A stretch of DNA of 64,000 bases from Bacteroidota bacterium (GTDB lineage Bacteria > Bacteroidota > Ignavibacteria > Ignavibacteriales > Ignavibacteriaceae): the NCBI GenBank assembly GCA_021824145.1, contig JAKALM010000008.1, positions 1 to 64,000 on the forward strand. Direction: 5' to 3'. Below are positions 1 to 64,000 of this stretch, piece by piece (position 1 is the stretch's first letter; each line of letters starts with the position of its first letter). Below the pieces are notes generated by a model. It had not been told where the DNA came from and searched no databases. It saw only the letters and a list, made by a program, of their open reading frames with translations. Both the position numbers and the translations under genes were made by a program.

Positions 1-43
1 AATAATTTAAGGAAATTGATAGGTTATAATATTGTGATAAAAA

Positions 44-1519
44 TTAATCGGTATAAGAAAAAATATGCGAATGAAAACCTCTAAGCTCAATGAAAAGTCC
101 AATGGATTTTATTTCTTCAACAGAGCGAGAATATTCAACATCATTAAAAAGATCGAATAATTTTATATCTTTTTCCAAAGTTTTTAGATCTATTTTGAGC
201 CTGCATTGAGATGTACTTTCTGAATAATTAATAACAACTAATCTTCTTCCTTCATTTAGTTTCCATTCCCATGCTAGTATATTTTCGAAAGAAAAGTTTT
301 CATCTGATGCCGGGATAGGATCTACAATTTTCCAATTGCCTTTTTTAAATATTTCTGACTTTATTATGGAAAACAGTTTTGTATAATGTTTTTCTACTGA
401 TTCCAAAATTTTTTCTTTAGGACAGCGTCCAAGTTGAACAGGCAACTTATTTTTCTTTCCTTCAAACTGTCCGTCATAATATAATTTCATACCTTGAATT
501 GTACTAATTATAATAGATGCTGCTAATGATTCATTCTTTCCAAATTTTTCAATTGCTCTAATCTCGTCATGATTTTCTAAGAATCTAACAGATTTATTTT
601 GAAATTGGCTGTCTGCATGAAGATGTGCTTTAATACCAGAAATATCATATGAAGAAAGCCTATCTGTCAATTTTTTATCATAAGTAAAATCAAATCCTAA
701 TTGTTGAAGCTCCCACTCTAAATCCCAGTAAGCTTCAGCAATAAAAATAAAATTAGGAGATTTTAGCTTTACTTTTTCGATAGCAATTTTCCAAAATTCA
801 TCAGTTGGTTTTTTATAATTTAATTTATTAATAACTCCAAGCCATGTATTTTCAAAAACATTATTAAGTTGAAGCATTGCCATATCGCAACGCAAACCAT
901 CGCAAAATTCTGTTAATTGTAAAAGTTTATTTATCATAAACTCCCGCGCTTCTTCACTAAAATAATTCACTTGAATTGTATCTGTCCAAGCAGGAAATAA
1001 TGGATCTCTTCCATGTGCAAAAATTTTGCCTGGTAAAAAATCTACCTCATAAAAAGTGTGTGGATCGATTGATAAAAGCTCTTTATCACCTTTTAAAAAT
1101 ATTTCTGGATTTGATTTAATTAATTTTGATTCCGCATTAAAATGATTTGGGATAAAATCCAAAATTAGTTTTAACCCCAAGTCATTTAATTTTTTTTTGA
1201 AAGATTTTAGCTCAGAAATATTTCCAAAGGCAGGATTCATTACATAGTCATCAATTGCAAAAGGAGAACCAATTACATCATCTTTCTTCCAATCTGGCAG
1301 CCCTTTATTGTATGATGAAATTAAATCTGGTGTAAAGCAACATTTTTCTATAATTTCGGGACAAGTTCTCCAAACTCCCATCATCCAAACAACATCTAAT
1401 CCCATATCAACTAATCTTTCAAATATTTTTTCCGGTATTTTTGAAAGTGTTGTTTCTTTTTCAAATTGAGTAATCCATACTCGCGTATTTATCTCATAAA
1501 TCTTTGGATTAAGAAGCAT
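44..1519 (-). CDS. GH13 alpha-amylase-family protein
   Basis: The 491-residue protein has the conserved GH13 (beta/alpha)8-barrel motifs. DFIPNH is at 121-126. The nucleophile Asp is at about 212 (GLRCDMA), the acid/base Glu at about 262 (FIAEAYWD), and the third acidic residue is the Asp of LENHDE at about 318. All three catalytic carboxylates are therefore present, so it should act on alpha-glucosidic bonds of glycogen, maltodextrin or a related sugar. There is no signal peptide, so it is probably cytoplasmic. It lies 67 bp downstream of pgl on the same strand, which suggests a shared transcript and a link between storage-glucan use and the pentose phosphate pathway (inference). The exact GH13 subfamily and substrate cannot be told from the sequence. 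Confidence 0.88.
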   Translation of the reverse strand: MLLNPKIYEINTRVWITQFEKETTLSKIPEKIFERLVDMGLDVVWMMGVWRTCPEIIEKCCFTPDLISSYNKGLPDWKKDDVIGSPFAIDDYVMNPAFGNISELKSFKKKLNDLGLKLILDFIPNHFNAESKLIKSNPEIFLKGDKELLSIDPHTFYEVDFLPGKIFAHGRDPLFPAWTDTIQVNYFSEEAREFMINKLLQLTEFCDGLRCDMAMLQLNNVFENTWLGVINKLNYKKPTDEFWKIAIEKVKLKSPNFIFIAEAYWDLEWELQQLGFDFTYDKKLTDRLSSYDISGIKAHLHADSQFQNKSVRFLENHDEIRAIEKFGKNESLAASIIISTIQGMKLYYDGQFEGKKNKLPVQLGRCPKEKILESVEKHYTKLFSIIKSEIFKKGNWKIVDPIPASDENFSFENILAWEWKLNEGRRLVVINYSESTSQCRLKIDLKTLEKDIKLFDLFNDVEYSRSVEEIKSIGLFIELRGFHSHIFSYTD

Positions 1520-1586
1520 TTTATTTTAAAAGTTAAAAATTCTCTAAAAGATTTTATAGCCACATGTAAATATTACTATAAAAAAT

Positions 1587-2312
1587 TTATAAATAAAATG
1601 CAGCTTCTCTATCTATCATCCAATCTATTGTTCCGTTAATTGGCTTAATTTCAGCGGCTGGATAATTTTTACTTTTTGGTAAACCACTAAAAATATCAGA
1701 AATAATTTTAGCTTTATTTTTCCCCGTTACCATAAAAGTAATTCTTTTAGAATTGTTAATAACATCCTTTGTTAAGGTTATTCTTTTTTGACCAGTTATA
1801 GGATGTTGTGAGACTCCCGAAATATTAGAATAAACAAAAATGAAGTTTATATTGGGAAACAGTGAAGCTGTATGACCGTCTTCTCCAAGTCCAAGCAAAG
1901 CCCAATCAAATTGAGGCAAATTGTTTTTAGCAATCTGTACATTTGTTTCAATTTCTCTAGCATATCTTACCGTTTCTGCGTTGGGGTCATCTTCACCATG
2001 AATACGATGAATATTTAATTCCGGTATCGAAATAAAATTAAGCAAAGTTTTTTTTACCTCACCAAAATTACTTTGATTATCATCCGGAGGAACGCATCGT
2101 TCATCGCACCAAAAAAAATTTAGCCTATTCCAATTAATTTCATTGTTAAATGGAGCTTGTGCAAGTCGATTAAAAAGAATTGTTGGAGTGCTTCCACCAG
2201 ACACAGCTAAATTGAATCTATCTTGTTTATTATTTACAGCGCTTTGAATTTCTATAGATAATGCTTCTGCAATTTCAAGAGAGGAATTGAATACTTTTAT
2301 AATATTGTGCAT
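1587..2312 (-). CDS. pgl: 6-phosphogluconolactonase
   Basis: This 241-residue protein belongs to the DevB/SOL branch of 6-phosphogluconolactonases, which hydrolyse 6-phosphoglucono-1,5-lactone in the oxidative pentose phosphate pathway. Visible motifs are SGGSTP at 38-43, DERCVP at 70-75 and GLGEDGHTASLFP at 141-153. Length is normal for the family. It is a soluble cytoplasmic enzyme and the first gene of a probable two-gene unit with the downstream GH13 enzyme. The next step of the pathway, 6-phosphogluconate dehydrogenase, is encoded at the other end of the window. Glucose-6-phosphate dehydrogenase is not in view. Confidence 0.93.
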   Translation of the reverse strand: MHNIIKVFNSSLEIAEALSIEIQSAVNNKQDRFNLAVSGGSTPTILFNRLAQAPFNNEINWNRLNFFWCDERCVPPDDNQSNFGEVKKTLLNFISIPELNIHRIHGEDDPNAETVRYAREIETNVQIAKNNLPQFDWALLGLGEDGHTASLFPNINFIFVYSNISGVSQHPITGQKRITLTKDVINNSKRITFMVTGKNKAKIISDIFSGLPKSKNYPAAEIKPINGTIDWMIDREAAFYL

Positions 2313-2495
2313 TTAAAATTAATTTCTTTTCTATACTTGATTAAAAGCTATAATAATTTTATATAATTTAATCAGACTTTAATCACAAAAGAAATTTTAA
2401 ATCTAATAATTATTAATTGAATGAAATGATTAATAAAAATTTTATTTAATTTGGAAAAGACATTTTAAAATTCTCACCAACATAATATCGGCAAA

Positions 2496-3263
2496 ATGAA
2501 ACAAGCAATAATTCTTTGGCTGACATCAATAATAATTACTTTTATTATTGGTTATATACAATCTACAACTTCAAAAAATTATCCTATAAATGGAACTGTA
2601 GATATAAGTTCCGGACAAATATCATACAGCTTTGACAAAATTTTTCATGGTAAAAATAATTATAAGGTTTTGATTGTTGGTGATTTTAAAAATCAAACTG
2701 GTGATTTAATGTGGAGAGATAAAGTTGATACTTCTAGGTGGAATTCCGTTCCATTAAAATTTTCTGATCATAAATTGATTGGCGAAATTCCAAATCATCC
2801 ACCATTAAGTAAAGTTGAATTTAGAATTCGCCTGAATGATAATGGAAGAACTATTTTATTACCTAAGATGCAAAATGCAGAAATTCAATTCTTAGGAAAT
2901 GTTCCACCGCAAATTATGCAATTTTATTTTATAACATTATTTGCAGGTATCTTGCTCAGCATCCGAACTAGTCTTGAAATATTTTCAGCACGCCCAAGGA
3001 TTAAAATGTACACCATCTTTACTTTAATTTCATTTTTTTCCTTTACATTAATGTTTAGCACAGTTAAAAAAGGCTGTGAGCTTGGTATTATTGGAGGTAC
3101 AAAAATAGTTCCGCCAAATGAATTTTTTTCAAACGGACCGGTTATGTTATTATCTGTGTGGATTTTAGCTTTGATATTGGTATTTAATTCAAGAAAAGCA
3201 AAATATTTTGCTGTAATAGCCAGCATATTAACAATAATTATTTTCTTTGTGGGAAATTTCTAA
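2496..3263 (+). CDS. Unknown five-helix membrane protein
   Basis: I do not recognise this 255-residue protein. It starts with one hydrophobic helix (about 4-24). A soluble, probably beta-rich domain follows (about 30-135), with an internal WRDKVDTSRWNSVPL stretch and a segment reading like an Ig-type beta-sandwich. Four more membrane helices follow (about 138-158, 172-190, 214-230 and 235-253). The topology suggests an extracytoplasmic beta domain held by membrane helices. It is divergent from pgl (183-bp gap) and convergent with the HisN-type phosphatase (14-bp gap), so it is transcribed alone. No function is assigned. Confidence 0.75.
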   Translation: MKQAIILWLTSIIITFIIGYIQSTTSKNYPINGTVDISSGQISYSFDKIFHGKNNYKVLIVGDFKNQTGDLMWRDKVDTSRWNSVPLKFSDHKLIGEIPNHPPLSKVEFRIRLNDNGRTILLPKMQNAEIQFLGNVPPQIMQFYFITLFAGILLSIRTSLEIFSARPRIKMYTIFTLISFFSFTLMFSTVKKGCELGIIGGTKIVPPNEFFSNGPVMLLSVWILALILVFNSRKAKYFAVIASILTIIIFFVGNF

Positions 3264-3277
3264 AAAAGAGAAGTAAT

Positions 3278-4039
3278 TCAATTTAAAAGGTTTATTATAT
3301 TTTTGTGAATTTTTTTTGAAGAGGCTATAATGCTATTTCCTTTTACAGGATCATTACCATGGTAATCAGTTATTGTTCCGCCAGCTCCCTCAATTATTGG
3401 AATAAGAGCCATTAAATCCCAAACATTCATAATCGGATCAATCATAATATCAGCATATCCAGTAGCTAAGAGATAATAGCCATAACAATCTCCCCAATTT
3501 CTGTATAGCTTTACCATTTCAAGAAGAGAATTAAATTTTTCTATGTTCTGATATTTCTTAATATTCAAATGATCTGTTGTTAAAAGTACAGCTTCCGAAA
3601 GATTTTTACATTCTCTAACTTTTACTTTCGCTCCATTTAATTTGCAAGTTAAATTATCACCAACTAAAAGCTCTTTAAGTATCGGCTGATATATAATGCC
3701 TAAAATTGGTTCGTTATTTTTAACAAGTGCAATTAAAGTTCCAAAAGTTACTGTGCCACAAATAAAACTTTTTGTCCCATCAATCGGATCTAATATCCAT
3801 TTATATTCAGCATTAGGATTAAGATCGCCAAATTCTTCACCAATAATTCCGTGATCTGGAAATTCCGAAATAATTTTTTTGCGCATCAATTCTTCAGCTT
3901 TTTTATCAGCAATTGTAACCGGCGATGAATCGTATTTTGACTCCACAGAAATTGGTGTTCTGAAATAGCTACGAATTATTTCTCCACTTTCTTTGGCAAG
4001 TTGTGCGGCAAATTTTTTAAATTGTTCTAATTCGCTCAT
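3278..4039 (-). CDS. hisN: Inositol-monophosphatase-family phosphatase, HisN-like
   Basis: The 253-residue protein carries the Mg2+-dependent inositol monophosphatase fold signatures: GEE at 67-69, the metal motif DPIDGT at 84-89, and a C-terminal Asp at about 208 in WDLMALIPIIEGAGG. The stretch WGDCYGYYLLATG at about 182-194 is typical of the histidinol-phosphatase (HisN) branch, so the likely reaction is L-histidinol phosphate dephosphorylation. No other his genes are nearby, so inositol-1-phosphatase or 3'(2'),5'-bisphosphate nucleotidase activity cannot be excluded. It is soluble and apparently monocistronic, ending 14 bp from the convergent membrane-protein gene. Confidence 0.8.
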   Translation of the reverse strand: MSELEQFKKFAAQLAKESGEIIRSYFRTPISVESKYDSSPVTIADKKAEELMRKKIISEFPDHGIIGEEFGDLNPNAEYKWILDPIDGTKSFICGTVTFGTLIALVKNNEPILGIIYQPILKELLVGDNLTCKLNGAKVKVRECKNLSEAVLLTTDHLNIKKYQNIEKFNSLLEMVKLYRNWGDCYGYYLLATGYADIMIDPIMNVWDLMALIPIIEGAGGTITDYHGNDPVKGNSIIASSKKIHKNIINLLN

Positions 4040-4179
4040 AATATAAATAAAAAATGATAATTTAATTTACGAATATTTTAGAGACTTTTTAAATTTTCGT
4101 AAAAAGCATACAATTGGTTTTGTGGTAAAGGAAAGTATTTTTATATTTGAACTCCAAAATTAAGAGTTCTTTTTCATCT

Positions 4180-4266
4180 GGAGAGATGGCAGAGTGGTTG
4201 AATGCGGCGGTCTTGAAAACCGTTAAGGATGTAAGTCCTTCCGGGGTTCGAATCCCTGTCTCTCCG
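4180..4266 (+). tRNA. tRNA-Ser (anticodon UGA)
   Basis: The acceptor arm GGAGAGA at 4180-4186 pairs with TCTCTCC at 4259-4265, followed by discriminator G. The anticodon stem GCGGT/ACCGT encloses loop CTTGAAA, giving anticodon TGA at 4214-4216. The T arm reads GGGGTTCGAATCCC. A long variable arm (AAGGATGTAAGTCCTT region) is expected for a class II serine tRNA. No CCA is encoded. The gene is 87 nt. Confidence 0.97.
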
Positions 4267-4273
4267 CTACTTT

Positions 4274-4306
4274 AAACCTTTGGATTCACATTCCAAAGGT
4301 TTTTTC
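4274..4306 (+). terminator. Rho-independent terminator after tRNA-Ser
   Basis: An 11-bp perfect stem, AAACCTTTGGA at 4274-4284 with TCCAAAGGTTT at 4292-4302, has a 7-nt loop and runs straight into a T-rich tract. It lies 8 nt downstream of the tRNA. Confidence 0.9.
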
Positions 4307-4377
4307 TTTTTAAATTCTAACTTGACTAGTCTATTCAAGTGAAGATTTTTTCAATAAAAATTATAGATTATTTTTTG

Positions 4378-4764
4378 TTAAGAATTCTTATGGTAGTCTT
4401 GAAAAATATTATTAATTGTGGGAATTAATTTATCTGAAAATTCTACCTTGGGAATAAAATCGTTAGCGCCAGCTGCTATTGCCTCATGCCTATATTCTAA
4501 ATTATCTGTCATAGTAAGAAGAATTATTTTAATCGATTTATTCAATGTTCTAATTCTTTTTGCTGCTTCAATTCCATTTATTCCCTCCATAGAAATATCC
4601 ATTAAAACCAAATCCAAGCCATTTGCTTCTATTCTTTTAATAGCCTCTTCACCAGATGACACCCAAGTTAAAACTTCAAATCTTAAATTTGAATTAATGA
4701 ATTTAATAGCAGAATTTCTGAAATTAAAATTATCCTCAACCAACAGAATTCTTAAAGCTTTCAT
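4378..4764 (-). CDS. Stand-alone CheY-like receiver protein
   Basis: The 128-residue protein is a single receiver domain with no output domain. The acidic pair is E10-D11, the phosphoacceptor is D56 (LVLMDIS), T84 (LLTMT) is the switch residue and K106 (FIPK) the conserved lysine, so it should be phosphorylatable. No kinase is adjacent. The nearest is the HisKA_3 kinase at 7.0-9.2 kb, which already has its own LuxR-type partner. Such single-domain regulators work as phosphate relays or bind a target protein. The perfect palindrome at 4798-4813, 34 bp upstream of the start codon, may be part of its control region. Confidence 0.88.
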   Translation of the reverse strand: MKALRILLVEDNFNFRNSAIKFINSNLRFEVLTWVSSGEEAIKRIEANGLDLVLMDISMEGINGIEAAKRIRTLNKSIKIILLTMTDNLEYRHEAIAAGANDFIPKVEFSDKLIPTINNIFQDYHKNS

Positions 4765-5117
4765 AATTGCCTCAAAAAAATTAAAGATTAATTTTCAAAC
4801 CAATTTATTGGTTCAATTTTCTTGGGCTAAAATTATGTTTAAGAATTTGCCAGCACAATCAGGAAAAATCTTACAACAACCTGATTATTTACCTATTTTT
4901 ATAAACTTTAATATTGATTTGATTTTTGTGTTTCAATTATTTTGATGAGAAATGTGTAAATTTTTAAAAATTGAAATTAAAATTGGAAGATTTACACACT
5001 TATAAGAAATTGGAAAGAATCTTCAATAAAATCTGATATTTGAAATAATATTTTATAAATTTAATAAGCCACTATTTAATATAAATGAATTAAAATAATT
5101 TATTACGGTTTTTGAAT
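4765..5117. other. Divergent intergenic region with two inverted repeats
   Basis: This 353-bp gap lies between divergent genes and should hold both promoters, though I see no clear -35/-10 pair. It contains a palindrome with 7-bp arms around TT at 4798-4813 (AACCAATTTATTGGTT). A second inverted repeat has TGTGTAAAT at 4953-4961 and ATTTACACA at 4990-4998. No gene is seen. Confidence 0.5.
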
Positions 5118-6302
5118 ATGATTTTTAAAAAGAAAAAAGTCATATTGCATTTCCTAAATTACTCTCCTCGTATTTATTCGGGATTAGATCGATTTAATTT
5201 AGTATTATCTTTTGAATTACAAAAAAAAGGATATACTTCTGTTTTTATTTTTATTGATAAAATTATTCAGAAAGATATTGAAAGAGATATAATAAAATCT
5301 GGTTCAAAAGTAGAAATATTAAAAATTAATAAAAACAAAATTGACACAATTAAAGATTTATTTCATTTAATAAAAAAATATCGTCCTGCAGCCGTTCATG
5401 CGCACTTTGAAACTGCGATAAAAACAATATTAGCTTTTATGTGTTTTTGCTTTCGTATAGATTATTTTGTTACAACACATTCGTTAATTACTGACTTATC
5501 CTTTAATGAATTTAAATTAAAATATGGATTGTCTGGATTATTAAAATTCAAATTCCATTTAAGACTTTTATTATTTTTTTCAAAAATATCTTTTTGCGTA
5601 TCTAATGCAATTCGAAATCAATATGTGGAATTTTGTGGAGTTAATTCGAAAAAACTACAAAAGATTTATTTAGGAGTAAAAATTAATTCAGAAATACCAA
5701 ATAAAATCCAACAAAGAATAAAATTAAATCTTCCTTTAGATAAGTTTTTAATTATTAATGTTTCGGCAATTGAAAAAATAAAAGGGATTGATATTCTTAT
5801 TAAATCAGCTAGAATTCTTCGTAATACACATAATCTTAATAATTTTTTAATAATACATGTTGGAGGATTAAGATCTGAAGATAATTTTGATATTGAATAT
5901 GCCAAGACACTAAAAACCCTGCAAAAAGAAATGCTAGATGGTTCTGATAATTTTATTTGGCTTGGCAAAAGGTCGGACATTTTTGATATTTTATCTGCCT
6001 GCGATATATATGTCCATCCTTCAAGGTTGGAAGGAATATCAGTAGCTATTATGGAGGCGTGCGCTGCACATTTACCTGTAGTAGGAAGTAGAGTTGGCGG
6101 TATTCCAGAAATAATTCACGATGATATCAACGGAATTTTATTTGAACCGGATAATGAAATTCAATTAGCTGATGCACTAAATAAATTAATAACTAATGAA
6201 GAATTACGAAATCGATTAGCTTCAAATGCGTTCACATTAATTAAAGAAAATTGGGACATGGAAAAACAGGTAAAAAAATTAGTTGAGGCTTACAATCTTT
6301 AA
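5118..6302 (+). CDS. GT4-family glycosyltransferase
   Basis: The 394-residue protein has the GT-B layout: an N-terminal Glyco_transf_4 half (about 10-175) and a C-terminal Glycos_transf_1 half (about 195-380). The E-x7-E signature (EGISVAIMEA), followed by a VGGIPEII nucleotide-sugar-binding stretch, is intact. It is therefore a retaining glycosyltransferase. ATG 5118 is preferred over the in-frame TTG at 5112, two codons earlier. It stands alone on the plus strand, about 10 kb from the main polysaccharide locus, and is convergent with the LuxR regulator. Acceptor and donor are unknown. Confidence 0.87.
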   Translation: MIFKKKKVILHFLNYSPRIYSGLDRFNLVLSFELQKKGYTSVFIFIDKIIQKDIERDIIKSGSKVEILKINKNKIDTIKDLFHLIKKYRPAAVHAHFETAIKTILAFMCFCFRIDYFVTTHSLITDLSFNEFKLKYGLSGLLKFKFHLRLLLFFSKISFCVSNAIRNQYVEFCGVNSKKLQKIYLGVKINSEIPNKIQQRIKLNLPLDKFLIINVSAIEKIKGIDILIKSARILRNTHNLNNFLIIHVGGLRSEDNFDIEYAKTLKTLQKEMLDGSDNFIWLGKRSDIFDILSACDIYVHPSRLEGISVAIMEACAAHLPVVGSRVGGIPEIIHDDINGILFEPDNEIQLADALNKLITNEELRNRLASNAFTLIKENWDMEKQVKKLVEAYNL

Positions 6303-6317
6303 TTTATTTTATATTTT

Positions 6318-6989
6318 TTATGTGGATGATATAATTCCATTTCTAATTGCGTATCTTACAAGGCCTGGGATATCATGAATTCCAAGCCGTTCCATTATTT
6401 TCATTCGATGAGTTTCGACAGTCTTAACACTTACATTTAGCTTTACAGCAATTTCTTTAGTAGAATTACCTTCAGCAATTAATTGAAGAATTTCTCTTTG
6501 CCGCGAAGTTAGTTTAACAAAAACATTGTCAGTTCCCCTTTCTTCTACATGTGTTTCGGTGATTCTTTTTAAATAATCGCTTACCAGCGTTTTTGAAATT
6601 GACGGGCTAAGATAAGTTTCGCCTCTAGTAACTGCTCTTATTGCAATTTCTAATTCATTTGGCGCTGAGTCTTTTAATAAATATCCATTTGCGCCTACTT
6701 TTAAAGCTTGAAGAACATATTCTTCATTAGCATACATTGATAAAATAATTACTGAAACTACAGGAAATTCTTTATTAACTCTTTCGGCAACTTCTAGTCC
6801 GTTTAATTCCGACATTGCAATATCAAGTAAAACAATGTCTGGAGAAACTTCTCTAATTTTTTCTAAAGCTTCTCTGCCATTTGATGCCTCGCCGACAACT
6901 TGAATACCATTTATGTTTTGTAGAAGTTCACGAATGCCGGCTCTAATCAAAGTATGATCATCTGCTATTAATACTTTTATTTGATTCAT
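6318..6989 (-). CDS. NarL/FixJ (LuxR-type) response regulator
   Basis: This 223-residue transcription factor has a receiver domain (1-120; D10-D11 acidic pair, phosphoacceptor D56 in IVLLDIAMS, lysine in YLLKDS). A LuxR helix-turn-helix (about 157-215) follows, with the signature around STKEIAVKLNVSVKTVETHR. It lies 30 bp downstream of the kinase at 7020-9239 on the same strand, so the two form a two-component pair and probably one operon. Its DNA targets are not evident. Confidence 0.93.
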   Translation of the reverse strand: MNQIKVLIADDHTLIRAGIRELLQNINGIQVVGEASNGREALEKIREVSPDIVLLDIAMSELNGLEVAERVNKEFPVVSVIILSMYANEEYVLQALKVGANGYLLKDSAPNELEIAIRAVTRGETYLSPSISKTLVSDYLKRITETHVEERGTDNVFVKLTSRQREILQLIAEGNSTKEIAVKLNVSVKTVETHRMKIMERLGIHDIPGLVRYAIRNGIISST

Positions 6990-7019
6990 AACTAATCCCC
7001 AGTTAACTTAAAAATATAT

Positions 7020-9239
7020 TTATGAAATTAATTTTAAAGGAAAAATTGCATGAATTTTAGTTCCTTCATTTGGTTTTGAAAAAATATCCAGCCACCCACC
7101 CACTGCTTCAGCTCTCTCTTGCATACCTAAAACCCCGACACTATATCCGCTGGTTGCTTTTTTTCTTGCAGAAAGAACATCATAACCAACTCCATCGTCA
7201 GAAATTATTATGTACAATTCATTTGAAATTACATCTATTTCTACAGACATACTTTTTGCTTTTGAGTGCTTAATTATATTCGTAACTGCTTCTTGTATTA
7301 TTCTATAACAAGTAATTTGAATTTCTGCAGGAATTTTTTCTGTAAATGGCTTTGTAATTACTTTTGCATTAATACCTGTTCTTTGAGATTGTCTATCTAA
7401 AAACCATCTTACTGCTGGAATTAAACCAAGATCATCTAAAATTGATGGACGTAAATTCAAAGATAATTCGCGTACATTATTTAAAGTTTCTTCTACCATT
7501 TGAATACTATCTTTTAACTGTTCTTGTGCATTTAATGAAGGTATAAATTTCATTGCATTAAGAATATCAATTTTTATTGCTGTAAGTGTCTGGCCTATTT
7601 CATCGTGTAATTCCCTTGCAATATTTCGTCTTTCTTGTTCTTGCACAATAATTAATTGTCTAGATAAATTCTTCATAACATTTTGCGCTTCAATTAATTT
7701 ATTGAAAAGTTTTTCATGTAATTCTTCAGCAGCTTTTCTTTCTGAAATATCTCGAATTACATACATTATCATACCTTCTTTTAAGATGCTTATACTAATT
7801 TCGGCTGGAAAGTGTGTTTTATTTTTTCTTGTTATAATAGTTTCGAAATGAAGGTTTTGATCAAATTCATCAAGTCCCTTTTTTTCATCGCTAAATTCAT
7901 TAATTTCATTTTGAATAATGTTTTTAAAATTTACTTCCAGAACTTCATCAACATTATAATTTAACAATTCTAATAATTTTGAATTCCAAATTATTACCTT
8001 TCCATATTTATTAATTAATGCAATTCCATCAAAAGACTGCTCAATAAGTGATTTATATCTGCTTTCGCTTTTAATTATTTCGTTTTCAATTTTTTTCAGC
8101 TCTGTAATATCGCTATTAATTACAATTGCAGCTTTCACTTTTCCATCAATTTTAATTGGCGCGCCTGCACTTCTAATTATCATTTCTTTTTTTGTCTGCG
8201 GATTAGTTATCACTAATTCTTTAGTAACTGATTTACCTTTCATTGCAATAGCAAAAACGTTTTCAGAATTAGGCAGACTTTTGCCTGTTGTGAGATCTCT
8301 AAAATTTAAAATTTTATTTATCTGCGATTGATGCGAATTCATTTCATCCAACGTACCAAAATTATAAAGATTTAAAAGCTTACTATTTGCGCGCAAAATT
8401 TTAGTTTTATCGCCTACATAAATTGCATCTGGAATACTTTCAAAAATTGAATCTAGCTCAACCGCATAATCTCTACTTTTCTTTAACAAATTTTCTCTTT
8501 CTTCTTCAATTCTTTTTCGTTTAGTAATATCTTTTGCAACAAATTGGATAGCTGGTTTACCTAAAAATTTATAGAGCCTAGCATAAGATTCTACAATTAG
8601 AACTGAACCATCGTTTCTTCTTAATCTTAATTCAGTTGAAGCAATCTTTTTCCCCTTTAGTAATTCTTGATATCTATGATGAAATTTTTTATGATCTTTG
8701 GAATCAATTAAATCTTCAATTGATTTATTTTTTAAAGTACTTAAATTTTTTATTCCCAATACTTTTAAACCTGCATAATTTAGATAAACTATTCTTTTAT
8801 CTTGGATAATACCATTGATATTGGGAGCCATTTCAACTATATCACGATATAGTTTTTGAGACGATTGTAAATCGTCAATCAATTTTATTTTAGAAGTAAC
8901 GTCTTTTAGTAAAATTATATAGCCGGCAGTTTCTTCATTTTTTATTTTAGTGGGGAAAACTGTAGCCATTACATTCCTTTTATTTCCAGCTTTATCTTTT
9001 AATTCAATTTCTAAATAAAAATATTTTTGGGGACTTATTAATTTTTTAAATAATTTCTGAGCATCTTTCTCCTTAGAAAATAATTTAGATATTGAACTTC
9101 CAACAATTTCTTTGTAACTATATCCAAAAAATTTCTGAGCAGCAATATTCCAATTTAAAATAATACCCTTATTATTTAATTGTATAATACAATCCTTTTG
9201 AGATCTCCATAAAGAAGAAAGATCTGGAATTTCTTTCAT
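7020..9239 (-). CDS. Four-PAS sensor histidine kinase, HisKA_3 (NarX/NreB/DesK type)
   Basis: The 739-residue kinase lacks membrane helices. Four PAS domains are visible at about 8-120, 128-245, 255-380 and 388-500. A HisKA_3 dimerisation domain follows, with the phosphoacceptor His at 545 (ELHDEIGQ), and then a HATPase_c domain with DDGVGYDV and GVLGMQERAEAVGG. The sensor is therefore cytoplasmic and reads an internal signal such as redox state, oxygen or a small molecule. It should phosphorylate the LuxR-type regulator encoded 30 bp downstream. Its promoter must lie in the 337-bp gap shared with the divergent beta-helix gene, which makes those surface genes plausible targets (inference). 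Confidence 0.92.
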   Translation of the reverse strand: MKEIPDLSSLWRSQKDCIIQLNNKGIILNWNIAAQKFFGYSYKEIVGSSISKLFSKEKDAQKLFKKLISPQKYFYLEIELKDKAGNKRNVMATVFPTKIKNEETAGYIILLKDVTSKIKLIDDLQSSQKLYRDIVEMAPNINGIIQDKRIVYLNYAGLKVLGIKNLSTLKNKSIEDLIDSKDHKKFHHRYQELLKGKKIASTELRLRRNDGSVLIVESYARLYKFLGKPAIQFVAKDITKRKRIEEERENLLKKSRDYAVELDSIFESIPDAIYVGDKTKILRANSKLLNLYNFGTLDEMNSHQSQINKILNFRDLTTGKSLPNSENVFAIAMKGKSVTKELVITNPQTKKEMIIRSAGAPIKIDGKVKAAIVINSDITELKKIENEIIKSESRYKSLIEQSFDGIALINKYGKVIIWNSKLLELLNYNVDEVLEVNFKNIIQNEINEFSDEKKGLDEFDQNLHFETIITRKNKTHFPAEISISILKEGMIMYVIRDISERKAAEELHEKLFNKLIEAQNVMKNLSRQLIIVQEQERRNIARELHDEIGQTLTAIKIDILNAMKFIPSLNAQEQLKDSIQMVEETLNNVRELSLNLRPSILDDLGLIPAVRWFLDRQSQRTGINAKVITKPFTEKIPAEIQITCYRIIQEAVTNIIKHSKAKSMSVEIDVISNELYIIISDDGVGYDVLSARKKATSGYSVGVLGMQERAEAVGGWLDIFSKPNEGTKIHAIFPLKLIS

Positions 9240-9576
9240 CTTTTTTCTCTTTTTAAATCAAACTGATTTTTTAGGTTTATTAAACCATTTTTAATTTACA
9301 TTTAGAATTAGGAAGCGATAAAAATGGAATTTGCTTTCCCTTATAAGTTTTATCAATTTTTCATAAAAATTTAATACCTAAACCCTAATTCAAAGCCAGG
9401 TTAAAAAATTATTATCCATTATCTAATAATTTGTAAATAATTTTTTAAGAACTTATCAGGTTTTTACAACATCATTTCAGGTTTCTCCCGATTTCCAATC
9501 TTTTCATTTTAAAATAGGTTGCCTACCGAAATAAAAATTAAACAATATGGAAAATTAAATTCCTGGAGGCAACTCA
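9240..9576. other. Divergent intergenic region and 5' leader of the beta-helix gene
   Basis: This 337-bp AT-rich gap separates the kinase from the divergent surface-protein gene. A strong Shine-Dalgarno sequence (GGAGG, 9565-9569) precedes ATG 9577. GTTGCCT at 9518-9524 is the reverse complement of AGGCAAC at 9567-9573, which overlaps that Shine-Dalgarno sequence. No convincing promoter box was identified and no gene is seen. Confidence 0.5.
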
Positions 9577-12500
9577 ATGAATCAGATAAAGATGTTTAGG
9601 ATTTTGATGTTATTATTTATAATGATATCCCAAATTTCATTTGCAACAAATTATTATGTAGATGCAACAAATGGAAATGATAACAACAACGGTTTATCAC
9701 CATCTTCTGCTTGGAAAACTATTAACAAAGTTAATAACTTTTCTTTTTCCAGCGGTGATATTATCAGCTTTAAACGAGGTGAAACTTTTACAGGCTATAC
9801 TCTTACACCACCGATCGGCAATCTAACATTCAATGCCTACGGAAGTGGCAATCTTCCCGTAATAGATGGTCAGAATACCCTCACGTATTGTATTATTTGG
9901 GTTAATAAATCTAACATAACCTTCAGATCTATCAAATGCTTTAACTCCACTCTCGAATGCCTTGATGCCAATAACGCTAATTATCTTACTATCGACTCTT
10001 GTGTGTTTGATGCTAACTTTCATCAAGCTCAAACCGTTTACATTGGTTTATCTTATTATGTCCACATCTCTAACAGTGTCTTTCAGAATGCTGCCGGGTA
10101 TACTTACCCTCACGGACTCTATCTCGGCGGAGGCGGTTATCAAATTGTTGAACATAATATGTTCCTTAATAATCAAATGGCTGGTATTCATATCAACGTA
10201 AACGTTAACCCCAATGGCAGAGTTCCTCACCCTATTATCAGATACAATTGGTTTGAGGGTAATACCGAAGACTTCCAAGACCAAGCTACTGATTCCTTAG
10301 AGTTCTATTACAATGTCATTGTTGACAATCCTACTATCCCTTATGCCGACGGTATTATCTTTAGCTATGAAGCTGCTTATTCTTCTTTTGCACCTATAAA
10401 TGCAAAAGTCTATAATAACACCATTATTATGAATGATTCTTTGACTAGTCATTCTGCCATCTTTATCTACGGAAATTCTTATATCAACAACCTATCTTTC
10501 AAGAACAATATCATTTTCTACCTTAATTCTCATCAGACTAGCGGCTATTTTGTTTATCAACAGCCGGGAAGTGGTTCTATTTATTTTGACAATAATTTAT
10601 TTTATAGAACCGGCGGCAGCCAAAATAATTTTGCTTCTATCAAAGGTACTGCTTATAATTCTTTCTCTGCTTGGCAAGCTGCTGGTTATGACACTCATGG
10701 TTTATGGGTAAATCCTGGATTTAACAATCTATCCGCTAAAGATTATTCACTTATCTCTAGTTCTCCAGCAATAAATGCCGGTTCTAATGTTGGCTTAACT
10801 TCAGATTATTTAGGGAATTCAGTTTCAGGAAACCCAGATATAGGTGCTTTTGAATATGTTGGTGCAACCAGCATTCCCAATGTTCCAACTTTAATTTCTC
10901 CATCAAATAATGCAACTGGTACTTCAATAACTCCAACACTAACATGGAATGCATCTTCAGGTGCTACAACATATCGATTACAAGTTTCTACAAGCAGCGG
11001 ATTCTCAACAACTGTCTATGATAACTCCACAATTACTTCAACTTCACAATCAATTAGTGGTTTGTCCAACAATACAACTTATTATTGGAGAGTCAGCGCA
11101 ACAAATTCTTCTGGTACAAGTAACTATTCGTCAATTTGGAGTTTCTCTACCCTTGCTGCCGTTGCTGTACCACCTGCACCAACATTATCAAGCCCAGCCA
11201 ATAATTTAACTGGAATATCATTAAACCCAAATTTGTCTTGGAATGCATCTTCTGGTGCTACATCATATCGATTACAAGTTTCTACAAGCAGCGGATTCTC
11301 TACCACTGTTTATGATAACTCTACAATTACTTCAACTTCACAATCAATTAGTGGTTTAGTAAATGGTACAATCTATTATTGGAGAGTATGCGCTTCTAAT
11401 TCTGCTGGAACTAGTAACTATTCTACAACATGGAACTTCACCACAGATACAGTTACTACTGGACATGTTTATTATGTTGATGCAGTAAATGGGAACGATA
11501 ATAATTCTGGCTTAACACAAAACTCAGCTTGGAAAACCATAAACAAAGTGAATAGTTTTTCTTTTTCCAGCGGTGATATTATCAGTTTTAAACGCGGTGA
11601 GACTTTTACTGGTTATACTTTAACACCTCCAATTGGTAATTTAACTTTTAATACTTATGGTACCGGCACAAAACCTATTATTGATGGTCAAAACACATTA
11701 ACCACTTGCTTCGTTGGAGACAATAAAAATAATCTAACAATTAATTCTATAATTTTTTATAACAGCACTCAAAATTGTTTCAGCGCATCAAATTCAAATT
11801 ATCTGAATCTTGATTCATGTGAATTCGATGGAAATTTTCATGTTAGCCAAGCAGCAGTAATAAGTTCATATAATGCCAACATTAGCTATTGTGTTTTTAA
11901 GAATGCAGCAAGCAGTTCGTATTCATACCCAAGTGGTCTGCTGTTATATGGCGGTGGAAACCAAATTATAGAGCATTGTCAATTTTTAAATAATTCTGAT
12001 AGCGGATTAAAAATTTATTTTAACACAAATAGTCAAGTAATTCATCCAATTGTTAGATATAATTGGTTTGAAGGCAATGCTCAAAACTATCAAGATCAAG
12101 CTACCGATTCTTTAGAATTTTATTACAATGTAATTGTTGATGATCCAAATGTTTCATATGCTGGTGGATTAATTTTTACTTACGAGTCTTCATATGCCCA
12201 ATTTGCACCTAAGGATGCAAAAGTATATAACAACACATTTATAATGAATGATTCTATTACTCAGCACATTGCAATATTTGTTTATAATAATTCTAACATA
12301 ACTAATCTATCCTTCAAGAATAATATATTTCTTTTTGCAAATTCAAATCAAAACAGCGGATATTTCGTTTATCAGCAGCCTGGAAGCGGCACATTAAATT
12401 TTGATAATAATTTATATTTTAGAAACAGTGGAAGTCAAAGTAATTTCGCTTCCCTCCAAGGTACCAATTACAATTCTTTTAGTTCGTGGCAAACAGCTGG

Positions 12501-13332
12501 CTTCGATGCACATGGCAATTGGTCAAATCCATTATTTAATAATTTATCATCAAATAATTATTCACTTCTTACCGGTTCTCCTGCTGCTAATGCCGGTATC
12601 GATGTCGGCTTAGTATCTGATTATAATGGATATACAGTGCCGGTTTATAAACCCGATATAGGCGCATTCGAACATTCATACGTGCAAGCAAATATAAAAA
12701 CATTTTTAGGCGGACCGTATAAAAAAGGAATCATGACTACTTACCTTAATTCTCAAAATTTAATTCCACTTTCTCAACCATATTCATCTTCGCCATGGAA
12801 TTACCTCGGTTCTGAAAATGTTTCTTCCATTCCTTCGAATGTTGTTGATTGGGTTCTCGTTCAATTGAGATCAAACACTTCAAGCAGCTCAATTATTTCT
12901 CAACGCTCTGCATTTATAAAAAATGATGGAACAATTGTAGACTTAGATGGGATTTCTCCTTTGAGATTTGATTTCATTAATAATGGCAGTTACTACATCG
13001 TTATAAAACATAGGAATCACTTATCAATAATGAGTGCAGCTCCTGTATCGCTAGCAACATCATCTTCAAATTATGATTTCACAACATCTCAATCAAAAGC
13101 TTATGGCACAAATCCAATGATGAGCCTAGGTTCAGGGGTTTATGGAATGTACTCGGGTGATGGCGATGCAAATGGCAGCATAAATACAACAGATAGAAAC
13201 AATATTTGGAGAATAGAAAATGGATCTGTTGGTTATTTACCAGGAGATTATGATCTCAGCGGTGGTGTAAATAGTACAGATTTAAATCTTTGCTGGAGAA
13301 TTAATAATGGCATTACAACCCAAGTACCATAG
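9577..13332 (+). CDS. Secreted double beta-helix / FN3 / dockerin-like surface protein
   Basis: The 1251-residue protein has a signal peptide (cleavage near SFA, residue 23). A right-handed parallel beta-helix domain follows (about 26-428), then two FN3 domains (about 435-527 and 533-625), then a second, paralogous beta-helix (about 630-1030). A beta domain (about 1038-1190) containing a VDWVLVQLR stretch comes next. Two dockerin-type calcium loops close the protein: DGDANGSINTTD at 1195-1206 and DYDLSGGVNSTD at 1224-1235. It ends in TQVP and has no T9SS tail of its own. Beta-helices of this kind bind or cleave polysaccharides, but no catalytic residues could be assigned. The next gene encodes a cohesin-like protein with a T9SS tail, which may anchor this one. 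Residues 88-381 are encoded by a block identical to one in the gene at 14631. Confidence 0.85.
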   Translation: MNQIKMFRILMLLFIMISQISFATNYYVDATNGNDNNNGLSPSSAWKTINKVNNFSFSSGDIISFKRGETFTGYTLTPPIGNLTFNAYGSGNLPVIDGQNTLTYCIIWVNKSNITFRSIKCFNSTLECLDANNANYLTIDSCVFDANFHQAQTVYIGLSYYVHISNSVFQNAAGYTYPHGLYLGGGGYQIVEHNMFLNNQMAGIHINVNVNPNGRVPHPIIRYNWFEGNTEDFQDQATDSLEFYYNVIVDNPTIPYADGIIFSYEAAYSSFAPINAKVYNNTIIMNDSLTSHSAIFIYGNSYINNLSFKNNIIFYLNSHQTSGYFVYQQPGSGSIYFDNNLFYRTGGSQNNFASIKGTAYNSFSAWQAAGYDTHGLWVNPGFNNLSAKDYSLISSSPAINAGSNVGLTSDYLGNSVSGNPDIGAFEYVGATSIPNVPTLISPSNNATGTSITPTLTWNASSGATTYRLQVSTSSGFSTTVYDNSTITSTSQSISGLSNNTTYYWRVSATNSSGTSNYSSIWSFSTLAAVAVPPAPTLSSPANNLTGISLNPNLSWNASSGATSYRLQVSTSSGFSTTVYDNSTITSTSQSISGLVNGTIYYWRVCASNSAGTSNYSTTWNFTTDTVTTGHVYYVDAVNGNDNNSGLTQNSAWKTINKVNSFSFSSGDIISFKRGETFTGYTLTPPIGNLTFNTYGTGTKPIIDGQNTLTTCFVGDNKNNLTINSIIFYNSTQNCFSASNSNYLNLDSCEFDGNFHVSQAAVISSYNANISYCVFKNAASSSYSYPSGLLLYGGGNQIIEHCQFLNNSDSGLKIYFNTNSQVIHPIVRYNWFEGNAQNYQDQATDSLEFYYNVIVDDPNVSYAGGLIFTYESSYAQFAPKDAKVYNNTFIMNDSITQHIAIFVYNNSNITNLSFKNNIFLFANSNQNSGYFVYQQPGSGTLNFDNNLYFRNSGSQSNFASLQGTNYNSFSSWQTAGFDAHGNWSNPLFNNLSSNNYSLLTGSPAANAGIDVGLVSDYNGYTVPVYKPDIGAFEHSYVQANIKTFLGGPYKKGIMTTYLNSQNLIPLSQPYSSSPWNYLGSENVSSIPSNVVDWVLVQLRSNTSSSSIISQRSAFIKNDGTIVDLDGISPLRFDFINNGSYYIVIKHRNHLSIMSAAPVSLATSSSNYDFTTSQSKAYGTNPMMSLGSGVYGMYSGDGDANGSINTTDRNNIWRIENGSVGYLPGDYDLSGGVNSTDLNLCWRINNGITTQVP
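9669..9735 (+). repeat. Short shared tract, copy 1 (partner 14732-14798)
   Basis: 57 bp (9669-9725) are identical to 14732-14788. One C/T difference follows at 9726/14789, then nine more identical bases. The offset of 5063 bp is the same as for the 882-bp block downstream. The roughly 100 bp between the two tracts are clearly divergent between the genes. Confidence 0.9.
9838..10719 (+). repeat. 882-bp identical block, copy 1 (partner 14901-15782)
   Basis: Every base compared by eye matches 14901-15782, with a constant offset of 5063. The block covers 294 codons in frame, from Tyr88 to Gly381. It looks richer in C-ending codons than the rest of the gene: 10081-10140 has 32 G+C of 60 by my count. 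Flanks diverge at both ends. Confidence 0.95.
10945..11063 (+). repeat. FN3-encoding direct repeat, unit 1
   Basis: This 119-bp unit is nearly identical to 11239-11357, at an offset of 294 bp. It encodes the core of the first FN3 domain. The few differences are mostly synonymous. Confidence 0.9.
11239..11357 (+). repeat. FN3-encoding direct repeat, unit 2
   Basis: This is the second unit of the 119-bp repeat and encodes the core of the second FN3 domain. The high DNA identity indicates a recent tandem duplication or conversion. Confidence 0.9.
13159..13281 (+). other. Dockerin-like calcium-binding module (within the 9577 gene)
   Basis: Two loops fit the EF-hand/dockerin pattern D-x-D-x-[NS]-G-x-x-N-x-x-D: residues 1195-1206 and 1224-1235. 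Each is followed by a helix-like segment with an aromatic residue (IWRIENG and CWRINNG). The repeat spacing of 29 residues suits a type I dockerin-like fold. Binding to a cohesin is inferred, not shown. Confidence 0.75.
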
Positions 13333-13381
13333 TAACCATATGAATAAGATAAATAATAGAATAATAGAATTTGGAGTAATT

Positions 13382-14470
13382 ATGAACAATATATTAAAAA
13401 TATTTTTGACAGCTTTTGTAATATTGGCGCTTAATTTACAAGCTCAAACAATAGTAAATGGACAATTTGTTGTTACTAATCATAGCGATTCAATTTATGC
13501 AATTACAGTTCAGTTAAATACAAACACAGGAACTAATGGATTGGGAACATCAACAATCATATTTAATTTTGATAGCACATCTTTGTCATTCCCATCCACA
13601 CCGGTTAGTGGAACTGATTATACTTTTACAAACTTCAGTGGCGGAAATTATTCTCCGGCAACAGTAACGCATCCAGTTGCTAATCAAATTTGGATAAATA
13701 TCGAATTGTTAAATACAAACAGTGGTACTTTAGTAACACAAACTCCTGGTTGGATAGATGTCGCAACAATAACTTTTTCTATTATAAATCACTCTGGATC
13801 TTCTAACCTGAATTGGCAAACTTCAAATAATAACTGGGCAATATTTGATGGTAATAACTCAACTCTTTGGACAAACGGAACATTTACAAATTTAAATACA
13901 TCACCACTTCCAGTAGAATTAACTTCATTTACTGAAAATACAGTAGAGAATAAAGTAGAATTAAATTGGCAAACTGCTACTGAAATCAATAATTATGGTT
14001 TTGAAATACAAAGAGCTATACAAAGTGATAATTTAAAGTGGGAAAAAATTGGTTTTGTTGAAGGAAGAGGAAACTCCAACTCTCCTAAAACATACCAATT
14101 TATTGATAGCAATCCGTTATCTGGAAAACTTGTATATCGATTAAAACAAATTGATAATAATGGCAATTATAAATTCTCTAAAGAAATTGAAGTTAATTTA
14201 GCTCCAACTGAATATGTTTTATACCAAAATTATCCTAATCCTTTTAATCCCAGTACAAAGATTAAATATTCACTACCAGTTAGATCTTTAGTAAATATTA
14301 AAGTATACGATATTACTGGAAGAGAAGTAGCAAAATTAGTTGATGAAATGCAAGAACAAGGAAATTATACAATTAATTTTGATGCAAGTAAATTAAGCAG
14401 CGGAACATACTTCTATAAAATAATAAGCAATAAGTTTGTGCAAGTAAAAAAGATGCTGCTATTAAAATGA
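13382..14470 (+). CDS. Cohesin-like secreted protein with T9SS sorting tail
   Basis: The 362-residue protein begins at ATG 13382. This is preferred because a GGAG box at 13373-13376 sits five bases upstream and the reading then opens with a clean signal peptide (MNNILKIFLT, cleavage near LQAQ). Longer in-frame starts at 13307 and 13340 would bury that signal. Residues about 24-175 form a beta-sandwich-like domain that reads like a cohesin-type domain (pattern IIFNFDSTSLSF, later WIDVATITFSI). An FN3-like module (about 175-275, NWQTATEINNYGFEI) and a T9SS type A tail (last 80 residues: NYPNPFNPST, VYDITGREV, LSSGTYFYKI) follow. It is translated just after the dockerin-like gene, which suggests co-expression and possible partner binding. 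The cohesin call rests on pattern only. Confidence 0.72.
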   Translation: MNNILKIFLTAFVILALNLQAQTIVNGQFVVTNHSDSIYAITVQLNTNTGTNGLGTSTIIFNFDSTSLSFPSTPVSGTDYTFTNFSGGNYSPATVTHPVANQIWINIELLNTNSGTLVTQTPGWIDVATITFSIINHSGSSNLNWQTSNNNWAIFDGNNSTLWTNGTFTNLNTSPLPVELTSFTENTVENKVELNWQTATEINNYGFEIQRAIQSDNLKWEKIGFVEGRGNSNSPKTYQFIDSNPLSGKLVYRLKQIDNNGNYKFSKEIEVNLAPTEYVLYQNYPNPFNPSTKIKYSLPVRSLVNIKVYDITGREVAKLVDEMQEQGNYTINFDASKLSSGTYFYKIISNKFVQVKKMLLLK

Positions 14471-14508
14471 GTTCAATCTAAATAATATTGATTTTTCCAA
14501 AATAATAA

Positions 14509-14540
14509 AACAGACCTTACGAAAGAGGTCTGTTTTTTTT
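14509..14540 (+). terminator. Rho-independent terminator of the surface-protein operon
   Basis: A 9-bp stem, AACAGACCT at 14509-14517 with AGGTCTGTT at 14526-14534, has an 8-nt loop and runs into eight Ts. It lies 38 bp after the cohesin-like gene. Confidence 0.9.
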
Positions 14541-14630
14541 ATTTAATAGATATTTATGATATTATTTTTTATGTTAATAATGAAATAAATAACAAATGGC
14601 GGAACAACAATAATTTTATTTTAATTAAAC

Positions 14631-15857
14631 ATGCAAATAAAAAAATTATCTGAAATCTTAAAGATTTCATTTTTATTAATTTTTATTTTTTCGAAAGTAA
14701 TTTTTGCTAAAACTTTTTATGTCAATTCTATAAATGGAAATGATAACAACAACGGTTTATCACCATCTTCTGCTTGGAAAACTATTAATAAAGTTAATCA
14801 TTTCCCATTTTCGAAAGGCGATGTTATTGCATTTAAAAGAGGACAAATCTTTACTGGATATACATTAAGACCAAACAGAAGCCATCTTACCTTTACTGCT
14901 TACGGAAGTGGCAATCTTCCCGTAATAGATGGTCAGAATACCCTCACGTATTGTATTATTTGGGTTAATAAATCTAACATAACCTTCAGATCTATCAAAT
15001 GCTTTAACTCCACTCTCGAATGCCTTGATGCCAATAACGCTAATTATCTTACTATCGACTCTTGTGTGTTTGATGCTAACTTTCATCAAGCTCAAACCGT
15101 TTACATTGGTTTATCTTATTATGTCCACATCTCTAACAGTGTCTTTCAGAATGCTGCCGGGTATACTTACCCTCACGGACTCTATCTCGGCGGAGGCGGT
15201 TATCAAATTGTTGAACATAATATGTTCCTTAATAATCAAATGGCTGGTATTCATATCAACGTAAACGTTAACCCCAATGGCAGAGTTCCTCACCCTATTA
15301 TCAGATACAATTGGTTTGAGGGTAATACCGAAGACTTCCAAGACCAAGCTACTGATTCCTTAGAGTTCTATTACAATGTCATTGTTGACAATCCTACTAT
15401 CCCTTATGCCGACGGTATTATCTTTAGCTATGAAGCTGCTTATTCTTCTTTTGCACCTATAAATGCAAAAGTCTATAATAACACCATTATTATGAATGAT
15501 TCTTTGACTAGTCATTCTGCCATCTTTATCTACGGAAATTCTTATATCAACAACCTATCTTTCAAGAACAATATCATTTTCTACCTTAATTCTCATCAGA
15601 CTAGCGGCTATTTTGTTTATCAACAGCCGGGAAGTGGTTCTATTTATTTTGACAATAATTTATTTTATAGAACCGGCGGCAGCCAAAATAATTTTGCTTC
15701 TATCAAAGGTACTGCTTATAATTCTTTCTCTGCTTGGCAAGCTGCTGGTTATGACACTCATGGTTTATGGGTAAATCCTGGACTGCTTGATAAAAAAAAT
15801 TTAAACTTTAAATTCTTTTTGTCTATTATGTCACGGTATAAAATGCTCAATAAATAG
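14631..15857 (+). CDS. Truncated beta-helix paralogue
   Basis: The 408-residue protein has its own signal peptide (MQIKKLSEIL; cleavage near FAK, residue 27), unlike that of the 9577 gene. Residues 91-384 are encoded by the identical 882-bp block. After Gly384 the sequence leaves the family. The last 24 residues (LLDKKNLNFK onward) match nothing in the longer protein, so the end of the helix, the FN3 domains and the dockerin are missing. It is either a chimera made by recombination or a decaying copy. No terminator is visible between it and the convergent gene 38 bp on. A stable secreted product is possible but would be a helix without its final coils. Confidence 0.65.
   Translation: MQIKKLSEILKISFLLIFIFSKVIFAKTFYVNSINGNDNNNGLSPSSAWKTINKVNHFPFSKGDVIAFKRGQIFTGYTLRPNRSHLTFTAYGSGNLPVIDGQNTLTYCIIWVNKSNITFRSIKCFNSTLECLDANNANYLTIDSCVFDANFHQAQTVYIGLSYYVHISNSVFQNAAGYTYPHGLYLGGGGYQIVEHNMFLNNQMAGIHINVNVNPNGRVPHPIIRYNWFEGNTEDFQDQATDSLEFYYNVIVDNPTIPYADGIIFSYEAAYSSFAPINAKVYNNTIIMNDSLTSHSAIFIYGNSYINNLSFKNNIIFYLNSHQTSGYFVYQQPGSGSIYFDNNLFYRTGGSQNNFASIKGTAYNSFSAWQAAGYDTHGLWVNPGLLDKKNLNFKFFLSIMSRYKMLNK
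14732..14798 (+). repeat. Short shared tract, copy 2 (partner 9669-9735)
   Basis: This tract pairs with 9669-9735 at a 5063-bp offset, with a single mismatch at 14789. It covers the NGNDNNNG / SAWKTIN motif at the start of the mature protein. Confidence 0.9.
14901..15782 (+). repeat. 882-bp identical block, copy 2 (partner 9838-10719)
   Basis: This block is identical to 9838-10719 and in the same reading frame relative to its host gene. Divergence begins at once at both ends: 14900 T against C, and 15783 C against T. Confidence 0.95.
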
Positions 15858-15895
15858 AATTTGTAAATAAGTTTATAAAATTATTAGTGCTGAAT

Positions 15896-16873
15896 TCAAT
15901 ATCCATCTACTGATGATAACCATTTACCATTTCCTAAATAAATTGGATCAATTGTATGCATACCATTTTTATTCCATCCAATCCCACTTGCTTTGATAAT
16001 CGATTCATTGCTTACAATTTTTTCCACAAAATTAATAGTATCTAGTTTAGTAATCTCAAATGCAAAAACTTGTTTCCCATAAGTTGATGAACAATCCTGG
16101 GAATATCTAAATAACTTTTGATTATAATGAAATATTCTGCCACCGCATCTTGCAAATAACTTATTATTTTTAACAACCGGACTCATTGGATGCTGTTTCC
16201 ACGGACCAACTAAACTATCTGAATAATATAAATTCAAATTATCATTTTCATTTGTACATACAAATAGCCACCATTTGTTATTATAAAGTTCAATTGATGG
16301 ATCTGCAAAATGATATCCTTTAATTAAATTACAGACAAAAGTCCATTTTATAGGAAAGTCAGTTGCTTTATATAATCTTACAGATAAATCTTGATGACTT
16401 TCCGGAATTAAATAATAGTTATCATTCCATTTGAACACATATGGGTATGACAAATGAAATGGTTCATCAATAATAATTTTTTTATAAGTCCACTTAAATC
16501 CATCTTTACTCTCTGCGTAGCCGATATCTCCTTGATCATTTTTTTTGTTTAATACTTCAAAAAACATATAAAACAAGGAATCGGTTTTTAACAAAAATGG
16601 ATCCGCTATGAACTTAGCTTTTACATCGTTTATATTGCTTGCAGTTAGAACAGGATTTGAGATATTTACTGGTTGAGTTAAATTAAATGGTGAATTACCT
16701 GTATAAATACCAATTGACCAATCCCAATTTGTTACCACTTCAGAATTATGTGAAGATATTTTTTTCAAAAAAGAATATGGAAATACATGATCATTAATTA
16801 CAAGGAAACCATAAATCAAAATAATTATTATTACTAATAATATTCTTAAAGAGAAGAACAATTTCTTTTTCAT
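15896..16873 (-). CDS. Membrane-anchored beta-propeller protein, GIPC-transferase/GH43-like
   Basis: This 325-residue protein has one N-terminal membrane helix (about 5-25) and a five-bladed-propeller-like domain (about 75-320). Repeats such as ADPFLLKTDSLFYMFFEVLN, SYPYVFKWNDNYYLIPES and ADPSIELYNNKWWLFVCT resemble GH43/GH32-like propellers. They are closest to the N-terminal domain annotated in glucosamine inositolphosphorylceramide transferases. In bacterial surface-sugar loci such domains occur alone, and their reaction is not established to my knowledge. It is the last gene of the polysaccharide locus, 21 bp after the MBOAT gene, so a role in the finished polymer is likely. Catalytic residues were not identified. 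Confidence 0.7.
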   Translation of the reverse strand: MKKKLFFSLRILLVIIIILIYGFLVINDHVFPYSFLKKISSHNSEVVTNWDWSIGIYTGNSPFNLTQPVNISNPVLTASNINDVKAKFIADPFLLKTDSLFYMFFEVLNKKNDQGDIGYAESKDGFKWTYKKIIIDEPFHLSYPYVFKWNDNYYLIPESHQDLSVRLYKATDFPIKWTFVCNLIKGYHFADPSIELYNNKWWLFVCTNENDNLNLYYSDSLVGPWKQHPMSPVVKNNKLFARCGGRIFHYNQKLFRYSQDCSSTYGKQVFAFEITKLDTINFVEKIVSNESIIKASGIGWNKNGMHTIDPIYLGNGKWLSSVDGY

Positions 16874-16894
16874 AATTAGAATTGATTGAAAAAG

Positions 16895-18358
16895 TTAAAA
16901 TTGGAAGTAAATAAATTGTGATTTATTAAATACCCCCAAAAGTATTATAACTATGATAAGTGCGTAGTATGCTGTCCATCTAAACCAAATAGGTTTTGAT
17001 GAAATATAATTTATTATGCTAATCTTTCTTTGGCTAAATTGAATTATTTCTAAAATGACTATGGAAGTTAAGGCAACAATGAAATCATACATAGTAATAT
17101 TTAAAACTTTTAATAAACTCACTATGGATTGTAAATTATTAATTTGATCCATTTTATCAAAAAGATGATTAACTATATAAAAAGCATCAGATAAATTTTG
17201 CGCTCTAAAAAATATCCATGCAAAATCGACAAAAACAAACACTGAGATGATTTCTAATATTTTCAAAAGTAAAGGAAATTTATCAATGTATAATTTTCTT
17301 AAAATAATTTTCCGAGGTTTTGAAGTAACAATAGAGAAAATTAAATAAAATCCATGTAAAGCTCCCCAAATTACAAAAGTCCAATTTGCGCCGTGCCAAA
17401 GCCCGCTTACCATAAACACAAAAAACAAATTGAAATACCAACGCGGAATACTCACCCTATTCCCGCCAAGCGAAATGTACAAATAATCCTTAAACCATGA
17501 GGATAGAGAAATGTGCCATCTTTTCCAAAATTCTGAGATTGATTTTGAATAATATGGACTGTCAAAATTTTTCATCAATTTAAAACCCATTACTCTCGCA
17601 GCTCCAATAGCAATATCTGAGTAACCTGAAAAATCGCAGTATATTTGGAATGCAAAAAATATTGTTGCAATCAATAATTGAAATCCCACATAGTCATGTG
17701 GAGAATTGTAAACTTGATTAACAATTAAAGCAAGCCTGTCTGCAATTACAACTTTTTTGAATAAACCCCAAGCCATCAATTTTAATCCATCTACAACTCT
17801 TTTATATTCAAAAAAATGTTTTTCATAAAATTGGTGCAAAAGGTTCTGCGGCCTTTCAATTGGGCCAGCAACCAATTGAGGATAAAACATTACATACAGT
17901 GCATATATACCAAAATTGTGTTCAGCTTTTTGATGGCCTCGATATACTTCAATTGTATAGCTCATTGCCTGAAATGTGTGAAACGATAAACCTATAGGTA
18001 AAATAATATTGAGAGCCGGAATTTGTACACTTACCCCAAATGAATGAAAAAGAAAATTTAAATTGCTATCTATAAAGTTATAATATTTAAAAACTGCAAG
18101 AACACCAATATTGGCAATCAAACTTAGAATTAGGAACCATTTTCTGTTTGCACCGACTAATTTTTCAAGATAAATCCCTGCAAAATAATCTATAATAATT
18201 GTAAAGATTAGAATTAAAACATATATAGGTATAAATGCCATATAAAAATATATGCTGCTTACAAGCAGCAAAAGCCATCTTATTTTGTGCGGCAATACAA
18301 AATAAAGCGCCGTTACAAATAAAAAGAAAATGCCAAATTGAATCGAATTGAAAAGCAT
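16895..18358 (-). CDS. MBOAT-family O-acyltransferase (AlgI/DltB-like)
   Basis: The 487-residue polytopic membrane protein has the hallmark MBOAT motifs: PQLVAGPIERP, YCDFSGYSDIAIG, FWKRWHISLSSWF and GLWHGANWTFVIWG. The last contains the catalytic His. It should move an acyl group (usually acetyl) across the cytoplasmic membrane toward a surface polysaccharide. The adjacent upstream gene (21-bp gap) encodes an SGNH-type protein, matching the common MBOAT plus SGNH pairing that completes O-acetylation outside the membrane. An alternative ATG four codons upstream is in a different frame and was rejected. Confidence 0.92.
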   Translation of the reverse strand: MLFNSIQFGIFFLFVTALYFVLPHKIRWLLLLVSSIYFYMAFIPIYVLILIFTIIIDYFAGIYLEKLVGANRKWFLILSLIANIGVLAVFKYYNFIDSNLNFLFHSFGVSVQIPALNIILPIGLSFHTFQAMSYTIEVYRGHQKAEHNFGIYALYVMFYPQLVAGPIERPQNLLHQFYEKHFFEYKRVVDGLKLMAWGLFKKVVIADRLALIVNQVYNSPHDYVGFQLLIATIFFAFQIYCDFSGYSDIAIGAARVMGFKLMKNFDSPYYSKSISEFWKRWHISLSSWFKDYLYISLGGNRVSIPRWYFNLFFVFMVSGLWHGANWTFVIWGALHGFYLIFSIVTSKPRKIILRKLYIDKFPLLLKILEIISVFVFVDFAWIFFRAQNLSDAFYIVNHLFDKMDQINNLQSIVSLLKVLNITMYDFIVALTSIVILEIIQFSQRKISIINYISSKPIWFRWTAYYALIIVIILLGVFNKSQFIYFQF

Positions 18359-18379
18359 GTAAATTCAATTAAATTAATT

Positions 18380-19405
18380 TCAGAAAGTAATTTTGATTTT
18401 ATGGGATAAAAAATAAGGCGATTGAGTAGCATTAAAATATTTTTTTATTGGCAAACTGGGAGAGGCATTACTCAATTCTTTTTCATTTTTAATTAATGCC
18501 GTTAATTTGTAATTAATAAATTTTGAAAAATACTTTGCCCCAAAAGAATTGAGGTGCTCACTATCTGCAAAATAAGATTCAGCTAAATTTTCATTTGAAA
18601 AATCAAGCAGAATATTTTCTGATAAATATTTATTATAAAACTGATAATAATATCCCTTCATTAATTCAGAACTAATTCTTAAGTTTTTGTAAATGGGAGT
18701 AGCTAAAAGGATTAGTTTTAAGTTATGAAGTGCACAATACTCTGATATTAACAATAAATATTTTACTTGGTTTGGCGAATAATGAAAATTTATTTCATCT
18801 TCATTTTTTTGCTTTTTTATTCTTTCAATATCATCTTTTAATTTGTTGTAGTGAAGATCTATAAAATTGCCAAAGCCAGCCTGTTTAAAATCTTGTTTTA
18901 ATATAGATTTAATAGCTAACTTCAATGTGTTTCGATAAATTTCTGGGATTAACTTTGGAAGAGATTGAGGTTTGCTTTTAACTATTTCAAAAAAATCATC
19001 ACCATCCATTAAACAAAAATATTTTGGAAATTTTTCAACCATAAACTTATCATCATACGTCCATCGTTCTAAACTTAAGCCCAAATCATGATATCCAAAT
19101 CCTAATATTATAGTATTAATTTGAGGGTTAACCTCAACAAATTTTTTAAGTTTCAAATAGCTATAGATATATGCATCAGCACTTGAAGATATATTCACAA
19201 CCGATTTAATAATCGAATCATTAAGTGCACATTCAGTATGAGAATCGCCTAAAACTAAGATAGTGCGCGATTCTTTAATTTTAAAAATGGATTTGCTTTT
19301 AGAAATAATAAGCAGCTGAATAACGAGGCTTAAAGATAATACCCCTGCTAAAATGATTACGAATAATGAAACCCTTTTAATAAAATATTTCATTTGGGAA
19401 TTCAT
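18380..19405 (-). CDS. SGNH-like acyltransferase partner of the MBOAT protein
   Basis: The 341-residue protein has an N-terminal membrane helix (about 8-35). An extracytoplasmic SGNH-hydrolase-like domain follows, with block I GDSHTE at about 53-58 and the block V Asp-x-x-His of DSEHLNSFGAKYF near residue 280. The nucleophile Ser and the Asp/His pair are therefore present. By analogy with AlgJ/AlgX and DltD-type partners it would take the acyl group moved by the MBOAT protein and place it on a sugar. It sits just upstream of the MBOAT gene. Confidence 0.8.
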   Translation of the reverse strand: MNSQMKYFIKRVSLFVIILAGVLSLSLVIQLLIISKSKSIFKIKESRTILVLGDSHTECALNDSIIKSVVNISSSADAYIYSYLKLKKFVEVNPQINTIILGFGYHDLGLSLERWTYDDKFMVEKFPKYFCLMDGDDFFEIVKSKPQSLPKLIPEIYRNTLKLAIKSILKQDFKQAGFGNFIDLHYNKLKDDIERIKKQKNEDEINFHYSPNQVKYLLLISEYCALHNLKLILLATPIYKNLRISSELMKGYYYQFYNKYLSENILLDFSNENLAESYFADSEHLNSFGAKYFSKFINYKLTALIKNEKELSNASPSLPIKKYFNATQSPYFLSHKIKITF

Positions 19406-19490
19406 GAAAATTTATAAACTGCAAAAAAATATTTTAAATTAATTTCGATATTAATTGTTAAATAATTTTTACAAATTTTAGCTTAACATT

Positions 19491-20846
19491 TTATTTTATA
19501 ATCAAAAGTTTTTTTGAATCAAAAAATTTATTTGCTTCGATTTTATACAAATAGATTCCGCTGGAAAGCACTTTTGCATTCAATTTTATTTTATAACAAC
19601 CTGCTTTCTTAAAACTATTTTCTAGAATTTTAATTTTATTCCCCAACAAATCGTACAAACTAATTTTAACAAAAGTATCCTCGGGAATTGAAAATTCTAT
19701 AATGGTAGAAGGATTAAAAGGATTTGGATAATTTTGCTTTAATGAATATTCCCAATTATCAACAAAATTAATTTCGACAAATGAAGAATAATTAATAGAA
19801 CCATTAAAATCGATTTGTTTTAATCTATAATGTGAAATACCTTTAGTCGGTTTTTGATCAATAAAAAAATATTTAGTGGGAGAACTACAATTACCGGAAC
19901 CTTTAACAAAGCCTAACTTTTCCCAATTAAATCTATTTTCATTTTTACTTAATTCATTTTTTTCTACTTCGAATCCAAAGTTATTTAGTTCCGTTGCAGT
20001 CTCCCAATTTAATTGAATTTGTTTATTAACTATACTTCCTGAAAATTTAATAAGTTCAACCGGAGTTACGCTCTCATAATTTAGAACAGCATTAAAAATT
20101 TCTTGTACAAACTGAGGTGCAATTAATTCTGTTGCAGCAGAATTTGGATGATTGTCAGTTGAGTCCACTGCATATTTTAAAGGTAATGTTCCATCGTTTT
20201 CTACAAGTTTATGAAAGTAATCAAAGACAAAAACATTTTTAGGAAAATGCCCATACTCCATATCCAATCCATTAGCTAAAGTGTCCTTCGCCCAAGTGCA
20301 AAATTTATTTGATAGAGACGCTTCATTGCTATCAGTTTTATTTGCTAACATTGGTGCGTTAGTCCAAATAACAAAAAATTTATTTGGAAGTAATTCCATT
20401 TTTTTAATGAAGCTTCTCCAGTGCCATTTATAATTAAAAACAGATTTGCGGTCTGGTTCTAAAGTATCCGAAGCTGAGCCCCAGGAAGTCATACCAGAAC
20501 TAGGATAACATGATTTAATAATTATTAATCCATAATTTTCTAAATAAGGTCTAATGTCTGCAGTAGAATCTTGTCCATCAAAAATTTGATGCCATCTTAC
20601 CCACTCATTTGTCCATGGATTGATCGGCCAGTCTTCTTTTACAACCTTAAATTTATTTGCTGAAGTATAATTATGAGTTTGGTTGTAATTATCTATTTCT
20701 TGTGGAATGCTTGTATTACTTCCATTCGGTCCCCATATATAAGTCCCTGTTGAGTGAGCAAAAAAAATTCCATTTCTTAAATCAGGATTTTGCCCTAGGA
20801 GTAAATAATTAAAAAATAAAAACATTATAATAAAATTAAATTTCAT
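19491..20846 (-). CDS. Secreted SGNH-like protein with FN3-like module and T9SS tail
   Basis: The 451-residue protein starts with a signal peptide (cleavage near LLLGQ, residue 18). Residues about 22-250 look like a divergent SGNH-type domain. They begin with FFAHSTGTYIWG and contain DNHPNSAA near residue 230, which could supply the Asp-x-His pair. An FN3-like module (NWETATELNNFGFEV) and a T9SS type A tail (NYPNPFNPST, LSSGIYLYKI) follow, the same pair of modules as in the cohesin-like protein at 13382. It should reach the cell surface and may trim or transfer acyl groups on the exported polysaccharide (inference). Confidence 0.75.
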   Translation of the reverse strand: MKFNFIIMFLFFNYLLLGQNPDLRNGIFFAHSTGTYIWGPNGSNTSIPQEIDNYNQTHNYTSANKFKVVKEDWPINPWTNEWVRWHQIFDGQDSTADIRPYLENYGLIIIKSCYPSSGMTSWGSASDTLEPDRKSVFNYKWHWRSFIKKMELLPNKFFVIWTNAPMLANKTDSNEASLSNKFCTWAKDTLANGLDMEYGHFPKNVFVFDYFHKLVENDGTLPLKYAVDSTDNHPNSAATELIAPQFVQEIFNAVLNYESVTPVELIKFSGSIVNKQIQLNWETATELNNFGFEVEKNELSKNENRFNWEKLGFVKGSGNCSSPTKYFFIDQKPTKGISHYRLKQIDFNGSINYSSFVEINFVDNWEYSLKQNYPNPFNPSTIIEFSIPEDTFVKISLYDLLGNKIKILENSFKKAGCYKIKLNAKVLSSGIYLYKIEANKFFDSKKLLIIK

Positions 20847-20963
20847 TATTACTTCCTTTATTTAAAAAGTTATAATATAGATTTTCGGAAAGTAATTTTT
20901 CGGATTGAATAATTGCTAATTGATATTATAATAATTATTCTCTATCAACTTAAATTATTTAAA

Positions 20964-20983
20964 TTATGAAAGATTTTTCATAA
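20964..20983. other. AT-rich stem-loop between nadE-like and SGNH/T9SS genes
   Basis: TTATGAAA at 20964-20971 pairs with TTTCATAA at 20976-20983 around a 4-nt loop, 22 bp after the nadE-like stop codon. It may slow transcription or protect mRNA, but there is no clear T tract, so it is not called a terminator. Confidence 0.4.
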
Positions 20984-21004
20984 TAACTTTTAACGAACAC
21001 TTAG

Positions 21005-21985
21005 CTATTGAGTTTCTTCGGAAATTACATCAATCGGATTTTTTCTCAAATATTCTGTCGTATTTTTCTTTCTTATTATATCGTCAATAACATTTTCGAC
21101 TTGATCAATCGTAAGATTTAATTCTTCAGCAATTATCTCTTTCTCAATATTATTTTCCCAACCAAACCAAATCCTATCTAATAAGTAAAAAGGCACCCTG
21201 AAGAAAAATTCTTCTTGTGTTTGTTCTGCACTGTAAGTATCTGAAGTAGGTACTCGATCTTTTATTTCAATTGGAATCTTTAGATAATCCGCAAGCTGAT
21301 AAACCTGTGTTTTAAATAAATGTTTTATTGGACGTAAGTCAGACCCGCTGTCACCATATTTAACAAAGAATCCTTGATCGTGTTCATTTTTATTAGGTGT
21401 TCCAATTACAGCATAATTTCTTGATTCCGCATGATAGTAAAGCATGCTCATTCTGCAGCGCTGTTTAAAATTAGATGCAGCTACAATTTGTAAATATTCA
21501 TTTAGCGAAAGCCTTACTTTTTTTGATTCTCCTTCTGGTGAAATAATTTCAAGATAAAATAAATTAAAACTATTTCTATTTAGCAGATTATTAGGTAGTG
21601 TTATCTTCATTTTATAGGATGAGTTGAATTCTGGGAAAATTTTTTTTACAGCTTCATCTCTTCTTTGGTAACACTTAAAACCAGTTAAAGCATCAGTTAA
21701 ATTTTCAATAATATATTTAACACCAACAATTTCTAATAATTTCTTTACAAGAGGAATGTTTTCATCACTTGATTCTTTTTCCGGAAGCATTATTGCAATT
21801 ACTTTATCACTTCCTAAAGCTTTTGCAGCTAATGTTAAAACTACTGATGAATCAACTCCGCCGCTTACTCCAACTACTCCGCCGCGTTTTTTTAAAATAT
21901 TAAATACTGAATTTCTAATACTTTCAATAATTCTTTCAGATTCTTCTTTGGGATTTATAAGTATTGAGTCTTTTGTAAAATTCAT
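21005..21985 (-). CDS. NAD synthase-like ATP-pyrophosphatase
   Basis: The 326-residue protein belongs to the NadE family of ammonia-dependent ligases. It has the PP-loop SGGVDSS at 41-47, GTPNKNEHDQGFFVKYGD, and the PIKHLFKTQV segment. It is about 50 residues longer than a typical ammonia-dependent NadE because of an insert at about 120-170. The usual C-terminal active-site segment is replaced by PTSDTYSAEQTQEEFFF. There is no glutaminase domain. The gene is embedded between polysaccharide genes, next to an acyl-CoA ligase and an asparagine-synthetase-like gene. It may therefore amidate a carboxylated sugar or ACP-bound intermediate rather than make NAD (inference). Housekeeping NadE activity is not excluded. 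Confidence 0.75.
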   Translation of the reverse strand: MNFTKDSILINPKEESERIIESIRNSVFNILKKRGGVVGVSGGVDSSVVLTLAAKALGSDKVIAIMLPEKESSDENIPLVKKLLEIVGVKYIIENLTDALTGFKCYQRRDEAVKKIFPEFNSSYKMKITLPNNLLNRNSFNLFYLEIISPEGESKKVRLSLNEYLQIVAASNFKQRCRMSMLYYHAESRNYAVIGTPNKNEHDQGFFVKYGDSGSDLRPIKHLFKTQVYQLADYLKIPIEIKDRVPTSDTYSAEQTQEEFFFRVPFYLLDRIWFGWENNIEKEIIAEELNLTIDQVENVIDDIIRKKNTTEYLRKNPIDVISEETQ

Positions 21986-22024
21986 TTTTCCCTCTTTTGA
22001 ATTAAACTAGTTTTGGTTCGAAAT

Positions 22025-23611
22025 TTATTGTACTAACATTGTCTCAGATTTTAAAATCTTCTTATCAACTTTTCCATTCGGGCTTTTGGGAAGTTCTGCA
22101 ATAAACTCAACATATTTTGGTACCATAAATGATTCCATATTTTTCATGCAAAACTGTAAAATATAGTTTTGATCGATTTCGATATTTTCTTTTTTTACAA
22201 TATAAGCTTTGACTGCTTGCCCAAGAATCTCATCCGGAACACCAATAACTGCAGCCTCTGCCACTCCTTGAATAGAACAAAGAATATTTTCAATTTCTTT
22301 CGGACTGATTCTTTCACCTTTAGACTTTATCATATCGTCTTTTCTACCAAGGAAATATAAATACCCATCTTCATCTTGCTTAAATAAATCTCCTGTATAT
22401 AAAAGTGTTTCACCTTGAATTTTTCCCTGCCTATATACTTTCTGTGTTAATTCTGGTGAATTCCAATAACCCCGCATAACGTTGGAACCTCTGACTACAA
22501 GCTCTCCAATTTCGCCTGGCTTTACATCATTATTATTCTCATCTACTAAAAACACCTCACAATTTGGTATAGCTTTGCCAACTGATCCAGGGCGTTTTTG
22601 TATTTGATCTGAAGGTAAATAGGAAATACGCTTGCACTCAGTTAAACCATACATCGAAAATATTTTTACATGGGGGAAAAATTGATTAAATTTTTGTATA
22701 TGTGGAATTGGGAATGCTGCTCCTGTATTTGTAATATATCTTAGAGAATTCAATTTATACTTTTCTAATTCTTTCATCTTTAATAAAAGTGCAACAATTG
22801 TTGGTACTATTGGAAAACCACTTACTTTTTCTTCTTCAATTGTTTGCAAAATTTTTAACGGAAACATAAATGAGGTTTCTAAAATTAACTTCCCCCCAAA
22901 CATTACACTCATTATCATTTGATACAAACCATAATCAAATGAAAGCGGGAGTACATTTAATATTATATCTTCCGGTGTATTTTCTAGATATTCAATTATG
23001 CTTCTTGCTGCAGAAATCATATTAATATGAGAACTTATAACTCCCTTAGGCTCACCAGTAGAACCGGAAGTATAGATTAATGTTGCAAGATCGTAATCAA
23101 TTATTCTTTCCATTTGTGAATTTAATTTTTTAGTGGCGCTAACTTGCTGGCATTCAATCAATTCATTAAAACTAAAATTATTGATATCATCAATTACAGC
23201 TCCAACCCAAATTATTTTCTTATCTTTATTATGAAAATTGATTGCTTCTAAAACAACATCGTATTTTCTTGAATGTGTAATTATTATTTTTGCACCAGAA
23301 TCTTTTAGTATATAATCCAATTTTCCAGATTTCATTAATGGATTAAGTACAACAAAAGCCCCACCAGCTTTAAGCACACCCCAAATAGAAATTATAGTTT
23401 CGACTGAATTGTCTAAAAAAATAATTACGCGGTCGTGCCTATTTAATCCTAATTCCATTAACGAATTTGCCAACTGTGTTGATCTGTTATTTATTTCCGA
23501 ATAAGTAAGTCGCTGGTTATTAAATATAAGCGCTTCTTTATTGGGATATTTTTCTGCATTATTTAATAGAAAACCATGCAGAAGCCTTGGTTGAAAAATA
23601 TTTGCTTCCAT
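22025..23611 (-). CDS. Acyl-CoA ligase / acyl-ACP synthetase (AMP-forming)
   Basis: This 528-residue ANL-superfamily enzyme has the adenylate-binding P-loop YTSGSTGEPKG at 180-190, GYWNSPELT, YTGDLFKQDEDGYLYFLGRKDD and the catalytic lysine near the C-terminus (SPNGKVDKKIL). It activates a carboxylic acid as acyl-AMP. The nearby ACP gene suggests transfer to a phosphopantetheine arm. The overall sequence resembles the ligases of exosortase-A-associated polysaccharide loci. It sits 25 bp after the asparagine-synthetase-like gene and 39 bp before the nadE-like gene. Confidence 0.88.
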   Translation of the reverse strand: MEANIFQPRLLHGFLLNNAEKYPNKEALIFNNQRLTYSEINNRSTQLANSLMELGLNRHDRVIIFLDNSVETIISIWGVLKAGGAFVVLNPLMKSGKLDYILKDSGAKIIITHSRKYDVVLEAINFHNKDKKIIWVGAVIDDINNFSFNELIECQQVSATKKLNSQMERIIDYDLATLIYTSGSTGEPKGVISSHINMISAARSIIEYLENTPEDIILNVLPLSFDYGLYQMIMSVMFGGKLILETSFMFPLKILQTIEEEKVSGFPIVPTIVALLLKMKELEKYKLNSLRYITNTGAAFPIPHIQKFNQFFPHVKIFSMYGLTECKRISYLPSDQIQKRPGSVGKAIPNCEVFLVDENNNDVKPGEIGELVVRGSNVMRGYWNSPELTQKVYRQGKIQGETLLYTGDLFKQDEDGYLYFLGRKDDMIKSKGERISPKEIENILCSIQGVAEAAVIGVPDEILGQAVKAYIVKKENIEIDQNYILQFCMKNMESFMVPKYVEFIAELPKSPNGKVDKKILKSETMLVQ

Positions 23612-23636
23612 ATTGTTCTAATTAATTGTTTAAATT

Positions 23637-25643
23637 TTATTTTGTTGTAATAGCGGTTGCTTCAGATTCTATAAGAGTTCTTCTATCGAATGTAATGTTG
23701 AATGTTTCTGGCTTAATTAATTTTGAATGGAAATTTTCAATAAAAATATTGGACAATATTTGAGATGATAAAATACCGACTAAAGCCATATTATCGAATT
23801 CACTAGCTTCATTTTGCTGAGATAATTTTTGTTTTAATTTTGTTACCATCACATGATTAAAAAGATTTAACTTTTTAATACTTTCTTCTGATAAATATTC
23901 ATCTACATACTTTAAATTATTTTTTAATAAACTATTTCTTATAGGTGCTCGATAAGGGTGTTTTGGCCTTTCCAAAATATTTTGGGGAATTATATCCTTA
24001 TATACTTTTTTCAAAATAAATTTTTCATTTAATCCTCTTATCTTAAAATATGAAGGAACTTTTCCTAAAAATTCAATCAACCTGTAATCTAAATATGGCA
24101 TTCTAATTTCAAGTGAATGCGCCATAGCAACACGATCGCCCTGTGATGAAAGTAAATAATTAGAAAGAAAAATTTTCATCTCTAAATATTGTGCTTTCGA
24201 TAATGAATCCCAGTTAAAATAATCTTTTGGAAGAATTTCTTTCAACTCTAAATAAGGATCATAGCCTTGATATGCATTTGAAATATCTTCACTAAAAAAT
24301 CTTTTTATTCTGGATGTGTTTTGCCAACGAACAATGTGTGAGAAAAAAGGATCATTTGGATTTTCAATTCCTAATTTGAAAAATGATTTTAAACTTGCTC
24401 TGCTTTTAGGATCTTTAAAAATGTAAGGATAAAGCCGTTCGAGTAAACGCGGGCGCATGTTTGAATTAGGGAATTTTGACCAAAAAGCTCTAATTAATGT
24501 TTCCTTAAAAATGTTATAACCGCCAAAGATTTCATCAGCACCTTCGCCGGTTAATACAACTCGAAATCCGTTTTGATGAACCAATTTTGAGAGCATGAAC
24601 AAAGGAACTGGCGATAATCTTAGAAGAGGAATTTCACAATGCCAAATTACTTCAGGAAGCAGCTCGCCAATTTTTTTGTTAGTTGCAAAGATTTCGCTAT
24701 GATTTACGTTTAGATTAGAAACCATTTCCCTTTGATATTCGCCTTCATCAAAATCTTTTTCTTCAAATCGAATTCCAAATGTTCTTAATTCATTATTGAA
24801 ATTTTTTTTGACAATAGCAGCAATACCCGAAGAATCTAATCCACCACTTAGATAACACCCAACCGGCACATCAGCTCGTAAACGAATATTTACTGCATCT
24901 AGGATTAATTCTTTAGAAAACCAGGCAATGTCATCAATTTTATAATTAATTTCGTTGTTTGAGTTTGCAAATTCAAAATCCCAGTATTTATTAATTGAAA
25001 TTAAATTTTTCTTCAACTTGATATAATATCCAGCTGGAAGTTCTTTAATGTCTTTAAATATTGTTCGCCCAGGAAGTGTTGTCCAAAAAGTGAAAATTTG
25101 ATTGAGCGAAATAAAATCAATATTGCGGCTAATCTCATTATTTATGAAAATTGCTTTTATTTCTGAAGCAAAATAAAATTGATTTTTATATATAGTGTAA
25201 AACAATGGTTTCTTACCAACACGATCTCTAGCAATAAAAATTTCTTTTGTTATTGAATTCCAAATTGCAAAAGCAAATTGGCCGTTGAGTTTATTCAAAC
25301 AATTTTCTTTTTCGTCTTCATAAAGGTGAAGAATTACTTCGGTATCGGTAAGGGTATAGAATTTATGTCCATTTTCAATAAGGTTGCGCCTAAGCTCAAT
25401 GTAATTATAAATTTCTCCATTGAAAACTATCCATAAATTTTTATTTTCATTATGGATCGGCTGCGTTCCTTCAAACAAATCAATAATACTTAATCTTGTT
25501 TGAGTAATGCCTGCCCAATCATCAATATAAATTCCGGACTCGTTTGGCCCTCTATGCCTTAAGCAGGAGGTCATCCTTCCCAAAGAATTTGTAGATAATG
25601 GTATTGGCTCTTTTAAATTAATTATCCCAGCTATACCGCACAT
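23637..25643 (-). CDS. Asparagine synthetase-like glutamine amidotransferase
   Basis: The 668-residue protein has both asparagine synthetase B domains. The class II glutaminase domain has catalytic Cys2 (MCGIAG) and RLSIIDL/FNGEIYNY motifs. The ATP-pyrophosphatase domain has the PP-loop SGGLDSS at 266-272 and GEGADEIFGGY. It moves glutamine nitrogen onto an adenylated carboxylate. In surface-sugar loci this family is usually not for free asparagine but for amide formation on an intermediate. The gene overlaps the upstream ACP gene by 13 bp, suggesting translational coupling and joint function. Confidence 0.9.
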   Translation of the reverse strand: MCGIAGIINLKEPIPLSTNSLGRMTSCLRHRGPNESGIYIDDWAGITQTRLSIIDLFEGTQPIHNENKNLWIVFNGEIYNYIELRRNLIENGHKFYTLTDTEVILHLYEDEKENCLNKLNGQFAFAIWNSITKEIFIARDRVGKKPLFYTIYKNQFYFASEIKAIFINNEISRNIDFISLNQIFTFWTTLPGRTIFKDIKELPAGYYIKLKKNLISINKYWDFEFANSNNEINYKIDDIAWFSKELILDAVNIRLRADVPVGCYLSGGLDSSGIAAIVKKNFNNELRTFGIRFEEKDFDEGEYQREMVSNLNVNHSEIFATNKKIGELLPEVIWHCEIPLLRLSPVPLFMLSKLVHQNGFRVVLTGEGADEIFGGYNIFKETLIRAFWSKFPNSNMRPRLLERLYPYIFKDPKSRASLKSFFKLGIENPNDPFFSHIVRWQNTSRIKRFFSEDISNAYQGYDPYLELKEILPKDYFNWDSLSKAQYLEMKIFLSNYLLSSQGDRVAMAHSLEIRMPYLDYRLIEFLGKVPSYFKIRGLNEKFILKKVYKDIIPQNILERPKHPYRAPIRNSLLKNNLKYVDEYLSEESIKKLNLFNHVMVTKLKQKLSQQNEASEFDNMALVGILSSQILSNIFIENFHSKLIKPETFNITFDRRTLIESEATAITTK

Positions 25644-25906
25644 TTTTTTATCACTTCAGAAATATGATTTAATTTTTGATTAATATAGTTATTGAGCTTT
25701 GTAAGTGAGGAAAAATTTTCTGGTATGATTTCTTCATCTTTCACGGTAATATTAAATGTTTCTTCAACATAACATACAAGCTCCAAAATTCCTGTTGAAT
25801 CAATAATTCCTTTTTCAAAAAAATCAGTATCGAAGTCAAGTAAGTTGCTTTTACCAAAAAGGAAATTATTAACCACAAAATTTTTGAGATTTTCAATTTG
25901 TTCCAC
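25631..25906 (-). CDS. Acyl carrier protein
   Basis: This small acidic 91-residue protein has the ACP helical pattern. The phosphopantetheine attachment Ser is S37 in GIIDSTGILELV, where the usual D-S-L is D-S-T. The context EKGIIDS and the downstream VEETFNI helix fit carrier proteins. It is not next to fatty-acid synthesis genes. It overlaps the asparagine-synthetase-like gene and neighbours an AMP-forming ligase, so it probably carries an acyl or aminoacyl group used to decorate the polysaccharide or its precursor. GGAGG lies a few bases upstream of the start. Confidence 0.88.
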   Translation of the reverse strand: MEQIENLKNFVVNNFLFGKSNLLDFDTDFFEKGIIDSTGILELVCYVEETFNITVKDEEIIPENFSSLTKLNNYINQKLNHISEVIKKCAV

Positions 25907-25948
25907 GATTACCTCCCATTTTTTATATATCTTTTTATCAAATAATAG

Positions 25949-26542
25949 CTAAGAAACTGTCCAGGGAAATCTTCCCTCATAACCTTTTACATAAATATTA
26001 TCTTCTTCAACAAGTGTTTTAATTTTTTCTTTAAATTCGCGGTTAGGAGAATCAAATTCTTTATAATCAAAAACAGGGCTTTTATTTGTTGCATCTTTAT
26101 GATGTTGAATAAATTCATCAAACTTTTGATAAACTCTTGCTGGTACACCAGCAACGCAAGAGTTTGGAGGAATATTTTTATTTACTACCGAACCAGCCGC
26201 TACCATTACATTTGGACCAATTGTAACCCCTGGAAGTACGATTACATTCGTTCCGAGAAAACAATTGTCCTTAATTTCAACTTTCCCAATTCTTGTAAAA
26301 CCATTAGTAAATTTAAAAGTTGTTGCATCATGTGCAAGAATCAGAACTCCATTGCTCAGCGAACAATTATTTCCGATGCTTATTAAGTATGGATATCTTT
26401 CATCAATTACAACGCTTGGCATTATTGTTACATTTTCGCCAATCTTTAATCCATTATTTATATTTCTTTGTAATTTGTTTAAATACCTTTTATACTTTAT
26501 AAATGAGTTTAACTTTGTCAATATTTTAATTATCAATTTCAT
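25949..26542 (-). CDS. Left-handed beta-helix (hexapeptide) acyltransferase
   Basis: The 197-residue protein has hexapeptide repeats from about residue 35 to 130 (GENVTIMPSVVI, IGNNCSLSNGVLILAHD, TNVIVLPGVTIGPNVMVAAG) and the family ending VAGVPARVY. The N-terminal 30 residues are basic and hydrophobic and may associate with the membrane. It should acetylate a sugar hydroxyl or amine using acetyl-CoA in the cytoplasm. The acceptor is unknown. It lies 42 bp upstream of the ACP gene. Confidence 0.87.
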   Translation of the reverse strand: MKLIIKILTKLNSFIKYKRYLNKLQRNINNGLKIGENVTIMPSVVIDERYPYLISIGNNCSLSNGVLILAHDATTFKFTNGFTRIGKVEIKDNCFLGTNVIVLPGVTIGPNVMVAAGSVVNKNIPPNSCVAGVPARVYQKFDEFIQHHKDATNKSPVFDYKEFDSPNREFKEKIKTLVEEDNIYVKGYEGRFPWTVS

Positions 26543-26604
26543 ATTTAAATAAATAGGAATTGTTGTTCTTATATTATTTTATTTTTTAAAATGGATCACC
26601 AATT

Positions 26605-27420
26605 TTATTTGCTTACATCTGATAAAAAATAAATTAGTTTTTGAGCAATTAATTCTTGTGCTTTCTCATTTAAATGCCCACCGTCATCAGTATAATCGGT
26701 AATTAAAGAATTATATGTTTTACCTTGATAATCAAATTCTTCACGTCTTCCATTTGGATATGTTGATTCTATTTTTGCCAACTGAAAAATTCTGTCTGTC
26801 GGATATTTATTTACAAGCAATTGGTTAAAATTATTTCGTGCGATGTTATCCATCATGCTATTGTCAGGTCGACCTTTGAAAAAATCTTTTAGCCTATTTA
26901 TTAAATTTCTTTTTGCAGTTAATGGAACTGTAAAATGGATAATTATTAGTTTAGGATATTTTTTTTGTAAAGAGTCAATTGATTCATTATAATAATTGAA
27001 TATTTCATTTATATCCGAGTTGCTTTTAATATCTGCATAACACAATTTCATCATAGCAATGTGCAAATTATTTTTACTAAGCAATTCAACTTTTTGGCAA
27101 AAATCATAAATTTTACTTTTGGGATCCCCATTGAATCCAATCTTCGATTCAATAAAATATTTAGAAGTTTCATTATTAAAGTTTTCTAAATTTGTAATCC
27201 TCAAGGCTGAAGAATTATTATTATCTATAGACTTTCTGATACCTTGTAGAATATTATTCCCTACAGATTGATGTCCGAAGAAAATATTTTTGGTATTTAT
27301 AATTTTAACTGCATTTGCTAAAGAAGAGTTCATATTATTTTCGTAATTATTAGGTAGATTAAAAGTAATTAATAGTATATAAATCATTAATGGGAATATA
27401 ATTAATGAAATCTTTTTCAT
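26605..27420 (-). CDS. Membrane-anchored SGNH-like protein
   Basis: This 271-residue protein has an N-terminal membrane or signal segment (about 4-20). The remaining domain starts with IFFGHQSVGNNIL and ends with DDGGHLNEKAQELIA. The second motif gives the Asp-x-x-His arrangement of block V in SGNH hydrolases. A canonical GDS block I is absent, but the first motif occupies its place with a possible nucleophile Ser. The same pattern (FFAHSTG) is seen in the T9SS protein at 19491, so the two may be distant relatives. A role in acyl transfer or removal on the polysaccharide is inferred from context. Confidence 0.65.
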   Translation of the reverse strand: MKKISLIIFPLMIYILLITFNLPNNYENNMNSSLANAVKIINTKNIFFGHQSVGNNILQGIRKSIDNNNSSALRITNLENFNNETSKYFIESKIGFNGDPKSKIYDFCQKVELLSKNNLHIAMMKLCYADIKSNSDINEIFNYYNESIDSLQKKYPKLIIIHFTVPLTAKRNLINRLKDFFKGRPDNSMMDNIARNNFNQLLVNKYPTDRIFQLAKIESTYPNGRREEFDYQGKTYNSLITDYTDDGGHLNEKAQELIAQKLIYFLSDVSK

Positions 27421-27438
27421 TTGGTTGCCTCTGTTACA

Positions 27439-28458
27439 TTAGACTAGAATTAAATCTTTTTTGTCTATTTCCACTTTATTCTTTTGCCGCCACCAATATG
27501 CCAATTCTTTTGGAAGGCAATACCAAGCATTTTTAATGCCTTTCAAATAATTTAATAGTTCTTCATAGAGTTTTAAATTTTCATTCTCTGCTAAATAGTC
27601 TGGGTGAGTAAGCACTAAGACCATTCCATTATTCTTAATCAGCCAATCAATTTTCTTTTGCCAAATTTCAATTTTCTTTTCTTTCAATTCGTAGAATAAT
27701 GTATGATCTTGCGGAATTGTATAAGGCAGCTCGACAAATTTCCCTGCAATGAATGGCCAAATATATCCTACGCCGCCAGGGAAAGGCTGATAAGGATCAT
27801 AATCAAATGTAGATGAGTCATATACAATTTCTAACTCCTGCTGCCACTGCAAATTTCTATGCATCATTGGTGAACGAAAACCAACGGCATCATATTTTTT
27901 TAGCGCTTCATTTATTTTTATTACGCGTTTGTGAAATTCGTTGTATGATGAAAATAGTTTTCCATCATGATTGTAGCCATGGATTCCAATTTCATTTTTT
28001 GTCTCTCGAATAAAATCAATTATTCCTTCGTCAATCTTATATTTATATGGGACAATATTCCAAGATGAATTAAAACCAAGCTTTTGTTCAATTTCGATAA
28101 CCTTTGGAACGAACTTTAATCCGATTTCATCTTCAATATCGTGTGTTAAAACCACTACTGTTTGTTTACCATTAGGATAAAGTTTTTCAAATAATTCTGA
28201 AGTTTTAGGAATAGAAGAAATGAATTTTAAAAATTCATCGTTAATAAAATATTTCCGGCAATTTATTGATGAACAAATCTGGTGTTGAAGTCGTTGTCTC
28301 AATTTCAAAGGAACAAAAGGCCTAATTAGATTATAGTAAAGCTTTTGTTTTGCGCTAAATTTTGAGTCAAGATTTTTATCAGTTAGATATTTTTCAATTG
28401 AAAAATATTTTTCTATTTCTTTAACATCAATTTGTGTAAATGGAGATAAATAAATCAT
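27439..28458 (-). CDS. Polysaccharide deacetylase-family (NodB-fold) protein
   Basis: The 339-residue protein shows CE4/NodB-type motifs in order: THDIED for the catalytic and metal Asp pair, HGYNHDG for the H-x3-H metal site, GFRSPM, and LTHPDYL. Both metal histidines and the Asp pair are present, so it may deacetylate an N- or O-acetylated sugar. There is no signal peptide, so it should work in the cytoplasm or on a lipid-linked intermediate. A four-Cys/basic N-terminal stretch (CSSINCRK) is unusual. A second member of the family lies at 33285. Confidence 0.83.
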   Translation of the reverse strand: MIYLSPFTQIDVKEIEKYFSIEKYLTDKNLDSKFSAKQKLYYNLIRPFVPLKLRQRLQHQICSSINCRKYFINDEFLKFISSIPKTSELFEKLYPNGKQTVVVLTHDIEDEIGLKFVPKVIEIEQKLGFNSSWNIVPYKYKIDEGIIDFIRETKNEIGIHGYNHDGKLFSSYNEFHKRVIKINEALKKYDAVGFRSPMMHRNLQWQQELEIVYDSSTFDYDPYQPFPGGVGYIWPFIAGKFVELPYTIPQDHTLFYELKEKKIEIWQKKIDWLIKNNGMVLVLTHPDYLAENENLKLYEELLNYLKGIKNAWYCLPKELAYWWRQKNKVEIDKKDLILV

Positions 28459-28585
28459 AGCAGCATTAATCCTTTCTTGAACTTCGTATCTAATTAATAA
28501 TTTTATTTAAAGCTGCGCATAAATTTTTTACATCGTAAAATTTAGATATGCAAAATTCTATGATTAATAATCTAAGTCTTATGCA

Positions 28586-29596
28586 TTAATTTTTTGAAAC
28601 TCTTAGATTATAAATTTTTGACCCCAAGAAATAAATCGGTTTGTTAATAATATACCTGTATCTGCCAAACTCAACTAATTCACCCCGGAACTTTTCTTTA
28701 AATTTTGCTGGGCCATATACTTGTCCTTTAACTGCTCCTCCACCAAAATCATAAATTTCAAAACCATTGTTACATGCCCACTGTATTGTTTCCCACATAA
28801 TAACTTCGTTCGGAAAATATTTATTATATAGTGGGTCAGATGCAGAGTACCAGAAGTAAGTTGTTTTATTATAGTTTAAAGTAATTCTTGCTGCAATTAT
28901 ATTGAGATTTTTTTCACAAACTGTAATTCTTATATAACCTTTAGGTTTGAGTAAATTATAAGTATTATAAAATATAGATTTATTTAATAATGGAATTCTT
29001 TTTCTTTTATATAACTTTTCTATTAGATATACCACTTTATCTAATTCATCATCATTGATTTCTCGAACTGTCAAACCTTTTTTTTCATATTTTCTTAAAT
29101 GATTACGTGTGTCTGAACTGAAAGAATTCCAAATGCTTTGCATGCCTTTTCTTAAATCAAGAATATAATTTTGGTATGGTATATAAATAAAATCTTTCAT
29201 TTTATCATTTTGCTTAACATAATGTAAATCTTCTGAATTCCTAATCTCAATAAAAACAGCTTCATTTTTAACAAGTTTAATAATTTCTTCTAAAAGTAAA
29301 TTCAACCCTTCTATACCCGTTTCATTTTTTAGGAACACAGGCGATGAATATAAAATAACTCTATTTGTTAACCTATGAAAAAGCGGAGTTTTAATTTTTA
29401 CAAGAACGGGAAAAGCAGCTGCAACTATTTTATTATCGCACATTGCAAATAGTGGATATGATTCAAACCCATCAGATATATTGAAGGCTAAATTCATTTC
29501 GGGTGAAGAAAAAATATTACTTTTCTCATCCTGTAATACGAAATTACTCCATAAATTATTATCAAATTCTAATCGTTCAATTTTCATTTTTCCCAC
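28586..29596 (-). CDS. FemAB/GNAT-fold transferase
   Basis: The 336-residue protein resembles the FemAB-related transferases of polysaccharide loci, with a double GNAT fold. Signatures include SSDTRNHLRKYEKKGLTVRE and the late block ANNGFEIYDFGG-type motif (CNNGFEIYDFGGG), followed by FKEKFRGELVEF. FemAB proteins attach amino acids to lipid-linked precursors. In exosortase-type loci the acceptor is unknown. With ACP, ligase and amidotransferase genes in the same operon, a transfer of an aminoacyl or acyl group to the lipid-linked sugar is plausible. It lies 9 bp from the upstream glycosyltransferase gene. Confidence 0.82.
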   Translation of the reverse strand: MGKMKIERLEFDNNLWSNFVLQDEKSNIFSSPEMNLAFNISDGFESYPLFAMCDNKIVAAAFPVLVKIKTPLFHRLTNRVILYSSPVFLKNETGIEGLNLLLEEIIKLVKNEAVFIEIRNSEDLHYVKQNDKMKDFIYIPYQNYILDLRKGMQSIWNSFSSDTRNHLRKYEKKGLTVREINDDELDKVVYLIEKLYKRKRIPLLNKSIFYNTYNLLKPKGYIRITVCEKNLNIIAARITLNYNKTTYFWYSASDPLYNKYFPNEVIMWETIQWACNNGFEIYDFGGGAVKGQVYGPAKFKEKFRGELVEFGRYRYIINKPIYFLGSKIYNLRVSKN

Positions 29597-29605
29597 TAAA
29601 AAAAA

Positions 29606-30772
29606 TTAATTCATTGTAATTATTTTCAAATAATTGTTTGCTTGAACATCCCATGGATATTTGTATAAAAACCTTTTGCTATTTTTAATCAACCGATCTC
29701 GATATTCTTTATCCGACATTTTAATTATTGCATTTGTAAGATCGCATACATCATCCGGATTAAAATATGCTACCATTTCATTTTCAAAATATCTTTGGAT
29801 AACTTTTAAACGAGGTGCAATTGAAGGAATTCCTATTGCTGTATACTCCATAAGTTTTACTGGAAGCATACAATATTCAGAAAGTACACTTCTTCTATTT
29901 GCTATTAAACCAACATCATATTTTTCTAGTTCTTTTTGAAGCTCTTCAACTGGAAGTGGTTCTTTAAATATTACTAAGTTATTTAATATCCTTTTTTTCT
30001 TGCAAAGCTTAAGTAATTCTTCTTTCTGTTCACCAATAGCGCCGATAATTGTAAAAGTGACATTAACTTCTTTACTAGCTCTTTCAATTGCTTCAATTGC
30101 CAAGTCTAATCCAAGCCTAAAACTTGCTGTACCATGATATACAAATTTTAAATGTGAATTTGAGGGCAGTGTGTTTCTTTCATAAAATTTGTTTTTATCA
30201 GGAAGGTTTAGAAAGACGTAAAAATTTTTCTTTTTAATGCCATTTAATTCCAAAAATTCTTTTTGCGAATGGTCCGAGCAAAATAGATAATCGCAAAAAC
30301 CAACTGATAATTTCGTCTGAAGTTTAGTTAGCTTAAATAAAAAAGACTTTTCAGTAGTATTGAACTTTGCCGTTAACGCAGCAATCATAATATCATGCAT
30401 ATCTAAAATTATTTTTGCTCCAAAGATCTTAGGGAATAAAGCACAAAAGACTAGAAAGTCGGGCTGGTTATTTACATGGATAAATTTATATCTCTTTTTT
30501 AAATATTTTACTGTTACTAAAACGGTTGCTTTGAAATAAAAAAGGAAATAATTAATTAAATATAAAACTTTACTGTGGCCTTGATATTTCTTTTGAACGA
30601 AATAAACGTTCAAATTATTATTTTTTAATAAATATTTCTTTGAGTAATTATCTTCAAGACAAATTACATCCACATTGAATTTTTTTTCTAAAAGAATATT
30701 TACGTATCCCTTAATTCTAGCATCGTCATAATATTGGGCGTATGCAAGCATTAATATGCTTTTAATATTCAT
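29606..30772 (-). CDS. Glycosyltransferase, GT-B fold
   Basis: The 388-residue GT4-like enzyme has an N-terminal Rossmann half containing FIHVNNQPDFL and LDMHDIM. Its C-terminal half has FVYHGTASFRLGLDLAIEA, VIFKEPLPVEEL and EYCMLPVKLMEYTAIGIPSI, the donor-binding region with the E-x7-E-like pattern. It is one of the sugar transferases that assemble the repeat unit. Sugar specificity cannot be read from sequence. Confidence 0.86.
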   Translation of the reverse strand: MNIKSILMLAYAQYYDDARIKGYVNILLEKKFNVDVICLEDNYSKKYLLKNNNLNVYFVQKKYQGHSKVLYLINYFLFYFKATVLVTVKYLKKRYKFIHVNNQPDFLVFCALFPKIFGAKIILDMHDIMIAALTAKFNTTEKSFLFKLTKLQTKLSVGFCDYLFCSDHSQKEFLELNGIKKKNFYVFLNLPDKNKFYERNTLPSNSHLKFVYHGTASFRLGLDLAIEAIERASKEVNVTFTIIGAIGEQKEELLKLCKKKRILNNLVIFKEPLPVEELQKELEKYDVGLIANRRSVLSEYCMLPVKLMEYTAIGIPSIAPRLKVIQRYFENEMVAYFNPDDVCDLTNAIIKMSDKEYRDRLIKNSKRFLYKYPWDVQANNYLKIITMN

Positions 30773-30797
30773 AAATTAAATAAAATTTAAATTTTGG

Positions 30798-32156
30798 TTA
30801 GCTGTTATATTCTAAATTATTTTCAAACTCTCTTGAGATTAATTTATATTTCCCCATATCAGTCATTGGAATATCATCAACAATTTGAGTATTTATTTTT
30901 ATAAGATTATCTGTCCCCATTACAATTTCATTTTTAATTTGGTCAATTTCTTTTGAAGTTGGCATTCTATTTACCATACATTGAAAAATTAATTCATCAT
31001 AATTTTTTTGAATGACATGATATCTGAATAACCAATTTGCTTTATATATTGAGTTGAGATGATTAAAAAACGCACCATGAATATGCCGGCCATTTTTCAG
31101 AATTATAAAATCTCTGCTTCTTCCACCTAAGTTTGTTAACTTCTGTAAACCTCTTCCACATTTGCATTGATAAAAACTTGTTGCTGCAATATCGCCATTG
31201 TCATACCTGATTATTGGGAAACAGTTGCTATTTAAGCTTGTAACAATAACCTTTCCCTGTACATTGTCATTTAAATTATTACCGAATTCATCAGTTATCT
31301 CAACATAACTATTTAACATTCCATAGTGATAACCATTACGCTCGGAACATTCGTATGATATTAAACCGCTTTCTGGATTTCCATAAATATCAATAATGTA
31401 TGTTCCAATTACTTCTTCAATTAATTTTCTTTGTGCTGGATAAAGCATGTCTGATGAAGAAAATAGTCCTTTTACAAAATTGAATTCCAATTTCTGTTCT
31501 TTTATAGTTTTTGCAAAATCATATAATGCAGAAGCATACCCATAAACATATTTTATCCTCTTGGTTTGAAGTAATTTTAAATACTTTAAGAAATATTCCT
31601 TGTTAACATGATAAGAAGGAAGCGTAGTACAATTTTGCAAATAGGAATAAACATAGTGCATAAATCCTATCGAACCAGGTAATAAAGACCCTCCAGAAAA
31701 TGCAGCATACTGATCGCCTAGGTTATAACCAGATTGATGCCATGCAGCGTAATTTAATGCACGCAAATAAGAATGGGACAAACTTGATTGAAAAATTTCA
31801 AATGGTTCGCCAGTAGATCCAGATGTTCTATTTTTTCTTGGTTTATAGTTTTTAAAGTCATTCGATTTTAATTCATCAAAATGTTTTTTAATCTCTTGTT
31901 TAGTCTGAATTGGAATTATACTAATGTCTTTAAAATCCTGCATCTTACTTGGGTTGAAACCAATTTCATCAAATAATTTTTTATAATAACTAGTATTTTG
32001 ATATGCTTGTTTAAGTAATTCTTTCAATTTTAAAAATTGAAATAATTTTAATTTTTCTGGAGGATACCATTCTTCTTCCAAACATTTTTTATAAATGTTT
32101 ACAACATTAGTCTTTGTATATAAATCAATAAACTTAAATTTCAAATTATTTAACAT
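30798..32156 (-). CDS. CapK/phenylacetate-CoA ligase-like adenylate-forming enzyme
   Basis: The 452-residue ANL-superfamily protein has the P-loop TSGSTGEPFEIF at 111-122 and the GNPESGLISYEC stretch. A short C-x-C motif (QCKCGRGL) is near residue 330. It belongs to the PaaK/CapK group found in capsule and O-antigen loci, where a carboxylate is adenylated for attachment to a sugar. It overlaps the upstream glycosyltransferase gene by 7 bp. With the ligase at 22025 this locus has two AMP-forming activation enzymes. Confidence 0.85.
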   Translation of the reverse strand: MLNNLKFKFIDLYTKTNVVNIYKKCLEEEWYPPEKLKLFQFLKLKELLKQAYQNTSYYKKLFDEIGFNPSKMQDFKDISIIPIQTKQEIKKHFDELKSNDFKNYKPRKNRTSGSTGEPFEIFQSSLSHSYLRALNYAAWHQSGYNLGDQYAAFSGGSLLPGSIGFMHYVYSYLQNCTTLPSYHVNKEYFLKYLKLLQTKRIKYVYGYASALYDFAKTIKEQKLEFNFVKGLFSSSDMLYPAQRKLIEEVIGTYIIDIYGNPESGLISYECSERNGYHYGMLNSYVEITDEFGNNLNDNVQGKVIVTSLNSNCFPIIRYDNGDIAATSFYQCKCGRGLQKLTNLGGRSRDFIILKNGRHIHGAFFNHLNSIYKANWLFRYHVIQKNYDELIFQCMVNRMPTSKEIDQIKNEIVMGTDNLIKINTQIVDDIPMTDMGKYKLISREFENNLEYNS

Positions 32157-33307
32157 TTTATTTCCCCCATATCATTATAAATTCGTTCAACAACTTTTTC
32201 CCAGGAATGATTTTTCAAAATTTGTTGATATTTTTTTTCCAATTCGGATTTATCAATACAAAGTGCTTCGTCAATTTTTTCAAGAAATTCAATTTTGTTT
32301 TTACCAATTAAAACAACTTCTCCAAAATTTTTCTTCACTTCAGGAATATCAACGCTTACCACAGGTTTTCCCAAGGCAATATATTCAAGAAGTTTTAATG
32401 GACTTGAGTGAAGTATCCAATTTCTTAAAACCCAAAACATTATCGCAACATCAAAGCAAGAGCCATAAGCCGGTACATCTTGATAAGAAACTTTATCAAT
32501 AAAAAACACGTTCGGACGTTTTTCTATATAAAATAAATCTATAAATTTTTTACCAACAAAAACGAAATTATAATTTGGCCTTTCTTTAGTTATATAATCA
32601 ATTATATCCCAATCGTTTGAGTCTGTCAGACTTCCGTAATAGCCAATTATTGGGGATTTAATTTTTGTCAGCGCTTCGGGTTTTTTATAATAATTAGTAA
32701 AATGTTTTACATCTACACTGTGTGGAAGGTATAGAGGCACTTTGCCGTTGCTGCCAACTGTTTCACATATTTTCTCCGAGCAGCAATAAACAAGTTTTGA
32801 AATTGAGAATAACTTTTTATCAAGAGTCTCCATTTCTTTTTTGAATTTTATTTCTCTATCCGAAGTGTATAAATCAGAATAATAATATATGCAGAAGTAT
32901 TTTGACAGCTTATCACTTAAAATTCCAAATGAAGCTGACGAAATAAAGAAGTGAGTGTTATTTAGTTTTAAGATATATTTAAAAAGTTTTATTTGAAGCC
33001 AGAGAATTTCAGCATTTATTTTTTTAACTAACATACCATGAAAAACTGGAATCGTTAGTGGAGAAATAACAAAGAAATTTGGTTCGGGATTTCTATAAAA
33101 AATTAGATAACTTTTTATTTTTCTAAAAATTAACTTGATTCCTTTCTTAGTTCTTAGAGAAGGAAATCTTGTTCCGATAGAATTTACCCAAAGTATTCTT
33201 GACGATTTAGAAAATTGTTTAGCAATATGATAACGTGAATGAGGATAGCTATTCCAATAGTCGTCAGCAGTTAAACAAATCCAATCAATTTGTTGAAAAT
33301 CTTTCAT
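32150..33307 (-). CDS. Glycosyltransferase, GT-B fold
   Basis: The 385-residue protein has the C-terminal glycosyltransferase half with IIGYYGSLTDSNDWDIIDY, NVFFIDKVSYQDVPAY and SSPLKLLEYIALGKPVVSVDI. The latter is the donor-binding loop. The N-terminal half (about 1-190) carries IDWICLTADDYW and RILWVNSIG. It overlaps the upstream deacetylase-like gene by 23 bp and the downstream CapK-like gene by 7 bp, so the three are probably translationally coupled. Confidence 0.85.
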   Translation of the reverse strand: MKDFQQIDWICLTADDYWNSYPHSRYHIAKQFSKSSRILWVNSIGTRFPSLRTKKGIKLIFRKIKSYLIFYRNPEPNFFVISPLTIPVFHGMLVKKINAEILWLQIKLFKYILKLNNTHFFISSASFGILSDKLSKYFCIYYYSDLYTSDREIKFKKEMETLDKKLFSISKLVYCCSEKICETVGSNGKVPLYLPHSVDVKHFTNYYKKPEALTKIKSPIIGYYGSLTDSNDWDIIDYITKERPNYNFVFVGKKFIDLFYIEKRPNVFFIDKVSYQDVPAYGSCFDVAIMFWVLRNWILHSSPLKLLEYIALGKPVVSVDIPEVKKNFGEVVLIGKNKIEFLEKIDEALCIDKSELEKKYQQILKNHSWEKVVERIYNDMGEIKC

Positions 33308-34085
33308 AAATATTTCTTAAACTCCAAAATTCAAAATTGGGAACAGATTTACACCACTTTAAATATTCATTAACTAATTTTATTTTACATTCGTTGTTAT
33401 GATACCTATGATGTAATAAAACACCGATTGTTTTGTATTTAATATATTCTAAAGTTTCTTTTTTTAGATCAGATAATTCCAACATTTCACAGTCATATAA
33501 TTCGTTAAAATATTTTTTTATAAATCCTGTGTTTACATCAATTTCAAATAATTTTGTATTGGGGTAATAATTTAGATTCCATGAGACATGATGATTAAGA
33601 AAAAAACCTTTATTAAGTGTGTGTCCAATTCGATAAAATATCCTGCGGCTTATTCTTGAGTTAAAATGTGAATTAATAACCTTGAAACCGCAATCATCTA
33701 AAGCTTTTATTGCTTCAAGATTATATGGCGCATATGGGAAATTAAAAGCTGTGAACCATAAATCGCCAAACCACTTATCCATTAACTCTTTTCCCTTTTT
33801 AATTTCGTTATATTGCTCTTGATAAGACCTCTGCCCGCCAAACTCACCTTTTTGAATTTTATTTTTTACTGTGTGGTCATAGCCATGCTGCATTATATCA
33901 ATCAAGTTTGGGAATTGCGTTTTAACTTGAATTAACCAATCTGCAACTTCTTTCGTAATATTAGCCGGTTCTACTGCATGTGTAATGGGAATTTCATGGC
34001 TTATAAATAACATTGTTAATTCAATTAGTGAATCATCAAGTCGATTTCTTACATCATCATTTCTAAAAAATATTATATTATTCAT
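33285..34085 (-). CDS. Polysaccharide deacetylase-like protein
   Basis: The 266-residue protein begins with FFRNDDV (Asp pair at about 9-10) and has QHGYDH near residue 65, giving the H-x-x-x-H-type metal site of NodB-fold deacetylases. LLHHRYH near residue 225 may supply the late His. No signal peptide is present. It is distinct in sequence from the deacetylase at 27439 and may act on a different sugar or step. The gene overlaps the next glycosyltransferase gene by 23 bp. Confidence 0.78.
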   Translation of the reverse strand: MNNIIFFRNDDVRNRLDDSLIELTMLFISHEIPITHAVEPANITKEVADWLIQVKTQFPNLIDIMQHGYDHTVKNKIQKGEFGGQRSYQEQYNEIKKGKELMDKWFGDLWFTAFNFPYAPYNLEAIKALDDCGFKVINSHFNSRISRRIFYRIGHTLNKGFFLNHHVSWNLNYYPNTKLFEIDVNTGFIKKYFNELYDCEMLELSDLKKETLEYIKYKTIGVLLHHRYHNNECKIKLVNEYLKWCKSVPNFEFWSLRNIYERFSTN

Positions 34086-34181
34086 AAAGCATCTAATAAA
34101 TGTTTTTAAAATATGTGAGTAATGATTTTGTTTTTTAAGCTGCTGGAATGTGAAATTAATTTTAAGTGAAAATAACTTTGG

Positions 34182-35396
34182 CTATAAGTAAACCTTATCT
34201 AATCTTTCAATTGAAAGACTTTCAAATTTTTCAATTATATTATCTGCCCATTTGCCCCAGCTAAAATTTCGCACAGCCCAGTCTGATATTTCTTTACTAT
34301 CCCAATTTATCTGCGACGCTAAAATTAATTTATTTGCAAGATCAACAACTGATTCTGATTTAAAAAGAAATCCATTAAAACTTTCCACAATAACTTCTTC
34401 CATATCGCCTACATTTGAAGAAACTACAGGCAAGCCGCATCCCATTGCTTCAAGAGGAGCTGCAGGGAACCCTTCTGACCGGCTAGGTAAGCAAAAAATA
34501 TCATGCTGAGATAGGATAGCAGGCAATTTATGGTGAGGTATTTCACCTGCAAATTTGACATTATTTTCTAAACCATTTTGAATTACATATTCTTTGCATT
34601 TTTTTAATTCTGGACCACTTCCAACAAGCGTCAATTCCATTGGAATTTTTAAAAGCTTAAATGCTTCAAGTAAGATGTCATGTCCTTTTACAGTATAAAA
34701 ATTGCCAACTGAAATTACTTTAACTTTCTTTTCTTTACTTATTTTCATTTTATTGGAGTATTTGAATAAATCATTATCAAAACCGTTTCTAATCACTTCA
34801 ACATTTTTAAAATTTGTTCTTTTTTCAATATGATTTTTCATGCTATTGGAAACTGCAATTATTAATTCACAATTTTTATTAATTTTTTCTTCAACCTTTT
34901 CCCAACCTCTAAACAAATAAGGATGGATAAGCAAATCAGACCCTTCTGCTAAAGCAAAGTTAATTATCTGAAATTTTTTTTTAAAAAATTCTGAATATGA
35001 AGCATATGGATTTAGCCAAGTGCTTAAAATTAAATCTGGTAAAAAATCTTCAACTATCTTCTCAATTTGTCTACCGATAAAAAAATGCATAATGTCTGAA
35101 TAATTTTTCCAAAATAATTTATCTGGCAATTTCCAATACTTTGGATGATGAACTTTTATTCCATCTACAATTTCAATGTTCTGAATTGTAATCATTTTCC
35201 TAAATAATTTTATAGTTTCAGATAATCTAAATTTGGGAAAAATATTAATCATATAAGGACTGAGATTTATTGGAGCAATTACTTCTACATCGCATCCAGC
35301 TCTTTTAAGTGCTTTTGCTCTTGAGTGATTAAATATTCCGCAATATGGAAAATTTTTATTTGGAAATAGATAACTAAATATTAAAATTTTCATCAA
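34182..35396 (-). CDS. GT4-family glycosyltransferase
   Basis: The 404-residue protein has both GT-B halves. The N-terminal half has FPNKNFPYCGIFN and an RAGCDVEVIAP stretch. The C-terminal half has VKVISVGNFYTVKGHDILLEAF, ELTLVGSGPELKKC, FAGEIPHHKLPAIL and the E-x7-E motif SEGFPAAPLEAMGCGLPVVSS. It is a retaining GT4 enzyme and the clearest family member in the locus. It should add one sugar of the repeat unit on the cytoplasmic face. Confidence 0.9.
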   Translation of the reverse strand: MMKILIFSYLFPNKNFPYCGIFNHSRAKALKRAGCDVEVIAPINLSPYMINIFPKFRLSETIKLFRKMITIQNIEIVDGIKVHHPKYWKLPDKLFWKNYSDIMHFFIGRQIEKIVEDFLPDLILSTWLNPYASYSEFFKKKFQIINFALAEGSDLLIHPYLFRGWEKVEEKINKNCELIIAVSNSMKNHIEKRTNFKNVEVIRNGFDNDLFKYSNKMKISKEKKVKVISVGNFYTVKGHDILLEAFKLLKIPMELTLVGSGPELKKCKEYVIQNGLENNVKFAGEIPHHKLPAILSQHDIFCLPSRSEGFPAAPLEAMGCGLPVVSSNVGDMEEVIVESFNGFLFKSESVVDLANKLILASQINWDSKEISDWAVRNFSWGKWADNIIEKFESLSIERLDKVYL

Positions 35397-35444
35397 TTTT
35401 AACTCAAATTAATTTTTATAATTTTTGAATGGCTTTCCGCGGTA

Positions 35445-36566
35445 TCAAATTTTACGAACAAAGTCCTCAATTGTTTTTGCTTGAATATCCCATGTATATT
35501 TTTGTTTAATAATTTCTCTTCCTTTCCAAGCATTAGACTTCAATAATCCTAAATTGGAAATTGCATCAACAATTTTTTGGCTTAGGTCATCTGTTTTATC
35601 AGGATTAAAATATTTAACAAAATCTGAATCTCTAGGAACAATATCCAAATGCGCTTTTATATCACTTAAAATAATTGTTTTCTCCATCGCTAAGTATTCC
35701 ATTAATTTCAACGGACTTGAAATTTCCCACCAATAAATTTTGGGTAAAGGGACAATACATAAATCTGCTAAATTTATATATGAGGGCAATTTTTCGTGTG
35801 GCACAATATCAATCAATAATAAATTATCGCTTAAGTTATATTTCTTCTTTTTGCAATATTCAGTTATGAATTCATTATTATCACTAATACTTATAAATAA
35901 TATGTTAGAAAATTTATTTTTAATTTGATTCAATGCGTCGAGGATTAAATTTATTCCTCTATTTGGACTAATTGAACCATGATAAAAGATGTTTATTGTC
36001 TTTTTTGTTCTTTCTTTTAATTCTAATGGAATATTATTAGTTATGCCATTATAAAAAATTGCCGGGTTAACAGAAGAAGGAAATAATGTAGATTTTTTAA
36101 ATTTTGATTTTAACATATCTTCAATAAAAAATTGTGTTCCTGGAGTTATATAGGAAACGCCATCAAAAAATTTGCGGGCAAATTGACACGATATTTTATA
36201 ATCCCATGGTAAATCCATTTCAACAGGGATTGAACGAACATCCAAAATAACTTTTATCTTAAAAATTCTTTTTATAAATAATAAAAATATTGTTGCTGGA
36301 ATTATATGCTGATCTAAAATAACAGCATCAATTTTTTTATTGATACAATAAATTGGCAAAAAAAAGAGTAATTTTAATAACAAATATTTTCTTTTATCAA
36401 ATGGACATTTCAACAAAATTAATTCTTCACCAAAGGTGTTCTTGTCGCCAATTCCGATAAGTTTTGTTTTATTGCCTAATCTATTTAAAGCTTTAACTAA
36501 TTGTATTTCACAATTCACATGATAAGTCTTGCTTATAATTACATCACGAATAAATATAATATTCAT
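35445..36566 (-). CDS. Glycosyltransferase, GT-B fold
   Basis: The 373-residue protein is related to GT4 enzymes. IFYHGSISPNRGINLILDAL starts the donor domain, VPHEKLPSYINLADLCIVPLP follows, and SSPLKLMEYLAMEKTII is the donor-binding loop. The N-terminal half is hydrophobic in places (LLLKLLFFLPIYCI) and may touch the membrane, as is common for enzymes that use lipid-linked acceptors. It lies 49 bp upstream of the GT4 gene at 34182. Confidence 0.86.
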   Translation of the reverse strand: MNIIFIRDVIISKTYHVNCEIQLVKALNRLGNKTKLIGIGDKNTFGEELILLKCPFDKRKYLLLKLLFFLPIYCINKKIDAVILDQHIIPATIFLLFIKRIFKIKVILDVRSIPVEMDLPWDYKISCQFARKFFDGVSYITPGTQFFIEDMLKSKFKKSTLFPSSVNPAIFYNGITNNIPLELKERTKKTINIFYHGSISPNRGINLILDALNQIKNKFSNILFISISDNNEFITEYCKKKKYNLSDNLLLIDIVPHEKLPSYINLADLCIVPLPKIYWWEISSPLKLMEYLAMEKTIILSDIKAHLDIVPRDSDFVKYFNPDKTDDLSQKIVDAISNLGLLKSNAWKGREIIKQKYTWDIQAKTIEDFVRKI

Positions 36567-36699
36567 TTCATGCAGCTCTACTAATAAAATATTTTGAAAT
36601 ATTTAGTAAAAGATAATTTGGTTTTAAATTGATGTACTTAGAAAGTATTAATAGCAAAGTAAATTTTAGAATTTTCTATTAATATTATTGAATTGCTTT

Positions 36700-38034
36700 T
36701 CAATCTTTCCAAAGGTGATAAAGTTTTCTGCCTCTATTATATTCCAATACTTTTTCCCACTTCAAAAGCCCAGTGTGTTCCATTATAATTTTTATAAATT
36801 GATCATCACTTAAATTTTTATAAAAATATTTTCTATTTTCTTTTTCGTAAGAAGAGTTTTCAAAAAATATTTCTTTAACACTTAAATTCCTTAGAAAATT
36901 TATGAACTTATTATAATGATATTCAGTTTTTAAAAAATTATTAAAAACATTTAATGCTAGAACCAAATCAAATTTTAAAGAGTTATTACAGATATTTAGA
37001 ATATCATCATTAATTATTTCGTAAGATTTTTCTTCAGCACTCTTAATTTTTTTAAGGAAATAAAATAAATTTGGATTTTTTTCAACGGCGGTACAATAAA
37101 AGCCTAATTCTTCAAATTTACTTGAAAAATATCCAAAGCCTGCTCCAATATCTAATAAAGTTCCATCCTTTGTAATTTTATTTTTTTCTATTGCTGAAAA
37201 TCTTGCATCTTCTTCTTGAAATATTGAAATATCTTGTAAATCTGGATGAGTAAATTTTGCTGTTAAATAAAAATCTTCCCCTAAATTGTTCCGAAGAGTT
37301 TTAATATAGTTCATTAATTCATTTTTAAAATTATACCATTCTATATGTCTGGCTTTTACAATTACTGGGATTTCTTTTAGGTTTAATATTTTGGCAATAC
37401 AAAATCTATGAATGCCGTTAAAGAAAATTAATTTCCCATTCCTATCAACCTTTACAAGAATTTCATCATTAGGAACTTCATGTAATTCTAATTGAGTCTT
37501 GTAGCCTTTCTCTTTAATATCTTCAATTAGTTTTAATATTTTTTTATTTCTCGTTTCGTATTCATATGCAGATATATATTCCCAAGTTCTGACAACACCT
37601 TGTTTTTCAAACTCAGATTTATCTTTAATGTTTGGATTATAAAATTTAGTGGAACAAAGCGGTTTATTATTTTTTATGCAATCGTACAAAGCTTTATAAA
37701 TTTCCAAATCTTTTATTTTTACTAAATTCAAATCCCAGCATCCAGAGGCAACTTCACTTAAATGCGCTAAGTTATTTCCATGTTCATTATTGAATGTAAT
37801 GTAATTTATTAAATTTGGATTTGCCCAAATTACTTCACCAGGTGTATTGATTGGTTTTATAAGCTTAATAAATTTCCAATAAGCACTAGTTTTGAAATAA
37901 ATTAAATAATTAATTTTTAAAAGCAGGTCTTCAATAAATTTTTTAAAAATATTATTATTTCTGCTAGAAATTGGTATAGCAATTTTGTCACATTCTTTAT
38001 TTATTATTTTATCTGTACGTTGTTCGGTTAGCAT
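36700..38034 (-). CDS. ParB-like domain fused to SAM methyltransferase
   Basis: In this 444-residue protein, residues about 175-235 read like a ParB/sulfiredoxin-type domain, with DRNGKLIFFNGIHRFCIAKIL and GIHRF at 207-211. Residues about 285-420 are a class I methyltransferase with DIGAGFGYFSSKF at 295-307 and DLVLALNVFNN as the acidic post-strand motif. The N-terminal 170 residues are not recognised. In ParB-like domains the GxHR motif is part of a nucleotide-binding active site. In sugar loci this fusion may methylate a sugar after sensing or modifying a substrate, but its reaction is unknown. No other methyltransferase is seen in the locus. Confidence 0.8.
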   Translation of the reverse strand: MLTEQRTDKIINKECDKIAIPISSRNNNIFKKFIEDLLLKINYLIYFKTSAYWKFIKLIKPINTPGEVIWANPNLINYITFNNEHGNNLAHLSEVASGCWDLNLVKIKDLEIYKALYDCIKNNKPLCSTKFYNPNIKDKSEFEKQGVVRTWEYISAYEYETRNKKILKLIEDIKEKGYKTQLELHEVPNDEILVKVDRNGKLIFFNGIHRFCIAKILNLKEIPVIVKARHIEWYNFKNELMNYIKTLRNNLGEDFYLTAKFTHPDLQDISIFQEEDARFSAIEKNKITKDGTLLDIGAGFGYFSSKFEELGFYCTAVEKNPNLFYFLKKIKSAEEKSYEIINDDILNICNNSLKFDLVLALNVFNNFLKTEYHYNKFINFLRNLSVKEIFFENSSYEKENRKYFYKNLSDDQFIKIIMEHTGLLKWEKVLEYNRGRKLYHLWKD

Positions 38035-38108
38035 TTTTATTACTTTTTAAGCCGCTCAAATCAATGTGAAAAAATGGATATGTTAAAATTGAGTCAATCA
38101 ATTTATTA

Positions 38109-38861
38109 TTAGTTTACCCAAGTCCATAATTTTCCAAGAAGTGTATTTGGATTTTTTTCGCACCATTTAATATCAATTTTTTTTAATGGAACTTCTCTAA
38201 AAAGAGGTATATAATATTTTAGAATATTCTTCTTATTTTTTTTTATATATGATTCAATTACGTTGGTATAAAAATGAATACTGTAAGCTTCTGATGGAAT
38301 ATCTTTTTTTTTAAATAATTCAGGATATGATTTCCAGTTATATGGATAAAACAATTCATTTTTATGAGTTGGATTTAAATTACCAAAATATTTGAGATAT
38401 ACTGATGAAAAAACACTAACATTTCCCCATTTCTTTTTTGTATTATCGAAACATTCTAAAAATATTGGATGGCCAGCAGGAGCTTTTAATACACCAATGG
38501 AAAGCAAACCTTGATATTGTTCCCCGGAACAAACAATCCATTCATCATCTGGAAATTTTCTTAAAGCAAAAGCATCGGTGTCACAATAAAGCCCACCGAT
38601 TTTATATAATAATTTAAATCTCCATAAATCTGCTGCTGTTCTAAAATTACCTCCATTATTAATAAAATTAGTAGTATCAAAAATATCATCAGCATTTTTT
38701 ACTGTAATTTTTGTTTCCATTTCTTTCCAATATTTTGTATTGGGTTTATCACCATGCAACCAAATAATAACATTATGATCAACTTTTATGTGGCTTTTTA
38801 TAACGATGTATTCTAAAAAACCGAAATTTACTCCACACCAAAAAAAATTAACATCTGCCAT
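38109..38861 (-). CDS. DXD-motif glycosyltransferase (GT32-like)
   Basis: The 250-residue protein matches the glycosyltransferase sugar-binding region with a DXD motif. FRTAADLWRFKLLYKIGG leads into LYCDTDAFAL, with the metal-binding DTD at 94-96. The N-terminus is FFWCGVNFGFLEY. These GT-A-type retaining enzymes use a nucleotide sugar and a divalent metal. Many transfer hexoses in capsule or lipid-linked sugar synthesis. Length is short but complete. Confidence 0.88.
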   Translation of the reverse strand: MADVNFFWCGVNFGFLEYIVIKSHIKVDHNVIIWLHGDKPNTKYWKEMETKITVKNADDIFDTTNFINNGGNFRTAADLWRFKLLYKIGGLYCDTDAFALRKFPDDEWIVCSGEQYQGLLSIGVLKAPAGHPIFLECFDNTKKKWGNVSVFSSVYLKYFGNLNPTHKNELFYPYNWKSYPELFKKKDIPSEAYSIHFYTNVIESYIKKNKKNILKYYIPLFREVPLKKIDIKWCEKNPNTLLGKLWTWVN

Positions 38862-38977
38862 TCAATTTACCATGATGAGATTTTTGAATATTTTTTCTTT
38901 TGGATGATTTCTTTGTAGTATTCTAAGAGAAGAAAAATTAAGATTAAATTTCTACTAATTTAATAATAATTTTTAGG

Positions 38978-40351
38978 TTAAATATTAGGTAAAGATTTTA
39001 TATTACTCTGATTTAATATAGGTGTTGACTCTTTATAGAAATTAAATACGCTTAGCAAAACAGTACCTCTTTTAATTACATACATTCTTTTAAAGAGTAT
39101 TCCTAGCAATATCCAATAAATCATTCCGATATGTGAATTCCACGCTTGAGTATAGAAAAAAGATACTATGAAATTAAAAGCGATGGGAATTAATGAATAT
39201 GCTACAACTGTCATGAATGGTGAAGTTTCTACAGAAAGATAACTTTTAAGAGTTGGTAAACTAATTAAGATTATTACAATAAGTAAAATTGCACCCAAAA
39301 CGCCAGTACCTGATAAAAAAACCATGGTATCAGGTCGATTAGTTAAAAAATCAATTCCTAATTGATTTACACCGGCAGCTTTTGATCTTGTAATAACTTC
39401 ATTCCCCATTCCCAAAATAAAATTTAAATCGCTTTTATAAATGCTATTGAATAAAAGGCTATAACCTAAAATGCGGCTTTCTTTCCAATCATTTCCACTA
39501 TCATATTTTTCAACATTATTAATACTGCTTATTGCATTAATATCAAGAAATTTTGCATACTTCGTTTCTGGAATTACCTTAAATAGAATAAAAGCACATA
39601 GCGCTAAAATGAAAGTTGAAACAAGAAGACCTTTAATAAAAGAAGATATTTTTCTATTCTGCTTTAATAGAAATATACTAAATACACTTACAAGAATTGT
39701 CAGTGGAAACAATATTATTGCAATTCTTCCACCACCAGCAATTATAGGAATCACTGTTAATAATGCTAGAGTTAATCTTTTAAAATTAAATCCATTTATC
39801 AACATTTTACAAACCTGGAAAGAGAGCAAGAATGTCATCAGTATTGCAATTATCCCAGTACCACCAACTCTTGTATCCGAAATAGTTCCGCCGTTAGTGT
39901 CCGCATCTAAAGACCCAATAACCAAATATTGAAATGCCGTAACAGGAATTTGTAAAATAAGAATAGCATAAATAAACTTTATAACATATTCTTGACTTTT
40001 TTCAGACATCTCCATTTCTAGTACTGCAAGAAAAAGAATAATATAAATTATGCTATACTCAAATAATGATTTCATGACTAATAACATATTGTTTAAATTT
40101 AGAATAGCGCTTATGAAGATAACGCTCATCAGTATTATAAAAGTATATTTATAAGGTTTTAATTTATTTTCAGAAAAAGCAAATTTTTCATTAGCAAAAT
40201 ATACTTTTGCATAAGTAGCAGTAAATAATATTATAATTAGCAGCGGGATTGCAAACCAGGACAAATTTGAAAAATTTAAATATCTAATACAAAATGGATA
40301 TAAAAATTTTAGAGCGATAATTATATAAAGTAAATAAATCGTAAGGTTCAT
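38978..40351 (-). CDS. wzy: O-antigen polymerase/ligase-like membrane protein (Wzy)
   Basis: This 457-residue, highly hydrophobic protein has about 11 predicted membrane helices. A large periplasmic loop (about 270-340) contains ILGMGNEVITRSKAAG and YDSGNDWKESRILGYSLLF. That topology is typical of Wzy polymerases and O-antigen ligases, which show little sequence conservation. Position next to the Wzx-like flippase (15-bp gap) favours polymerase. A ligase role cannot be excluded from sequence alone. Confidence 0.78.
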   Translation of the reverse strand: MNLTIYLLYIIIALKFLYPFCIRYLNFSNLSWFAIPLLIIILFTATYAKVYFANEKFAFSENKLKPYKYTFIILMSVIFISAILNLNNMLLVMKSLFEYSIIYIILFLAVLEMEMSEKSQEYVIKFIYAILILQIPVTAFQYLVIGSLDADTNGGTISDTRVGGTGIIAILMTFLLSFQVCKMLINGFNFKRLTLALLTVIPIIAGGGRIAIILFPLTILVSVFSIFLLKQNRKISSFIKGLLVSTFILALCAFILFKVIPETKYAKFLDINAISSINNVEKYDSGNDWKESRILGYSLLFNSIYKSDLNFILGMGNEVITRSKAAGVNQLGIDFLTNRPDTMVFLSGTGVLGAILLIVIILISLPTLKSYLSVETSPFMTVVAYSLIPIAFNFIVSFFYTQAWNSHIGMIYWILLGILFKRMYVIKRGTVLLSVFNFYKESTPILNQSNIKSLPNI

Positions 40352-40366
40352 AATTATTTTAAACTT

Positions 40367-41923
40367 TTATGAATGTTGAAGGGCGAGAATTTTAGAAATT
40401 ACATTCATTTTAATAGAGAATCTATTTAGAAAATTTGAGAGTAAAATTTCTTCACTATTATTAAATGGCTTGATCAGTCTATAAAGTACTAGGAATAATA
40501 TAATGCCAACAAGCATTGGCAATATTAACTGAATAAATAAGTTATCGATTAAACTCATTAGAAACATAAAAATGCCCGAAATTATAATAAGTGAAGAAGA
40601 TTTTAATAATCCAGGAAGTAGAATTTTTACTTTGCTCATCTTTTTAATAATTAAATACAAATAATAGAATCTTAAATATTTTGATATACCTGTTGCCAGT
40701 GCAACACCAAGTAAATTCCAATCAGTAAATTTTAGTACAAATATTACTGCTAATACATTAAAAACCGCAAATACTTTTGCATATAATGTATACTCAATTT
40801 TTTCTTTTACTTCGATAATAATATGGGTTGGATATCCTAAAGCATTAAAAATATAAAAGAACAAAACTACAGCTAATAACAATTGAGTTTCTAAATATTT
40901 CGAATTGAATAAATAAATATTAATCAGTTTCTGATAAGAGATTATGAGCACTATAAGCATGCCGAAAAAAAGAAAATATATTTTAAATAAAAAATTGAAC
41001 ATACTAGTTAGATAAGCTGGATCTTCATTCTTTTCATAATATTTATTTATAAAGTAAGGTTTGAAAATATTATTAATCTTTTCAATTGGTACCCAGCTAA
41101 AAATGGAACTTAATAATCTGTATGGGAAAGCATATAATCCCATAAAAAAAGGACCAAGAAAAGCCGAAATAAAATAATAATCTGAAACTTGGCTAAATCC
41201 GCCTTCACCAATTTCATTTGCAGTCGAAAGCAGTGCATATCTTGAAATTCTTTTTTGAATTACTTTTTTCTCTTCAGCGTTAATATCTGAATTTTTATGC
41301 TTAGCTAAATTTTGAATCCTTATAAATAAATAAATTATTGAAGGTATACCTCTTACTCCTATACAAAGAGCTTCAATTATAAAGATTAAATCAATTGTAA
41401 GATTAGTAAAAAAGATTGAATACAAAACTCCTCTAGCCAACATTCCTAGTACACTTGTTATTGCTATAAATTTTTGTTCAAACAATGAGGAAAGAATATC
41501 TTGAGAAAGGGTTGTCTGTAAGTACAAAAATATATTTATAATAAAAATTGAATAATAAACTTCAAATTGATTTATATTAAGAATTACTCCAACTTCTTTT
41601 TTGAATTGAAAAACAATTAGTACGATTATAAACGTTACTATTAATGATATGAAGTATAATTTAATAATTAATGATTTATGAAATGAGAAATATTGTTTTT
41701 GAATTATTTCAGGAATAAATCTGCGCAGAGCTAATAGAATCCCATTTATAGAAAAAATTGAAAGAATCGATAAACTCCCAATGAATAAGCTGTAAATTCC
41801 ATAGTCTTCCACTTTAAGTTTGCGGATAATTACTATGCTGACAATAATGGAAATTATATTCGAAATAATTGTCCCTATTATTAGCCAGCCAATATTTTCT
41901 GTAAATTTTTTTAATGTGTGCAT
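40367..41923 (-). CDS. wzx: Polysaccharide flippase (Wzx-like, MOP superfamily)
   Basis: The 518-residue protein has about 14 hydrophobic helices, starting with FTENIGWLIIGTIISNIISI, the usual opening of oligosaccharide flippases. An ALRRFIPE segment follows the second helix and ISRYALLSTANEIGEGGFSQVSDYYFISAF is in the middle. It should flip the undecaprenyl-linked repeat unit to the periplasmic face. It sits between Wzy-like and Wzc-like genes, as expected for a Wzy-dependent locus. Confidence 0.88.
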   Translation of the reverse strand: MHTLKKFTENIGWLIIGTIISNIISIIVSIVIIRKLKVEDYGIYSLFIGSLSILSIFSINGILLALRRFIPEIIQKQYFSFHKSLIIKLYFISLIVTFIIVLIVFQFKKEVGVILNINQFEVYYSIFIINIFLYLQTTLSQDILSSLFEQKFIAITSVLGMLARGVLYSIFFTNLTIDLIFIIEALCIGVRGIPSIIYLFIRIQNLAKHKNSDINAEEKKVIQKRISRYALLSTANEIGEGGFSQVSDYYFISAFLGPFFMGLYAFPYRLLSSIFSWVPIEKINNIFKPYFINKYYEKNEDPAYLTSMFNFLFKIYFLFFGMLIVLIISYQKLINIYLFNSKYLETQLLLAVVLFFYIFNALGYPTHIIIEVKEKIEYTLYAKVFAVFNVLAVIFVLKFTDWNLLGVALATGISKYLRFYYLYLIIKKMSKVKILLPGLLKSSSLIIISGIFMFLMSLIDNLFIQLILPMLVGIILFLVLYRLIKPFNNSEEILLSNFLNRFSIKMNVISKILALQHS

Positions 41924-42015
41924 TTTGACAGCTATTTAATTAAATGAGAACAAGTAATTTGTTTATAATTATTTCAATCTAATTATTAAGAAAGTACCCC
42001 CTTTTTTATGAACAA

Positions 42016-44541
42016 CTAAACAGCCGTGGCATTTTTAATAATTTTTTTCTTCTTTTTATCAATGTAAGGTTCATAAGCATATTTATAACTGTAACCATAA
42101 CCATATTTATGCTTGAAAGTTGATCGGTTTACATTGCAATCATTTGCAACAACGCCTAGAATATTAATTTTATCTTTATTTAATTCTTCAATACCAAAAT
42201 TGACACTATCTCTTAAAGAATGATTATATCTAACAACTAAAATAAGATTATTAATCAATCTGCTTAAGATAAGAGCATCAACTACACGAGTAATTGGCGG
42301 CGTATCAATTAATACATAATCATAAGAACTATTTTTTAATGCATTAATCAATTCAATCGTTTTGTTTGATTGTAATAAATTACTTGATTGTTCGCTTACA
42401 TCTCCAGCCGGAAGTATGCTTAAAAATCTTTCAGTTGGTGATTTACCAAATATATTATTCATATTAATAATCGGTGGTTTATTTTGATCGCCTTTTAGAA
42501 AAGTATTTAATCCAGGAAGACTTCTAGAAATATTAAACATATCAGAAAGTGTGCATCTTTTCAGGTCAGCATCTATTATCAATACTTTCTTCTCAATCGA
42601 AATTAATGACAAAGCTAAATTTGCAACTACAGAAGTTTTGCCGGAATGTTCTTCGCAGCTTGTAATCATAATTATTCTTTTATCATCTTTTGCGCAGAAT
42701 GTTAACCATGTCCTCAATACTTTGAACGATTCGTTTATTCCGCTTTCATCACTCGAAATTACCGCAAACCTATCGACTAACTCATTAGATTTTTTTAAAT
42801 TATTCTTAAATTTTTGTGTATAAGACGGAATGATTGATAACAATGGTAGTCTTAATCTAGCTTCAACTTCATCAAGTTTAAGAAACTTTTTCTCTCTGTA
42901 TTCCATAATAAACAAGTATAACACTACAACTCCGCCCCATAAAAATAAACATGCTACACTTGTAAGATACCTGTTTGGCAAAACTGGCATCATTGGTAAA
43001 GTTGGGTTATCAACCACAACTATATCCTGAAGTTGAGATATTTCTTTGACGCGCAATTCTTCCCTTTTATCCAAAAGTAAATTGAAAACTTTTTCGTAAA
43101 CTTCTTTATCTCTAATCAAACCGGCAAGTACTGTTTCTTTCTTAGGTTGATTTTGAAGCCTGGATTGATATACGCCAATTAAATTATTTAATTTTGATTT
43201 TTTCTCTTTCAAAGAATTAATAATTATATCATAAGCTGTTAAAGTATTTTGGTTATAAGCGCTTAGCTGGTTTTTTGTTTTTTCTATTTGATTGTTAATA
43301 TTAATTATATCCGGATGAGATTCAGTTTCTTTTTGCAGCAACTCAATTTTTTTAACTTCTAAATCTGATAGCTGTTTTAATAAAGAAGCGAAGGGGCTTG
43401 ATGATTGATCAGTTTGATTTGGCGATAAATACGTCTGGTCGAAATATCCTTTGTTTGAATACTCTTTCGACATTTGTGCTTTTTTCTCTTCATACTCGCT
43501 AAGTCTTAAATCTGCATTAATCCTTTCTGATTCAAGGCTGCTTAAAAACCGAACTATTTCATCAGAACTTCTGTCCAATTTTGTAATACCATTAACTGAT
43601 TGGTATGCGCTTAAATTATCCTCGGCGCTTTTCAACTTTTTAGAGATCTCATTCATTTGAGTATCAATTAATACAAACGATGATTGAATATTTTCCCTTT
43701 GTTGTTCAGTTCTTGCTTCATTAAACTTATCTATTAATGTTCTTGCAATTAATTGAGCTGTTTTGGGATTAGCATCCTTAACTGATATTTCAATTAAATT
43801 GGTGGTTTCTTTTTGAGATACAGAAATTTTTTGCCTCAGTAAGTAATATGCAGATAAATCATCATAAACAGTAAAAAATAATTTAGAACCAGCTTGAACA
43901 TTTGGCCAATAAAAATTTAATCTAAATCCATCAGAATTAATTTCATTCAAAGACGAAGTTTGAAATCCTTTAACAAAAGTATTAGTCTTTTCATTAATCC
44001 TATATAGATCAAATTGATCGTTAGTTCTAAATTTTATAAAATATTTTGATGCTATTGAAACTGAATCTGCTTTAAAATTTAAGATGATTGGAAATTTTGT
44101 GTTATTAGAATTTTGATCCGCAAGCCAAAAGTTATATGACGGAAAAGATTTTTCAATTTCTATATCGCCATCTTTTGGTGTAGCTACTGCATCAATTTGG
44201 AAATTCAATTCTAAATTAGCAACTACTTTGTCTAATACATTTTTTGTAGTTATTAAAATTATATCCGTACTTATATCATCTTGAGATTGTAAGGATACAA
44301 ATCTTCTATATGGATCGTCTCGGTAATTTTCTTCTTTCGTTTGTTCTTTTTTAAGCAGTACAGTGGATTCGTATGTTGGAGTTGTATATTTCATATAAAA
44401 ATATCCGCCCAAAAAAATCAGAAAGAAGGAAATTATTATAAACCATTTTCTTTTATTAATTACTTTAATAAAATCTTCAAAATTCTTTTTATTTGCAGCT
44501 GATTGTGATTTTAATAATTCATTCAATTGATCATAATTCAT
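42016..44541 (-). CDS. wzc: Wzc-like polysaccharide co-polymerase / tyrosine autokinase
   Basis: The 841-residue fusion has a Wzz-type chain-length domain (membrane helices near 35-53 and about 525-545, with a coiled-coil periplasmic region about 265-480). A cytoplasmic BY-kinase follows (about 600-800). The kinase has a variant Walker A CEEHSGKTS (K635, without the usual first Gly), Walker A' LIIDADLKR and Walker B YVLIDTPP. A Tyr-rich tail (YGYGYSYKYAYEPY) at about 812-826 is the autophosphorylation cluster. It sets chain length and controls export with the Wza-like protein upstream. No Wzb phosphatase gene is seen in the window. Confidence 0.92.
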   Translation of the reverse strand: MNYDQLNELLKSQSAANKKNFEDFIKVINKRKWFIIISFFLIFLGGYFYMKYTTPTYESTVLLKKEQTKEENYRDDPYRRFVSLQSQDDISTDIILITTKNVLDKVVANLELNFQIDAVATPKDGDIEIEKSFPSYNFWLADQNSNNTKFPIILNFKADSVSIASKYFIKFRTNDQFDLYRINEKTNTFVKGFQTSSLNEINSDGFRLNFYWPNVQAGSKLFFTVYDDLSAYYLLRQKISVSQKETTNLIEISVKDANPKTAQLIARTLIDKFNEARTEQQRENIQSSFVLIDTQMNEISKKLKSAEDNLSAYQSVNGITKLDRSSDEIVRFLSSLESERINADLRLSEYEEKKAQMSKEYSNKGYFDQTYLSPNQTDQSSSPFASLLKQLSDLEVKKIELLQKETESHPDIININNQIEKTKNQLSAYNQNTLTAYDIIINSLKEKKSKLNNLIGVYQSRLQNQPKKETVLAGLIRDKEVYEKVFNLLLDKREELRVKEISQLQDIVVVDNPTLPMMPVLPNRYLTSVACLFLWGGVVVLYLFIMEYREKKFLKLDEVEARLRLPLLSIIPSYTQKFKNNLKKSNELVDRFAVISSDESGINESFKVLRTWLTFCAKDDKRIIMITSCEEHSGKTSVVANLALSLISIEKKVLIIDADLKRCTLSDMFNISRSLPGLNTFLKGDQNKPPIINMNNIFGKSPTERFLSILPAGDVSEQSSNLLQSNKTIELINALKNSSYDYVLIDTPPITRVVDALILSRLINNLILVVRYNHSLRDSVNFGIEELNKDKINILGVVANDCNVNRSTFKHKYGYGYSYKYAYEPYIDKKKKKIIKNATAV

Positions 44542-44560
44542 TTTCTTATCCTCATAGTTA

Positions 44561-45172
44561 TCATCGAGTTGTATAAATTAATGCAGCTACGATTGTAGTT
44601 AAAGCAGCGATTGCGGAAATAATTATTGTTGAAGTATTGCCGCTAAACCAAGTTCGAGAAATATATATTCCATCTCCAGATTTTAATCCTATATCATCTA
44701 GTTTGCTTCCCATTTCTATTATTTTTTGACCATTAATTTCAATTTTTTTATCATCTCGTGTAATGTATATATCCTCTAAATCAGCATCAGAAGTTGTTCC
44801 TCCAGCTTTCGCAATTAAATCGGAAAGCTTTTCAATTCCAGTAACATAATAGTATCCTGGAGTTCTAACTTCACCAAGTATATTTACTTTTAATAAAGGC
44901 AAGACCGTTATTACCGGGTTTCTATATAACGAAGCATATCTTGAAATAATTTCTGTTTTTACGCTGTCAAAATTTCTATCAAAAGTATTTATTCTTCCAA
45001 GGTACGGCAGCATTAGACTTTCATCCTTTTGTACAAAATAGTCACCTGAAATTGGATCGGATATATTATAAAATAAAATGCGTATACCATCTCCTGGTAA
45101 TAATCTTTGTGCATATTGATGTGAACCAGAAATTATTATCAACAAAAAGATTAAATAAAGTTTGCTTTTCAT
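44561..45172 (-). CDS. wza: Wza-like polysaccharide export protein
   Basis: This 203-residue protein has a signal peptide (cleavage near HQYAQ, residue 22). A polysaccharide export domain follows (LLPGDGIRILFYN, about 24-95), then an SLBB domain (ILGEVRTPGYYYV, about 97-150). The C-terminal hydrophobic helix (about 181-200) is the likely outer-membrane segment. It is shorter than E. coli Wza (which has further domains) but close to the size of Bacteroidota homologues. There is no lipobox Cys. It pairs with the Wzc-like protein 19 bp downstream to export the polymer. Confidence 0.87.
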   Translation of the reverse strand: MKSKLYLIFLLIIISGSHQYAQRLLPGDGIRILFYNISDPISGDYFVQKDESLMLPYLGRINTFDRNFDSVKTEIISRYASLYRNPVITVLPLLKVNILGEVRTPGYYYVTGIEKLSDLIAKAGGTTSDADLEDIYITRDDKKIEINGQKIIEMGSKLDDIGLKSGDGIYISRTWFSGNTSTIIISAIAALTTIVAALIYTTR

Positions 45173-45244
45173 TTCAAACCTCAGACCTAACTATTTAAAA
45201 GTTTATATTAAATTTTCTGCAAAATATTATGTGGATAAAAGTCA

Positions 45245-45718
45245 TTATGTTACTGTTTCTAATTTCAAAACGTGCGCTGGAACTCCAGCCACAATAGATC
45301 CCGGCGGAACATCTTTTGTAACTACTGCGCCAGCTCCAACAATAGCATTTTCGCCAATAGTTACTCCGCAAAGAATTGTAGCTGATGAACCAATTGAAGC
45401 GCCTTCTTTAACAAAAGTTTCAACTACCTTCCAATCAGCTTCTGTTTGTAGTTTCCCATTTGTAGTTGAGCGAGGATATTTATCATTTATAAAAGTTACA
45501 TTATGCCCAATAAAAACATTATCTTCAATGTGAACTCCTTCGCAAATAAATGTATGTGAAGATATTTTGCAGTTTTTTCCAATGGTTGCATTTTTCTGAA
45601 TTTCGACGAATGATCCTACTTTTGTGTTATCACCAATTTTACATCCGTAAAGATTTACAAAATTAAAGATCATTACATTCTTTCCCATTTCAACATTATT
45701 GATTATTTGATTATCCAT
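45245..45718 (-). CDS. Hexapeptide N-acetyltransferase (WbpD/WlbB-like)
   Basis: The 157-residue protein is a left-handed beta-helix acetyltransferase. NLYGCKIGDNTKVGSFVEIQ, ATIGKNCKISSHTFICEGV and HNVTFINDKYPR strongly resemble WbpD/WlbB, which acetylate the 3-amino group of UDP-2-acetamido-3-amino-uronic acid. ATG 45718 is chosen because GGGAGGA at 45724-45730 lies five bases upstream. A start six codons earlier (45736) would place that ribosome site inside the gene. With the Gfo/Idh dehydrogenase 54 bp upstream and the DegT aminotransferase at 49055 it forms a diacetamido-uronate module. Confidence 0.86.
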   Translation of the reverse strand: MDNQIINNVEMGKNVMIFNFVNLYGCKIGDNTKVGSFVEIQKNATIGKNCKISSHTFICEGVHIEDNVFIGHNVTFINDKYPRSTTNGKLQTEADWKVVETFVKEGASIGSSATILCGVTIGENAIVGAGAVVTKDVPPGSIVAGVPAHVLKLETVT

Positions 45719-45772
45719 TATAGTCCTCCCATTCAAGCTTTAATTTTCAGATTTATAAACCCAAACTTATCA

Positions 45773-46831
45773 TTAAACATATTCTTGAAATTCATTGCTT
45801 GGCTTATACATTTCTTCTTCTGAAGAAGAATTTAAACTAACCATCATTCCTTTATTCTTGATGGATTTATCAGAAGCTTCTAATATCCTAACTACCTCCA
45901 TTCCATCAACTCCACATGTAAGCGGCTCTCTATTTTCTAATATACAATTGATAAATTCTTTTGCGGCACAATTAAGCGCCTCAGTTTGATCAATTTTGGG
46001 TGAATACATGTCGCCGGTACGATATTGCACTAATGCATTGTGTACGCTTTCTGTAGAAGTAATATCAACACCGCAATCGTATATCTTTATTTTTTCAGAA
46101 TTTTCTAAATCATCAAAAACAAGCATCTTTTTTTTGCCAGCAATAATTATACGCCTAATTTTTACCGGTGAAGTCCAATTAACATGAAAATGAGCAAAAC
46201 AAGAATTATTCTGAAAGTGAACTGAAAGCTGCGCTAAATTTTCAAGTTCATAATAACTGGAAATACCGCAAGCAGTAACACCAATCGCTTTTTTATCATA
46301 AAGAAGATATTTCATAATAGATAAATCATGAGGTGCAAGGTCCCAAATAACATTTACATCATGCTGAAATAAACCAAGATTTATCCTTACAGAGTCGAAA
46401 TACAGAATTTCTCCTAATTCTCCTTTTAGAATAATCTCTTTAATTTTTTTTACAGCGCCAGTATACAGGAAAGTGTGGTCAACAAAGATTCTTAAATTTT
46501 TGGAACTTGCAAGATTTATTAATTCTTCTGCTTTTTTTGTTGAGTTTGTAAATGGTTTTTCAACCCACACATGCTTTCCATATTCCAATGCTTCTCTGGC
46601 AAGATTATAATGCGTATCAACCGGTGTGGCAATTGCAATCGCATCAATGTCAGAAGTCAGTAAACTTTTATATTCTTTGATAAACTGAACATTAGGAAAT
46701 TTTGATCTAAGCATAGCTAGTCTCTCTTCCTTCATATCACATGCGATAACTTCGTCTACTGACTTCTGAGCTAAAAAATTTCTAATTAAGTTTGGTCCCC
46801 AATATCCAAGTCCAACTATTCCAATTTTCAT
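45773..46831 (-). CDS. Gfo/Idh/MocA-family NAD-dependent sugar dehydrogenase (WbpB/WlbA-like)
   Basis: The 352-residue protein has the Rossmann motif GIVGLGYWGPNLIRNF at 3-18, the catalytic EKPF near residue 92, and NLGLFQHDVNVIWDLAPHD in the C-terminal domain (His as active-site residue). It resembles the 3-dehydrogenases that oxidise UDP-GlcNAc-uronate before transamination. A very strong Shine-Dalgarno sequence (AGGAGGA) precedes ATG 46831. The partner acetyltransferase is 54 bp downstream and the aminotransferase three genes upstream. Confidence 0.88.
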   Translation of the reverse strand: MKIGIVGLGYWGPNLIRNFLAQKSVDEVIACDMKEERLAMLRSKFPNVQFIKEYKSLLTSDIDAIAIATPVDTHYNLAREALEYGKHVWVEKPFTNSTKKAEELINLASSKNLRIFVDHTFLYTGAVKKIKEIILKGELGEILYFDSVRINLGLFQHDVNVIWDLAPHDLSIMKYLLYDKKAIGVTACGISSYYELENLAQLSVHFQNNSCFAHFHVNWTSPVKIRRIIIAGKKKMLVFDDLENSEKIKIYDCGVDITSTESVHNALVQYRTGDMYSPKIDQTEALNCAAKEFINCILENREPLTCGVDGMEVVRILEASDKSIKNKGMMVSLNSSSEEEMYKPSNEFQEYV

Positions 46832-46873
46832 TTTGTCCTCCTCTTATCAAATCATTCTTGAAGCTTAACAAAT

Positions 46874-48310
46874 TCATTTACCACCAATTCCAAATAACAT
46901 TACTGGCAAAGTTTTTATTAATATTTGAAGATCCAACCATGGCGACATATTATTTATGTAATAAAGATCTAAAACAATTGAATCTTTAAATGAAACTGAG
47001 CTTCTTCCAAGCACTTGCCACATCCCAGTGCAGCCTGGAATAACACTCAATCTTCTTTTTTGCCAGTTGTCATAATTTTCAAATTCATATTGCAAACATG
47101 GCCTTGGACCCACAAGACTCATTTCGCCTTTTATTACATTAAATAATTGAGGTATTTCATCTAGTGAAGTTTTGCGCAATATTTTTCCGATTTTAGTAAT
47201 GCGAGTGTTTGATATTATTTTGGTATCATTTCCAGAGTGTTTATCTTCTTTCATAAACTTTAGCATTTTTTCTTTTCGTTCAATATCATCTTCTTTTTGA
47301 AGATACATTGTTCTAAATTTATAGAAATTAAACTGCTTACCATTCTTACCAATTCTTATTTGATGAAAAAGTATTGGCCCTTCCGAAGACAACTTTATGA
47401 ACAATGCAATTATTAATAAAAATGGAGATAATAATAGAAACCCTAAGCTTGCAAATATTAAATCAAATAATCTTTTAAATTTTATAAACAACCAATTTTG
47501 ATAAGAATGAGAAACATCAATCACCGGAATATTTGCATATTTTTCAGTATATACTTTTTGCGGAATAATTTTAAATAAATCCGAAGTTATTTTAACATTG
47601 ATTTTAGCTTCGCCGCAGTAATCAATAATACTCATAAGCTTTTCGTAATCTTTTGTGTCATATGAAATTAAAAGCTCATCAATCCCATATTTATTTACAA
47701 CATTTTGAATATCATTATAATTGCCAAGGACCTTTTTACCGTCAATTATTTCTTCCCCAATTTCTTTTTGATCATCAATAAAACCGATAATGTTAATTCC
47801 AATCGGGTTTTCAAAAGTTAATTTTGTTGCAAGAATTCTTCCAGGCTTTCCATTTCCAACAATTATTACTTTTCTTTTAAATCCTTTCTTTTTTAAAATC
47901 GAATATAATCGGCTCAAAAGTTCAACCCTAACTGTATATGAAACTGTAAAGAATATGATGACAAAGCTAATTGAGATGGTCAGCAATTTTAACAAATCAA
48001 TTTCTAAAACAGCTAATGAGGTTGGGAATGAAATTAACATTAAATAAAAAATTGATTTTATAACTGCGGTTGTATGAGCAGACCTGACAAGAATTAACGA
48101 AATTTTGTAAAGGTTATTAAAACTAAATATTAAAAACGAAATTAATATTATAGCTATAGTTAAGGGCAATCCCCATAAGTCATCGTTTGCATTTTTAATC
48201 TGAATATCTAAAATTTTATCTAAAGTGAATGAAGTAATAATTAGAATAAAAAATAAAATTACTAAATCCGACAGGACAAAAAGAAATTTATATTTTGCAA
48301 TCTTTAACAT
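46874..48310 (-). CDS. Polyprenyl glycosylphosphotransferase (initiating sugar-1-phosphate transferase)
   Basis: The 478-residue protein has five hydrophobic helices (about 10-135), a CoA-binding-like Rossmann domain (VIIVGNGKPGRIL, about 148-240) and the C-terminal bacterial sugar transferase domain. The latter starts at FKRLFDLIFASLGFLLLSPF, with the GPILFHQIRIGKNGKQFNFYKFRTM catalytic segment and KTSLDEIPQLFNV/SLVGPRP. It transfers a sugar-1-phosphate from a nucleotide sugar to undecaprenyl phosphate and starts repeat-unit synthesis (WbaP/WcaJ family). It lies 42 bp upstream of the Gfo/Idh gene. Confidence 0.93.
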   Translation of the reverse strand: MLKIAKYKFLFVLSDLVILFFILIITSFTLDKILDIQIKNANDDLWGLPLTIAIILISFLIFSFNNLYKISLILVRSAHTTAVIKSIFYLMLISFPTSLAVLEIDLLKLLTISISFVIIFFTVSYTVRVELLSRLYSILKKKGFKRKVIIVGNGKPGRILATKLTFENPIGINIIGFIDDQKEIGEEIIDGKKVLGNYNDIQNVVNKYGIDELLISYDTKDYEKLMSIIDYCGEAKINVKITSDLFKIIPQKVYTEKYANIPVIDVSHSYQNWLFIKFKRLFDLIFASLGFLLLSPFLLIIALFIKLSSEGPILFHQIRIGKNGKQFNFYKFRTMYLQKEDDIERKEKMLKFMKEDKHSGNDTKIISNTRITKIGKILRKTSLDEIPQLFNVIKGEMSLVGPRPCLQYEFENYDNWQKRRLSVIPGCTGMWQVLGRSSVSFKDSIVLDLYYINNMSPWLDLQILIKTLPVMLFGIGGK

Positions 48311-48386
48311 TTAGATTTCGAATTAAATTGAAAAATTTTCAGAAATGATTTTTATTTTTATCTAAACTTTATATTAATGACTTGGA

Positions 48387-49028
48387 TTAGGATACATATC
48401 TATATTCATCAATAAAATTTTTCAGCTTAAATTTATTTTCTTTTATAATCAATGGTTTATAATCAGTTAGATCTATTAAACCAGAATCGTCATTAAACGA
48501 TTCTTTATGAGTATAAAAAATAGCATCAACTTTTTCTGAATACTCTTCTTTAAATATTTCATAACCTTTAGAAGTGTTATGATTATTATTTAGCCTTAGG
48601 CTTAATATAGGTCCATTGATTTCTGAAAGTAGTTTTAGGCAAAATCTGTTATTGGGAATTTTAAACGATGCTTGATTTATCCCAAACAAACTTTGGAATT
48701 GACTATTCAATCTAAAAATAACATTTATTGGATTTGGCCAAATTGAATTAAGAAATTCAAAATGTTTTTCGGATATTATTTCGATATAATTGCTCAAGTT
48801 TAAAATGCTGCCAACTAATAATGTTGCTTCAGAAAAAATGTTAGTTGAAAACATTTTTTTTAGTCTATCAATTGCTAATAAGTTAAGAGGGTTTGCGCCG
48901 ATATTATAAACCGTATCTGTTGGATAAATAAATATTCCACCGACATAATACATGCCCCTTATTATACTAATTGCTTTATCAAATTCATTATCAATATCAT
49001 ATAAATTAATTAATTTTCCATTTCTCAT
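48387..49028 (-). CDS. Divergent YrdC/Sua5-domain protein
   Basis: The 213-residue protein shows the start of a YrdC fold: IYPTDTVYNIGANP near residue 35 matches the YPTDTVYGLGANA signature, and WPNPINVIFRL near 113 matches WPGPLT. Later key motifs are eroded. The usual K-R-P is RLKKMF and the S-A-N-x-S-G block is replaced by SLRLNNNHNTS. The canonical function (carbamoyl-adenylate for tRNA t6A) may be lost. Its place between the initiating transferase and the DegT aminotransferase suggests a carbamoyl- or acyl-adenylate step in surface-sugar modification, but this is inference. Confidence 0.62.
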   Translation of the reverse strand: MRNGKLINLYDIDNEFDKAISIIRGMYYVGGIFIYPTDTVYNIGANPLNLLAIDRLKKMFSTNIFSEATLLVGSILNLSNYIEIISEKHFEFLNSIWPNPINVIFRLNSQFQSLFGINQASFKIPNNRFCLKLLSEINGPILSLRLNNNHNTSKGYEIFKEEYSEKVDAIFYTHKESFNDDSGLIDLTDYKPLIIKENKFKLKNFIDEYRYVS

Positions 49029-49054
49029 ATTGCTTCTAAAAAATTTATTTTTAA

Positions 49055-50233
49055 TTAATTAGCTTTCAAATTATTTAACACAGAATGATTACTCTCAACT
49101 CCGTGATTAAAAAAATCTTTTATGTTCGTGCATACATATTCAATTTGTGCGTCTGTCAATTCTGGATACATTGGAAGCGAGATACAATTGTTAGCTAATG
49201 CTTCAGCAACCGGAAAATCGCCTTTTTTATATCCCAAATATTTAAAACACTCTTGAAGATGAAGTGGAATTGGATAATGAAATCCTATTGAAATCCCTTT
49301 TTCAGTTAAATAATTCGCTAATAAATTTCGAAGTTCGGCATTATTGCTTTTACTATCATCTCTAACTTGAATAACAAACAAATGATATACATGTTTTGCG
49401 TATGGCATTTCTTTAGGCAATTTTATATTATTAACATTAGAGAGAAGTTCTTTATATTTATTAGCAACTCGCCTTCTTGCAAAAGTCCAGTTTGTAAGAT
49501 ATTTTAATTTTACATTAAGAACTGCACCTTGAATCCCTTCCATTCTATAATTGTGGCCAAATATTTCGTGTTGGTATTTTTGCAAAGTTCCATGATCACG
49601 AATCATTTTAGCTTTTTTTGCAAGTTCAGGATTATTTGTAACAAAAGCTCCACCTTCTCCATAAGCTCCAAGATTTTTCCCAGGATAAAAGCTAAATGAA
49701 GTTGCCTCTCCAAATCCTCCAACTTTTATACCTTTATATTCAGCAATATGAGATTGAGCGGAATCTTCAACTAAGAATAAATTGTATTTTGCAGCAATCT
49801 GTTTTAATGGATCCATATCTGCCGGCTGCCCGAACAAATGAACGGCAACAATTGCTTTTGTTTTTTCAGTAATTGCTCTTTCAACTTTTGCAGGATCAAT
49901 ATTGTAGCTATCAGGATCGCAATCTACAAATACTGGTTTTGCACCGCATAACGTTGCTCCCCATGCTGTGGCAATGAAAGTATTTACCGGAATGATTACT
50001 TCATCTCCAGGTTTTATTCCTAATGACCAAAGTACCACATGGTTTCCAGCTGTACCGGAGTTTAATGCAACGCAATATTTTATGTTATGTGCTTTTGCAA
50101 ATTCAGCTTCAAAATCGCTTACTGCTTTACCAAGAACAAATGCTGAATTATCAAGAACATTTTGAATTGCTGAATTGATTTCGGTTTTTATAGATAGATA
50201 TTGTGATTTTAAATCTAAGAATGGAATCTGCAT
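49055..50233 (-). CDS. DegT/DnrJ/EryC1 aminotransferase (WbpE/WlbC-like)
   Basis: The 392-residue PLP enzyme has the cofactor lysine at 186 (SFYPGKNLGAYGEGG), D157 (VEDSAQSHIA) for the pyridine nitrogen, and ALNSGTAGNH for phosphate binding. The opening IPFLDLKSQY is classic for the family. It transaminates a 3-keto sugar nucleotide, and with the Gfo/Idh dehydrogenase and hexapeptide acetyltransferase would build a diacetamido sugar. AAAGGAG lies upstream of ATG 50233. It is the first gene of the 29-gene minus-strand run. Confidence 0.92.
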   Translation of the reverse strand: MQIPFLDLKSQYLSIKTEINSAIQNVLDNSAFVLGKAVSDFEAEFAKAHNIKYCVALNSGTAGNHVVLWSLGIKPGDEVIIPVNTFIATAWGATLCGAKPVFVDCDPDSYNIDPAKVERAITEKTKAIVAVHLFGQPADMDPLKQIAAKYNLFLVEDSAQSHIAEYKGIKVGGFGEATSFSFYPGKNLGAYGEGGAFVTNNPELAKKAKMIRDHGTLQKYQHEIFGHNYRMEGIQGAVLNVKLKYLTNWTFARRRVANKYKELLSNVNNIKLPKEMPYAKHVYHLFVIQVRDDSKSNNAELRNLLANYLTEKGISIGFHYPIPLHLQECFKYLGYKKGDFPVAEALANNCISLPMYPELTDAQIEYVCTNIKDFFNHGVESNHSVLNNLKAN

Positions 50234-50454
50234 TTCTAGCTCCTTTGATTTTTATTTTTCCCAATTAGTAAAGAGATTAAATCTAATTTTATGCATAGTG
50301 CTTCGCCACGTAAGTCCCATTGCTTATTCTCTAAAAACTAAATTGGAAACGATATTATATTAAGGAAATGAGTTTTCACTTGAGCAAATCAAATGAAAAA
50401 TCATTTTTATGATAAAATTATATTTTGACTTTTCTTGTAAATCTATTTTATAAA

Positions 50455-50907
50455 TTATTTTAATCTATCAGAAACAACGCTCAAAAAATCTAAATAGAAC
50501 AAATCTTTTTTTCTAAATTTTAATATTCCCGCTAAATGAATTAATCCTGTACATGAGACAAACTCAATTTCACTTTTCAATTCTTTATCCAGGCTGTAAA
50601 TATTGCTTATCTTTTCAACAACAAATCCGAAAAATTGATTTTCGGTTTCTATTATTATTATGCGATCATCTTTAGTACGCTCTTTTGGTAAGAAACCGAA
50701 CATACTATAAATATCAATTATTGAAATTTTCAAAACTCCTAGGTTGACATGAGGATTTTCAGAATTGATATTTTCTTCTTGATCAAGCTCGACTGGATTA
50801 ATAATTTCAACAATATTTGCCATGTCTGTGCAAAAATCTAAGCCTGCAATTTTAAAAGTTAGAAGGCCGTTGCAATTATCTAAAAGTGACTGTTTTACTT
50901 CATCCAT
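50455..50907 (-). CDS. Orphan CheW-like protein
   Basis: This 150-residue single CheW domain (LLTFKIAGLDFCTDMANIVEII, then VNLGVLKISIIDIYSMFGF, IIIIETENQFFGFVVEKI) is the coupling module that links chemoreceptors to the CheA kinase. The start at 50907 is chosen because GGAG at 50917-50920 precedes it; a longer reading to 50949 would include that site. No CheA, receptor or CheY is in the window. It sits between the polysaccharide locus and the sigma-54 regulator. Confidence 0.82.
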   Translation of the reverse strand: MDEVKQSLLDNCNGLLTFKIAGLDFCTDMANIVEIINPVELDQEENINSENPHVNLGVLKISIIDIYSMFGFLPKERTKDDRIIIIETENQFFGFVVEKISNIYSLDKELKSEIEFVSCTGLIHLAGILKFRKKDLFYLDFLSVVSDRLK

Positions 50908-51126
50908 ATCATTTTCTCCTTCGATTGGAAAACTCAAAAAACAGACCAAAATTATTTCTGATCATTTGAGAAAATTTATAGAGTTATTCTATGGAGTGGT
51001 CTAATTTTTTTATATTCACTATATAAGTTTTAAACTATTACTTTATATAAAAAATATTTTGTTCGTAAATGATTTGGTGTTGCTAATGTTTGTGTTGGTT
51101 TAAAGAATTGAATATTCGAATTAGTT

Positions 51127-52473
51127 TTAAGATTCCTTCAAATTGTATTGAGAAATTTTATTGTATAAAGTTGTTTTTGTTATTCCTAATATTCTGCTTG
51201 CTTGACTTTTATTCCATTTAACATGGTCTAAAACATTTTGTATATGTATTTTTTCTGATTCTGCAAGTGTCATCAAACTATTTGATTTTTCTTGATGACC
51301 ATTGTGCTGAACAAAATTAAAATATTCTTTTTCTAATACATTATCCTTTGCCAATAAAACTGCATTCATTAAAGTGTTTTCAAGTTCTCTAATATTTCCA
51401 AGCCACTCATGGTTCTTTAGCATTTCCATAACTTCAAATGGAATTGTGTTTACTTTTTTATGAACTTCTAAATTTATTTTTCCTAAAAGATGAACAACCA
51501 ATTTGGGAATTTCCTCTTTTCTTTCACGAAGAGGAGGAACATTTATTGAAAAAATATTTAATCGATAGAATAAATCTTCTCTAAACAATTTTTTCTCTAC
51601 CAATTCTATTAAATTCTTATTTGTAGCGGCAACAATCCTTGCCTGCATTTGAATAACTTCTTCACCGCCTACTCGCTCAAATTCTCTTTCTTGAATAACT
51701 CTTAAAAGCTTTACTTGAAGATTGGGAGAGAATTCTGAAATTTCATCTAGGAATATTGTGCCTTTACCAGCAAGTTCAAATTTACCTTTTTTATTTTTCA
51801 TTGCTCCGGTAAATGCACCTTGCACGTGCCCAAATAATTCACTTTCAAGAAGAGTTTCTGGCAAAGCTGAACAATTAACCGCAATAAAAGGTTCATCCTT
51901 GGTAATTCCACTGTAGTGAATCATTCTAGTAATTAATTCTTTACCAGTTCCGCTTTCTCCTTGAATTAAAACATTAACCCTAGTTCCGGAAACTTTACCA
52001 ATCTTCTTAAATATTTCTTTCATTTGTTCTGTTAAACCGCCAACCATGAAATTTTTTAATAAGAACTTATCTCTTTCATCAGGCAGCGGTATAATCATTT
52101 GATCGATTTTTTTCTTGTTCTCAAGAGTTTTTCTAACTATTAATTTTATTCTTTTTAGATCAAGAGATTTTTCAAAAAAATCAAATGCCCCTAATTGCAT
52201 AGCTTTAATTATTGAATCGGTTTCATCAAACGCAGTAATTATTATAACTGCAATTGTGCTATCTATCTCTTTTATTTTTTGAAGAACATCCAAACCATTC
52301 ATTTTTGGCATCTTTAAATCGGTAAGTACAACATCCGGATTTTCTTTTAAGACGTATTCAATTCCTTCTTCACCGCTGGTAACATAATGTACTACTGGGA
52401 AAGTATCAGCTAAAAATATTTTTAACGTTTGCGCAAAGGCTTTATCGTCATCAATTATTAGTATCTTTTCCAT
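51127..52473 (-). CDS. NtrC-family sigma-54-dependent response regulator
   Basis: This 448-residue regulator has a receiver domain (phosphoacceptor D52-53 in VVLTDLKMP), an AAA+ domain (Walker A GESGTGKE at about 172-179, the sigma-54 contact loop GAFTGA at about 219-224, and ATNKNL) and a C-terminal Fis-type helix-turn-helix ([20 protein letters not shown]). All parts needed to activate sigma-54 promoters are intact. It overlaps the end of the upstream kinase gene by 23-26 bp. A second ATG at 52473 is preferred over 52476; both give the same protein apart from one Met. Confidence 0.93.
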
Positions 52474-54727
52474 CACTGTTGTTTCTTGGGAATTTTATTT
52501 CAAAAATTGTTTTGCCAGGCCTTGAAGACAATAGTCTTATTGAACCATCGTGGTTTTCAAGAATTTTTTTTACGATACTTAAACCCAAACCTGTGCCACT
52601 TGATTTTGTAGTATAGAATGGATTAAAGATTTTTTCATTTTCATTAATCCCTTTTCCAGAGTCTTCGATATAAATTGAATAGTTTTTTTCATTCGATACT
52701 GATGAAATAATAATTTCTCCATTGGAGGAAATTGCTTCAATCGAGTTTTCAATTAAATTTGTGAAGACTGAAATCAAATTAAAATAATCACCATTGATAT
52801 AAATATCTTTTACATTATTAAGAAATCTGATATTACAGTCGTTTAATTTTTTATGCAATAACTCATGAACTTTATCTATTAAAGATTTAAGATCAATTTT
52901 AATCTTCATTAATTCCTTATTCTGTGAGAAAAGCAAAACATCATTTAATAGTTTGTTAAGATGACCAACTGCATCATTTAGCAATTCTAAGGTATCTTTA
53001 GTATCGTCTGGCAAATAAATATTTTCACACAACATTTCAACATAACTCTTAATTGCAGCTGTTGGTTTTTTTATTTCATGAGCTAAAAATGCTGACATTG
53101 TTCCAATAGCAGCTAGTCTTTCTGAGTTCTGAAGATCTTGTTCAATCTTTTTGTATTTAGTATCGTCTCTAAATACTGATAATAATAAATTTCCTTTATC
53201 TTTTAATTCAAGAAAAGAGAAACTAACATCGAGATATATTGATTTCCCGTTGTGCAATATTTTATGTTCCCAATGATTAATTCCAACAGTTTTTTCATTA
53301 AATAATTTTCTGTAATTATTTAAACTTATTTCATTTTCTTCATCACTCTGCTTGTATACTTTATAAAAAGGTTTGTTTAATAATTCATTTTCTTCTATTT
53401 GGAATAATTTGCAAAATGATTTATTAACTGAAATTATATTTCCATCTTTGTCGGTTAACCTCATACCGTCATGAGATCTTTTCCAAATAGACCTGAATAA
53501 CATTTCTGAATTTCGTAGTGCATCTTCTGAAATTTTACGTTCGGTAATATCTCTAAAAATTGATAATAAAAACGCATCTCGTTCAAAAAGCGGATTTGAA
53601 GTTTGAGATTCAATTATAGTGCTGCTTACATCAAAATATTTCTTCTTATTACATTTTAAGTATAGTTCTCCTTCAAAATAGTTTTTGAAATTTCTATCAT
53701 TAAATGCATTCTTTATTTTTTGTTCTATAGCTTTAATATCAATAAGGTTTTGTTCCGAATATATAACATGAAATGGTTTCCCAATTAACTCATTTGGCTT
53801 CATCTCTACTAATTTACAGAAAGATGGATTTACCGCAACTATAATTCCAGCCTTATTTAACAATCTCATTCCATCTAAACTATAATTCCAAAGAGCATAA
53901 AATTTTGAAACATTTTTCCTAATCTCATTTTCGGAATTTTTTATTTTAGTAACATCTTTTAAAGTAATTAAGAAGAATTCGCTTGAAGTAGAAGTTAGAT
54001 CAATTTTAAATATACTCTTAATTCCATCAATTATAATTGGAACTTCAAACGTTTCGATTTCATTTTTATTTTTTAATTTTCTTAAAGAACTTAATAGCTT
54101 TTTAATGGATACTTGCGGTAATAAAATGTTTATGTTACCTTTTATTAGAATTGTTCTGGTAAAATTTTCTTCTGTCAAATCGATGAATTTAAAATCTTTT
54201 ATGTTCCCATCTTTATCTATTTTTATAAATATATCCGGGAAGTTTTGAGATGCACCATTAAATTCTTTTAATAGCCTTGGAATAATTTCTTCATCCAATA
54301 TATTTTCATTGAAGTGTGATATGATATTAGTATAACCGCATAATTCTTTGTTACTACCATAAATTGGAAGAATTGTAATATTTACTTCAACTAATGATTT
54401 ATCTTTTTTTAAGCTTAATAATTTTTGGGAAACGGATAATTTATTTTGAATTGATGGACCATTATTTGTTTTAATATTATTATAGCTAAGAAATATTTTA
54501 TTCAAATCTAGGTTGATCAGTTCCGCAATTGTGTACTGATAAGAATTTTGGAAAAGATTATTGGCATATAAGAATTTATTATCGTTATCAATCACAAAAA
54601 CCAAATCATTTTTATGATTTTCTTCCGATTCTACTCTTCTTATTTCTTCAACTAGTCTATTATAAGTATGATTAGAATTTTTATACTCGCTAGATATATT
54701 TTTTGAAAATTCCCCGCTTGATAACAT
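52451..54727 (-). CDS. PAS-containing sensor histidine kinase (HisKA)
   Basis: The 758-residue protein has no membrane helices. PAS-like domains lie at about 38-145, 160-270 (weak), 280-395 and 400-525; the latter two are clear and similar to each other (DGMRLLNKAG and DGMRLTDKDG). The HisKA domain has H550 in AHEIKKPTAAI. The HATPase_c domain (about 640-745) contains FNPFYTTKSSGTGLGLSIV. It overlaps the sigma-54 regulator gene, so they are a two-component pair. The signal is unknown. Confidence 0.91.
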   Translation of the reverse strand: MLSSGEFSKNISSEYKNSNHTYNRLVEEIRRVESEENHKNDLVFVIDNDNKFLYANNLFQNSYQYTIAELINLDLNKIFLSYNNIKTNNGPSIQNKLSVSQKLLSLKKDKSLVEVNITILPIYGSNKELCGYTNIISHFNENILDEEIIPRLLKEFNGASQNFPDIFIKIDKDGNIKDFKFIDLTEENFTRTILIKGNINILLPQVSIKKLLSSLRKLKNKNEIETFEVPIIIDGIKSIFKIDLTSTSSEFFLITLKDVTKIKNSENEIRKNVSKFYALWNYSLDGMRLLNKAGIIVAVNPSFCKLVEMKPNELIGKPFHVIYSEQNLIDIKAIEQKIKNAFNDRNFKNYFEGELYLKCNKKKYFDVSSTIIESQTSNPLFERDAFLLSIFRDITERKISEDALRNSEMLFRSIWKRSHDGMRLTDKDGNIISVNKSFCKLFQIEENELLNKPFYKVYKQSDEENEISLNNYRKLFNEKTVGINHWEHKILHNGKSIYLDVSFSFLELKDKGNLLLSVFRDDTKYKKIEQDLQNSERLAAIGTMSAFLAHEIKKPTAAIKSYVEMLCENIYLPDDTKDTLELLNDAVGHLNKLLNDVLLFSQNKELMKIKIDLKSLIDKVHELLHKKLNDCNIRFLNNVKDIYINGDYFNLISVFTNLIENSIEAISSNGEIIISSVSNEKNYSIYIEDSGKGINENEKIFNPFYTTKSSGTGLGLSIVKKILENHDGSIRLLSSRPGKTIFEIKFPRNNSDGKDTNN

Positions 54728-55124
54728 AGCGTCTTACCATTTAATTTATATCTATTAAAAACAATATAAACTGGATATAGTATAGGCGGCATTACTAATA
54801 TAAAAAATTTATTATAAAACACAACAGACGTAATTTAAAAATTACTAAGAAAAAAAATTAAACTGTCCTAATAAATATGGTGTCAAATTTTTATTCATTA
54901 AAACATGTTTTTGTTTAAAAAGTAGACGAATATTATGCCAAGTTAAAATCGCAACAAAATATATCTTTTTTATTTACCAAACTGTTTTTCTTGTACTGTT
55001 TTAAGACTTGGGATTTTAATGAAACAATTAATTGATTTCTATCAAATTTATTTTATAAGAATAATATTACTTTCAATAACTTAAAATGTGTTAACTTTTA
55101 TTTACTTTTATCTATAGTCAATAA
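54728..55124. other. Divergent control region between kinase and efflux operon
   Basis: This 397-bp AT-rich gap drives the kinase/regulator pair to the left and the RND efflux operon to the right. It has a 12-bp perfect palindrome, AAAACATGTTTT, at 54900-54911, a possible operator. No sigma-54 -24/-12 element with correct spacing was found by eye. No gene is seen. Confidence 0.5.
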
Positions 55125-56447
55125 ATGCAAAATAAATTCATTACGCTTGTCTTTTTTATTCTAATAAATAGAACAATTTTCCCTCAATTAAATAACCAAA
55201 ATGATTTACTTTTAACGAATGCAAATTTGCAAACTTGTGTTAATTATGCACTCTTACATCAGCCTTCAATTAAACAATCTTTATTAGATGAAAAAATCGT
55301 TAACCAGCAGATTAAATCAAAGTTAGCTGACTGGTTTCCACAATTAAATTTAAACTTTAACTTCCAGCATAATTATAAGCTGCCAACATCAATTTTTCAG
55401 GGAAATCCAGTTCATATCGGATTGGTTAATACATCTAATGCCCAGTTTACATTGACTGAAACGCTTTTTGATAGAGATGTTTTGTTTGCTAGCAGCACAG
55501 CAAGCAATGTTCGTCAGCAGGCAAGTCAGTCTACAATAAACAATAAAATCAATCTTGTTGTTAATGTAAGTAAAGCTTATTACAGTGTACTTTTGGCTCT
55601 ACAACAAATTAATCTGGCAAGTGAAGATATAATACGTCTTCAACAAAGTTATAAAGATGCATACTACCAATATAAAAGCGGCACTGTTGATAAAACTGAT
55701 TATGAAAGAGCCAGCATTTCACTAAATAATTCAATGGCAGAACAAAAATTTGATGAAGAACGTTTAAAAACAAATTACGCATCATTAAAAAATTTGATGG
55801 GCTATCCGGTTAATGAAGGTTTAACTCTTGCTTTCGATTCAACAGAAATGGAAAAGGGAGCTTTTATTGACACTACTATTACACTAAATTATAATAATCG
55901 CATTGAGTATAAACTCCTTCAAACTCAACTTAAACTACAGAAAGCAAATTTAAATTATAATTATTGGAGCTTTTTGCCAACACTAACAGCTTTCGGAAAT
56001 TATAATTTCAATTTTCAAAACGATGAATTACAAAAGCTATACAATATAAACTATCCTAGCGAATACGTTGGTATTACTCTTTCTCTTCCTATTTTTCAAG
56101 GTGGAAAGCGATTTCAGGAAATTGATCAAGCATCGTTAGAAGTTGAAAGAAATGAGTATGATATAGCTTCTCTCAAAAATTTACTAAATGTAGAATATAC
56201 ACAGGCAATGGCAAATTATAAAAGTAATTTAAGCAGTTTCAATGCTGCGAAAAAAAATCTTATTCTAGTTAAAGATGTTTACAATACTATTGAACTTCAA
56301 TATAAAGCCGGCGTAAAAACTTATCTTGATGTAATAACTGCAGAAACTGATTTGCGCACTACAGAAGTAAATTATTCAAATTCTTTATATCAGCTTCTCA
56401 GCAGCAAATTAGATGTTGAAAAGGCGCTTGGAATAATTAAATATTAA
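55125..56447 (+). CDS. TolC-family outer-membrane efflux protein
   Basis: The 440-residue protein has a signal peptide and the repeated OMF pattern: two similar halves with long helical stretches (LLDEKIVNQQIKSKLADWFPQL; TLPIF-type block ISLPIFQGGKRF-like, here LSLPIFQGGKR; GVKTYLDVITAETDLRTTE). It forms the trimeric exit duct for the RND pump encoded downstream. The genes are in the order OMF-MFP-RND with gaps of 18 and 19 bp, so this is one operon. Confidence 0.9.
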   Translation: MQNKFITLVFFILINRTIFPQLNNQNDLLLTNANLQTCVNYALLHQPSIKQSLLDEKIVNQQIKSKLADWFPQLNLNFNFQHNYKLPTSIFQGNPVHIGLVNTSNAQFTLTETLFDRDVLFASSTASNVRQQASQSTINNKINLVVNVSKAYYSVLLALQQINLASEDIIRLQQSYKDAYYQYKSGTVDKTDYERASISLNNSMAEQKFDEERLKTNYASLKNLMGYPVNEGLTLAFDSTEMEKGAFIDTTITLNYNNRIEYKLLQTQLKLQKANLNYNYWSFLPTLTAFGNYNFNFQNDELQKLYNINYPSEYVGITLSLPIFQGGKRFQEIDQASLEVERNEYDIASLKNLLNVEYTQAMANYKSNLSSFNAAKKNLILVKDVYNTIELQYKAGVKTYLDVITAETDLRTTEVNYSNSLYQLLSSKLDVEKALGIIKY

Positions 56448-56465
56448 TTAAATGAAATAAACAAC

Positions 56466-57572
56466 ATGAAAAACCAAATCAAAATATTAGGATTGACTGC
56501 AATAGTTGCAGGCATTTCTTTTTCTTTAATTTCGTGCAGCAGCAATAAGGGTGCACAACAAAAATTTCCTCCGGCTCAAGTTACAGCTTATACTGTTATT
56601 CCGGAGAAAGCAGAATATTATGATACTTACCCGGCAACTGTTACTGCTCTCAATCAAGTTGAAATTAGGTCAGAAGTATCGGGCTATTTAACTAATATTT
56701 ATTTTCAAGATGGACAGCATGTTACAAAGGGCATGAAGCTTTACAGTATTGATCAGCAGCAATATAAAGCTGCTTATGATGTTGCAAAAGCAAATTTGGA
56801 CAAAGCAAAACAAGATTATGATAGATACCAACAGCTAGCACAAAATAATGCAGTGGCTACGCAAACTTTAGAACATGCCGCAGCTGATTTAAAGGCTGCC
56901 GAGAGCAACTTATCTGAAGTTGAAACCAATCTTCGCAATTCAAGTATCTACGCTCCGTTTGATGGAACTATTGGAATTTCTCAAGTAAAATTAGGCTCTG
57001 CAATTATTGCTGGACAAACATTGATGAATACAATTTCGTCAGATAACCCAATGGCAGTTGATTTTGCAGTTAACGAAGATAAAATTAGACGCTTCGAAGA
57101 TCTTTTAAGTAAAAAAACAAAAAGTACGGATTCCTTATTCACAATACAGCTTGCAGACGGATCAATATATCCTAATACAGGAAAATTAATTTTACTTGAT
57201 CGTGCAGTTGATCCTCAAACTGGAACTATTACAGCAAGACTCGTTTTTCCAAATCCTAAAAATTATTTAAAACCTGGATTAACTTGTAATGTTAGAGTTT
57301 TGAATGTCACTACTTCAAATGATATTATAATTCCTTTTAAATCAATAGTAGAACAGATGGGCGAATATTTCGTATTTGTTATTCGGAATGGGCATGCGAT
57401 TCAAAAGAGAGTTGATATTGGAATCAATATAGGCAGCCAAGTTATTGTTAAAAATGGTTTAAACTTGGGAGACCAAATTGTTGTAGAAGGAGTACAAAAA
57501 CTTCGTGACAATTCTCCTATAAGTATAATTCAAAAAAACAATAATAAAACAAACCAAACTGCTGTAAGATAA
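56466..57572 (+). CDS. RND efflux periplasmic adaptor lipoprotein
   Basis: The 368-residue membrane-fusion protein has a lipobox with the lipidated Cys at 24 (SLISC). Lipoyl-like halves (EIRSEVSGYLTNIYFQDGQHV and YAPFDGTIGISQVKLGSAI) flank a helical hairpin (about 105-155). A beta-barrel domain follows. It bridges the RND pump and the TolC-like duct in the periplasm. Confidence 0.92.
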   Translation: MKNQIKILGLTAIVAGISFSLISCSSNKGAQQKFPPAQVTAYTVIPEKAEYYDTYPATVTALNQVEIRSEVSGYLTNIYFQDGQHVTKGMKLYSIDQQQYKAAYDVAKANLDKAKQDYDRYQQLAQNNAVATQTLEHAAADLKAAESNLSEVETNLRNSSIYAPFDGTIGISQVKLGSAIIAGQTLMNTISSDNPMAVDFAVNEDKIRRFEDLLSKKTKSTDSLFTIQLADGSIYPNTGKLILLDRAVDPQTGTITARLVFPNPKNYLKPGLTCNVRVLNVTTSNDIIIPFKSIVEQMGEYFVFVIRNGHAIQKRVDIGINIGSQVIVKNGLNLGDQIVVEGVQKLRDNSPISIIQKNNNKTNQTAVR

Positions 57573-57591
57573 TTCTTTTATAGGAAATGAA

Positions 57592-60500
57592 ATGATTGCA
57601 AATACATTTATTAAAAGGCCTGTAACCGCTATTGTTATTTCAATTATAATTGTACTAGTTGGCTTAATTGCTATTTTTAATTTGCCTATCAGTCAATATC
57701 CTGATATTACTCCACCCACTGTTCAAATCTCTGGTATTTTTACTGGTGCTGATGCAACAACAGTTGAGCAAACTGTTACCACTCCAATTGAATCTCAGGT
57801 TAATGGTACTCCAGGGATGGCTTATATGACAAGCACTAGTACCAATAGCGGAAGTTCTTCAATAAATGTAGTGTTAAATGTTGGAACTGATCCTGATATT
57901 GCAGCAATGGATATTCAAAACAGAGTTGGTATTGCAACTCCACAGTTGCCTGATATTGTTAAACGATTAGGAATTACCACAAGGAAAAGAAATGCCAGTA
58001 TTTTAATGCTGGTTGCTATTTTTTCACCTAATAATACTCACAATATTTCTTTTCTTGATAACTATACAAACATATTTATTAAAAACGATCTACTCAGGGT
58101 TCCAGGTGTAGGTGATATTTTTACAAGAGCCGATGATTTTAGTATGCGCGTTTGGCTCGATCCTCTTAAACTTGCACAGCTAGGACTAACCGCCAGTGAT
58201 GTTACAAACGCAATGACTTCCCAGAATCTTCAAGTTGCAGCAGGCACTGTTGGTGCTCCACCGCAGAATTCGAGCCAATCTTTTGAATATACAGTTTTTA
58301 CAAACAGCCGATTAAGTACACCAGAGCAATTTGGGAATATTATTGTACATGTTAATCCAAAAGATGGTTCGCAAGTTTATTTGAAAGATGTTGCAAGAGT
58401 TCAATTGGGCAGGGCTAGTTATTCAAGCGACTCTTTCGTTGATGGGAAAAGAGCATCTTTTTTACTCATCTTCCAGGCGCCTGGAAGCAATGCAATGGAA
58501 GTTGCTAATGGTATTTATAAAGAAATGTCTGTTCTTAAAAAATCTTTCCCAAAAGATGTTGATTATAATGTTCCTTTCGAAGCGGTATCAGTTGTTAAAG
58601 TTTCAATTGATGAAGTAGTTGTAACACTTTTAGAGGCGCTGGGGCTTGTTGTACTTGTTGTATTTTTATTCCTTCAAAATTGGCGTGCTACTATTATCCC
58701 TGTATTGGCAATTCCAGTTTCTGTTATTGGCACTTTTGCATTTTTTATTCCTCTTGGATTTACCATCAACACACTTACAATGTTTGGATTTGTTCTTGCA
58801 ATAGGTATTGTGGTTGATGATGCAATAATTGTTGTAGAAGCAGTTCAACATTATATTGATAATGAAAGACTAACTACACTTGAAGCTACAAAACGCGCAA
58901 TGAGAGATATCTCCGGTCCAGTTGTAGCAATTGCATTAATTCTAGCGGCAGTATTTATTCCGGTGGGATTTATTCCTGGAATTGTTGGAAAGCTTTATCA
59001 GCAGTTTGCTATAACAATTGCAATTTCAGTTTTAATTTCAGCATTTGTTGCTCTTTCCTTAACTCCTGCTTTATGTATCTTATTTTTGAAGCCGACACAT
59101 TTGGATAAAGACTCTAAAGGTATAAATAAATTTTTCTTCTTATTCAATAATTGGTTCAAGAAAACAACAGAGAATTATTCTTTAGGAGTAAGAAAAAGTA
59201 TAAAAGCTGCTCCATATTTTCTTATTGTCTTAATTTTGATTTACGCTGGAACTGTTCTGCTCTTTGAAGCGAAACCTACCGGATTTATTCCTACTGAAGA
59301 TGTTGGAAGATTATATATAACTTTTGAATTGCCTGAAGCTGCTTCCTCCACTAGAACTTTAGAAACTATGAACAAGATAATGGATATCTTAAAGCATACT
59401 AAAGGAATTGGTCATTTTGCAGCAGTAAGCGGATTAAATGTTGTTACATTTGCAAGCAAATCAAACAGCGGTACTATATTTACACAGTTGACTCCATGGG
59501 ATGAAAGAACAAGCAAATCTCTTCAACTTGATGCACTGATTGGAACTTTAAGAAGAAAATTTGCTTCAATAGAAAATGCAAACATTGTTGTTATTCCTCC
59601 ACCAGCTATTCCAGGTTTAGGACAAACCGGCGGTTTTACATTTGAAATTGAACAGCAGGAAAGCACTAATAACATTCAGCAGTTTGCCGATGTTGTGCGC
59701 AATTTTGTTGCCGCCGCTAATAAACGCCCGGAAATTAGTCACGCATTTTCATTTTTCACAGCAAACACTCCGGGATATAAAGTAAATGTGGATAGAGTAA
59801 AATGTGAAAAGCTTGGAGTAAACATTGCAGACGTATTCTCAACTCTTCAAACTTTTTTGGGCAGTGCTTATGTAAATGACTTTACAATTTATGGCAGGAA
59901 CTTCCACGTAGTTGCGCAAGCCGATACAAGTTTCCGCGCAAGCATTCAAGATCTTGGAAAATATTATGTACGGAATTCATCAGGCAACATGATTCCTCTA
60001 AATAATTTGGTTAATTATACTGTAATTGAAAGCGCACCTGTTGTTTCACATTATAACATGTTCCGTTCTGCTGAAGTAGATGGGAATTCTTCGGAAGGTT
60101 ATAGCAGCGGACAAGCAATTCAAGCATTAAAAGAAGTTGCAGCGCAAGTTCTTCCTGCTGGCTATGGTTATGAATTTTCCGGTTTAAGCCGCGAAGAAAT
60201 AAATGCCGGCAGTAGTACAATTGCAATTTTTGCTTTGTCTATTTTGTTTGTGTTTTTATTTCTGTCAGCTCTGTATGAAAGCTGGTCGGTTCCTTTTTCA
60301 ATTTTGTTTGCTGTTCCGATTGCGGCATTCGGGGCAATTATTGCTTTAACATTTTTGCCAAGTTTAAGCGACAACGTTTATTCACAAATTGGTTTAATCG
60401 CCTTAATTGGACTTGCAGCTAAGAACGCAATTTTGATTGTTGAATTTGCCAAAGAGCGCGTTGATAGAGGCATGCCAATCGTCGAGGCAACAATTGAAGC

Positions 60501-60774
60501 AGTAAAGCTTCGTATCCGCCCAATTCTAATGACGTCGATGGCATTTATATTTGGTGTTTCTCCGCTGGCTTTTGCAACTGGCGCCGGCGCTCAGGCAAGA
60601 GAAACAATAGGCTGGACGGTTCTTGGCGGAATGCTTGCCGCAACATTGCTTGCGGTATTTATTGTCCCGGTTTTATTTGTAACAATTACAAAGATTGCAT
60701 ACGGCAAAGAAAAATTAGCCGAACTTGAAGCAAGAGGAATTAACAGCAATGAGATTGAGCCCAATACAGATTAA
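57592..60774 (+). CDS. HAE1-type RND efflux transporter
   Basis: The 1060-residue pump has the AcrB-type layout of 12 membrane helices with two large periplasmic loops. Signatures include IKRPVTAIVISI at the start, the helix 4 proton-relay Asp pair in GIVVDDAIIVVEAV, and the helix 10/11 block GLAAKNAILIVEFAKE. FIPTEDVGRLYITFELP begins the second periplasmic loop. It exports hydrophobic compounds using the proton gradient. Substrate cannot be told from sequence. A sigma-54 regulator and kinase are encoded divergently and are plausible controllers. Confidence 0.95.
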   Translation: MIANTFIKRPVTAIVISIIIVLVGLIAIFNLPISQYPDITPPTVQISGIFTGADATTVEQTVTTPIESQVNGTPGMAYMTSTSTNSGSSSINVVLNVGTDPDIAAMDIQNRVGIATPQLPDIVKRLGITTRKRNASILMLVAIFSPNNTHNISFLDNYTNIFIKNDLLRVPGVGDIFTRADDFSMRVWLDPLKLAQLGLTASDVTNAMTSQNLQVAAGTVGAPPQNSSQSFEYTVFTNSRLSTPEQFGNIIVHVNPKDGSQVYLKDVARVQLGRASYSSDSFVDGKRASFLLIFQAPGSNAMEVANGIYKEMSVLKKSFPKDVDYNVPFEAVSVVKVSIDEVVVTLLEALGLVVLVVFLFLQNWRATIIPVLAIPVSVIGTFAFFIPLGFTINTLTMFGFVLAIGIVVDDAIIVVEAVQHYIDNERLTTLEATKRAMRDISGPVVAIALILAAVFIPVGFIPGIVGKLYQQFAITIAISVLISAFVALSLTPALCILFLKPTHLDKDSKGINKFFFLFNNWFKKTTENYSLGVRKSIKAAPYFLIVLILIYAGTVLLFEAKPTGFIPTEDVGRLYITFELPEAASSTRTLETMNKIMDILKHTKGIGHFAAVSGLNVVTFASKSNSGTIFTQLTPWDERTSKSLQLDALIGTLRRKFASIENANIVVIPPPAIPGLGQTGGFTFEIEQQESTNNIQQFADVVRNFVAAANKRPEISHAFSFFTANTPGYKVNVDRVKCEKLGVNIADVFSTLQTFLGSAYVNDFTIYGRNFHVVAQADTSFRASIQDLGKYYVRNSSGNMIPLNNLVNYTVIESAPVVSHYNMFRSAEVDGNSSEGYSSGQAIQALKEVAAQVLPAGYGYEFSGLSREEINAGSSTIAIFALSILFVFLFLSALYESWSVPFSILFAVPIAAFGAIIALTFLPSLSDNVYSQIGLIALIGLAAKNAILIVEFAKERVDRGMPIVEATIEAVKLRIRPILMTSMAFIFGVSPLAFATGAGAQARETIGWTVLGGMLAATLLAVFIVPVLFVTITKIAYGKEKLAELEARGINSNEIEPNTD

Positions 60775-60825
60775 ATAATTGAATTAATTTCTTGATAAAA
60801 TTTCTAAAAAATAATTAGATAATTT

Positions 60826-61335
60826 TTATTTATATCGGAGTGAAGATTTATTTCTATTACAAGCTTCGAAAGTGATACGCTGCTTAAACGTTTCCAAAAT
60901 TTGGTCTAAGTCCAACATTAGGAAACTTTTCCCTTCATATTGAATTTGACCATTAATAAAAGATTTCCTTTGAGTAGGAACATATTTTATTTGGTCTATC
61001 ATCGAATTGTTAGTTGCGATGTAATCAACAATTTGATCAACAAACAAAGCAATTTTATTCCCTTTATAATTTAAAAATATTAAATGTTTAGAAATGTCAT
61101 TTACAGAAAATTTAAGATTATAATGAACATTAAATTCAACTAATGGAAATATTTCTCCATGATAATTGATTGTATTTGTACTATAATTAAAAAAGAATTG
61201 TGATTGATTTAATTCTTTTGTGCTAATTATTGTTAATACATTATTGATATCTAAACAGAACATTTTTCTCATAATGTTAAACACAATAAAACCTTTAGGT
61301 ACTTTATCTTGTTCTATATATAGATCTTCTAACAT
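60826..61335 (-). CDS. Orphan CheW-like protein
   Basis: This 169-residue protein contains one CheW-type domain (GFIVFNIMRKMFCLDINNVLTII, then INYHGEIFPLVEFNVHY, LIFLNYKGNKIALFVDQIVDYI). It differs strongly from the CheW-like protein at 50455. It is convergent with the efflux pump (51-bp gap). As no chemotaxis genes are nearby, it may couple to kinases or receptors encoded elsewhere, or act in type IV pilus or surface-sensing systems (inference). Confidence 0.75.
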   Translation of the reverse strand: MLEDLYIEQDKVPKGFIVFNIMRKMFCLDINNVLTIISTKELNQSQFFFNYSTNTINYHGEIFPLVEFNVHYNLKFSVNDISKHLIFLNYKGNKIALFVDQIVDYIATNNSMIDQIKYVPTQRKSFINGQIQYEGKSFLMLDLDQILETFKQRITFEACNRNKSSLRYK

Positions 61336-61672
61336 AATTTTATTGCTTTTATTAAGCTGATAGATTGGTGGTAGAAATCGGATTCAAAAAACATACCGTA
61401 AAATGTTTCTTTCTTTTTGTCTGTTTTAATAGATTAATGAAATTGAGAAACTAGAATTAAGTTCAATAATTAAATACCAGTTCAAAAATTATACTTATTA
61501 GTTCAAGCCAGCTAGAATATAAGCTATAATTTATTTTCACTGAGAGTTATTAATAATTTTTTAAATCAATTAATTTTTACATTCTAAAAAGTTTTTTGTT
61601 TATTAAAGAAATTTATATTTTATGTTTAAGTCTCCTTTTAAAAGTTATTTTTAAAAATTAATCAGGAGTTAA
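61336..61672. other. Divergent intergenic region upstream of the AGCS symporter
   Basis: This 337-bp AT-rich gap lies between the CheW-like gene and the symporter. A Shine-Dalgarno sequence (CAGGAG) precedes ATG 61673. No clear promoter, riboswitch or gene is seen. Confidence 0.5.
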
Positions 61673-63019
61673 ATGCATTATTTAGAAAATTTACTGCAGC
61701 AGACAAGTGACTTTGTCTGGGGAATTCCTCTTCTAGTACTTCTTTTCGGTACTCATATATTTTTAACATTTCGGTTAAAATTTATTCAGCGATACATTGG
61801 CAAAGCTATAAAAATATCTTTTTCACGAAGCAGAGAAGGTGAAGGAGATATAAGTCAATTCGGAGCATTGACTACTGCTTTAGCGGCAACAATCGGAACA
61901 GGAAACATTGTTGGAGTTGCTACTGCAGTTGCAGCAGGCGGTCCTGGAGCTGTTTTATGGATGTGGCTAACAGGCGTTTTCGGAATAGCGACAAAATATT
62001 CCGAGGCTGTTCTTTCTGTTAAATATAGAATAACAACAAAAAATGGTTTAATGGCTGGCGGGCCAATGTATGTTCTAGAACGCGGATTAAAAAAGAAATG
62101 GCTTGCTGTAATATTTGCAGTTTTTACTGCAATAACAGCTTTTGGAATTGGAAATATGGTTCAAGCAAATTCAATCTCTTCTTTAGTTAACGAAACATTT
62201 AAAATTTCGCCATGGATTACAGGCGCTGTAATGACAGTGCTTACCGGAATTGTAATCATCGGCGGAATAAAATCGATAGCTAGCGTCTGTGAAAAATTAG
62301 TCCCTTTTATGGCTGTGTTTTATATTCTTGGATGCATTTTACTTTTAATAATTAATTTTAATTCTCTACCAGCAACAATTCAATTAATATTTAGCAGTGC
62401 ATTCAGTGGGCATGCTGTAGTTGGCGGATTTATCGGCGCAGGAATGCGCGAAGCAATCAGATATGGAATTGCAAGAGGATTATTTTCAAATGAATCTGGA
62501 TTAGGAAGTGCGCCTATTGTTGCAGCAGCAGCCCAAACAAAAAATCCAATTCGCCAGGCTCTCGTTTCTTCTACTGGTACTTTTTGGGATACAGTTGTTG
62601 TTTGCGCTTTAACTGGATTAGTTGTTGTAAATTCCGGCGAATGGATAAAAGGATTAAATGGAGCATCATTAACCAAAGCTGCATTTACAGATTTGCCAAT
62701 TATCGGACCAATTGTTTTAACAATTGGACTTTTGACTTTTGTTTTCTCCACTATTTTGGGATGGTCTTATTACGGTGAAAAAGCAGCCGAATATTTATTG
62801 GGTGAAAAAATTATAAAACCCTACCGTTGGCTGTGGGTTGTTTTTGTAATGATTGGCTCCGTTTTATCATTGAATATAGTTTGGTCTTTTGCAGATATAA
62901 CAAACGGATTGATGGCTATACCAAATTTAATTTCTTTGATATTCTTAAATGGTGTTATTGTTGCCGAAACTAAAAAATACTTATGGAGCGGCAATATTGA
63001 TAAACCAGTTTCTGATTAA
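61673..63019 (+). CDS. Alanine/glycine:cation symporter (AGCS family)
   Basis: The 448-residue membrane protein has about 10-11 helices and the AGCS signatures GALTTALAATIGTGNIVGVATAV, GGPGAVLWMWLTGVFGIATKYSEA and FSNESGLGSAPIVAAAAQT. It takes up alanine or glycine with Na+ or H+. It is transcribed alone, ending at a bidirectional terminator shared with the convergent gnd gene. Confidence 0.95.
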   Translation: MHYLENLLQQTSDFVWGIPLLVLLFGTHIFLTFRLKFIQRYIGKAIKISFSRSREGEGDISQFGALTTALAATIGTGNIVGVATAVAAGGPGAVLWMWLTGVFGIATKYSEAVLSVKYRITTKNGLMAGGPMYVLERGLKKKWLAVIFAVFTAITAFGIGNMVQANSISSLVNETFKISPWITGAVMTVLTGIVIIGGIKSIASVCEKLVPFMAVFYILGCILLLIINFNSLPATIQLIFSSAFSGHAVVGGFIGAGMREAIRYGIARGLFSNESGLGSAPIVAAAAQTKNPIRQALVSSTGTFWDTVVVCALTGLVVVNSGEWIKGLNGASLTKAAFTDLPIIGPIVLTIGLLTFVFSTILGWSYYGEKAAEYLLGEKIIKPYRWLWVVFVMIGSVLSLNIVWSFADITNGLMAIPNLISLIFLNGVIVAETKKYLWSGNIDKPVSD

Positions 63020-63034
63020 TATTATTTAAAACAG

Positions 63035-63064
63035 AAATCGCTCACCATTTTTGATGAGCGATTT
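63035..63064. terminator. Bidirectional terminator between AGCS symporter and gnd
   Basis: A 10-bp perfect stem, AAATCGCTCA at 63035-63044 with TGAGCGATTT at 63055-63064, has a 10-nt loop and lies between convergent genes. T-rich sequence follows on the plus strand. Confidence 0.85.
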
Positions 63065-63081
63065 TGTTTAAGACAACAACT

Positions 63082-64000
63082 TTACACATTGTAAGTTGAA
63101 GAAGCTGTTTCTCCTCCTCTGCCTGTCCAATTTGTATGGAAAAATTCACCTCTGGGTTTATCAATTCTTTCATACATGTGAGCACCAAAATAATCTCTTT
63201 GAGCTTGAAGAAGATTCGCAGGCAATCTTTCATTTCTGAAACCATCAAAATATTCCAAAGCAGTTGACATTGCCGGAATCCATATTCCATTTAAAACAGC
63301 TAAAGAAATAACTCTTCTCCAACTTACTTCAGCTTCTTCAATTTTAGATTTAAAAAATGGATCGAGTAGTAAATTAGATAAATTTGGATTATTATCGAAT
63401 GCTTCTTTTATTTTCCCTAAAAATGCTGAACGTATAATACAGCCGCCTCGCCACATCAATGCAATTCCGCCATAATTTAAATTCCAATTATTTTCTTTTG
63501 CCGCAGCTCTCATTAATAAATAACCTTGAGCATAAGAAACAAGTTTTGAAGCATAAAGCGCTTTTTCTAAATCTTTAATAAAAGATTTTTTATCTCCTTG
63601 GAAATTAATTTTTGGACTTTTAAAAAATTTTGCTGCTTCAATTCTTTCTTCTTTAAATGAAGATAAAGCCCTCCCAAAAACTGCTTCACCAATTAATGTT
63701 AATGGAACTCCTAAATCAAGTGCTGCAATTCCAGTCCATTTGCCGGTTCCTTTTTGCCCGGCTGTATCAAGAATTTTATCAACAAGCGGATTTCCGTCAG
63801 TATCTTTGAATGCAAGAATATCTCTTGTTATTTCAATTAAGTAACTATCTAATTCACCATTGTTCCATTCATTAAAAACTTGATGCATTTCTTCGGCACT
63901 CATTCCAAGAAGATTTTTCATTATTTGATACGATTCGGAAATTAACTGCATATCTCCATATTCAATTCCGTTGTGAACCATTTTTACAAAATGGCCGGCA
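63082..64000 (-). CDS. gnd: 6-phosphogluconate dehydrogenase (C-terminal part, cut by window edge)
   Basis: About 305 codons are visible; the reading frame stays open to base 64000, so the N-terminal NADP-binding domain lies outside. The visible part starts in the active site AGHFVKMVHNGIEYGDMQ (catalytic Lys, and the His-Asn substrate pair). It continues with the all-helical domain, the LQAQRDYFGAHMYER motif, and the typical tail FHTNWTGRGG. It oxidatively decarboxylates 6-phosphogluconate to ribulose-5-phosphate. The Met at 63981 is internal, not the start. Confidence 0.96.
   Translation of the reverse strand, partial: AGHFVKMVHNGIEYGDMQLISESYQIMKNLLGMSAEEMHQVFNEWNNGELDSYLIEITRDILAFKDTDGNPLVDKILDTAGQKGTGKWTGIAALDLGVPLTLIGEAVFGRALSSFKEERIEAAKFFKSPKINFQGDKKSFIKDLEKALYASKLVSYAQGYLLMRAAAKENNWNLNYGGIALMWRGGCIIRSAFLGKIKEAFDNNPNLSNLLLDPFFKSKIEEAEVSWRRVISLAVLNGIWIPAMSTALEYFDGFRNERLPANLLQAQRDYFGAHMYERIDKPRGEFFHTNWTGRGGETASSTYNV

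Follow-up and report, generated by a model that had tools for sequence, protein, structure and literature searches.

Docking between cohesins and dockerins is familiar chiefly from clostridial cellulose-degrading complexes, and cohesin-dockerin pairs outside the Firmicutes are already known. In the clostridial type II interaction, an X module plus dockerin (XDoc) is situated on the carried protein CipA and the cohesin on a surface-anchored scaffoldin, the anchor being to the Gram-positive cell wall. Peer et al., in 2009, are said to have described non-cellulosomal cohesins and dockerins outside the Firmicutes. For Candidatus Stygibacter (Cloacimonadota), the passages concerned with it in a paper of 2021 propose, from MAGs, a cellulosome-like cohesin/dockerin system that is surface-anchored by a tail of T9SS type (PMC8542988). 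In two Bacteroidetes groups, cohesins, dockerins, and scaffoldins are reported to be absent in the organisms studied (PMC5831590, PMC6247017), and the cellulases of Melioribacter roseus are reported without any of the three (PMC3534657); Pfam dockerins are reported in Alistipes, Bacteroides, and Bacteroidales single-cell genomes (PMC10266427), all as stated in the relevant passages of these papers. No description of a gene pair of an X-dockerin protein and a T9SS-tailed cohesin protein was found in the titles, the beginnings of abstracts, and the passages of the open-access literature searched.

Such a pair is situated in the window (i.e., the whole stretch of DNA analysed, 64,000 nucleotides), with the following features:

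9577..13332, + strand: gene 1, secreted protein, 1251 aa (ORF list, Pfam, NCBIfam)
12682..13329, + strand: X-dockerin module at the extreme C-terminus of gene 1 (alignment A1, 23 sequences)
13159..13194, + strand: dockerin calcium loop 1, DGDANGSINTTD (strict loop motif)
13246..13281, + strand: dockerin calcium loop 2, DYDLSGGVNSTD (strict loop motif)
13382..14470, + strand: gene 2, T9SS-tailed cohesin protein, 362 aa from its likely start (ORF list, Pfam)
13445..13930, + strand: predicted cohesin domain, modelled stretch (AlphaFold2 model, fold searches)
14231..14455, + strand: T9SS type A sorting tail, PF18962 (Pfam, NCBIfam)
14507..14536, + strand: terminator-like stem-loop 3' of gene 2 (stem-loop search, 13000-14800)

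The arrangement resembles that of the clostridial type II cohesin/X-dockerin complexes (2b59, 3kcp, 4fl4), in which a C-terminal X module and dockerin are likewise found on the carried protein and the cohesin on the anchor protein. Despite this general similarity, there are some differences: The anchor here is a T9SS tail, for the outer membrane; the X module of the window matches no Pfam family; and the cargo and the cohesin of this type are each single in this genome. Stygibacter is comparable in its dockerin-bearing enzymes and in a scaffoldin-like cohesin protein with a conserved C-terminal surface-attachment domain, whereas a single scaffoldin-like protein of 3,755 aa, in which cohesins stand in tandem and CBMs are present, is described for it (PMC8542988), in contrast to the one-cohesin protein here, which is encoded beside a presumed cargo that has an X module. 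From the non-cellulosomal cohesins and dockerins the locus differs by the repeated gene pair and the complementary distribution of T9SS tails.

Domains of the two proteins

The product of gene 1 starts, as judged by eye, with a signal peptide and further comprises beta-helix parts, a pair of fn3 stretches, a choice-of-anchor Q domain, and the C-terminal X-dockerin (Pfam, NCBIfam). The latter consists of a conserved X part of about 150 aa and the dockerin, which together make up the last 216 residues, with both calcium loops within the last ~60; the copies in the related genomes G012 and G009 are 77% and 65% identical, respectively, and 3 of the 23 X-dockerin relatives match Y_Y_Y of Pfam weakly. 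For the beta-helix cargo no enzyme family was recognised by Pfam, nor was an outer-membrane export signal recognised in the protein.

The preliminary description, made from the letters alone, had this 1251-residue beta-helix protein end in two calcium loops of dockerin form and lack a sorting tail, and both statements stand. The strict pattern used in this analysis, D.[DN].[DNS]G.[ILV]...D, which we take to be the dockerin-loop motif, has exactly two occurrences among the 28,637 residues of six-frame ORFs in the window (minimum length 60 aa), each of them in the tail of gene 1, and a T9SS tail was found in the protein neither by Pfam or NCBIfam nor by a profile grown from the window's own tail. 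Two strict loops less than 60 aa apart are absent from all 5,215 survey ORFs that lack an X-dockerin; the 125 X-dockerin ORFs contain two or more (48), one (59), or none (18). Aspartate occupies position 1 of loop 1 in 62 of 67 X-dockerin proteins and position 12 in all 67, and in loop 2 both positions in all 67. Positions 10 and 11 of the loops, which set the specificity of clostridial dockerins, are variable among these proteins. A helix follows each of the calcium loops (166-176 and 195-205) in the predicted model of the relative L046, such that the dockerin features of two loops with D at positions 1 and 12 and a helix after each are present.

Homology of the gene 1 tail to known dockerins, which had been suggested from its loops, is indicated by profile comparison. 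Searched against PDB sequences, profile A1 gives 28 matches at E <= 1, and 8 remain at E < 0.01 (e.g., 2vn5_B, 5.7e-4; the CipA scaffoldin 2b59_B, 0.009). Of the 28, 26 are chains named as dockerins, scaffoldins, or cellulase-type or carbohydrate-binding proteins of such complexes, aligned within the final ~60 positions; the two best matches carry the name 'Serine protease' only. PF00404 (Dockerin_1) is matched at E <= 1 by 10 of the 23 A1 members, the window member not being among them. Concerning the window's own proteins, neither cohesin nor dockerin is found among the Pfam and NCBIfam matches at E <= 1, and a single-sequence search of the PDB sequences yields zero matches, so that profiles and a model were required, and the first reading of the sequence caught something that these libraries miss.

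The longest ORF of gene 2 extends from 13307 to 14470 (+), with 387 aa counted from its first ATG. A likelier start is the ATG at 13382, which lies 49 bases past the stop of gene 1 and is preceded by GGAG at 13373. The protein begins with a putative signal peptide, MNNILKIFLTAFVILALNLQAQ (by eye), followed by a beta domain of ~150 residues, a middle region, and the T9SS tail, which had been proposed before and is recognised by both PF18962 (E = 1.3e-11) and TIGR04183 (E = 1.1e-11) above their cut-offs.

Cohesins are defined by a jelly-roll fold, and this fold is present in the AlphaFold2 model of the beta domain (from alignment A2 of 25 sequences, the window's first; pLDDT 89.9, pTM 0.86). In Foldseek, ranks 1-12 among PDB entries are all cohesins or cohesin-dockerin complexes (6kgc_A, E = 1.9e-5). 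VIA rows 1-46 are cohesins or cohesin complexes by title, the titles of 3kcp, 4fl4, and 2o4e being without the word cohesin; the best match reaches Z 14.3 with an rmsd of 2.3 over 136 residues, and the Archaeoglobus fulgidus cohesin 2xdh Z 12.5 with 3.1 over 126. The cohesin fold of the gene 2 domain is thus established by prediction, and the reading passes the refuting test set in the preliminary description, namely a predicted fold other than that of a cohesin. The domain could alternatively be a mere Ig-like spacer of a T9SS protein, its likeness to cohesins being that of a common sandwich fold: Beta-sandwich folds are widespread, the sequence identity between the model and the matched cohesins is 7-15%, and a cellulose-binding domain follows at Foldseek rank 13 (E = 1.7e-3). 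The sequence profile also matches solved cohesins weakly, since among the five PDB sequences matched by A2 at E <= 1 a phage tail protein (0.017) outranks the cohesin 4uyp_A (0.071), so that the domain is assigned to the cohesins by its fold and its relatives. We consider such a spacer highly improbable, however, as cohesins occupy all the leading places in both fold searches, the first non-cohesin in VIA (row 47, TTHA1873) having Z 9.6 vs 14.3, and as PF00963 (Pfam Cohesin), by which the window sequence is unmatched at E <= 1, is matched at that threshold by 6 of the 25 A2 sequences (best 2.7e-4). The earlier observation of a dockerin-like protein beside a T9SS-tailed cohesin-like protein is confirmed.

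Recurrence of the gene pair in relatives

A survey of Ignavibacteria for the same gene pair had been recommended, and the pair recurs in relatives. The window cohesin alone, used as query in 59 genomes (a search free of the bias mentioned below), finds 12 matches including the window. In eight of these (window included), a same-strand X-dockerin precedes the start of the cohesin by less than 150 bp; for the other four, the distance from the upstream X-dockerin is 1.1 kb in one and 3.6 kb in another, and two lack an upstream X-dockerin. In profile searches of 97 genomes, 17 of 32 cohesins lie less than 400 bp and 24 of 32 less than 6 kb downstream of an X-dockerin, a linkage that is biased because the loci behind profile A2 had themselves been fetched via the X-dockerin. 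These distances refer to 52 of 133 X-dockerin matches; most of the 81 excluded copies are partial or divergent, and one of them (G095:C20:13795-14091), which precedes a cohesin by 102 bp, would raise the count to 18 of 32. By genome, both modules co-occur in 16, the cohesin alone in 2, the X-dockerin alone in 11, and neither in 68 of the 97 (Fisher, 1.9e-9).

Starting from the X-dockerin, the association is looser. Among 80 further loci fetched by it, a cohesin follows within 700 bp in only 12 (13 of 81 with the window), 6 more of the 81 have a cohesin elsewhere in the locus, and for the remaining loci, many of them from Bacteroidales, none was found nearby. In the profile search, 11 of the 27 X-dockerin genomes have no cohesin match, which counts against the pairing, and these include high-copy genomes (G078 with 25 X-dockerin matches, G069 with 14). 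Of the genomes from which the 80 loci come, 18 were hand-picked for a whole-genome search; 17 contain A2-type cohesins (E <= 0.01), and 13 have a Pfam Cohesin match above the cut-off.

In the window's own genome, profile searches find one X-dockerin and one A2-type cohesin, side by side. A stem-loop search of 13000-14800 yields two stem-loops (shuffled sequence mean, 0.6), both at the site 3' of gene 2, and no terminator-like site between the two genes. A second dockerin, recognised by Pfam (E = 5.3e-10), is located at G000:C4:77513. The domains might accordingly be real and the neighbours not partners, the cohesin holding another dockerin such as this one and the adjacency reflecting shared regulation of surface proteins. 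This is regarded as very unlikely: The second dockerin gives no match to the X-dockerin profile, whereas the sole X-dockerin and the sole cohesin of these types in the genome adjoin, and the identical order within 400 bp is found in 13 genomes besides the window's.

Tails, cargo, and a proposed surface anchor

Across the 80 further loci and the window, T9SS tails (counted with the profile grown from the window's tail, i.e., for one tail type) are present in 20 of 26 cohesin ORFs and in none of 125 X-dockerin ORFs. Five of the other six cohesin ORFs carry an X-dockerin, and one ends at a contig edge inside the tail. The X-dockerin is situated no more than 4 residues from the C-terminus in 97 of the 125 ORFs. 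This position, together with the mutual exclusion of module and tested T9SS tail, as expected for alternative signals, would also suit a sorting signal (of T9SS type or other), in which the loops only stabilise and gene 2 is a neighbour or processing partner. By NCBIfam, gene 1 belongs to the choice-of-anchor Q group, a name given where the C-terminal anchor varies within the group, and the genomes with the module and no detected cohesin point the same way. A sorting signal is nevertheless unlikely, as it leaves unaccounted for the repeated cohesin-fold proteins directly downstream, the sequence match to solved dockerins, and the chains that possess both cohesin and X-dockerin; furthermore, the module lies more than 200 residues from the C-terminus in 6 of the 125 ORFs.

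Chains of the combined type are found in Bacteroidales, where four proteins of ~1160 aa contain Pfam cohesin stretches (L166, four; L167, four; L170, two; L171, four) and a C-terminal X-dockerin, in likeness to CipA-type systems. A fifth such candidate (L168), outside the Pfam scan, is cut by the edge of the fetched stretch. A T9SS-tail gene is situated directly upstream of four of the five; at the exception, L166, the fetched stretch begins just 172 bases ahead of the ORF. Three of these upstream genes were scanned with Pfam, and each matches Dockerin_1, no Pfam cohesin being listed in them. The candidates resemble primary scaffoldins, and they may act as adaptors that join several cargos to one anchored cohesin.

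Concerning the cargo, the relative G095 has 22 X-dockerin matches and two cohesins, and its 10 scanned X-dockerin proteins include GH9, DUF4838 with GH67N, a GDSL lipase, and a beta-helix protein. From 106 suitable X-dockerin ORFs, a cargo scan covered 67, namely the window's and the shorter ones; among the 25 of 44 families tabulated, several peptidase families together with FG-GAP repeats, CUB, and beta-helices are recurrent. The preliminary description had also spoken of a small cellulosome-like arrangement, a parallel that fits some relatives better and is overstated for this genome. The term cellulosome was rejected here, as there are one X-dockerin, one such cohesin, and no recognised cargo enzyme; no multi-cohesin scaffoldin was found, with one A2 cohesin and no PF00963 match over the cut-off in a genome that is 95% complete. 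Because of these single copies, the best reading for this genome is a surface anchor for a single cargo.

Docking was modelled with the X-dockerin/cohesin pair of the close relative L046 in tethered form. The mean pLDDT of 86.3 is good for the domains, but the pTM, 0.55, fails to show docking, and fold searches with the model return matches mainly to the cohesin half. Alignments A4 and A5, in which many cohesin rows had slid into the X-dockerin part, were left unfolded, and in alignment A6, 16-20 residues are misplaced in 9 cohesin rows.

In sum, it is probable that genes 1 and 2 constitute an operon for a cargo and its surface socket, in which the cohesin holds the X-dockerin at the cell surface. 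Because gene 2 possesses the sorting tail and the genome encodes SprA of the T9SS machinery (TIGR04189, E = 4.5e-262), its product would be exported via Sec and T9SS, be anchored to the outer surface by the tail, and there show one cohesin. The product of gene 1 would be exported by Sec, with the X-dockerin standing where a sorting tail would otherwise stand; its two calcium-loaded loop-helix units would bind the cohesin of gene 2, and the beta-helix protein would thus be held on the cell surface in a non-covalent, calcium-dependent manner. Given a signal peptide and no recognised outer-membrane signal, gene 1 protein would either be carried out by the cohesin or take another exit. That the T9SS-tailed cohesin is also a secretion carrier, which captures tail-less cargo in the periplasm and takes it piggy-back through the T9SS channel, is possible, if rather doubtful; one sorting tail would then serve many cargos, which would explain the lack of T9SS tails in the X-dockerin ORFs.

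If the reading of genes 1 and 2 as cargo and surface socket is true, new cohesin-dockerin pairs would become available for engineering, and assemblies of this kind would be missed by Pfam and NCBIfam in cases like that of the window. What becomes of tail-less cargo in bacteria with a T9SS would be open to direct test. A cohesin-dockerin surface assembly with X module and T9SS anchor would recur in Ignavibacteria, Calditrichota, and Bacteroidales, and its cargo would extend beyond cellulases and often consist of peptidases.

Repeats within and beside the beta-helix gene

Gene 1 of the pair (window positions 9577-13332, forward strand), which encodes the beta-helix protein with the C-terminal X-dockerin, is internally duplicated; similarity between the paired stretches is 73% across 583 bases, 80% across 184 bases, and 88% across 186 bases. 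Gene 3 (window 14631-15857) closely repeats, in truncated form, gene 1's first beta-helix part, with 95.7% DNA identity to it across 1081 bases; it lacks the X-dockerin, no Pfam domain is listed for it in the scan of window proteins, and it is probably a duplication remnant.

Dockerins and cohesins elsewhere

A second dockerin in the window's own genome (L002, G000:C4:77513-77659; PF00404, E 5.3e-10) is situated on a 563-aa protein, which is not matched by the X-dockerin profile and which, judged by eye, reads like a polysaccharide deacetylase. In genome G095 (C21:267500-311500; L152-L154), twelve X-dockerin genes, a GH9 and a GDSL lipase among them, follow each other in a row that also includes one T9SS-tailed cohesin. 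Partial or divergent X-dockerin copies, with at most 25 matches per genome, are found in G030, G034, G060, G069, G076, and G078, in which the search with the A2 cohesin profile yielded nothing save one weak match in G034 (E 7.9e-5).

Four Bacteroidales proteins of about 1160 aa combine a C-terminal X-dockerin with two to four Pfam cohesin stretches:

L166, in genome G105
L167, in genome G107
L170, in genome G113
L171, in genome G102

Directly upstream, a T9SS-tail gene is present in three of the four (the stretch fetched for L166 opens 172 bases before the reading frame). These proteins are scaffoldin candidates.

Surroundings of the gene pair

A Pfam scan of 10 window proteins revealed MBOAT, Wzz-type, and asparagine synthase domains in the region adjoining the pair (window 15896-44541), as well as a further T9SS-tail protein of 451 aa (window 19491-20846), for which no other Pfam domain is listed. 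By its predicted products, this region looks like an exopolysaccharide cluster, and since it adjoins the pair, the beta-helix cargo of gene 1 may act on cell-surface polysaccharide.
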